Shown here: one piece after another, positions 1 to 34,222 of the stretch
Layout of the letters: each line of letters starts with the position of its first letter
How positions within the stretch are numbered: the first letter of the stretch is position 1
Assembly (NCBI GenBank): GCA_945872425.1
Contig: CAMBZE010000012.1
Span: forward strand, 1-34,222
Source: Methylotenera oryzisoli
Lineage (GTDB): Bacteria > Pseudomonadota > Gammaproteobacteria > Burkholderiales > Methylophilaceae
Direction: 5' to 3'
Length of the DNA stretch: 34,222 nucleotides
The notes under the pieces: generated by a model
Database searches by the model: none
What the model was told of the DNA's origin: nothing
The model's input: the letters and a program-made list of their open reading frames with translations, nothing else
Made by a program: the position numbers and the translations under genes

Positions 1-164
1 GGCACATTGCAGTAAATGCAGCGCCAATTACAGGCATTATTGACATTCAGGTTAATGCCGATGGAAACACCACCTGCCCGCCGTGAAATGACCGGGTAAA
101 TGTATTTCAACCCAAGAACATCACGGTTATGGTCAGTGGTTGTAAGATGCTTTTTTAACGTCAT
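1..164 (-). CDS. Radical SAM protein, 5' end only (cut by window edge)
   Basis: The first 54 codons are visible; the rest lies beyond base 1. Reading from the ATG at 164, the translation carries C45, C49 and C52 in a CxxxCxxC arrangement (NACNWRCIYCNV). This is the radical SAM signature that binds a [4Fe-4S] cluster and cleaves S-adenosylmethionine. The substrate cannot be told from this fragment. The gene starts 57 nt after the fnr stop in the same direction, so it may be cotranscribed with fnr, which would fit an oxygen-sensitive cluster enzyme beside an oxygen sensor. No strong ribosome binding site is visible before the ATG. Confidence 0.8.
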   Translation of the reverse strand, partial: MTLKKHLTTTDHNRDVLGLKYIYPVISRRAGGVSIGINLNVNNACNWRCIYCNV

Positions 165-221
165 ACTATTGATGATTGCTTGAGTCACATGACCAATACC
201 AGTTTAAGCAGGATCAAATCA

Positions 222-953
222 CTAAAAACAGGTCTGCGGATTGAATATTTTTTTCAGGGCTTCAGGCGCTATAATTTTCACATAACGCTGTTTCACTTCA
301 ATAATGCCATCTTCACTAAATTTTGAAAAAGCACGACTCACAGTTTCAAGCTTCAACCCTAGATAACTGCCAATTTCTTCGCGCGTCATTCTCAGCACCA
401 ACTCAGACTGAGACAACCCACGCGCATGCAAGCGCTGTACCAGATTTAACAAAAATGCCGCCAAGCGCTCCTCAGCACGCATATTGCCTAACAGCATCAT
501 GACGCCATTCTCACGCACGATTTCACGGCTCATAATTTTATGTACATGACGCTGCAAGCTAGGCAACTCACGCGAGAGGTCTTCTACATTGGCAAAGGGC
601 ATCACACAAACCTCTGCATCTTCCAGTGCCACGGCATTGCAGTTATGGTGATCACTGACAATGCCATCCATACCAATGATTTCACCCGCCATCTGAAAAC
701 CGGTGACTTGTTCCCGTCCATCGGCACTCGTGACACAGGTTTTAAAAAATCCGGTGCGAATCGCATAAAGCGAAGTAAATGTTTCTCCGTTACTAAACAA
801 CAACTCGCCTTGTTTAATGCGGCGACGTTTCTCAACAACTTCATCAATCTTCTTCATTTCATCAGCATTAAAGCCAACGGGCATGCAGAGTTCTCGGAGA
901 TTGCAGTTTGAACAAGCCACTTTGACGGCTTTAGGAGTAAGTGCGGAGTGCAT
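222..953 (-). CDS. fnr: Crp/Fnr-family oxygen-responsive regulator, FNR type
   Basis: The product is a 243-residue cytoplasmic transcription factor. N-terminal cysteines C14, C17 and C23 (CxxCx5C) plus C105 in HHNCNAV match the four ligands of the oxygen-labile [4Fe-4S] cluster in E. coli FNR. This distinguishes it from plain Crp. Residues about 40-150 form the cyclic-nucleotide-like beta barrel and dimer helix. Residues about 188-212 (TREEIGSYLGLKLETVSRAF) form the Crp-type helix-turn-helix with the E-x-x-S-R recognition helix typical of TTGAT binding. It is divergent from hemN and shares a spacer with it that contains an FNR box (1045-1058), which suggests autoregulation. A second box precedes ompW. 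Confidence 0.93.
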   Translation of the reverse strand: MHSALTPKAVKVACSNCNLRELCMPVGFNADEMKKIDEVVEKRRRIKQGELLFSNGETFTSLYAIRTGFFKTCVTSADGREQVTGFQMAGEIIGMDGIVSDHHNCNAVALEDAEVCVMPFANVEDLSRELPSLQRHVHKIMSREIVRENGVMMLLGNMRAEERLAAFLLNLVQRLHARGLSQSELVLRMTREEIGSYLGLKLETVSRAFSKFSEDGIIEVKQRYVKIIAPEALKKIFNPQTCF

Positions 954-1015
954 ATTGTGCCAATTGATACGATTGCGTCAAGCATACCGCTTTCGTGCTT
1001 TTATCGCTAGCACAT

Positions 1016-1021
1016 ACAATA
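1016..1021 (-). promoter_or_regulatory. Candidate -10 element for fnr
   Basis: On the minus strand these bases read TATTGT (4 of 6 to TATAAT). A transcription start about 7 nt further would fall near 1009. That places the centre of the FNR box (1051.5) at roughly -42, close to class II geometry. The match is weak and this is an inference only. Confidence 0.3.
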
Positions 1022-1044
1022 AATAATTGCTTCATGATTCTCAT

Positions 1045-1058
1045 TTGACTTGTATCAA
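1045..1058. promoter_or_regulatory. FNR box between fnr and hemN
   Basis: TTGACTTGTATCAA matches the consensus TTGATNNNNATCAA at 9 of 10 defined positions. It lies in the divergent spacer, 53 nt before the hemN ATG and about 90 nt before the fnr start. hemN genes are classic FNR targets and fnr is often autoregulated. Which promoter it serves cannot be decided from sequence alone. Confidence 0.72.
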
Positions 1059-1111
1059 AGATTTTTACTGTTGATGATGGCAAAGTCTCATCCTAGATTA
1101 GGAGTGGCTAG

Positions 1112-2566
1112 ATGATTGCCGATAACACTGTAAAATTTTCTGCTGTAAACAAAAATAGCGTAGCGCCAACTGCAAGCTTGAATAGCGTCAAGCCGGTATT
1201 AACGCCCGAAACCCTGAAAAAATTTGACGTTTCAGGGCCGCGCTATACCTCGTATCCAACCGCAGACCGCTTTGTAGAGGCCTTTACTGAAGAGGCTTAC
1301 AAGCAAGCTCTGGCACAGCGTCGCGTAGGTGGCTTAACATTGCCCTTATCTATTTATGTGCATATTCCTTTTTGTGAATCACTTTGCTTTTTCTGCGCCT
1401 GCAACAAAATCGTTACCAAACATCACGAACGCAGTGCAGAATACTTACACTATCTCAGTCGTGAAATTGACCTGCACATCGAACAACTAGGCGCCGGACA
1501 AACCATCTCGCAATTACACTTGGGCGGCGGCTCCCCCACTTTTTTTAGTGACGATGAGTTAAGCGAGCTGATGGCAATGATACGTCGCAGTTTTGTGCTG
1601 GTCCTAGGTGGCGAATACTCAATTGAAGTAGATCCCCGCACCGTGGATGAGAAACGCTTGGCACATTTAGCCTCACTTGGCTTTAATCGCTTAAGTTTTG
1701 GTGTTCAAGACTTTGATGCAGAAGTACAAAAAGCGGTGCATCGCATCCAGCCGGCAGAGCAAGTATTCTCATTGGTTGAGGCTGCGCGGCGGCTAAAATT
1801 TGACTCGGTGAATGTAGATTTAATCTACGGCTTGCCAAAACAAACGCCAGAATCATTTGAGCAAACATTAGCGCAAATTGTAGCGCTAAAACCGGAAAGA
1901 ATTGCGCTGTATGCTTACGCGCACTTGCCTGAACGCTTCAAACCACAGCGCCGTATTGACGCTTATGAATTACCCGCCGCAACGGCGAAGATTGCCATGC
2001 TCTCCAGTGCGATTTCTACGTTTCTTAACGCCGGATATGTGTATGTGGGGATGGATCATTTTGCATTACCTACCGATGCCTTGGCAATCGCCAAGCGCCA
2101 AGGCAGACTGCACCGCAACTTTCAGGGCTATAGCACCCAACCGGACTGCGACCTAATTAGCCTGGGCGTTTCCGCGATTGGCCGTGTAGGCGCAACCTAC
2201 AGCCAAAATACAAAAACACTGGAAGAATATTACGACCATCTCAATCAAGGTCGTTTTCCGGTAGTACGTGGCTTAGCATTATCTCGCGACGACTTGGTGC
2301 GCCGTGCCGTGATTATGGCCATTATGTGCCAAGGCGAATTGCAATATGAGTCGATTGAACTTGCGTACATGATTGATTTCAAGAGCTACTTCGCCTCTGA
2401 GTTAGATGCCCTTAAAGAACTTGAAAGCACAGGGATGGTTGAGCTGGATGACACAGGCATACAAGTAACAGATTTTGGCTGGTTTTTTGTCCGTGCCGTA
2501 GCCATGCTGTTTGATCGTTACTTACAAACCGATCGTAATCGCGCACGGTTCTCTAAAATCATTTAA
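1112..2566 (+). CDS. hemN: Oxygen-independent coproporphyrinogen III oxidase
   Basis: HemN is a 484-residue radical SAM enzyme that decarboxylates coproporphyrinogen III to protoporphyrinogen IX without oxygen, in the cytoplasm. C88, C92 and C95 (CESLCFFC), followed by C97, match the HemN pattern CxxxCxxCxC. The GGGSPTF motif near residue 138 binds SAM. The family core opens at about residue 39 (FDVSGPRYTSYPT), so there is an N-terminal extension of roughly 25 residues. The start is nevertheless well supported by AGGAG at 1100-1104, 7 nt before the ATG. The upstream FNR box and neighbouring fnr suggest induction under low oxygen. Confidence 0.95.
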   Translation: MIADNTVKFSAVNKNSVAPTASLNSVKPVLTPETLKKFDVSGPRYTSYPTADRFVEAFTEEAYKQALAQRRVGGLTLPLSIYVHIPFCESLCFFCACNKIVTKHHERSAEYLHYLSREIDLHIEQLGAGQTISQLHLGGGSPTFFSDDELSELMAMIRRSFVLVLGGEYSIEVDPRTVDEKRLAHLASLGFNRLSFGVQDFDAEVQKAVHRIQPAEQVFSLVEAARRLKFDSVNVDLIYGLPKQTPESFEQTLAQIVALKPERIALYAYAHLPERFKPQRRIDAYELPAATAKIAMLSSAISTFLNAGYVYVGMDHFALPTDALAIAKRQGRLHRNFQGYSTQPDCDLISLGVSAIGRVGATYSQNTKTLEEYYDHLNQGRFPVVRGLALSRDDLVRRAVIMAIMCQGELQYESIELAYMIDFKSYFASELDALKELESTGMVELDDTGIQVTDFGWFFVRAVAMLFDRYLQTDRNRARFSKII

Positions 2567-2585
2567 CGCATCCCAATCACATAAC

Positions 2586-2613
2586 GGTGTGCAAACACCG
2601 TCATTTGCACACC
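2586..2613. repeat. Stem-loop downstream of hemN
   Basis: GGTGTGCAAA (2586-2595) and TTTGCACACC (2604-2613) form a perfect 10-bp inverted repeat with an 8-nt loop, 19 nt after the hemN stop. An alternative hairpin ACGGTGT/ACACCGT overlaps it. No T-run follows, so it is not a canonical intrinsic terminator; it may protect the hemN mRNA 3' end or slow polymerase. Confidence 0.5.
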
Positions 2614-2641
2614 CTACATTCACTTTACGCGCAAACTGCAT

Positions 2642-2672
2642 AAAAAAAGCCTCTGCCGAAACCGACAGAGGC
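2642..2672 (-). terminator. Rho-independent terminator of ompW
   Basis: Read on the minus strand, GCCTCTGTCGG pairs with the downstream GGCAGAGGC, with a stem of at least 7 perfect pairs. A run of seven T follows (A7 at 2642-2648 on the plus strand). It lies 32 nt past the ompW stop and faces the convergent hemN gene. Confidence 0.85.
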
Positions 2673-2704
2673 AAACGTGGAACACGGGAGTTTTATTTAC
2701 CTAA

Positions 2705-3409
2705 TTAGAATTTCTTGCCGATACCCACACCAAATACCCATGGGTCAATATCAAGTGAGTCGATTTTTTCCCATGCGCCGGTATCACTAGCGCCCAATCT
2801 AGCTTTAACATCGGTATTAATAGTTACATATTTAACATCCGCATTGATTAACCAACCATCTTTCAAGTTGATATCAAAACCAGCCTGCAAAGCATAACCC
2901 CAGCTATCAGACTCAAGCCTGATGCTATTGCCTGCACGAGCACCACTCTTAAACGCTAACTTTTTATCAAGAAAACGTGTGTAGTTAACCCCTGCACCTA
3001 CATACGGATCAAAGGTTTGGTCTGGGTTAAAGTGCCATTGTAAAGTCAAAGTCGGTGGCAACAGGTTCACTGAACCCAAATCCTGATTACCAACGGTGCC
3101 TACTGAATCACCTACAATGCTAACATCATGTCTTGTGCCTACAGCAAGAATCAACTCAGCAGCGATGTTTTTAGTAATGTAATATGAAATATCCAATTCA
3201 GGGATTACATTGTTATCTACTTTCAAGTCTGCACTTGGTGTCAAAATTGCACCTAGACTACCTCCGTTAGCGGTTGAACCTAAATCGCTATTTTCATTTG
3301 GCGCAACGTTAGCCGCACGCACACGCACCACCCAGTCACCCGCTTCAGCTTGTGCTACCATCGGGGCAAAAGCAGTAGCTAATGCCAATACTAATAATGA
3401 CTTCTTCAT
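2705..3409 (-). CDS. ompW: OmpW-family outer membrane beta-barrel protein
   Basis: The product is 234 residues from the ATG at 3409. I prefer this over an in-frame start 15 nt upstream because the upstream GGAG is well spaced for it and it begins a standard signal peptide, MKKSLLVLALATAFAPMVAQA, cut before EAGDW. The mature protein opens with the OmpW-like WVVRVRAANVAPNE, contains alternating strands (LQWHFNPDQTFDPYVGAGVNYTRF), and ends in phenylalanine (GIGKKF), the usual Bam recognition end. OmpW proteins are eight-stranded barrels thought to pass small hydrophobic compounds. A perfect FNR box and a TATAAT element lie upstream and a strong terminator downstream, so it appears monocistronic and oxygen regulated. 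Confidence 0.93.
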   Translation of the reverse strand: MKKSLLVLALATAFAPMVAQAEAGDWVVRVRAANVAPNENSDLGSTANGGSLGAILTPSADLKVDNNVIPELDISYYITKNIAAELILAVGTRHDVSIVGDSVGTVGNQDLGSVNLLPPTLTLQWHFNPDQTFDPYVGAGVNYTRFLDKKLAFKSGARAGNSIRLESDSWGYALQAGFDINLKDGWLINADVKYVTINTDVKARLGASDTGAWEKIDSLDIDPWVFGVGIGKKF

Positions 3410-3460
3410 ATTTATACTCTCCACTTAAAAAATAATTAACCACTCAAATTCAATGGGTAA

Positions 3461-3466
3461 ATTATA
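3461..3466 (-). promoter_or_regulatory. -10 element of the ompW promoter
   Basis: The minus strand reads a perfect TATAAT. A start site 7 nt downstream (about 3454) puts the FNR box centre (3495.5) at -41.5, the exact class II activator spacing. No separate -35 is needed in such promoters. Confidence 0.65.
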
Positions 3467-3488
3467 TGGGCGAGAGATTTGGTCGCAT

Positions 3489-3502
3489 TTGATATGTATC
3501 AA
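3489..3502. promoter_or_regulatory. FNR box upstream of ompW
   Basis: TTGATATGTATCAA is a perfect match to TTGATNNNNATCAA, extended by a further T/A pair on each side. It is placed 80 nt before the ompW ATG. E. coli ompW is a known FNR target, and the window encodes an FNR. Confidence 0.8.
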
Positions 3503-3520
3503 ATTAACCAACCATAAATC

Positions 3521-3549
3521 CAACATTGTTGACAACATTGTTGTTTTTT
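3521..3549 (+). repeat. Tandem CAACATTGTTG palindromes followed by T6
   Basis: Two identical 11-bp odd palindromes, CAACATTGTTG at 3521-3531 and 3533-3543, separated by one A, together form a near-perfect 23-bp hairpin. On the plus strand it is followed by TTTTTT (3544-3549), so it has terminator shape in the direction opposite to rlmD. It could instead be an operator for ompW, about 67-90 nt upstream of the inferred ompW start. Confidence 0.5.
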
Positions 3550-3559
3550 GGCAACAAAT

Positions 3560-4948
3560 TTAATGATTAAGTTCAAATAACGCAATGGATTCAACATGGG
3601 CGGTGTGCGGGAACATATTGACAACACCAGCCGCTTTCAAGGTGTAGCCTTTCTCATTCACCAGCACCCCCGCATCGCGCGCCAGGGTTGCGGGGTTACA
3701 CGATACATAAACGATTCGCTGTGGGCTGCTACTCGCATCCAGCGATTTAATCAGCTCAAATGCACCGTCACGCGGCGGATCAACCAGCCACTTATCAAAA
3801 TGCCCCAAGCCGGTTAATGCTTCCGGCGTCATTTTGAATAAATCTGCCACGCCGAATTTCACATGGCCAATAGCATTAAGCTGCGCACTCTCATTAGCAC
3901 GCTCGACCAGGTTGGCCAATCCTTCCAAGCCCAGCACCTGCGCGCCACTGCGTGCAATCGGCAAGGTGAAATTTCCAATGCCGCAAAAAAAGTCTGCAAT
4001 CTTTTCATGTGCCTGCGGTGATAACAATTGCATCGCACGACGGATCATGACCTGATTGATTTGCGGGTTAACTTGGGTAAATTCGTTTGGCTTAAATGGA
4101 TAAGTTAAACCAAACTCCGGCAAGCGGTAACTTAGCGCCGCGCCATCTGGCGGATAGAATGGTTTAATCGTGTCAGGGCCTTTGGTTTGCGTCCAAACCT
4201 GCACCGTATGCTCATCGGCAAAGGCTTTCAACAGCACTTCATCTTGCGTGGTCAGTGCAGCCATGATGCGCAGAATCAGCACAATCACCGGTTTACCTTC
4301 AGCGGCCTCATACCCCTTGTTTGGGTAGGCCTCGCCAACGGCTAACTCAATTTGCGGTAATTTATCGCGCAGGCTCAGTTGAAAAATCAGCGCCTGTAAT
4401 GGTTTAATCAAGGCGGAAACCTCTGGCACCAACACCTCGCAGCTGTCCATATCTGCCACAAAGCGCGTAGATTTTTCATTAAAACCTACCAGAACTCGTT
4501 GCTTTTTCTCCACATACTTTACACTTAAGCGCGCCTTGTGACGGTAGCCCCAAGCCGGCCCGTACAGCGGTGGCAACACATTCTCAGCTTTTACTTTACC
4601 GATATGCCATAAATCATTTTCCAGCAACCGTTGTTTAACCGCCACTTGTGCAGCAAAATCCAGATGTTGCAACTTGCAGCCACCACACAAACCAAAATGT
4701 GGGCATTTTGGCGTGACGCGTTGGTTTGACTGCTTCAGCACCTGCACCACATTCGCAACTTCATAGCTCGGCTTAATGCGGTGTGATTGAAAAGTTACTT
4801 TTTCATTGGGTAGCGCACCATCCACAAAAATGGTTTTACCTTCTACATGGGTAACACCCCGCCCTTCCTGGTCTAGCGATTCAATCATCGCAGTTAAGAT
4901 AGGCGCCGGCGTGATTTCTCCAGGGGTTTTGTTTCGTCTTTTTCTCAT
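3560..4948 (-). CDS. rlmD: 23S rRNA (uracil-1939-C5)-methyltransferase
   Basis: RlmD (462 residues) methylates U1939 of 23S rRNA using SAM. An N-terminal TRAM domain spans about residues 13-70. C82, C88, C91 and C170 are the expected [4Fe-4S] ligands ([10 protein letters not shown]). The SAM-binding motif is [11 protein letters not shown]. The nucleophile is C417 in [12 protein letters not shown] and the C-terminal base lies in HVESIALF. The length is typical for the family. It is the last gene of the minus-strand run that begins with dsbB and lies 55 nt after the exonuclease gene. RumA and RlmCD paralogs are the main alternatives, but the cluster spacing and TRAM domain favour RlmD. Confidence 0.93.
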
Positions 4949-5003
4949 CGCCCGAATTTTACAGCACAGTCTGAATTAGATGAAACGAAGTTATTTTAAT
5001 AAT

Positions 5004-5780
5004 CTACTTCCAAGCCGCCAAAAACTCTGCCCAATGCGGCGCAGTGTAACCAGTCAACGTGTCACGCACTAAACTAATCTCCGTCGCATAAGCCGCTGGT
5101 GTGAGATGTCCACGCATGAGCTGGAATCGCAAATAAACCAGGTGTGTATTTGCAACGTCAGTTTCACAATAGTTGCGAATTTCTTCTATCTGCCCGGCTT
5201 TATAGGCATCCCATACCTTGCTGCCATCCATCCCCAGCTTACCGGGAAAGCCGCACAGCTTAGCTAAATCATCCAATGGCGCATTGGCACGCGCTTGATA
5301 CATCGCCATTAAATCCATGAGATCTAAATGGCGCGCATGGTAACGACTGATATAGTTATTCCATTTAAAGTCTTTGTCGTCTTCGCCCAGATCCCAATAG
5401 CGGCCGGCATTGATGCCATGTATCAGCCCGCGATAATGCAAAACGGGCAAATCGAAACCGCCACCATTCCACGAAATAATCTGCGGCGTGTATTTTTCAA
5501 TGCCATCAAAAAAGCGTTGGATAATCTCCGCCTCGGATGCGTTGGTATCCCCTAAAGTCCAAACTTTGAAGTGACTGCCCTCGCGCAAGGCACATGAAAT
5601 TGCGCAAATGCGATGCTGATGCAACGGCAGAAACTCGCTGGCATTGTGTTGCCGACGCTGATGTAGCGCGATATTGGCAACATCCTCGGCAGAAGTCTCT
5701 GCCGGTAAATCCAGCAATGTACGCAAACCATCCGTATCCGGGATGGTTTCGATGTCAAAAACTAAGGTAGGTGTCATCAT
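5004..5780 (-). CDS. 3'-5' exonuclease of the PolB-exonuclease-like family
   Basis: The product is a 258-residue stand-alone DEDD-type exonuclease resembling the proofreading domain of family B DNA polymerases (DNA_pol_B_exo2 family). Exo I is D9 and E11 in VFDIETIPD, Exo II is SWNGGGFDLPVLHYR, and Exo III is YCETDVANTHLVYLR near the C terminus. Its physiological substrate is not established. Two adjacent ATG codons (5780 and 5777) could both serve as start and neither has a clear ribosome binding site. It sits 26 nt after ydbL and 55 nt before rlmD, so cotranscription is likely without implying shared function. Confidence 0.85.
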   Translation of the reverse strand: MMTPTLVFDIETIPDTDGLRTLLDLPAETSAEDVANIALHQRRQHNASEFLPLHQHRICAISCALREGSHFKVWTLGDTNASEAEIIQRFFDGIEKYTPQIISWNGGGFDLPVLHYRGLIHGINAGRYWDLGEDDKDFKWNNYISRYHARHLDLMDLMAMYQARANAPLDDLAKLCGFPGKLGMDGSKVWDAYKAGQIEEIRNYCETDVANTHLVYLRFQLMRGHLTPAAYATEISLVRDTLTGYTAPHWAEFLAAWK

Positions 5781-5806
5781 GAGTTTTGGCAGAATTTATA
5801 TATTGT

Positions 5807-6226
5807 TTACTTCTGCACCCAACCACTCGCGCCTTGGTAATACCACCCCCCTTGCGCCTTATCTATCCAGCGACCGGCAAAAGTGCTTTGAATTTCAAGT
5901 TGCCACTCTGGGTGACCATTGGCTGTCGCGATTTCTTTGTAGAGATTAGCGCGGTCTGCATTTTCTGCAGCAACAGCGCTATTCAGCGCCGCGCGGTCTT
6001 TTAGTGGCACAACATTCGCATCGCGCACTGCAATCAAGCCATCTTTAGTTAAACCAATCGCGCCACTCGCATAGTGCGCGCCCAATTGCCCGTGACGCGC
6101 TTGCATGCTGCCTTTAATAGCTGAGATAGCCGGTGTGTTGACTTCCAAATCTGCCGCCGCAGCGACAAACTGACTTGCAAACACCGTACTTAATAACAAG
6201 AGTAAGCTGAGTAGTATTTTTTTCAT
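5807..6226 (-). CDS. ydbL: YdbL-family periplasmic protein (DUF1318)
   Basis: The product is 139 residues from the ATG at 6226. Three ATGs stand in tandem (6232, 6229, 6226); AAAGGA is abutted by the first, so the third has the best spacing. The signal peptide MKKILLSLLLLLSTVFASQFVAA precedes a DUF1318 domain with the typical R-x-x-L-Y-x-x-I-A segment (RANLYKEIATANG) and a C-terminal GWYYQGASGWVQK. In E. coli, YdbL is a periplasmic partner that modulates assembly of the YdbH-YnbE complex. Here it ends the same gene order, 22 nt after the small lipoprotein gene. Confidence 0.85.
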   Translation of the reverse strand: MKKILLSLLLLLSTVFASQFVAAAADLEVNTPAISAIKGSMQARHGQLGAHYASGAIGLTKDGLIAVRDANVVPLKDRAALNSAVAAENADRANLYKEIATANGHPEWQLEIQSTFAGRWIDKAQGGWYYQGASGWVQK

Positions 6227-6248
6227 CATCATTCCTTTGTGTAAAATT

Positions 6249-6440
6249 TTATTTTGCAGGGGCTGAAGCAGGTTCAACCGCTTTTACATTTGGCTTCTCG
6301 GCACCATTTTTCAGCTGCCATACATCATCAATAATTTTATCTGCGGCTTTTTCTGCGGCAGCAGCAGGAAAGTAAATGTTGATGGTAACGCAAGCGGGTA
6401 ATGCGCACGCCAATGCCAAACCAGTTATCCAATTTTTCAT
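6249..6440 (-). CDS. ynbE: Small outer-membrane lipoprotein, YnbE-like
   Basis: The product is 63 residues with a lipoprotein signal ending in LPAC, lipidated at C17. AAGGA lies well placed before the ATG. After the cysteine comes a short beta-prone strand, VTINIYFP, then a helical stretch, AAAAEKAADKIIDDVW, and a disordered Pro/Ala tail. The residue after the lipid cysteine is not aspartate, so outer-membrane sorting is expected. E. coli YnbE likewise is a tiny lipoprotein whose strand pairs with the YdbH C terminus. The sequence similarity to E. coli YnbE is slight, so the assignment leans on size, lipobox and position between the ydbH and ydbL homologs. Confidence 0.75.
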   Translation of the reverse strand: MKNWITGLALACALPACVTINIYFPAAAAEKAADKIIDDVWQLKNGAEKPNVKAVEPASAPAK

Positions 6441-6478
6441 TATCTATCCTTTTAATTTAATTTCTTTTTTTGAACAAG

Positions 6479-8299
6479 TTACTTAACAATCGCCCTGCTG
6501 TTGCCATCGGTCACGCGTTTGACACGTTCTAACAATTCGCTCCAACCCACGGTTTGATTGTACCCCATCACGGTGATGGCGGGGATGCCACTTCCTTTAA
6601 CGATCACATACCCATGTGGCGTTGACTCAATCCCTCCCATTTGGCAAATATCATTGCGCAAGCGGCAACTTAACCCCATTTTTCCGTAGTTAAATTGCTC
6701 AAAGAATCGTAAAAAACTGCGTTGAACGGCCGCGGCGGCACCACCGCCACCTAGTGCTGATATATTTTCTACCGCGCGTTGTGATATTTTTTTCGGATAC
6801 TTACCAGGACTACTCTGCATCACCGCATCAAACCTGACTGGCTTCCAGCTTTGCAGTTCTAAATCTTCAATATCACCATCGAGCTTACCTTCAATCGCGC
6901 CGAATGAGAATGTACGCGTTAAATCTCCTAAATCCAAATTGCGCAGCGCGATATCCGCATTGAGCTTAGGCGCAATGCCCATCGGGGAATGCATCACAAG
7001 CTGCGTCACCGTGGCCGTGCCGTTAAATACATTCAGTACCACACTACCATCAGTAGTGAGAGTGCCGCCACTATAGGTGACCAACGGAATCTCAGCCGAA
7101 ACCTTACCCAGCATACGCGGCAGTTTGAGTTGGGCACTAAAATCCGCCATGGAAATGGGTTCAAGTTTAGCGCTCAAATGCCAATACCATTGCCCGCCGA
7201 TACGCGCCGCTGCTATGTCAGACAAATTCAGAGCGCCATCCAAAATTGGCAACCTGATATTGGGCGAAGTCAGCGAAAAACGATTTACCTCCGCTTGTAT
7301 ATTGGTTTTACCCAAAGGCAGATTGAGTAAATTGCCATTTTCATAGCTCATGCTCACACTCTTTGGCGTATCGTAGCTCCAGGGGAGTTTGGCATTGAGT
7401 TTATAAAATGCAAACTTCTGGTTTTTATCTGCAATATCTACATCTTTTAATCGCAGCTCAAATGCCTTTAATTCAGCATTCTTCACTTGCAGCATTAGCG
7501 CTGCATTGCCTGCAACATCTGCATTATTAAATGCCGTCTTTTCTAAAAATGGCTTAAATAACAAAGGGTAAGCAGTACTTAAATCCAAACTTGGCAAATT
7601 TGCGTTCAAATCCATCAACTTGGTATCACTTAAACGCACTCGCCCATCTGCATCAAGTTCGCCTACGTTTTTAATTTTTAGATGTGCCGATTTTATATTG
7701 AGCAAATCATCTTCCAGCGTTCCACTCGCAGAAAGTTGATGCCCGCCATTGGCCACATAAAACGGCTGCCAAAACACTTCACCCGATTGCCAATCCAGCG
7801 CAGTCTGCCATGCCCAAGCACGCCCCTCCTGCCTGAGTGAAACATCAATTTTACCGTTAAGATTTTCTGCCGCATGCAGGCCTGCTTCGTCGCTTAAACT
7901 TGCATTTCTTAACTGTAATGTTGCATGAACATCCAGCACCCCTTGATTAAATAAGCGATTGATTTCAAGGCTAAAAGGAATGTTTGCCTGTGCATTTTTA
8001 AGCAAGCCATCCGCACAGTTAAATTCACCCAATGACGTATTTTCAGGCAAGTCACACTTGAGCTTAAACTGCGTCCAATCTTTGGTGGATTTTTGCTTAA
8101 GTGCCGAGCTTAAAGTTAAAGTCGGTGTAGATTTATTGAATTTAGGCTGATCAAAGTTTAAATGCAGCACCACATTTTGCGCATCTCCTTGTGAATGCGT
8201 GATACTCGCAGCGCGAATTGAAATTTCACTGACAGCATGCACAGCAACGCTATATGAGACACCACAAAGAAAGCTAACAATACGGATGAAATAATTCAT
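6479..8299 (-). CDS. ydbH: YdbH-like AsmA-related protein, putative intermembrane lipid bridge
   Basis: The product is 606 residues, clearly shorter than E. coli YdbH (about 880). The body is built of long stretches of alternating beta strands (LDADGRVRLSDTKLMDLNANLP, GKLDGDIEDLELQSW), as in the repeating beta-groove proteins of the AsmA/TamB class. The C-terminal segment from about residue 505 (ISQRAVENISALGGGGAAA to GYVIVKGSGIPAI) resembles the conserved YdbH tail. In E. coli, YdbH is anchored in the inner membrane and pairs with the YnbE lipoprotein to move phospholipid to the outer membrane. Here the N terminus looks like a signal peptide possibly cleaved after A22 (VHA). It follows cysM by 23 nt. 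Confidence 0.75.
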   Translation of the reverse strand: MNYFIRIVSFLCGVSYSVAVHAVSEISIRAASITHSQGDAQNVVLHLNFDQPKFNKSTPTLTLSSALKQKSTKDWTQFKLKCDLPENTSLGEFNCADGLLKNAQANIPFSLEINRLFNQGVLDVHATLQLRNASLSDEAGLHAAENLNGKIDVSLRQEGRAWAWQTALDWQSGEVFWQPFYVANGGHQLSASGTLEDDLLNIKSAHLKIKNVGELDADGRVRLSDTKLMDLNANLPSLDLSTAYPLLFKPFLEKTAFNNADVAGNAALMLQVKNAELKAFELRLKDVDIADKNQKFAFYKLNAKLPWSYDTPKSVSMSYENGNLLNLPLGKTNIQAEVNRFSLTSPNIRLPILDGALNLSDIAAARIGGQWYWHLSAKLEPISMADFSAQLKLPRMLGKVSAEIPLVTYSGGTLTTDGSVVLNVFNGTATVTQLVMHSPMGIAPKLNADIALRNLDLGDLTRTFSFGAIEGKLDGDIEDLELQSWKPVRFDAVMQSSPGKYPKKISQRAVENISALGGGGAAAAVQRSFLRFFEQFNYGKMGLSCRLRNDICQMGGIESTPHGYVIVKGSGIPAITVMGYNQTVGWSELLERVKRVTDGNSRAIVK

Positions 8300-8322
8300 C
8301 TAAAATAAGCCATTAAATCAAG

Positions 8323-9210
8323 CTATGACGGATACACACCCGTGGATAGATAGCGATCGCCCCGGTCGCAAACGACGCTTACAATGACAGCATTTTCTAC
8401 ACGCTTTGATAGCTGCAATGCCGCATACAAAGCCCCTCCAGAGGATATACCCGCAAAAATACCTTCCTTCGTTGCCAATTTACGTGTGGTGTCTTCTGCA
8501 TTTTTTTGACTGACATAAATGAGTTCATCCACACGTTTTGCGTCATAGATTTTGGGCATATATTCTATTGGCCATTTGCGAATGCCCGGAATTTGCGCGC
8601 CCTCTTCAGGTTGCACACCGATAATTTGAATATTGGGATTTTGTTCTTTCAAAAAGCGTGAAGTACCCATAATCGTACCCGTTGTGCCCATGCTGGAAAC
8701 AAAATGGGTCACCTTGCCTTCCGTATCGCGCCAGATTTCAGGGCCTGTACCCTCATAATGCGCCAATGGGTTATCCGTATTACCAAACTGATCCAGCACG
8801 ACACCCTCCCCTTCCGATTGCATCTTCATCGCCACATCGCGCGCCAGCTCCATACTGCCATCCTTAGGCGTAAGTACCAGCTCTGCACCATAAGCCTTCA
8901 TGCTTTGGCGGCGCTCTACACTTTGATTTTCAGGCATCACCAGTATCATTTTATAACCACGCATGGCGGCCACCATGGCTAGCGCAATGCCGGTGTTGCC
9001 ACTAGTTGCCTCTATCAGCGTATCACCGGGCTTAATGTCGCCGCGCGCTTCTGCATGCGTAATCATCGAATAAGCTGGCCTATCCTTCACTGAACCCGCA
9101 GGATTATTGCCTTCCAGCTTCAGTAAAATGATGTTGCTGGTATTGCCCGCCATGCGCTGCAGTTTCACCAAAGGCGTATTGCCGATAAAATTGTCTATTG
9201 TTTTATACAT
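8323..9210 (-). CDS. cysM: Cysteine synthase B (O-acetylserine sulfhydrylase)
   Basis: CysM (295 residues) is a PLP enzyme that makes cysteine from O-acetylserine and sulfide or thiosulfate. The PLP lysine is K42 in PAGSVKDRPA. TSGNTGIALA binds the substrate carboxylate. The C-terminal segment SSGG near residue 255 belongs to the phosphate/PLP contacts. The 295-residue length, the GNNPAGSVKDR segment and the absence of a CysK-type longer C terminus favour the B isozyme. It lies 41 nt after dsbB and 23 nt before the ydbH homolog on the same strand. Confidence 0.92.
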   Translation of the reverse strand: MYKTIDNFIGNTPLVKLQRMAGNTSNIILLKLEGNNPAGSVKDRPAYSMITHAEARGDIKPGDTLIEATSGNTGIALAMVAAMRGYKMILVMPENQSVERRQSMKAYGAELVLTPKDGSMELARDVAMKMQSEGEGVVLDQFGNTDNPLAHYEGTGPEIWRDTEGKVTHFVSSMGTTGTIMGTSRFLKEQNPNIQIIGVQPEEGAQIPGIRKWPIEYMPKIYDAKRVDELIYVSQKNAEDTTRKLATKEGIFAGISSGGALYAALQLSKRVENAVIVSVVCDRGDRYLSTGVYPS

Positions 9211-9251
9211 TGCGCTAATTTCTCTAGTTTCTGTTCAACTTATTTCTAAAT

Positions 9252-9758
9252 TCAACTTGATTTCAAATTCAATTTGGCCAAATAAACCGCATAAATACCA
9301 AAGCATAAAAAGGCGATCAGCGACATTTGTGGAATAGTCAGCCCTAAAAATGTCCAATCAATAGCGGCGCAGTCGCCAGTGCCGCGAAATACCAAGGTCA
9401 GCGCTTTTTTTAGCGGAAAATTCTCGAACATATAATCAAAACCCACGCCGCAATCAGCAATCATGGATTCTTTGTGTGCCTGTACCCACCAGTGGCGCAT
9501 GGCAACGCCGATACCGCCCAACGCGGTCAGCACTTGTAACACTGCGAAAAATTTTGGAAGTTTTGGTAGTAGTGCCGCCAGTAAAAATAGTACACCCAAT
9601 GCCATGAAAATAATACGCTGCGAGATGCACAGCGGGCAGGGCTCTAAGTGATAGCGCGTTTGCATCCATAACGCCACACCAACCAAAGCAAAACAGGCAG
9701 TAAAGCCGATAAAGTAACCGGTGCGGCCGGTAAGAATTTTATTGAGCATCGTATTCAC
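9252..9758 (-). CDS. dsbB: Disulfide bond formation protein B
   Basis: DsbB (168 residues) is an inner-membrane protein that reoxidises periplasmic DsbA and hands electrons to quinone. Four membrane segments are visible. The first periplasmic loop carries C41-PL-C44, and the second loop carries C103 and C130, the same two pairs as E. coli DsbB. The start is a choice between GTG at 9758 and ATG at 9749, three codons apart, and neither has a convincing ribosome binding site. The gene is divergent from xseA with only 43 nt between starts, so the two promoters must overlap the spacer or the coding ends. Confidence 0.92.
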   Translation of the reverse strand: MNTMLNKILTGRTGYFIGFTACFALVGVALWMQTRYHLEPCPLCISQRIIFMALGVLFLLAALLPKLPKFFAVLQVLTALGGIGVAMRHWWVQAHKESMIADCGVGFDYMFENFPLKKALTLVFRGTGDCAAIDWTFLGLTIPQMSLIAFLCFGIYAVYLAKLNLKSS

Positions 9759-9801
9759 AAGATATAATCACAAAGGATTATTTTAACGGATTGAATTAGT
9801 T

Positions 9802-11016
9802 TTGGCAGATTTCAGCGCAAATATAACACCTTCGCACCTATTCACTGTCAGCGAACTTAATCGTTTAGCACGTAACGTGTTGGAACAAAGCTTTCCGCTG
9901 TTTTGGGTATCTGGTGAGGTTTCCAACTTCACCCGCGCGGCTAGTGGGCATTGGTACTTTTCACTGAAAGATACCGGTGCGCAAGTACGTTGCGTCATGT
10001 TTAAAGGACGCAATAGCTATGTGGATTTCACACCGCGCGAAGGCGATAAAATCGAAGCGCGTTGCACAGTAACACTTTATGAGGCACGCGGCGATTTTCA
10101 GCTCACCGTGGAGTTTGTTCAGCGTGCAGGCTTAGGCGCCTTGTTTGAGGCGTTTGAGAAGCTCAAAAACAAGCTTAGCAGTGAAGGCCTATTTGACGCA
10201 GCCGTCAAACGCGCCATCCCAAAGCATCCGCAACAAATCGGCATTGTCACTTCACCTGATGCGGCAGCATTAAGAGACGTGTTAACCACGCTCAAGCGCC
10301 GCATGCCTAATATCCCGATTGTGATTTACCCCTCACCCGTACAAGGTAAGGGCGCAGCGCAACTCATTGTTAATGCCATCAATATGGCGAGTGAACGCGC
10401 AGAGTGTGATGTGCTGATTATTTGCCGTGGCGGTGGCAGCATTGAAGATTTATGGCAATTTAATGAAGAAATCGTCGCACGCGCCATTGCAAATTGCAGT
10501 ATTCCAACCATCAGCGGTGTCGGTCATGAAACTGACTTCACCATTTGTGATTTTGTCGCAGACATGCGCGCAGCCACGCCCACGGCGGCGGCAGAGCTTG
10601 CAACGCCTGCACGCAATGGCTTGATCCTTGCGCTTAGGCAGCTAAAGCAACAACTCACAAGAAATATACAATTCACGCTAAGCCAACGTGCGCAGGCGCT
10701 AGATTACCTAGCGCGCAGCTTAATCTCACCGTCACAACAAATTGAACAGCAAAAAACGCAACTGGCACAACTGACCTACCGATTAAACGCCAGCGTCAAT
10801 CAACAACTACAAACCAAGCAGCAACATTTGTTGCGCCTGAAGCAGAATTTAACTCACCTGAATCCACAGGCGGTACTCACGCGTGGCTATGCCTTTGTGC
10901 AAAACAAATTAGGCGCAATTGTTAGCGCCAGCCAGCAATTACAGAGCGGAGATGAAGTGACACTCACTTTTAGCACTGGATCAGCAGACGCCACTATTAC
11001 CAAAATAAAGCCTTAA
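9802..11016 (+). CDS. xseA: Exodeoxyribonuclease VII large subunit
   Basis: XseA (404 residues) is the catalytic subunit that degrades single-stranded DNA to oligonucleotides with XseB, which is not in this window. An N-terminal OB fold (HLFTVSELNRLARNVLE to VRCVMFKGRN) is followed by the nuclease domain with GIVTSPDAAALRD, ICRGGGSIEDLWQFN and SGVGHETDFTICD. A long glutamine-rich coiled coil spans about residues 275-360, and the C-terminal strand segment is GYAFVQNKLGAIV. The start is TTG; no ATG lies ahead of the conserved N terminus, and only a weak GGA is upstream. It is shorter than the E. coli protein (about 456), mainly in the coiled coil. Confidence 0.93.
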   Translation: MADFSANITPSHLFTVSELNRLARNVLEQSFPLFWVSGEVSNFTRAASGHWYFSLKDTGAQVRCVMFKGRNSYVDFTPREGDKIEARCTVTLYEARGDFQLTVEFVQRAGLGALFEAFEKLKNKLSSEGLFDAAVKRAIPKHPQQIGIVTSPDAAALRDVLTTLKRRMPNIPIVIYPSPVQGKGAAQLIVNAINMASERAECDVLIICRGGGSIEDLWQFNEEIVARAIANCSIPTISGVGHETDFTICDFVADMRAATPTAAAELATPARNGLILALRQLKQQLTRNIQFTLSQRAQALDYLARSLISPSQQIEQQKTQLAQLTYRLNASVNQQLQTKQQHLLRLKQNLTHLNPQAVLTRGYAFVQNKLGAIVSASQQLQSGDEVTLTFSTGSADATITKIKP

Positions 11017-11031
11017 ACCCAGATTTAACTA

Positions 11032-11060
11032 TTGGTTTAGTTATTAACTTAGTTGATAAT
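11032..11060 (+). promoter_or_regulatory. Sigma-70-type promoter for kup
   Basis: TTGGTT (11032-11037) and GATAAT (11055-11060) are separated by exactly 17 nt, each matching consensus at 4-5 of 6 positions. The expected start near 11067 gives a leader of about 26 nt before the kup ATG. Confidence 0.45.
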
Positions 11061-11092
11061 ATGCGTCTTATCAAACTTACCTCGCACTTTTA

Positions 11093-12976
11093 ATGTCATC
11101 ATCTACTGGCAGCAAAACCAAGCTTTCCGCACTCACGCTCGCCGCACTTGGCGTAGTATTTGGTGACATTGGCACCAGCCCTTTATATACCATCAAAGAA
11201 GTGTTCTCGGCTGGGACGCACCCCGTGCCCCTGACTGAAGCCAATATGTTTGGTATTTTATCGCTGATTGTTTGGTCGCTCATCATGGTGGTGGCGGTTA
11301 AATATGTTGCGTTTATTATGCGTGCAGACAACCGTGGTGAAGGCGGTATTATGGCTTTGTTGGCACTTGCCAGCCACAACGCAGCAGGCAACCTAAAAAA
11401 ACAGCACACCATTATGCTATTGGGTATTTTAGGCGCCTGTATGTTTTATGCCGATGGCATGATTACCCCCGCCATTTCAGTGCTGTCTGCGGTAGAGGGC
11501 TTAGAGGTAGCAGCGCCTATGCTACACCCGCTAATATTACCAATCACACTGATTGTATTGTTCGTACTATTTTTGGTACAAAGCAAAGGCACCGCATTAG
11601 TCGGTGCTTTTTTTGGCCCAATTATGCTGCTCTGGTTTAGCACTTTAGCCATCCTGGGCATTCATGGCATTATGCAATACCCCGCCATACTGAACTCACT
11701 CAACCCCACCTATGCCATCCACTTCTTTCAAATAAGCCCATGGATCGCCTTTGTGGCACTAGGCGCGGTGGTGCTCTCCGTCACGGGGGCTGAAGCCTTA
11801 TATGCAGACATGGGGCATTTTGGACGCTTCCCGATTCGCCTGGCCTGGTTTGGCTTTGTGTTACCCGCCCTGATTCTCAACTACTTTGGCCAAGGTGCCT
11901 TAGTACTAAAAAATCCGGAAATGGTTAAAAATCCATTTTACTTATTAGCCCCTGAATGGATGCTTTTCCCACTCATTATATTGGCGACACTTGCCGCAGT
12001 GATCGCCTCACAGGCCGTCATTACTGGGGCATTCTCCGTATCACGCCAAGCACTGCAATTAGGCTATTTGCCACGCATGCATGTTGAACACACCTCAGAA
12101 AGCCAGGAAGGTCAAATCTACATGCCGCGCGTCAACTGGGGTCTGATGATTGCAGTCATGGTTCTGGTTGTAGGCTTCGGCTCATCTGGCAATTTAGCAG
12201 CCGCTTACGGCATTGCAGTCACTGGCGACATGGTCATCACCAGCTTGCTGGCAGGCTTTGTATTCCACCACATTTGGGGGTGGAGCAAACTGCGCACTGG
12301 CACATTGATGGCATTATTTTTAACCGTTGATGTAGCATTTTTTAGTGCCAACGTGCTAAAAATCCCTGATGGCGGTTGGGTGCCGCTAGTGATCGGCATC
12401 TTTATTTTCACATTGATGATTACATGGAAAACCGGTCGCAGCACATTGTATCTACAGCTCAAAAATGAAGCGATGGCGCTCGACCCTTTCGTTGAAGCAA
12501 TAAGCGCTCATCCGCCTACCCGCGTCCCGGGCACGGCAGTATTCATGACCCCCAACCCTGAGGGGGTGCCACATGCAATGTTGCATAATCTAAAGCACAA
12601 CAAAGTACTGCACGAAAAAGTAGTACTGCTAACCGTTAAATTTTTAGATTTTCCACACACGTCTATAGAAGACCGAGTGAATGTAGAAACCTTGCCACAT
12701 AATTTCTACAAAGTCACCGTTCAATATGGGTTTAAGGACGATCCGGATTTACCAAGAGACTTGATACTTTGCTCAGAAAAAGGCTTGGCGATAGAGCCCA
12801 TGGACACATCCTTCTTCATCGGCAAAGAAATCTTGATTGCGGACAAAACTTCCGGAATGGCATACTGGCGTAAAAAAATCTTTATTGGTCTGTTCAGAAG
12901 CGCCGAAACCATTACCAACCAATTTAAGCTGCCGCCAAATCGGGTGGTTGAACTTGGGGCGCAGGTATCGTTTTAA
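11093..12976 (+). CDS. kup: Low-affinity potassium transporter Kup
   Basis: Kup (627 residues) is a proton-coupled potassium uptake protein of the inner membrane (KUP/HAK/KT family). The signature VFGDIGTSPLYTIKE begins near residue 22. About twelve hydrophobic segments follow up to about residue 450 (for example WIAFVALGAVVLSVTGAEALYADMGHFG, with the family's GAEALYAD motif). A hydrophilic cytosolic C-terminal domain of about 170 residues ends the protein. The length is normal. The ATG has no clear Shine-Dalgarno sequence. It lies 76 nt after xseA but has its own candidate promoter and a strong terminator (13080-13116). Confidence 0.94.
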   Translation: MSSSTGSKTKLSALTLAALGVVFGDIGTSPLYTIKEVFSAGTHPVPLTEANMFGILSLIVWSLIMVVAVKYVAFIMRADNRGEGGIMALLALASHNAAGNLKKQHTIMLLGILGACMFYADGMITPAISVLSAVEGLEVAAPMLHPLILPITLIVLFVLFLVQSKGTALVGAFFGPIMLLWFSTLAILGIHGIMQYPAILNSLNPTYAIHFFQISPWIAFVALGAVVLSVTGAEALYADMGHFGRFPIRLAWFGFVLPALILNYFGQGALVLKNPEMVKNPFYLLAPEWMLFPLIILATLAAVIASQAVITGAFSVSRQALQLGYLPRMHVEHTSESQEGQIYMPRVNWGLMIAVMVLVVGFGSSGNLAAAYGIAVTGDMVITSLLAGFVFHHIWGWSKLRTGTLMALFLTVDVAFFSANVLKIPDGGWVPLVIGIFIFTLMITWKTGRSTLYLQLKNEAMALDPFVEAISAHPPTRVPGTAVFMTPNPEGVPHAMLHNLKHNKVLHEKVVLLTVKFLDFPHTSIEDRVNVETLPHNFYKVTVQYGFKDDPDLPRDLILCSEKGLAIEPMDTSFFIGKEILIADKTSGMAYWRKKIFIGLFRSAETITNQFKLPPNRVVELGAQVSF

Positions 12977-13079
12977 CCTGCGTTTACGCCAAACCAACAG
13001 CAACTGTTTTCAATACGCTCAGGTATGCACATAAACTAAAAGAAGCCGCCAATAAAACAAATCTCAACATCAGCATTGC

Positions 13080-13116
13080 AAAGCGCATAGCCTTACCGTC
13101 ATGCGCTTTATTTTTT
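13080..13116 (+). terminator. Rho-independent terminator of kup
   Basis: AAAGCGCAT (13080-13088) pairs perfectly with ATGCGCTTT (13101-13109) around a 12-nt loop and is followed by ATTTTTT. It sits 104 nt after the kup stop and separates kup from the dapD operon. Confidence 0.85.
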
Positions 13117-13187
13117 GGCTAATGCCTGGTTTGAGTTAAAATGTCGTTTTACGTTTTTACTATTTTTTGATTACTTTAGAGACTTTT

Positions 13188-14015
13188 ATGGATTCACGCC
13201 AAAGCATTATCGAAGCCGCGTTTGAAGATCGCGCAAACATCAACCCAGCCAACGCATCCGCTGAAATTAAAACAACGGTTGCATCAGTGCTGGCCGATCT
13301 GGATAGCGGTAAATTACGCGTTGCTAGCCGCATTGCAGACACTCAGCAATGGGAAACGCACCAATGGCTTAAAAAAGCGGTGTTACTCTCATTCCGTTTG
13401 CAAGACAATGTATTGATGGATGACGGCGTGACCAAGTACTTTGATAAGGTACCTCCAAAGTTTGCTGATTACAGCGAAGAGGACTTCAAAGCCGGCGGCT
13501 TCCGTGTGGTGCCTAACGCCATCGTGCGCCGTGGTTCATTCATCGGTAAAAACGCAGTATTGATGCCTTCCTATGTGAACATCGGTGCTTACGTGGGCGA
13601 AGGCACCATGGTGGATACCTGGGCAACCGTGGGTTCATGTGCGCAAATCGGCAAGAACGTACACTTGAGCGGCGGTGTAGGCATTGGCGGCGTATTGGAA
13701 CCTGTTCAGGCTGGCCCAACAATTATCGGTGACAATTGCTTCATCGGCGCACGTTCTGAAGTAGTTGAAGGTGTCATTGTTGAAGACAATTGCGTGATTT
13801 CAATGGGCGTATACATCGGTCAATCAACCAAAATTTACGACCGTGAAACCGGCGAGGTGTTTTATGGCCGCGTACCAGCAGGCTCTGTCGTTGTTTCTGG
13901 CAACTTACCTTCAAAAGACGGCAGCTACAGCCTGTATTGTGCAGTAATCGTTAAAAAAGTGGATGCCAAAACATTAGGAAAAGTTGGCATCAACGAATTG
14001 TTGCGCGGTATCTAA
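13188..14015 (+). CDS. dapD: Tetrahydrodipicolinate N-succinyltransferase
   Basis: DapD (275 residues) transfers succinyl from succinyl-CoA to tetrahydrodipicolinate in the lysine/diaminopimelate pathway. I take the ATG at 13188 rather than an in-frame TTG 21 nt upstream: it gives the usual family length and start ([15 protein letters not shown]), and AGAG lies upstream. The central part is a left-handed beta helix made of hexapeptide repeats ([41 protein letters not shown]). It is followed 12 nt later by the ArsC/Spx-like gene and then dapE, so two steps of the same pathway share an operon. Confidence 0.95.
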
Positions 14016-14027
14016 ACGCTTAGCTAT

Positions 14028-15517
<1,490 letters not shown>

Positions 15518-15585
15518 GCCACAGAGAACACAGAGCGCACAGAGAAAACCTGTGATAACTCTGTGTTCTCTGTGCACTCTGTGGC
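15518..15585. repeat. 68-bp palindrome of six 9-bp CACAGAG units
   Basis: Three direct units, GCCACAGAG, AACACAGAG and CGCACAGAG, are followed by a 14-nt spacer and three inverted units, CTCTGTGTT, CTCTGTGCA and CTCTGTGGC. Each arm is 27 nt and 23 of 27 positions pair; the mismatches fall only in the two variable bases of the inner units. It fills almost the whole 74-nt gap between dapE and prmB and has no T-run. It resembles a dispersed extragenic palindrome rather than a terminator. Confidence 0.85.
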
Positions 15586-15591
15586 TAAATT

Positions 15592-16497
15592 ATGACAACA
15601 CAACAAATCCCTACCGAACTTCTGACCATCCGCGACTGGCTACGTTTTGCCGTCAGCCAATTTGAGGCCTCTGACATTTTTTATGGTCACGGCACCGACA
15701 ATGCTTATGATGAAGCAGTTTGGCTAATTCTCAGCGCATTGCATTTGCCACACGACACGCTGAATAACTTTTTAGATGCCAGAATCACCAGTGCAGAACG
15801 CGGCAAACTGGCAGACCTCATCGAACAACGCATTAGCAAACACACGCCGACCGCTTACCTACTGAAAGAAGCATGGTTACAAGGCTATAAGTTTTTCGTG
15901 GACGAGCGTGTTTTGATTCCCCGCTCGTTTATTGCCGAACTATTAGTGAACGACGGCTTGCTACCTTGGATTGAATATCCAGAACTCATCAATAGCGCCG
16001 CTGATATTTGTACCGGCAGCGGCTGTCTGGGCGTGCTGTTAGCGGACGCCTTCCCTGAAGCTGAGATTGATGTCATTGACATTTCGCCTGATGCCATTGA
16101 TGTGTGCAACATCAACATTACCAACTATGGCTTGCAAGAACGTATCGCGGCAATTCAGTCCGATATGTTCAGCGCGCTAAAGGGTAAAACATATGATTTG
16201 ATTATCAGCAACCCGCCTTATGTGGATGCGCCGTCAATGGCAAAGTTACCTGCTGAATACCGCAACGAGCCACAACTGGCGCTCGGTAGCGGTGTCGCCG
16301 GCTTAGACCATACGCACACCCTATTACGCGAAGCTGCAAATCATCTAAACGAAGATGGCCTATTGATTGTTGAAATCGGTCACAATCGTGATGCTTTACT
16401 TGCAGCCTACCCCGACCTGCCATTTACCTGGCTGGAAGTTTCATCCGGTAACGAATTTGTATTTTTACTCACCAAATCACAATTGTTATCTCAATAA
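15592..16497 (+). CDS. prmB: Ribosomal protein L3 glutamine N5-methyltransferase
   Basis: PrmB (301 residues) methylates a glutamine of ribosomal protein L3 (Gln150 in E. coli) with SAM. The N-terminal helical domain has the PrmB-type segments IRDWLRFAVSQFEAS and FYGHGTDNAYDEA. The SAM motif I is DICTGSGCLGV (residues 139-148). The catalytic NPPY is at 207-210, followed by the PrmB-type VDAPSMAKLPAEYRNEP, which separates it from PrmC. The ATG lies 6 nt past the CACAGAG palindrome, so any ribosome binding site would be within or beside the hairpin, and none is obvious. Confidence 0.93.
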   Translation: MTTQQIPTELLTIRDWLRFAVSQFEASDIFYGHGTDNAYDEAVWLILSALHLPHDTLNNFLDARITSAERGKLADLIEQRISKHTPTAYLLKEAWLQGYKFFVDERVLIPRSFIAELLVNDGLLPWIEYPELINSAADICTGSGCLGVLLADAFPEAEIDVIDISPDAIDVCNINITNYGLQERIAAIQSDMFSALKGKTYDLIISNPPYVDAPSMAKLPAEYRNEPQLALGSGVAGLDHTHTLLREAANHLNEDGLLIVEIGHNRDALLAAYPDLPFTWLEVSSGNEFVFLLTKSQLLSQ

Positions 16498-16523
16498 CCG
16501 CATTTATAGGTAACCCACTTACT

Positions 16524-17681
16524 TTGAACATCCCCTCTGAGAACGTCACCCAAACCATTAGCTGGCTAGAAGCCGGCAAAACAAAATCTAGCGTATGGCA
16601 CTCTGAAAACGACACCCCAGCGCCAAAGCGCGTGCAAACTGCCGACGACACAATGAGTGCCGATGCTGCTTACAAGCTCTGCTGCGAAGGCACCGCACTA
16701 CTATGGCGTGGCGATTTCCAAAATGCAAAGCAGTTGCTGCAAGCACTGACACGCAGAATTGATCGTCCAGGTAAAAAACCTAAAAAAGCACCAAGCAATA
16801 TGACTGAGGCTTTTCACTTTTATCGCCAGGCTCAATCACAAAAAGCGCGCATTTTAGGCATGTTACTGATTGAAGTGAGCGTGGGTTACCACATCAACTT
16901 ACGCCGCGCACCGGATGTAAAAGCCGCTTGCGAACACGCTTACGGAAAAAGCACGCAATCATTTGTCGTGTCATTACGGGAGATTCTAGGTCTGATTGGT
17001 GCTTATGAATGGAGCAAAAATGGTGTTGAAATTTCAGTGATCCACAATAAAATTTACCCAAGCTACGGTGTTTTTTCCCCGATTCGCGGTGAATACCTGA
17101 ACCTCGTGGACGCAGCCCCGCTGCCTATTCCATGCAACCTTGCCTTTGACATTGGCACCGGCACCGGCGTACTTGCTACCATCCTCGCCAATCGCGGTGT
17201 TAAGCAAATCATCGCAACCGATAACTCGCAACGCGCTCTCGACTGCGCTCAAAAGAATATCAGCCGGCTTGAAATGAAAAACGCAGTCACTGTGCTGAAT
17301 GCTGATTTATTCCCAAGTGAAGCGTATGGCAAAGCTGATTTGATCGTATGCAACCCGCCGTGGTTACCTGCTCGCCCCAGCTCAGTGCTGGAGTCAGCGA
17401 TTTATGATGAAAACAGCAAGATGCTCAAAGGCTTTTTAAATGGCCTTAAAATACACTTGAGTGATTTAGGTGAAGGCTGGCTGATACTTTCAGACTTTGC
17501 TGAGCACTTAGGTTTAAGAACACATGACGAATTGCTCAGCTGGATAAATGAAGCCGGTTTAGCAATAATAGAAAAAATTGATACTAAAGCCACTCACAGC
17601 AAAACACTGGATGCAAGTGACCCCCTGCACGTTGCACGCAAGGCTGAAGTAACTTCGCTGTGGCGGTTGGTTAAGCAGTAA
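16524..17681 (+). CDS. Uncharacterised class I SAM methyltransferase with NPPW motif
   Basis: The product is 385 residues. The C-terminal half is a Rossmann methyltransferase: motif I FDIGTGTGVLA (208-218), acidic motif II ATDNS (231-235) and catalytic-type NPPW at 277-280, which suits transfer to an amide or exocyclic amine nitrogen. The N-terminal 170 residues are helical and basic around 77-90 (RRIDRPGKKPKKAP), which hints at nucleic acid or ribosome contact. YGVFSPIRGEY at 181-191 is the usual lead-in to such domains. The start is TTG with AGG some distance upstream, so it is not certain. It follows prmB by 26 nt and ends 9 nt from the convergent rluB. Its substrate is unknown. Confidence 0.8.
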   Translation: MNIPSENVTQTISWLEAGKTKSSVWHSENDTPAPKRVQTADDTMSADAAYKLCCEGTALLWRGDFQNAKQLLQALTRRIDRPGKKPKKAPSNMTEAFHFYRQAQSQKARILGMLLIEVSVGYHINLRRAPDVKAACEHAYGKSTQSFVVSLREILGLIGAYEWSKNGVEISVIHNKIYPSYGVFSPIRGEYLNLVDAAPLPIPCNLAFDIGTGTGVLATILANRGVKQIIATDNSQRALDCAQKNISRLEMKNAVTVLNADLFPSEAYGKADLIVCNPPWLPARPSSVLESAIYDENSKMLKGFLNGLKIHLSDLGEGWLILSDFAEHLGLRTHDELLSWINEAGLAIIEKIDTKATHSKTLDASDPLHVARKAEVTSLWRLVKQ

Positions 17682-17690
17682 ATCTACCAC

Positions 17691-18827
17691 TTAACCTCGC
17701 CCGCGATTTCTATCACTCTTTTTCTGCATGCTTTTTTCCTGAATCCCAGGCGTATTTAAATCGCTAGTCTGCCGCACACGGCGATTAGCCGGTTTTCTGG
17801 GTACGGACTTTTTAGCACTGGAGTTACGCGCCGAGTCAGCTTTGCCACGATAGCCTTTAGTCTCGCCTTCGACTGCATCGCGTGGCGGCCTATCTAAAGC
17901 GCTGATGCGTTGTTTACGCACTTTTGGTGTAAATACAGTGGTGGCTTTTAATTTCTCTCGTTGTGTGAGTTGTCTAAGCGGCGCATTAGGCACGGGCAAG
18001 CCCGCCCACTCCAGCAAACCAACCACTTCTTTTTGTTCCAGCTTGAGCATTTGACCACGTTTCACACGTGGCGGTAAATTCACCGGACCAAAACGAACAC
18101 GCATCAAACGGCTGACCGGCAGTTGAAACGCCTCAAATAATCGACGCACCTCGCGATTACGGCCTTCACGCAAGACAACCTGATACCAGTGATTAGCACC
18201 TTCGCCGCCTTGCGGGGTAATGGCATCAAAATTTGCTGGGCCGTCTTCCAGTTCAATCCCTTCTTTTAATTGCGTCATTTGACCTTCAGTGAGTTCGCCA
18301 AAAATACGCACTGCATATTCACGCTCCACCTCATAGCGTGGGTGCATAAAGTGATTCGCTAACTCACCAGAAGTAGTAAATATCAACAAACCACTGGTAT
18401 TCATATCTAGGCGACCGATGGCAATCCATTTACCGTGTTTCACTTTGGGCAATTTATCAAACACACTGGCACGACCTTCGGGGTCATCCTGACTGACAAT
18501 CTCCCCTTCCGGCTTGTGATAAATCAATACTTGCGGCAGCTCTGCCTCAAATGACAAACGTAACGGGCGGCTATCTAAACGCACCACATCATGCTCGGTG
18601 ACACCGGCACCCACGATGGCAACTTGACCATTCACCGTAACGCGACCGCTGGCGATGAGCTCTTCCATATCGCGACGCGAGCCTAACCCCGCCAATGCTA
18701 ATAGCTTATGCAGCCTTTGCGTAGGCACTGCCGGCGCATCCGGGCTTGCTTCCAGCGGCGTAAAATTAGTCGTTGGTCTGCGTACGGGACGTTGTGGATC
18801 GCGTTGGGTTTTAAAAGGACGTGCCAT
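17691..18827 (-). CDS. rluB: 23S rRNA pseudouridine-2605 synthase
   Basis: RluB (378 residues) converts U2605 of 23S rRNA to pseudouridine. An S4 RNA-binding domain spans about residues 37-85 (RLHKLLALAGLGSRRDMEELI). The catalytic aspartate is D141 in GRLDMNTSGLL. The RsuA-family segments LREGRNREVRRLFEA and VSRLMRVRFGP follow. Both ends are basic: a short Arg/Pro-rich N terminus and a long disordered Lys/Arg tail from about residue 285. RluE or RsuA are alternatives, but the N-terminal S4 domain, tail and scpAB neighbours favour RluB. It closes the rnm to rluB run after a 95-nt gap. Confidence 0.92.
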   Translation of the reverse strand: MARPFKTQRDPQRPVRRPTTNFTPLEASPDAPAVPTQRLHKLLALAGLGSRRDMEELIASGRVTVNGQVAIVGAGVTEHDVVRLDSRPLRLSFEAELPQVLIYHKPEGEIVSQDDPEGRASVFDKLPKVKHGKWIAIGRLDMNTSGLLIFTTSGELANHFMHPRYEVEREYAVRIFGELTEGQMTQLKEGIELEDGPANFDAITPQGGEGANHWYQVVLREGRNREVRRLFEAFQLPVSRLMRVRFGPVNLPPRVKRGQMLKLEQKEVVGLLEWAGLPVPNAPLRQLTQREKLKATTVFTPKVRKQRISALDRPPRDAVEGETKGYRGKADSARNSSAKKSVPRKPANRRVRQTSDLNTPGIQEKSMQKKSDRNRGRG

Positions 18828-18860
18828 AGAAATAAACTAATGATGGTAAGTGGGCATTTT

Positions 18861-18889
18861 ACCGCAGATACGGATAATCACCGCAGATA
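18861..18889. repeat. Direct repeat ACCGCAGATA in the scpB-rluB spacer
   Basis: ACCGCAGATA occurs at 18861-18870 and 18880-18889, separated by CGGATAATC, a 19-nt period. The 95-nt spacer has no other recognisable element. The repeat may be a worn copy of a dispersed intergenic repeat. Confidence 0.45.
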
Positions 18890-18922
18890 AAATGGTTTTA
18901 GAATCCAGCCAGAGAAATCCTG

Positions 18923-19462
18923 CTAGATCTCGGATTGGATGAAATCTTCCATCGGCGGCAGTTCTGATAATGAGCGCAGATTGAAATCATCTAAAAAATG
19001 CTTGGTTGTTGCATAGAGTGATGGCCTGCCCGGCACCTCACGCTGCCCGACTACGTCTATCCAGTCACGCTCCTGCAATTGACGCATCACGTTCGGGTTA
19101 ACTGTCACACCGCGAATCTCTTCAATATCACCGCGTGTAACCGGCTGCCGATACGCGATAATCGCCAACGTTTCCATCACGGCACGTGAATACCTGACCG
19201 GACGCTCAGGATTAAGGCGCATCAGATAAGCGGCATATTCCTCCCGCGCCTGAAAGCGATAGCCTGACGCGACTTGCATCAGCTCCATTGTGCGCTCAGC
19301 CCAATCCTGCTTGAGCTCGTCTAACAGCATACGCAGGGTCGCGCGTTCCATGCGCTCCGCGAACAATCGCAACATATCATCCAAAGACAATGGCTGATGC
19401 GAGGTGAGCAAAGCAACCTCTAATACATTCTTCAGTTCAGCGACGTTACTCGTTTTACTCAT
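18923..19462 (-). CDS. scpB: Segregation and condensation protein B
   Basis: ScpB (179 residues from the ATG at 19462) is a winged-helix partner of ScpA in the SMC condensin-like complex. The start is chosen because its ATG lies inside the ATGAGTAA end of scpA, a typical coupled junction; an upstream in-frame extension of 26 residues is not conserved in style. The features match the family: LKNVLEVALLTSHQPLSL at the N terminus, SGYRFQAREEYAAYL, ETLAIIAYRQPVTRGDIEEIRGV and GRPSLYATTKHFLDDFNL. The SMC subunit itself is not in the window. Confidence 0.93.
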   Translation of the reverse strand: MSKTSNVAELKNVLEVALLTSHQPLSLDDMLRLFAERMERATLRMLLDELKQDWAERTMELMQVASGYRFQAREEYAAYLMRLNPERPVRYSRAVMETLAIIAYRQPVTRGDIEEIRGVTVNPNVMRQLQERDWIDVVGQREVPGRPSLYATTKHFLDDFNLRSLSELPPMEDFIQSEI

Positions 19463-20237
19463 GACGATTGATTTGCACATAAATGGGTGAAAAAGCTTGT
19501 TGCTGGGTGATGCGTAGCAAGCCTTCGCGTGCGAGTTCAAGTATTGCTAAAAAACACACCACCAGCTTAGGAATGCCATCGTTCACTACATCAAACAACT
19601 GGGTGAACTCTACGAATTTATCTGTTTTTAAGCGGCGTAGAATAATGCTCATGTGCTCACGTACCGAAAGCTCTGAGCGCCCTACTTTATGATGCTTGAA
19701 ATGGCTGGCGCGTTTAAGCACATTACGCCAGGCTTCAGCCAAATCATCCAGCGTGACCTCTGGCGGCTGCACCTGGCTAATATGTTGATAATAGGCACTG
19801 GCAACACTAATGCCGTCACCCACTTTCGGCATTTCATCCAATCTTTGCGCCACGAGTTTAATCGCCTCGTACTCCATCAAACGACGCACCAGTTCGGCGC
19901 GCGGGTCATCTTCTTCCGCAATTTCGGTGGGTTTTGGCAGCAGCATGCGTGATTTAATTTCGATGAGCATAGCCGACATTAGCAAATAATCACCCGCCAG
20001 CTCCAGCTTGATGGCACGCATTTTTTCTACGTACTCCATGTACTGGCGCGTTAGATCTGCCATGGGAATATCAAGAATGTCTAAATTGTGCTTACGGATT
20101 AAATACAGCAGCAAATCAAGCGGGCCTTCAAACGCCTCCAGATACACCTCTAATGCATCGGGCGGAATGTAAAGATCTTTGGGGAGCTCGGTAAAATCCT
20201 CGCCCTTGATTTTTGCATTAAGTGGGGTCTCTATCAC
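19455..20237 (-). CDS. scpA: Segregation and condensation protein A
   Basis: ScpA (260 residues) is the kleisin subunit that bridges SMC heads and binds ScpB. The N-terminal SMC-neck-binding helices include LEAFEGPLDLLLYLIRKHNLDILDIPMADLT, the family signature, near residue 34. The middle region (DPRAELVRRLMEYEAIKL) is the ScpB-binding linker, and the C-terminal winged helix ends in LLRITQQQAFSPIYV. The start is GTG, 23 nt after the trpS stop. It overlaps scpB by 8 nt. Confidence 0.93.
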   Translation of the reverse strand: MIETPLNAKIKGEDFTELPKDLYIPPDALEVYLEAFEGPLDLLLYLIRKHNLDILDIPMADLTRQYMEYVEKMRAIKLELAGDYLLMSAMLIEIKSRMLLPKPTEIAEEDDPRAELVRRLMEYEAIKLVAQRLDEMPKVGDGISVASAYYQHISQVQPPEVTLDDLAEAWRNVLKRASHFKHHKVGRSELSVREHMSIILRRLKTDKFVEFTQLFDVVNDGIPKLVVCFLAILELAREGLLRITQQQAFSPIYVQINRHE

Positions 20238-20260
20238 AGTATTTTAATTTGCCGGATCAA

Positions 20261-21463
20261 TTAGCTGTAATTCAAACCCATCACATCGCGCACATCACGC
20301 ATGGTTTCACGCGCCAATTTACGGGCTTTTTCACAACCTTCTGCGACGATATTTTTCACTAAAGTCGGGTCTTCTGCATACTGTGCGGCGCGCTCTTGGA
20401 TTGGTTTTAATTCAGCCAGCACCGCCTCAATCACTGGTGTTTTGCATTCGATACAGCCAATAGTTGCGCCCTTGCAACCTGCCTGCACCCAGGCTTGAGT
20501 GGATTTATCAGAATAAATCTCATGCAATTGCCATACCGGGCATTTGGCAGGGTCACCCGGGTCGGTACGACGTACACGTGCCGGATCAGTCGGCATGGTT
20601 TTAATTTTTTTCGCTACCGTATCGACATCTTCACGCAATGAAATGGTGTTGTTATAGGATTTTGACATTTTGTGACCATCCAAACCCGGCATTTTTGACG
20701 CTGGCGTGAGCTTGTATTCCGGTTCCAGCAATATCATTTTACCGCCGCCTTCCAGGTAACCAAGCAAGCGCTCTTTATCACCCATACTCATGCCTTGCTG
20801 CTCTTCAATCATGGCGCGCGCTGTTTCCAAAGCCTCTTCATCACCACTTTGCTGATAGGCGGTACGCATTTCTTCATACAAGGCACTACGCTTGCTACCC
20901 AATTTTTTAATCGCGGCTTCAGCTTTCTCTTCAAAGCCTTTTTCTTTGCCATAAATATGATTAAAGCGACGTGCAATTTCACGCGTAAATTCAATGTGCG
21001 GAATTTGGTCTTCGCCCACGGGCACTTGGGTGGCTTTGTAAATCAGAATATCGGCACTTTGTAGCAAGGGATAGCCCAAAAAGCCGTAAGTCGATAAATC
21101 TTTGCTGGCAAGTTTTTCTTGCTGGTCTTTATAGGTTGGTACGCGTTCTAACCAGCTGAGCGGCGTAATCATGGAAAGTAAAGTATGCAACTCCGCATGC
21201 TCGGGCACGCGTGATTGTATAAAAATTGTGGCATTGGCCGGGTCAACCCCCGCTGCCAGCCAGTCAATGACCATCTCCCACACACTCTCTTCGATAATTT
21301 CAGGGGTGTCGTAATGGGTGGTCAGCGCATGCCAATCGGCTACAAAAAACAAGCACTCATGCTCATGTTGCAAGCGTATCCAATTTTTAAGTACGCCGTT
21401 GTAATGCCCCAAATGCAAATTACCTGTGGGGCGCATGCCTGATATAACCCGTTCTATTGCCAT
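20261..21463 (-). CDS. trpS: Tryptophan--tRNA ligase
   Basis: TrpS (400 residues) is a class I synthetase that charges tRNA-Trp. The HIGH motif is HLGH at 17-20 (GNLHLGHYNG) and the KMSKS loop is at 265-269. Relative to the 334-residue E. coli enzyme there is an insertion of about 65 residues at roughly 175-245 (EKAEAAIKKLGSKRSALYEE to GYLEGGGKMI), a form I associate with betaproteobacterial TrpRS. The C-terminal domain has cysteines C331, C339 and C342. It lies 43 nt after the M50 protease gene and 23 nt before scpA. Confidence 0.95.
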   Translation of the reverse strand: MAIERVISGMRPTGNLHLGHYNGVLKNWIRLQHEHECLFFVADWHALTTHYDTPEIIEESVWEMVIDWLAAGVDPANATIFIQSRVPEHAELHTLLSMITPLSWLERVPTYKDQQEKLASKDLSTYGFLGYPLLQSADILIYKATQVPVGEDQIPHIEFTREIARRFNHIYGKEKGFEEKAEAAIKKLGSKRSALYEEMRTAYQQSGDEEALETARAMIEEQQGMSMGDKERLLGYLEGGGKMILLEPEYKLTPASKMPGLDGHKMSKSYNNTISLREDVDTVAKKIKTMPTDPARVRRTDPGDPAKCPVWQLHEIYSDKSTQAWVQAGCKGATIGCIECKTPVIEAVLAELKPIQERAAQYAEDPTLVKNIVAEGCEKARKLARETMRDVRDVMGLNYS

Positions 21464-21506
21464 GTGATGAAAAACCTTAAGTGAAATATGTGATTATTAT
21501 AGCAAG

Positions 21507-22142
21507 TTAAATCAAACTGGAAATCAAGCCATACACCAGCCCAATCAGCGGGTCTAAAATTTTACCCAGTACCCCGCTAAATAACAGTACGATTAAAATG
21601 ACAAAGCCATAGCGCTCAAGCTGTGCAAATGGTCGCGCTAAATTATGGGGTAACAAACTCACCGCAATACGGCCACCATCCAGCGGTGGCAATGGCAACA
21701 GATTCAACACCATGAGCACGATGTTAATCGCAACCCCGGCTTTACCCATCAACGCCAATGGCACGGCAAAAGTTTCCGGCATTCCCAGCGAAAACTTAAT
21801 CACTAGCGCCCAAAATATAGCCATGACAAGATTAGATGCCGGTCCTGCCGCCGCAACCCACAGCATCTCTTTTTTAGGGTTGCGTAACCGACCAAAATTA
21901 ACGGGGACAGGTTTGGCCCAGCCGAATAAAATCCCACCGAGCATGATAGTCAATGCTGGCAGCAAAATCGTACCGAATGGGTCTATATGCTTAAGGGGGT
22001 TTAGGGTAATTCGCCCTGCGTTGTGGGCAGTCATGTCGCCAAAATATCTGGCGGTATAGCCATGTGCAGCCTCATGTACAGTAATTGCAAAAATAATCGG
22101 CAAGGCATAAATGACTATTTTTTGTATCAGTGATAATTCCAT
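21507..22142 (-). CDS. Site-2 protease family (M50B) membrane metalloprotease
   Basis: The product is 211 residues from the ATG at 22142, chosen over a TTG 15 nt upstream because GGAAG is spaced 9 nt before it. The zinc site is H23-E24-x-x-H27 in TVHEAAHGY, within the first membrane helix. The third ligand is in NLLPLPPLDGGRI near residue 155. Five or so hydrophobic segments are seen and there is no PDZ domain, which sets it apart from RseP. Close relatives are minimal M50 proteases often found beside trpS and scpA; their substrates are unknown. Neighbours are yciO (30 nt upstream) and trpS. Confidence 0.9.
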   Translation of the reverse strand: MELSLIQKIVIYALPIIFAITVHEAAHGYTARYFGDMTAHNAGRITLNPLKHIDPFGTILLPALTIMLGGILFGWAKPVPVNFGRLRNPKKEMLWVAAAGPASNLVMAIFWALVIKFSLGMPETFAVPLALMGKAGVAINIVLMVLNLLPLPPLDGGRIAVSLLPHNLARPFAQLERYGFVILIVLLFSGVLGKILDPLIGLVYGLISSLI

Positions 22143-22172
22143 TGCGTACGCTTCCAATATAAAATTCTTTAA

Positions 22173-22796
22173 TTACAAACCAAAAGGCGCTAAGTCGCCC
22201 AAGCCTTCACGAATCAACTCCGGCGTGTCACTCGTTAAATTGATTACTGAGGTTGCCCCAGTGACACAATGCCCGACATCAATCACTAAATCAACCAGAT
22301 GCTCCAGACGATCACGTATTTGCCATGCTTCGCTCAATGCCGTGTCATCCTCGGAAAAATAAAGCGTCATGCTCAATAACGGCGCACCTATTGCCTCTAA
22401 TATCGCCTGCACAACGTTATGTTGTGGCACGCGGATACCCACCGTATTACGTTTGGGATGTTGCAATTTTCGCGGCACTTCGCGCGTTGCGTTCAAAATA
22501 AAGGTATAGGCCCCGGGCGTATTGGCTTTAAGTAAGCGAAACTGACTATTACTCACCACCGCATAATTACCCAACTCACTTAAATTACGGCACAACAGCG
22601 TAAACAGGTGCTTATCATCCACACCGCGAATTTGACGAATGCGCGCTTGTGCATCGCTATTACCTAACATGCAACCAAGCGCATAGCCTGAGTCTGTCGG
22701 ATAAACAATCACGCCGCCCTTACGCAGAATATCCGCCGTTTGCGCAATTAAACGTGGCTGCGGATTATCTGCGTTGATATTAAAGAATTGTGACAT
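22173..22796 (-). CDS. yciO: YciO, TsaC/Sua5-family protein
   Basis: The product is 207 residues and aligns by eye almost end to end with E. coli YciO: MSQFF, NPQPRLIAQ, ILRKGGVIVYPTDSGYALGC, FTLLCRNLSELG, NTPGAYTFIL, EVPRKL and the C-terminal IREGLGDL. The family makes threonylcarbamoyl-AMP for tRNA t6A, but YciO is a paralog whose role is not settled, so an essential t6A role should not be assumed. It begins 9 nt after rnm; the same pairing is found in E. coli, suggesting a linked function in RNA metabolism. Confidence 0.93.
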   Translation of the reverse strand: MSQFFNINADNPQPRLIAQTADILRKGGVIVYPTDSGYALGCMLGNSDAQARIRQIRGVDDKHLFTLLCRNLSELGNYAVVSNSQFRLLKANTPGAYTFILNATREVPRKLQHPKRNTVGIRVPQHNVVQAILEAIGAPLLSMTLYFSEDDTALSEAWQIRDRLEHLVDLVIDVGHCVTGATSVINLTSDTPELIREGLGDLAPFGL

Positions 22797-22805
22797 CGCT
22801 TACGC

Positions 22806-23654
22806 TCAAGAAACGGTCAACTCTTTAATTTGTGGCCAGTCTTGCCACACCGGCACGCAATTACCAGGCAGATCAGGCAGACGCCCCATTTCCATGAAAC
22901 TAAGGCCTTTGCCGTGATAGTCGGAGCCCTGTGATGCCTTTAAGCCGAATAATTGGGCATATTTTGCATACTCCACGTACTGTGCGGCGGTATGACTCCC
23001 TGTCACCACTTCGATCGCAGTGCCGCCCAGCGCCCTGAACTCCTCCAGCAACAACAACATATTGGTACGACGGATATCATAGCGCCCCGGATGCGCCAGC
23101 ACGGCCACTCCACCGCTGCCAACAATTAAATTCACCGCTGATTCCAGACTCATCCATTCGTGATCAACAAACCCCGGCTTGCCTTTAACCAGATATTTCT
23201 TAAATACAGATTTGGCATCTTTGGCATACTGACGCTCAACTAAAAATCGCGCAAAGTGCATACGCGTTAATATACTTTGCTGTGCAAAAGCCGATGCAGC
23301 CTCAAAGCTGCCATGAATACCTATTTTTTCGAGGCCAAGCGCCATTTGTTTCGCTCGCTCCAACCTGCTTTGCCTCACCGCTGCTAAAGTACTTTTAAGC
23401 AGCGCATTTAACGGATTGATGTTGAGACCCACAACGTGCAAAGTGCGCTTTTTCCATGTCACAGAAATTTCGACACCATTCACCAATTGTATACCGTGCT
23501 GAATGGCTGCTTGCTGCGCCTCAGCCAAGCCGCTAATATCATCGTGATCCGTCAATGCCAATACGCGTACACCATGCAGCGCGGCATGTTCGACCAGCTC
23601 AGTTGGGGAGAGCAATCCATCAGAGATGTTGGAATGTGAATGTAAATCTATCAT
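22806..23654 (-). CDS. rnm: PHP-domain phosphoesterase, RNase AM / 3',5'-nucleotide bisphosphatase
   Basis: The product is 282 residues. Metal ligands of the PHP fold are visible: H5 and H7 in MIDLHSHSNISDG, the LTDHDDISG motif, the glutamate in NGVEIS, HPGRYD and the C-terminal GSDYHG. E. coli YciV (Rnm, TrpH) removes 5' nucleotides from RNA ends and hydrolyses 3',5'-bisphosphonucleotides. It is first in the minus-strand run rnm-yciO-protease-trpS-scpA-scpB-rluB, with 205 nt of spacer to the divergent yciB. Confidence 0.9.
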   Translation of the reverse strand: MIDLHSHSNISDGLLSPTELVEHAALHGVRVLALTDHDDISGLAEAQQAAIQHGIQLVNGVEISVTWKKRTLHVVGLNINPLNALLKSTLAAVRQSRLERAKQMALGLEKIGIHGSFEAASAFAQQSILTRMHFARFLVERQYAKDAKSVFKKYLVKGKPGFVDHEWMSLESAVNLIVGSGGVAVLAHPGRYDIRRTNMLLLLEEFRALGGTAIEVVTGSHTAAQYVEYAKYAQLFGLKASQGSDYHGKGLSFMEMGRLPDLPGNCVPVWQDWPQIKELTVS

Positions 23655-23859
23655 TAAAACATTTGTAGTCGCCGACCAGCGTCAGCATTACACCCAAGAA
23701 AATACCCTACGAAAATACAGGAAGAATTCAATTAGCCACTTGAAATTACGCCTTGCGGCACAACGACTATCATAGCAAAATAGCACCTTAGGCTAAAGCA
23801 TTGTTTTTTAGATTTGTTTTTGGTGTATATAAAAAGTTTCCATTTTATAAAGAGTTAAT

Positions 23860-24411
23860 ATGAAGTTTTTGTTTGATTTATTCCCGGTCATTTTATTTTT
23901 TGTTGCTTTTAAGTTTTTTGGTATTTTCACGGCAACTGCCGTTGCGATTGTAGCCACCATTGCGCAAATTGTTTACTGCAAAATCCGCCATGGCGTAGTC
24001 GAGAAAATGTTGCTCATCAGCGGTGTCATTATCACCGTTTTGGGCGGCGCGACTTTGTTACTTAAAAATCCTACTTTTATTCAATGGAAACCCAGCGTAC
24101 TGTATTGGCTCTTTGCAACGGTATTGCTGGGTGCGCAATTATTATTGAACAAAAACCCTATGCGTAGTCTGATGGAAAAGCAAATCAGCTTACCAGACAC
24201 AGTATGGTCTAAACTAAATTTAGCCTGGGCGATGTTATTTATCGCACTAGGATTTATAAACCTGTATGTTGCGTTTAATTATTCGCAAGACACTTGGGTG
24301 AATTTCAAACTTTTTGGCACCACCGGCATTATGCTTGCCTTTATTATTGTGCAAACATTATTCATCGGCAAATACTTACCCAAAGAAGACAGCAAGGGGG
24401 ATACCGAATAA
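23860..24411 (+). CDS. yciB: Inner membrane septation protein YciB
   Basis: YciB (183 residues; IspZ/IspA family) is an inner-membrane protein linked in E. coli to septation and envelope synthesis. Five hydrophobic segments are visible. The N terminus [18 protein letters not shown] and the motifs [17 protein letters not shown] and [21 protein letters not shown] are typical. AAAGAG precedes the ATG. The stop and the yciI start share one base (TAATG). The 205-nt upstream spacer is AT-rich near the gene and probably holds the operon promoter, but I cannot fix its elements. Confidence 0.93.
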
Positions 24412-24710
24412 TGTGGTATGCCATTGTCGCAGAAGATACACCGGATAGTTTAGAAAAACGTTTAAGCAATCGGCCTGCGCATATCGCGCGCTTAAATGCG
24501 CTACAAGATACAGGATGTTTATTGCTTGCCGGGCCATTCCCCGCAATAGATAGCACCGACCCAGGCCCCGCCGGCTTCACCGGAAGCCTGATCGTGGCGG
24601 AATTCCCCAGCCTTGAAGCCGCAAAAGTTTGGGCAAATAACGACCCTTTTGTCACCGCAGGTGTCTATCAACACGTCACTGTGAAACCTTTTAGAAAAAC
24701 CTTGCCCTAA
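24411..24710 (+). CDS. yciI: YciI-family protein
   Basis: The product is 99 residues, a small ferredoxin-like-fold protein of the YCII family. The conserved RPAHIARL puts the family histidine at residue 24, and [19 protein letters not shown] carries the conserved aspartates; both groups form the putative active site. E. coli YciI is structurally known but has no assigned reaction. The start is the ATG of a TAATG overlap with yciB. The upstream in-frame extension overlaps yciB and is rejected. Its own stop also overlaps bolA by one base. Confidence 0.92.
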
Positions 24711-24973
24711 TGACTTTAGTTAATGAAATTACTAATCGTTTGCAACCCTTGGAACCTACGACACTCAACCTGACCGACGAAAGCACGCTCCACGCAGGAC
24801 ACCGGGGCCATGGTGGTGGCGGTCATTTTAAGCTCGAAATCACAAGCTCGCATTTTTGCGGAAAATCACAGATAATGCGACATCGCATTATTTATCAAAT
24901 ACTGGCTGACCTTATTCCACTAAAAATACATGCCCTTAGCATTCATGCTGTTGCAGCGGATGATGTTCAATAA
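24710..24973 (+). CDS. bolA: BolA-family protein
   Basis: The product is 87 residues of the BolA class II KH-like fold. H28 and the glycine/histidine loop GHRGHGGGGHFKLEI, the possible cluster ligand C50 (SSHFCGKSQIMRHRIIYQIL) and the final HALSIHA strand match the family. BolA proteins bind monothiol glutaredoxins through shared [2Fe-2S] clusters and affect envelope shape and stress responses. It starts on the last base of the yciI stop (TAATG) and precedes the parvulin gene by 58 nt. Confidence 0.9.
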   Translation: MTLVNEITNRLQPLEPTTLNLTDESTLHAGHRGHGGGGHFKLEITSSHFCGKSQIMRHRIIYQILADLIPLKIHALSIHAVAADDVQ

Positions 24974-25031
24974 AACATTCAACTCTTTTTCTTAATCACC
25001 CAACCCAAATTTTACACTTGAGGATTTTTGC

Positions 25032-25820
25032 ATGAAATTTACCCAAACTTTAATTGCTGTTGCCATTTTGGCTTTAGCCCCATCTGCTTTTGCAGCGGAT
25101 ACAGTGGCCACTGTCAACGGCAAGCAAATCAAGCAATCTATCTACGATTTAATCGTTAAAGATGCTACTGCCAGCGGTCAAAAAATTGATGACAACATCA
25201 AAGGTGCCATCATCAATGACTTAGTGAGTTCTGAACTTTTATATCAGGAAGCGCAAAAACTAGGACTTGATAAACAACCTGATTATATTGCGCGTGAAGA
25301 ACTTGGCCGTCGCAAGTTGCTAACCAGTGTATTTTTACAAGATTTCGTCAAGAAAAATCCTATTTCAGACGCAGACACCAAAGCAGCATACGAACAATAT
25401 AAAAAAGCTTATGGTGAAAAAGAATTCAGCGCTCGCCACATTCTGGTGAAAACTGAAAACGAAGCCAAAGACATCATTGCTCAACTTGGTAAAGGCGGCG
25501 ACTTTGCCAAGATCGCTAAAGAAAAATCATTAGACCCAGGCTCCAAAGAAAAAGGCGGCGACTTGGGCTGGTTCTCTCCAGCGACCATGGTAAAACCTTT
25601 CAGCGACGTGGCTGCCAATCTCCAAAAAGGCGCAATCTCGGTTAGCCCGGTACAAACGCAATTCGGCTGGCACGTGATTAAACTGGTTGATACCCGCGCC
25701 GCCCAGCCAATGGCTTATGATAAGGTAAAAGAAGGTTTACAAAAAAATCTTCAACAACGTAATGTAGAAAAAATGATGGCTGACCTACACAGCAAAGCCA
25801 AAATTGATATCACAAAATAA
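25032..25820 (+). CDS. Periplasmic parvulin-type peptidyl-prolyl isomerase
   Basis: The product is 262 residues. The signal peptide MKFTQTLIAVAILALAPSAFA is cut after residue 21, so it acts in the periplasm. A SurA-like helical chaperone part precedes one parvulin domain at about 133-227, with ARHILVKTENEA, GGDLGWFSPATMVKPF and QTQFGWHVIKLVDTR. It has a single PPIase domain, unlike SurA with two, so it is a PpiC/PrsA-like folding factor for exported proteins. GAGG lies 8 nt before the ATG. It ends the yciB operon and is followed by a terminator. Confidence 0.92.
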   Translation: MKFTQTLIAVAILALAPSAFAADTVATVNGKQIKQSIYDLIVKDATASGQKIDDNIKGAIINDLVSSELLYQEAQKLGLDKQPDYIAREELGRRKLLTSVFLQDFVKKNPISDADTKAAYEQYKKAYGEKEFSARHILVKTENEAKDIIAQLGKGGDFAKIAKEKSLDPGSKEKGGDLGWFSPATMVKPFSDVAANLQKGAISVSPVQTQFGWHVIKLVDTRAAQPMAYDKVKEGLQKNLQQRNVEKMMADLHSKAKIDITK

Positions 25821-25841
25821 AGTATCGGTTTTTTAAGGAGT

Positions 25842-25866
25842 GGGTTGAGTTTCAGACCCCTTTTTA
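25842..25866 (+). terminator. Terminator after the parvulin gene
   Basis: GGGTTGA (25842-25848) pairs with TCA-ACCC (25852-25859) across a 3-nt loop and one bulged G, followed by CTTTTTA. It separates the yciB operon from feoA. Confidence 0.6.
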
Positions 25867-25911
25867 TTTGTAAATTTAATACTTCAAAGCGCGCATCAAT
25901 AAAAATTATGC

Positions 25912-25930
25912 GATAATAAGAACCGTTATC
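25912..25930. promoter_or_regulatory. Fur box upstream of feoA
   Basis: GATAATAAGAACCGTTATC matches the 19-bp consensus GATAATGATAATCATTATC at 15 positions, with perfect outer hexamer GATAAT and pentamer TTATC. It is centred 39 nt before the feoA ATG, where a bound repressor would block the promoter when iron is plentiful. Confidence 0.8.
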
Positions 25931-25959
25931 ATTTACAAGTAAATGCCTGCTTAATTTAT

Positions 25960-26187
25960 ATGCAATTTTTATCTCAATTAAAGCCTGGTCAACATGCGCT
26001 TATCTCTGCAATTGAAGCAGAAGAGTCGCTCTTTCATCGGCTGTCAGCGTTAGGATTTCGCGTAGGAAAGCCTTTGAGCATTATGCGTCGTGCAAATTTT
26101 AATGGTCCACTCCATGTGCGCTTAGGCACTACCGATATTATTTTACGTAATATTGATGCTGCGCGCATTCAAGTGAACACTCTCTAG
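25960..26187 (+). CDS. feoA: Ferrous iron transport protein A
   Basis: FeoA (75 residues) is a small SH3-like cytosolic protein required for FeoB function. It shows the pattern LSQLKPGQHALISAI, then HRLSALGFRVGKPLSIMRR, and a C-terminal strand pair ending IDAARIQV. A Fur box precedes it, and feoB starts 12 nt after its stop, so the two form an iron-repressed operon. Confidence 0.92.
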   Translation: MQFLSQLKPGQHALISAIEAEESLFHRLSALGFRVGKPLSIMRRANFNGPLHVRLGTTDIILRNIDAARIQVNTL

Positions 26188-26199
26188 GATTCAACCCTG

Positions 26200-27990
26200 A
26201 TGAAGCGCATCGCACTACTGGGTATGCCCAACACGGGAAAATCTACCCTCTTTAACCGCATCAGTGGTGCCTCTGCAAGAGTGGGAAACTGGCCTGGTAT
26301 TACCGTAGATTTAATGAGTGCCAAGATACTCATGGGTGGCCACATCGCCGAACTCATTGATTTACCTGGCATTTATGACCTACATGGTTTTTCTGATGAC
26401 GAACAGGTGGTGCGTCATTTTTTAGCTAACAATCCAGTAGATTTAGTCATTATCCTGCTAAATAGCTCGCAAATTGATCGACAACTCTCGTTAGTACTGC
26501 AAATCAAAAAACTTAAGCTGCCAGCCGTTCTCGCATTGAATATGGCAGATGAGGCCAAACAGACTGGCATCACAATTGATACAGAAAGCCTTGAAAAAGC
26601 ATTACACATGCCCGTCATGCAAATTAGCGCAAAATATGGCGATGGTTTGCCTAAAGCATTGCAAGCTGCCACCCAGATTATCAACCAGAATCACAACGCC
26701 TCCAATCCCCAAGCGATTAGTCAACTGTTACAGGAAGATAATCAAATCGAACATGAAATGGAAGCTTTGATTCAACATCACGTGCATATTCCTGCGACGC
26801 TTTCAGATAATACAACAGACAAAATTGATAAAATCCTGCTGCACAAATGGTTGGGATTGCCATTATTTTTTATTGCAATGTATGTGTTATTTCAATTTAT
26901 CTTTACCGTTGGCAAACCATTGCAGGATGGTCTTGCCTGGGCACTGAATTTACTGCGGACTGAGGCTTTAAACCCTGCCTTCGCCACTAGCCCAACATGG
27001 CTAAGCGGCTTGATGTTAGATGGCATTTACAATGGGGTCGCCACCGTAGCCGCGTTTGTACCGATTATCGTACTGTTTTTTTTAGTGATGTCCATGGTGG
27101 AAGATAGCGGCTATTTATCACGCGCCGCCTTTCTGATGGATGCGCTCATGGCAAAAATGGGGCTGGATGGACGTGGCTTTGTGATGATGCTCATGGGCTT
27201 TGGCTGCAACGTGCCCGCACTCATGGGCACGCGTGTCATGCGCTCGCGCCCAATGCGCTTACTGACCATGCTAGTCATTCCATTCTCGCTATGTTCAGCA
27301 CGATTGCAAGTGTTTATTTTTATTATCGCCGCACTGTTTACAGCGCAACAGGCGCCCGTCATATTATTTGCACTCTATGCAATGAGCTTCTTGACCATGT
27401 TTATAACGGCTTTGCTCTTTCAAGGTCAATATAAAAATTCCGAACCGTTTATCCTGGAGTTGCCCCCTTACCGCTTTCCCACTCCAAGGCAAATCGTATT
27501 ACGTGGCTGGCAAGAAGTTAAACACTTTTTAGTTCGCGCCAGCAAATTCATTATCATTGGCGTAGTGCTGGTTTGGTTCATGACTCATTTTCCAAGCAAT
27601 GTGGCACCTGCCAGTGTTGGCACTTACGCAGGTCAAATAGGTGTGTTATTTGCACCGATATTAGACCCGATAGGCATTAACCATGAGCTTGCGATTGCGT
27701 TGATTTTTGGATTTGTTGCAAAAGAAATCGTAGTTGGCGCACTCGCGGTGATTTACGGTTTGCAAGGTGATGCGCTCATGGTCCAGATGGCAACTCAAAT
27801 TGACTGGGTACAAGCCATGAGCTTTATGCTATTTACGCTTATTTATACACCTTGTCTTTCTACCATTGCCACACTAAAAAGTGAATCCAGAAGCGCCGCA
27901 TTCATGTGGCTATCTATCGCTTGGTCACTAGGCCTAGCCTGGATAGTAAGTTTTGTGTTTTACCAAAGCGCGAGGGCGCTGGGGTTTTAA
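26200..27990 (+). CDS. feoB: Ferrous iron transporter FeoB, short form
   Basis: FeoB (596 residues) imports Fe2+ across the inner membrane. The N-terminal G domain shows G1 GMPNTGKST (8-16), G2 threonine 35, G3 DLPG (54-57) and G4 NMAD (114-117), followed by a short helical spacer. The membrane part from about 215 has the Gate regions: GFGCNVPALMGTR, then PFSLCSARLQVF, and later YTPCLSTIATLKSE. It is about 175 residues shorter than E. coli FeoB, and the first Gate motif reads ARLQ where ARLP is usual. No FeoC follows. The gene ends with SARALGF and faces convergent glnB. Confidence 0.93.
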   Translation: MKRIALLGMPNTGKSTLFNRISGASARVGNWPGITVDLMSAKILMGGHIAELIDLPGIYDLHGFSDDEQVVRHFLANNPVDLVIILLNSSQIDRQLSLVLQIKKLKLPAVLALNMADEAKQTGITIDTESLEKALHMPVMQISAKYGDGLPKALQAATQIINQNHNASNPQAISQLLQEDNQIEHEMEALIQHHVHIPATLSDNTTDKIDKILLHKWLGLPLFFIAMYVLFQFIFTVGKPLQDGLAWALNLLRTEALNPAFATSPTWLSGLMLDGIYNGVATVAAFVPIIVLFFLVMSMVEDSGYLSRAAFLMDALMAKMGLDGRGFVMMLMGFGCNVPALMGTRVMRSRPMRLLTMLVIPFSLCSARLQVFIFIIAALFTAQQAPVILFALYAMSFLTMFITALLFQGQYKNSEPFILELPPYRFPTPRQIVLRGWQEVKHFLVRASKFIIIGVVLVWFMTHFPSNVAPASVGTYAGQIGVLFAPILDPIGINHELAIALIFGFVAKEIVVGALAVIYGLQGDALMVQMATQIDWVQAMSFMLFTLIYTPCLSTIATLKSESRSAAFMWLSIAWSLGLAWIVSFVFYQSARALGF

Positions 27991-28059
27991 TCGTTAATGG
28001 ATTAAATCCTGCCCTTAAAATGGCTGGCATAGAAACTTAATTAAACTTGAACAACCTTC

Positions 28060-28108
28060 AAATCAAGCAAGTGCTGAATGCAGAGGCAGCAACCCACCCA
28101 CTTGATTT
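28060..28108. repeat. Inverted repeat between feoB and glnB
   Basis: AAATCAAG (28060-28067) and CTTGATTT (28101-28108) are perfect 8-bp complements 33 nt apart, just beyond the glnB stop, in the convergent gap. The long loop makes it a doubtful terminator. Confidence 0.3.
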
Positions 28109-28110
28109 TA

Positions 28111-28494
<384 letters not shown>

Positions 28495-28523
28495 CTATAA
28501 ATGCATTTTTTGCGCACATCTCG

Positions 28524-30122
28524 CTACGCAGATAACTTAACCGTAATAGGATAACGCCTGTCTTTACCAAAACCTTTGTGCGTAATACGCACACCCACCG
28601 GTGATTGGCGGCGCTTATATTCGTTTCTATCTATCATCGCAATCACATGATTCACATCAGAAACCACGTATCCTTGAGCAATAATATCCTCGCGACCAAG
28701 GTCATCTTCAACATAGGCCTTGATAATGCCATCCAACACATCGTAAGGCGGCAGGCTATCCTGATCTAATTGATTCGCGCGTAACTCTGCTGAAGGCGGC
28801 CTGGTAATAATACGTTCCGGGATCACGCTTGATAACGTATTTCGATAGTTTGATAGTTGGTACACCAGTGTTTTAGGTACATCTTTTAATAAAGCAAAGC
28901 CGCCAGCCATATCCCCATAGAGTGTGCAATACCCCACCGCCATTTCGCTCTTGTTACCTGTTGTGACAACAATACTACCCAATTTATTGGAGATTGCCAT
29001 GAGCAACATACCGCGAATGCGCGCTTGTAAATTCTCTTCAGTGGCATCAAATGCCAAGTCGCCAAACTGCGGCGCGAGCGCTACCAAATACGCGTCCAGT
29101 AAAGGTTTGATGGCAATTTCACTATATTTCACACCCAGTATATTGGCCATTTCACGTGCATCATTCACGCTCATATCAGCCGTGAATTCAGACGGCATCA
29201 TCACCGCGTGCACTTTTTCGGCCCCTAGCGCATCTACTGCCAACGCCAGCGTTAAGGCCGAGTCTACGCCACCGGACAAACCCAATACCACGCCGGGAAA
29301 CCCATTTTTCTGTATGTAGTCAGCAAGCCCGAGTTTTAACGCAGTGTAAACAGAAGCCTCCAGAGTCAGCGGCTCAGCAATCATCCCTGTGAGTGGCGTT
29401 GCACCTTCAAACTCAATACACGCCAACACGGATTCAAACGCTGGCAGTTCATGCGTTAATATGCCACCGGCATCCAGCACAAACGATGCGCCATCAAATA
29501 CCAACTCATCTTGCCCACCCACCATATTGGTGTAGATAATAGGTAGCCGGGTGTCTAACACGCGCTGACCCAGCTTCTCCATACGCGTCGATTGTTTTTC
29601 CATATGGAATGGTGAAGCGTTCAACACAATCAATAATTCTGCGCCGGCGGATTTTGCTAATAAGGCAGGTGCCGACTCCCACACATCGGCACAAATCAGC
29701 ACCCCGATTTTGACGCCTGCATGCTCAAACACCAATGCGTCACTGCCGGATGCAAAGTAACGTTTTTCATCAAAAACACCATAATTTGGCAGCGCGTGCT
29801 TGTGATAGGTTGCGACTACTTTACCATCCTGCAAAACAGATGCGGCGTTGAAGCAATCTTCACCCACCCGGTGCGGATGCCCCACAATCACAGTGATCCC
29901 CTTCAATTGCGTACTCATGCCAGTTAATGCAACATCGCACGCCTGTAAAAAATCTGCGCGTAACAGCAGGTCTTCCGGCGGGTAACCACATAATGAAAGC
30001 TCAGGCATCACCAGCAAAGTTGCGCCTTGGGCGCTTGCCAGCGTTGCATTCTCAATGATTTTTTTTGCGTTGCCTGCAATATCGCCGACGATACAATTGA
30101 TTTGCGCGATCGCGATTTTCAT
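28524..30122 (-). CDS. nadE: Glutamine-dependent NAD+ synthetase
   Basis: NadE (532 residues) amidates nicotinic acid adenine dinucleotide, the last step of NAD+ synthesis. The N-terminal nitrilase-type glutaminase has the triad E41 (MPELSLCGYPPE), K108 (YHKHALPNYG) and C144 (LICADVWE). The C-terminal synthetase has the ATP-pyrophosphatase loop LGLSGGVDSALT and the segments TTGNKSEMAVGYCTLYGDMAGGFALLKDVPKT and PPSAELRANQLDQDSLPPYDVLD. It is the bacterial short two-domain form. It lies 54 nt after the ankyrin gene and 74 nt before glnB. Confidence 0.95.
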   Translation of the reverse strand: MKIAIAQINCIVGDIAGNAKKIIENATLASAQGATLLVMPELSLCGYPPEDLLLRADFLQACDVALTGMSTQLKGITVIVGHPHRVGEDCFNAASVLQDGKVVATYHKHALPNYGVFDEKRYFASGSDALVFEHAGVKIGVLICADVWESAPALLAKSAGAELLIVLNASPFHMEKQSTRMEKLGQRVLDTRLPIIYTNMVGGQDELVFDGASFVLDAGGILTHELPAFESVLACIEFEGATPLTGMIAEPLTLEASVYTALKLGLADYIQKNGFPGVVLGLSGGVDSALTLALAVDALGAEKVHAVMMPSEFTADMSVNDAREMANILGVKYSEIAIKPLLDAYLVALAPQFGDLAFDATEENLQARIRGMLLMAISNKLGSIVVTTGNKSEMAVGYCTLYGDMAGGFALLKDVPKTLVYQLSNYRNTLSSVIPERIITRPPSAELRANQLDQDSLPPYDVLDGIIKAYVEDDLGREDIIAQGYVVSDVNHVIAMIDRNEYKRRQSPVGVRITHKGFGKDRRYPITVKLSA

Positions 30123-30176
30123 TGGATGGGCGTTATTCTTTTAGACGTAAAAATAAAATGGGCTGAATCCGAATGG

Positions 30177-31130
30177 CTAATAACTACCGCCAGCGGCTTT
30201 AATCAATTGAATAATTTCCGTATGCTGACCTTTGAGCGCGTACACCAAGGCAGTCAGGCCATATTGGTCTTTAGCTTTCACTTTTGCATTGTTTTCAAGC
30301 AGCAGTTTGACTATCTCCGTTTGGCCATTATCTACGGCGATATGCAGCAAAGGCGTATCGTCTGAATCCAGATTATTCACATCAGCCCCTGCGGTTATCA
30401 ACGCTTTGGCTGCATTAAGCTGTGATTTTTTGACAGCCCAAGTCAGTGCCGTCCATTTTGAAAAGTCTTTCTGATTCAGTACCGCACCGTGCTTAACCAA
30501 TAAATCTATTACCGGGGCATGTCCTTCTCGCGCGGCCATCATCAAAGCCGTTGTTCCTAATTTATCGCGAGCAAGTAAATCTGCTTTATTATTGGCCAGC
30601 ACCGTCACCGTAGCCATATCACCACTTTTTGCGGCATACATCAATACCGTTCTGCCATCATCGCTCTTGGTATTAACATCTGCACCGTGTTTCAGCAACA
30701 GCTCAACCGTTTGTGAAAAGCCCGCCACTGCTGCCAAGCCAAATGCACTCCAGCCTGCACTATCTCTTACCCTGAAATCTGCACCCTTTTCCAACAACAC
30801 TGCTACTGAAGCCACATGGTTTTTCTTGGCAGCAAACATCAGCGCAGTCCAGCCCCCATTGTCTTGGGCATTGATGTCGGCGCCTTTACTGATAAGCACA
30901 GACACCACATCGGCCTTATCTTTACGCGCAGCGTACATAAGCGCTGTCATGCCATCCTCATCTTTTGCATTGGCACTGGCGCCACTGGCAAGCATGGCAT
31001 TGACGATAGCCAAGTCGCCTTTGGAGGCTGCTGTCAGAAGATAAGAAACGTCTTCTGTGGCAAGCGCTGGTGACATGGCAATGAATGCCATTAAAAATAA
31101 TGCGATAAAACGTTTAAGTAAAATGTGCAT
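30177..31130 (-). CDS. Exported ankyrin-repeat protein
   Basis: The product is 317 residues. A signal peptide, MHILLKRFIALFLMAFIAMS plus PALA, is cut after residue 24. The whole mature part is nine consecutive 33-residue ankyrin repeats with the usual G-TALM-AA pattern and D/N-G turns (for example MTALMYAARKDKADVVSVLI and WTALMFAAKKNHVASVAVLL). The first and last repeats are cap-like. No enzymatic domain is present, so it should be a periplasmic binding scaffold. It lies between sucD (75 nt upstream) and nadE (54 nt downstream) on the same strand. The binding partner is unknown; a link to succinyl-CoA synthetase or NAD synthesis is not implied by location alone. Confidence 0.88.
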   Translation of the reverse strand: MHILLKRFIALFLMAFIAMSPALATEDVSYLLTAASKGDLAIVNAMLASGASANAKDEDGMTALMYAARKDKADVVSVLISKGADINAQDNGGWTALMFAAKKNHVASVAVLLEKGADFRVRDSAGWSAFGLAAVAGFSQTVELLLKHGADVNTKSDDGRTVLMYAAKSGDMATVTVLANNKADLLARDKLGTTALMMAAREGHAPVIDLLVKHGAVLNQKDFSKWTALTWAVKKSQLNAAKALITAGADVNNLDSDDTPLLHIAVDNGQTEIVKLLLENNAKVKAKDQYGLTALVYALKGQHTEIIQLIKAAGGSY

Positions 31131-31180
31131 ACGATTGATTAAAGCATCGCTTTCCTGGCAAATATTTGATGGATTATTTT

Positions 31181-31212
31181 TTGTTACGCCTACTTTTTGT
31201 TATGCCTACTTT
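31181..31212. repeat. 16-bp tandem duplication over the sucD stop codon
   Basis: TTGTTACGCCTACTTT (31181-31196) and TTGTTATGCCTACTTT (31197-31212) are adjacent and differ at one base. The second copy contains the sucD stop codon and last lysine codon on the minus strand. Slippage is a simple explanation. Confidence 0.6.
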
Positions 31213-32084
31213 TTCTTATCAATGGCCGCAAGCACGGCTTCACCCAAACCGGCAGGCGAGCTTGCGACCACTGCACCGGCAAGTTCCAGCGCGCGAATTT
31301 TATCTACAGCCTTACCGCTACCGCCGGAGATAATCGCTCCAGCATGCCCCATGCGCTTGCCAGCCGGTGCAGTTTGGCCGGCGATATAGGCCGCCACCGG
31401 CTTGGTCACATTGCTTTTAATGAACTCTGCTGCTGCCTCTTCATCGGAGCCACCGATTTCGCCCACCATAATAATGGCTTCAGTTTCATCATCCGCTTCA
31501 AACATCTGCAAACACTCAATAAAATTCAGGCCTTTAATCGGATCACCACCAATGCCCACACAAGTGCTTTGACCCAGTTTCAACGCGGTGGTTTGATGCA
31601 CCGCTTCGTAAGTGAGCGTGCCGGAGCGTGAAACCACGCCCACTTTGCCGCGCAAGTGAATGCTACCCGGCATGATGCCAATTTTACATTCGTCCGGCGT
31701 AATCACACCCGGGCAGTTTGGGCCAATCAATTTGGTACCATTTGCTTTCAAGGCGGCTTTTACATTGAGCATATCCAACACCGGAATACCTTCGGTGATA
31801 CAGATAATCAGCTCAATACCGGCATCACTCGCCTCTAAAATAGAGTCAGCAGCAAATGCCGGTGGTACATAAATGACACTGGCATTGGCACCTGTAGTAC
31901 GCACCGCGTCACGCATGGTATTAAACACCGGCAAGCCAAGGTGTAACTGCCCACCCTTGCCCGGCGTAACGCCACCGACCACTTTTGTGCCATAAGCCAG
32001 CGCCTGTTCAGAGTGAAACGTACCCTGCTTGCCGGTGAAGCCTTGGCAAAGCACCCTGGTGTTTTTATTCACTAAAATACTCAT
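31206..32084 (-). CDS. sucD: Succinate--CoA ligase, alpha subunit
   Basis: SucD (292 residues) binds CoA and carries the phosphohistidine of succinyl-CoA synthetase. The CoA-binding Rossmann motif is [17 protein letters not shown] near residue 14. [18 protein letters not shown] is the family segment, and the active-site histidine is in [14 protein letters not shown]. The start overlaps the sucC stop by ATGA. The C terminus ends in KKK, within a small tandem duplication. MtkB (malate thiokinase) is a homologous alternative; the overall sequence reads as SucD. Confidence 0.93.
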
Positions 32085-33274
32085 GCCGCCACCGCGCCAT
32101 TCTCTGATGCACTGCTACGCACGGCATGAACTGCCTGTTGTGCGGCATCCGTTAAGCCTTCGGCTGAAATAATATTGAGTCCGCTGGTTTGTAACATTTT
32201 TTTACCTAAATCCACATTGGTGCCTTCTAAACGCACAATGACAGGAATTTGCATGCCGACTTCTTTCACCGCAGCAATAATGCCTTCCGCAATAATGTCG
32301 CAGCGCATGATACCGCCAAAGATATTAACTAGAATCGCTTTGACATTACTGTCCGCCAAAATAATCTTAAACGCTTTCGCCACAGTCTCCGCCGTTGCGC
32401 CACCACCCACATCCAAAAAGTTGGCAGGTGCGCCGCCATGCAGTTTAATCAAATCCATGGTGGCCATCGCCAGCCCGGCACCGTTCACCATGCAGCCAAT
32501 ATTGCCGTTTAGCGCAATATAATTTAAACCTGCGTGATGCGCGATCGCCTCTTTACTGTCTTCCTGACTCCAGTCACGCTGCTCTGCCAACGTTTTTTGG
32601 CGATAAAGCGCATTGTCATCCACACTCATTTTGCAATCCAACGCATATAATTTGCCATCCGTTGTCACCACGAGCGGGTTAATTTCCAGCAACGCTAAAT
32701 CATTTTCCTTAAACAGGCGGTACAACCCTTTAAGCAGCCTGGTAAAGGCGCCTACCTGATCTCCGCTTAAATCCAGCTTGAACGCCAAATTACGTGCCTG
32801 AAAATCCACTAGGCCATTTAATGGTTCACATATCTCCTGCAGGATTTTTTCAGGGCTGGTTTGTGCGATCTCCTCAATATCCATGCCGCCTGCGCTAGAT
32901 GCCACCACCACAATACGCTCCAAAGTTCTATCAACCAGCATAGAAAGATAAAGTTCACGGGCAATGGGCAACGTCTCTTCAACCAGCACTTGATTCACCG
33001 GTTGGCCATCGGGCGCATTCTGGTAGGTCACCAAGGTTTTACCCAGCAATTCGCTCGCCAGCTTTTGTGCTTCAGCAGCAGATTTCACCACCTTCACGCC
33101 ACCCGCTTTGCCTCGCCCACCCGCATGTACCTGAGCTTTTACTACCCAGGCATCACTGGCAATTTCGGTGGTGACTGCAACGGTTTCTTTAGCCACGGCA
33201 ACCACTTGACCACGCGGCACCGGAATGCCATATTTTTGTAGCAAAGTTTTGGCTTGATATTCATGCAAATTCAT
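32081..33274 (-). CDS. sucC: Succinate--CoA ligase, beta subunit
   Basis: SucC (397 residues) is the ATP-grasp subunit that binds nucleotide and succinate. The N terminus [20 protein letters not shown], the ATP-grasp lysine segment [60 protein letters not shown] and [16 protein letters not shown] are diagnostic. An Ala/Ser-rich tail of about 10 residues extends past the usual end. The MtkA alternative was considered; the IFGGIMRCD segment is SucC-like. It is divergent from serB across a 118-nt spacer, with no strong ribosome binding site before its ATG. Confidence 0.93.
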
Positions 33275-33357
33275 AAAAATGACTCTAATTAAAGGTTGTG
33301 TACATTTTCTCGCAATTCAGACAAATGTGCTAGCAAAGTAATGTGAATCGACGAGTG

Positions 33358-33363
33358 TATAAT
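33358..33363 (+). promoter_or_regulatory. -10 element before serB
   Basis: A perfect TATAAT lies 29 nt before the serB ATG in the divergent spacer; the -35 region (about AAAGTA) is poor. The predicted start near 33370 would give a leader of about 23 nt. Confidence 0.45.
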
Positions 33364-33392
33364 CAATACTTTATAACAAAAGTCACTCCCAT

Positions 33393-34222
33393 ATGCGTTT
33401 AGTTGTTCAAGGCCCGGCCATTACTGTTTCACATTTGGCTCACATTCATCAGCTATGTAATACCAGTGTTCAATTTGTGCAAATTGCACAACACGCTTAT
33501 TACCTGGCCAACCAAACTTTGGTGCCAACCGTACGACAGTTTTGTGCCGAACAACAGATTGATTGCGCTTACGTACCGGATAATCAGCATATTGAAAACT
33601 TTGGCCTTTGCGTCATGGATATGGACTCCACACTAATCAGCATAGAATGCATTGATGAAATCGCTGACATGGCAGATATTAAGCCGCAAGTCGCAGCCAT
33701 TACCGAGCGTGCCATGCTGGGTGAATTAGATTTTGCACAAAGTTTACGCGAGCGCGTAGCCTTGCTAAAAGGTCTGCAAGAGTCCGACCTCATGCGCGTA
33801 CTTAACGAGCGACTAAAACTCAACCCCGGCGCCAAAGAGTGGGTAGCCGCCTGCAAAAAAAATAACATCACAACGCTTCTGGTCTCTGGTGGCTTTAATT
33901 TCTTTGCCGACCGCGTCAAAGCAATGCTGGGTTTGGATTATGCGGTTGCTAACAGCCTGGAAATTATTGATGGCAAACTTACCGGCTACATTCTGGGCAA
34001 TATCGTTGATGCCCAAACCAAAGCGAATGAGCTCACTCAATTGCGCGACCGTTTAGGGCTGACAACAGCGCAAACCATTGCCATTGGCGATGGCGCGAAC
34101 GATTTGAAAATGATGTCTGCGGCAGGCATTGGCATTGCTTACCATGCGAAACCTGTGGTGCAAGCTCAGGCCACCTATGCACTGAACCATGTGGGGCTAG
34201 ATGGCGCAATCAACCTATTAAC
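33393..34222 (+). CDS. serB: Phosphoserine phosphatase, 3' end missing
   Basis: The first 276 codons are present; the gene runs off the window. SerB is an HAD-family phosphatase completing serine synthesis. The nucleophile and acid are D76 and D78 in CVMDMDSTLI. HAD motif II is LLVSGGFNFFADRV and motif IV is IAIGDGANDLKMM. The N-terminal 70 residues are the short regulatory or linker domain found in many SerB proteins. With E. coli SerB at 322 residues, the visible part is about to end, so only a few residues are likely lost. A TATAAT lies just upstream. It is divergent from sucC. Confidence 0.93.
   Translation, partial: MRLVVQGPAITVSHLAHIHQLCNTSVQFVQIAQHAYYLANQTLVPTVRQFCAEQQIDCAYVPDNQHIENFGLCVMDMDSTLISIECIDEIADMADIKPQVAAITERAMLGELDFAQSLRERVALLKGLQESDLMRVLNERLKLNPGAKEWVAACKKNNITTLLVSGGFNFFADRVKAMLGLDYAVANSLEIIDGKLTGYILGNIVDAQTKANELTQLRDRLGLTTAQTIAIGDGANDLKMMSAAGIGIAYHAKPVVQAQATYALNHVGLDGAINLL

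Follow-up and report, generated by a model that had tools for sequence, protein, structure and literature searches.

The window, a 34,222-nt stretch of the Methylotenera oryzisoli genome, carries on its minus strand an operon (nt 8299–5807) that specifies a YdbH-like protein, a YnbE-like lipoprotein and YdbL, in the order found in E. coli (Table 1). The first-pass annotation had proposed this gene order, and the ORFs bear it out. It had also put the YdbH homolog at about 270 residues shorter than its counterpart; the lengths are 606 aa versus 879 aa for E. coli YdbH, or 273 residues fewer. The YdbH frame does not run on beyond its ATG, as an in-frame TAG directly before this codon prevents any upstream extension. 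The listed YdbL ORF (nt 5807–6277) codes for 156 aa from a TTG, and ATG codons ahead of the signal peptide are found at nt 6232–6226. A search of genome contigs returned 39 relatives of the window YdbH. The gene set is not a chance association, since all 39 have a YnbE-like gene behind the large gene and 38 have a YdbL homologue (tblastn), the exception being L004, where the contig edge lies about 150 bases past YnbE. A pseudogene or assembly fault was considered and is ruled out by the conservation of the protein, the upstream stop and the same gene order in relatives. Taken as a whole, the earlier observation of an E. coli-type gene set with a short YdbH and a cleavable-looking N terminus is confirmed.

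Table 1. Features of the YdbH-like operon and its upstream neighbour (nucleotide positions in the window)
Feature	Position	Strand	Basis
cysM-like gene immediately upstream, possibly in one transcript with the operon (given as context)	8323..9210	-	ORF; 36/40 loci
Compact YdbH-like AsmA-superfamily protein, 606 aa	6479..8299	-	ORF, relatives, AF2 groove, profile match to canonical YdbH
Predicted signal peptide, residues 1–22 (A-V-H-A / V-S-E)	8234..8299	-	alignment columns and model
First groove strand, residues 25–35; free N-terminal edge if signal cut	8195..8227	-	DSSP on model
Most conserved part of YdbH, residues 441–600, presumed OM/YnbE-facing end	6500..6979	-	block conservation, invariant columns
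YnbE-like lipoprotein, 63 aa	6249..6440	-	ORF, lipobox LPAC17 by eye, counterparts in relatives
C17-VTINIYFP motif, strand candidate right at lipid-bearing Cys	6366..6392	-	invariant residues in 27 rows
YdbL-like periplasmic DUF1318 protein	5807..6232	-	PF07027 (listed ORF reaches 6277)

YdbL is the sole member of the three with a Pfam match (PF07027, E = 1.5e-21, 77.2 bits versus a cut-off of 27). No family match was returned for the window YdbH in Pfam and NCBIfam; with PF11739 it gave nothing at E ≤ 10, and none of the 37 aligned members matched at E ≤ 0.1 (E. coli YdbH, as control, 3e-291). A PDB profile search with YdbH matched no chains. The YnbE-like protein likewise gave no match to PF13617 at E ≤ 10, just one unrelated weak match being returned (E. 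coli YnbE, as control, 3e-16). Alignment of compact and canonical YdbH profiles (hhalign) gave 97.7% with an E-value of 2e-12 over 213 columns, and the controls gave 94.4% (TamB), 7.4% (YhdP) and 0.6% (AsmA), the underlying alignments holding 31 sequences for YdbH and only 2–5 for the controls. The concern raised at first pass, that the protein might have no similarity to the C-terminal domain of YdbH, is thereby answered. In HMM-against-sequence tests, which gave weaker results, TamB (5e-6) and YicH (3e-5) outscored most canonical YdbHs, E. coli YdbH being found at 0.06; where frames upstream of DUF1318 are quoted, they come from plus-strand loci. What marks the protein as a putative YdbH is its gene context together with the profile match, and not a Pfam assignment. 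The compact proteins represent a family outside Pfam coverage that occurs in ammonia oxidisers, methylotrophs and others.

According to the available text of two reports, an N-terminal inner-membrane anchor helix is predicted for all six AsmA-like members of E. coli (PMC8593681, PMC12045153). Judged from sequence, the compact YdbH lacks this superfamily trait and displays a signal-peptidase I signature instead. The VHA reported near residue 22 corresponds to residues 20–22. In an automatic alignment of 37 rows (L014, L037 and L023, which has unknown residues, were left out), Ala occupies position 22 in 34 rows and position 20 in 30, while position 21 is variable, its commonest residue occurring in only 7; A22 is also the sole column conserved to at least 90% ahead of C82. 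Sites read by hand have Ala at −1 in 38/38 and at −3 in 36/38, figures that are partly circular as the sites were hand-chosen; this table excludes L014, which lacks a start codon because its contig is cut, and L037, where the pattern gave no site. A further 29 rows (L132–L160), several of them the same or near-same genes as aligned rows, have by eye what look like short signals followed by strands. Columns 20–22 are, on this pattern, a predicted signal-peptidase I site. The AF2 model has a helix at residues 2–20 and strands from residue 25, with no helical domain between. The proposal of a cleavable signal in place of an anchor is thus supported by the alignment columns, the strand start in the model and the comparison with canonical proteins, where a transmembrane stretch was seen by eye at the N terminus in all 30 loci inspected (best 30 of 89 matching genomes). 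A lipoprotein form of YdbH was rejected, the window protein having no visible lipobox.

It is unlikely that the N-terminal helix stays uncut and, like that of E. coli YdbH, serves as an inner-membrane anchor, giving a shorter but anchored bridge. Residues 2–20 do model as a single helix, and A-x-A-like triplets are found near real anchors as well (10 of 17 canonical rows, two of the 17 misframed). Hydrophobicity alone fails to separate the two kinds, the best 19-residue means of compact rows (0.86–2.35) overlapping those of well-framed canonical rows (from 1.28), and some canonical anchors are as weakly hydrophobic as compact signals. Against an anchor, positions −1 and −3 are conserved across 37 sequences while −2 varies, the hydrophobic core of the window protein is weaker than that of E. 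coli YdbH (best 19-residue mean 1.63 vs 2.95), and the first strand starts two residues past the site.

The compact set and its cleavable-looking N terminus proved to be real but not peculiar to this genome, and a restriction to the window's own group does not hold, as the feature also occurs beyond the window's order. The 11 relatives found outside the order have YnbE and YdbL joined in one protein, and the junction carries a conserved A-x-A motif. A transmembrane anchor takes the place of the signal in five relatives that belong to other classes. A tree of 35 rows, chosen out of more than 70 available, has one branch that splits 30 signal-peptide rows from 5 anchored rows with a support of 100/100; the anchored label of one row (L173) was borne out by its N terminus (L174). 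Anchored, PF11739-negative YdbH-like proteins (L114, L116, L117, L118 and L174) share the C-terminal domain of compact YdbH and a spacerless CVTVN lipoprotein motif, but differ in having the transmembrane anchor and a lipoprotein that is fused to YdbL. Three of four scanned anchored relatives have, in their N-terminal region, weak matches to the N-terminal section of YhdP, DUF748 or AsmA, the best E-value per protein ranging from 0.0048 to 6.5e-6 with all matches below curated cut-offs; none of the 37 compact members matches an AsmA-clan family at E ≤ 0.1. As regards a Chorein-N domain, the profiles run were those of the Pfam AsmA clan, with no match in 37 of 37, and in the model strands come right after the signal. 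The small size of the Methylotenera genome (1.49 Mb) and the failure to find TamB in it could be taken to mean that genome streamlining has left the gene as what remains of a once full-length, now decaying YdbH, but this is very improbable and is contradicted by conservation: among 200 genomes of the order, 45 have the compact family, a good number of these being of 3–5 Mb, and 68 columns are invariant in 37 rows.

Modelling of the protein (AF2) returned a beta groove with a pLDDT of 80.5 and a pTM of 0.67. Within residues 25–496 there are 27 strands of at least 6 residues, where pLDDT is mostly 80–96, and by prediction the protein has the beta groove (beta-taco, or RBG) of the AsmA-like superfamily. 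The strands are amphipathic, with an alternation of 2.28 vs 1.33 in shuffles, none of 2000 shuffles reaching 2.28. The model is of low confidence over the C-terminal 100 or so residues, the docking end included. Conservation by blocks is 0.35–0.43 at residues 1–120, making the N-terminal end the least conserved part, and climbs to 0.76–0.80 at residues 441–600, where C545 and C552 are invariant; the C-terminal, best conserved end presumably faces the outer membrane and YnbE. The groove would be roughly 13 nm long, too short to bridge alone. Foldseek comparison of the model with the PDB gave nothing below an E-value of 1e-3. The top structural rows (ApoB100, CymA, pilus ushers, porins, LptD and similar proteins) were discarded as a common curved-sheet arrangement that gives no evidence of family, the ApoB100 row (9coo) having a Z of 14.0 and an rmsd of 13.0 over 347 aligned residues. 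No AsmA-like protein appears among the structural matches listed, which excludes nothing.

The VTINIYFP stretch that had been picked out as a possible pairing strand is present in the lipoprotein, directly after C17, and is near-invariant, although as a strand it is a candidate: folded alone, YnbE gave a helix at low confidence (pLDDT 58.6). In the alignment used for folding (27 of 40 sequences), residues C17, V18, T19, N21, I22, Y23, F24 and P25 are invariant. The motif begins at the lipidated Cys in 39/39 relatives, whereas the 25 canonical lipoproteins looked at have a spacer of 9–12 residues between Cys and strand; in E. coli YnbE, 12 residues separate the lipid Cys from the ITIN strand. 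The spacerless form is not specific to anchor loss, as it is also found beside anchored YdbHs. With the strand at the Cys and no spacer, there would be little room for YnbE to stack away from the membrane. This bears on whether the missing length is supplied by stacking, either of grooves placed head to tail in the manner of LptA or of YnbE itself, to give a full bridge. Cleavage would free an N-terminal edge strand and two copies of about 13 nm might reach about 25 nm, but conservation is lowest at the N-terminal end and the YnbE strand sits at the membrane, so that a full bridge of this kind seems unlikely.

Besides the operon itself, families conserved around 40 loci include cysM (36), a 3'-5' exonuclease (32), rlmD (28), dsbB (24), xseA (23) and a Kup-like transporter (15); these names were given by eye to 16 listed families, some of which are antisense frames. 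By eye, the DsbB-like protein (24/40 loci) is the only inner-membrane protein among the listed families conserved in most loci, and there is no obvious gene for a dedicated inner-membrane partner among the neighbour families listed for the 40 loci. The check for longer AsmA-like proteins in the genome, suggested at first pass, found AsmA and YhdP present; TamB was not found. TamB occurs in 23 of 45 genomes with compact YdbH vs 76 of 155 without, a co-occurrence that is uninformative (the tally assumes, going by the handles, that two draws cover one set of 200 genomes). AsmA occurs in 177/200 genomes.

The operon probably specifies a form of the YdbH-YnbE-YdbL lipid conduit that is secreted and held at the outer membrane. 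Export of YdbH would be via Sec, with its predicted signal cut after Ala22; removal of the signal peptide would leave a mature form of some 584 residues that lacks an inner-membrane anchor. It is predicted to be an open beta groove almost from end to end, without a recognisable AsmA-type domain at the N terminus. By analogy with E. coli YdbH and YnbE, the short strand of YnbE may cap the conserved C-terminal edge of YdbH, and since this strand begins at the lipidated Cys the groove would be held close to the outer membrane. E. coli YdbL keeps YnbE from self-stacking, and the window YdbL may do the same. As the groove would extend into the periplasm by no more than some 13 nm, lipid would have to enter its free N-terminal mouth from elsewhere; sources could be another periplasmic carrier, a second groove protein or a transient inner-membrane contact. 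Such a conduit would lack the fixed end that the E. coli bridge has at the inner membrane, and YhdP would be the fixed bridge in the Methylotenera genome. A doubtful extension of this reading is that compact YdbH is a detachable, anchor-free groove module, loaded away from the outer membrane, which uses the edge strand freed by cleavage to stack with further copies of itself or with an AsmA-like protein that is anchored, so that a bridge is built of soluble pieces as in Lpt.

AsmA-like bridges are described as inner-membrane-anchored, periplasm-spanning proteins. A secreted YdbH would be a widespread natural version in which the anchor is gone, about two thirds of the length remains and the gene for the outer-membrane partner is kept, separating the two ends of the bridge and asking whether lipid flow needs continuous attachment to the inner membrane. 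It also offers a soluble protein suited to purification and to lipid-binding and transfer assays. The literature searched, which covered few subscription papers, holds no description of an unanchored YdbH.

Among known systems, E. coli YdbH-YnbE-YdbL (b1381, b1382, b1383) shares with the window operon its gene order, an AsmA-superfamily groove, a small lipoprotein whose strand motif contains TIN, and a DUF1318 protein, and its YdbH has profile similarity to the compact protein in the C-terminal half; it differs in the inner-membrane anchor and the additional 273 aa. LptA, part of the LPS bridge, would work alike, as an open beta structure that is soluble in the periplasm and lies between two membranes, and has known partners at both ends. 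Strand augmentation between YnbE and YdbH in E. coli is reported in the accessible text of PMC12045153. GspN of type II secretion is described, in the available part of PMC12802150, as a beta-taco protein of AsmA-like type that is not one of the TamB/YhdP/YdbH trio and that serves lipoprotein transport, but its gene context and proposed cargo are different from those of compact YdbH. With GspN as precedent, and given the compact size and lack of an anchor, the groove might have another job at the outer membrane, such as handling amphipathic cargo, lipoproteins included; its genes being always linked to those of YnbE and YdbL type, which belong to a phospholipid route in E. coli, makes this improbable. 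The mycobacterial LmeA is a lipid-binding periplasmic protein described with a Chorein-N domain in the portion of PMC7643837 available; set beside YdbH by description only, it differs in being described as a TULIP-domain protein and in belonging to other bacteria and another gene context.

The gene order in the window is the YdbH-YnbE-YdbL order of E. coli, as claimed in the first-pass annotation and borne out by comparison of the open reading frames with the E. coli locus. The window genome is near Methylotenera (1.49 Mb, 98.3% complete).

Features of the YdbH-YnbE-YdbL operon and its neighbours
Feature	Position (nt)	Strand	Remark
DsbB-like gene	9252-9758	minus	by eye; two genes upstream of compact YdbH
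cysM	9210-8323	minus	named by eye
Compact YdbH	8299-6479	minus	606 aa
YnbE-like lipoprotein	6440-6249	minus	63 aa
DUF1318 protein (YdbL)	ATG near 6232, stop at 5807	minus	
3'-5' exonuclease, then rlmD		minus	both named by eye; next after DUF1318 gene

E. coli YdbH and YnbE both match their own Pfam families strongly. A Pfam scan of the three operon proteins of the window returned a family match for the DUF1318 protein only, so the identification of the other two needed proof. By gene context the large protein is a YdbH: a YnbE-like lipoprotein gene lies behind it in all 39 relatives found (the best 76% identical), and a YdbL homologue is found in 38, the remaining one ending at a contig edge. 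The assignment also hinged on similarity to the YdbH C-terminal domain, and this was found. Profile-profile comparison of the family plus ten distant relatives with canonical YdbH scored 97.7% (E 2e-12, 213 columns), the match falling in the C-terminal half; the controls TamB, YhdP and AsmA, with alignments of only 2–5 sequences, gave 94.4%, 7.4% and 0.6%, respectively. HMM-against-sequence runs were less clear: the top scores outside the family belonged to two canonical C-terminal fragments adjoining DUF1318 genes, at 3e-9 and 5e-8, and to a canonical YdbH, at 3e-8, whereas most canonical YdbHs scored below TamB (5e-6) and YicH (3e-5), E. coli YdbH reaching just 0.06. Compact YdbH lies outside PF11739 as that family is defined. 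These comparisons place the large protein in the AsmA superfamily, with YdbH as the closest known branch, and we call it a YdbH-like protein on a separate branch.

In an automatic alignment of 37 proteins, alanine occupies position 22 in 34 and position 20 in 30, position 21 is highly variable, and A22 is the sole column of at least 90% identity ahead of C82. Signal peptidase I sites are marked by small residues at -3 and -1 and an unconstrained -2, a pattern that a permanent anchor is not known to require. Sequence-by-sequence reading gave alanine at -1 in 38/38 and at -3 in 36/38, but with sites placed by hand, so that the automatic count is the cleaner. The hydrophobicity ranges of compact and canonical proteins overlap, and hydrophobicity alone therefore cannot decide between signal and anchor. 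The pattern at positions 20–22 agrees with the earlier prediction of a cleavable-looking N terminus instead of an anchor. In four Nitrosomonas proteins (L029, L030, L035, L036) the signal contains, by eye, an [FY]-A-[GS]-C motif shortly ahead of the predicted signal peptidase I site; these might be lipoproteins rather than soluble proteins.

Of 200 genomes from the order Burkholderiales, 45 carry the family; a phylum sample of 397 genomes contained 16 with it, of which 11, spread over seven families, fall outside the order. Among the order matches, the 29 loci read besides the window's own all show by eye a short signal and then strands directly, and the same holds for six relatives of the same class that lie outside the order. 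The C-terminal half is retained in the five relatives from other classes, which have a transmembrane anchor; three of the four scanned gave a weak N-terminal match to YhdP, DUF748 or AsmA models, under curated cut-offs. Canonical YdbH is anchored, by eye, in 30/30 loci (the best 30 of 89 genomes with a match). In a 35-row tree (midpoint root, some long branches) a 100/100 branch sets all 30 signal-peptide rows apart from the anchored ones. Taking the anchored canonical YdbHs as outside comparison, a single loss of the anchor and N-terminal region, with a signal peptide in their place, is the simplest history. Shortness and a signal-like N terminus thus hold beyond the window genome, which confirms and generalises the original observation.

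The lipoprotein motif C17-V-T-I-N-I-Y-F-P-A is almost invariant in the alignment and begins at the lipidated cysteine, whereas canonical YnbE lipoproteins have 9–12 residues between the cysteine and an ITIN/IVIN-type strand (lipoprotein recognised in 25/30 loci). With no such spacer, the predicted strand must sit close to the outer membrane. Anchored relatives share the spacerless form, so it cannot be put down to losing the anchor. Folded alone, the lipoprotein gave a low-confidence helix.

Outside the order, lipoprotein and DUF1318 domain form one open frame in 11/11 genomes with a family match (L110, L111, L112, L113, L114, L116, L117, L118, L174, L175, L176). Within it they are separate: a stop codon ends the lipoprotein frame in the window, in 39/39 relatives and in 28 of 29 further loci, while in the remaining locus the examined stretch shows no lipoprotein motif. 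The fusion supports a joint action of YnbE and YdbL. Directly ahead of the DUF1318 part is an A/V-x-A junction, with alanine at -1 in 11/11 and at -3 in 10/11 (one valine), and -2 variable; sites were placed by hand, but the alanine column shows no variation when aligned automatically. It looks like either a relic of YdbL's signal peptide or an internal cleavage site still in use, which would free YdbL. Hydrophobicity in the preceding stretch is weak, with a 14-residue mean between 0.0 and 1.9, and many of these stretches contain aspartate, which keeps the relic a candidate. L110 and L166, which hold the compact YdbH gene and the fused gene of genome G176, are separated by ~567 kb on one contig, showing that the operon can be divided. 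At L108 (genome G258) the gaps are wider than in other loci, with ~650 bases between YdbH and the lipoprotein behind it and ~1.5 kb to the cysM motif ahead, which suggests inserted genes.

The structure model of compact YdbH has a helix (residues 2–20), a first strand (25–35) and then an open sheet; up to residue 496 it has 27 strands at least six residues long, and the final ~100 residues are poorly resolved. The strands are strongly amphipathic (alternation 2.28 versus 1.33 in within-strand shuffles, 0/2000 reaching 2.28). The periplasmic part of YhdP is reported as 268 Å long (PMC11014939). Rough per-residue scaling from this value (E. coli YhdP has 1266 aa) predicts ~130 Å for mature compact YdbH and ~180 Å for E. 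coli YdbH. The periplasm is 20 nm or more wide, and compact YdbH alone would fall well short of it. Ruiz et al. (2021) give >700 residues of strand-rich region as enough to cross, whereas the entire mature compact YdbH has ~584.

The earlier interpretation is supported in part: it holds as regards an apparently anchorless, signal-bearing, short YdbH set. For the other partner that it offered as one option, the gene families listed around 40 loci include no obvious inner-membrane candidate with consistent linkage. Conservation rises from 0.35–0.43 in residues 1–120 to 0.76–0.80 in 441–600, which places the conserved function at the end predicted to face YnbE. Among genomes of the order, TamB presence does not track compact YdbH and AsmA is too common to discriminate. 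Together these results favour compact YdbH as a soluble groove held at the outer membrane without a dedicated docking partner. Cleavage of the signal peptide would release a soluble protein, the groove would be tethered at the outer membrane with its C-terminal end towards YnbE, and lipid would enter at the free mouth. YhdP, returned by the proposed search for longer AsmA-like proteins in the window's own genome, could supply a fixed bridge in the cell; TamB (PF04357) was not found in this genome or in 34 others of the 60 Methylophilaceae searched, which makes the family a natural setting where AsmA-like bridges are few.

Four cysteines (C82, C95, C545, C552) are invariant in compact YdbH and could form two disulfides; the nearby DsbB-like gene is linked in 24/40 loci.
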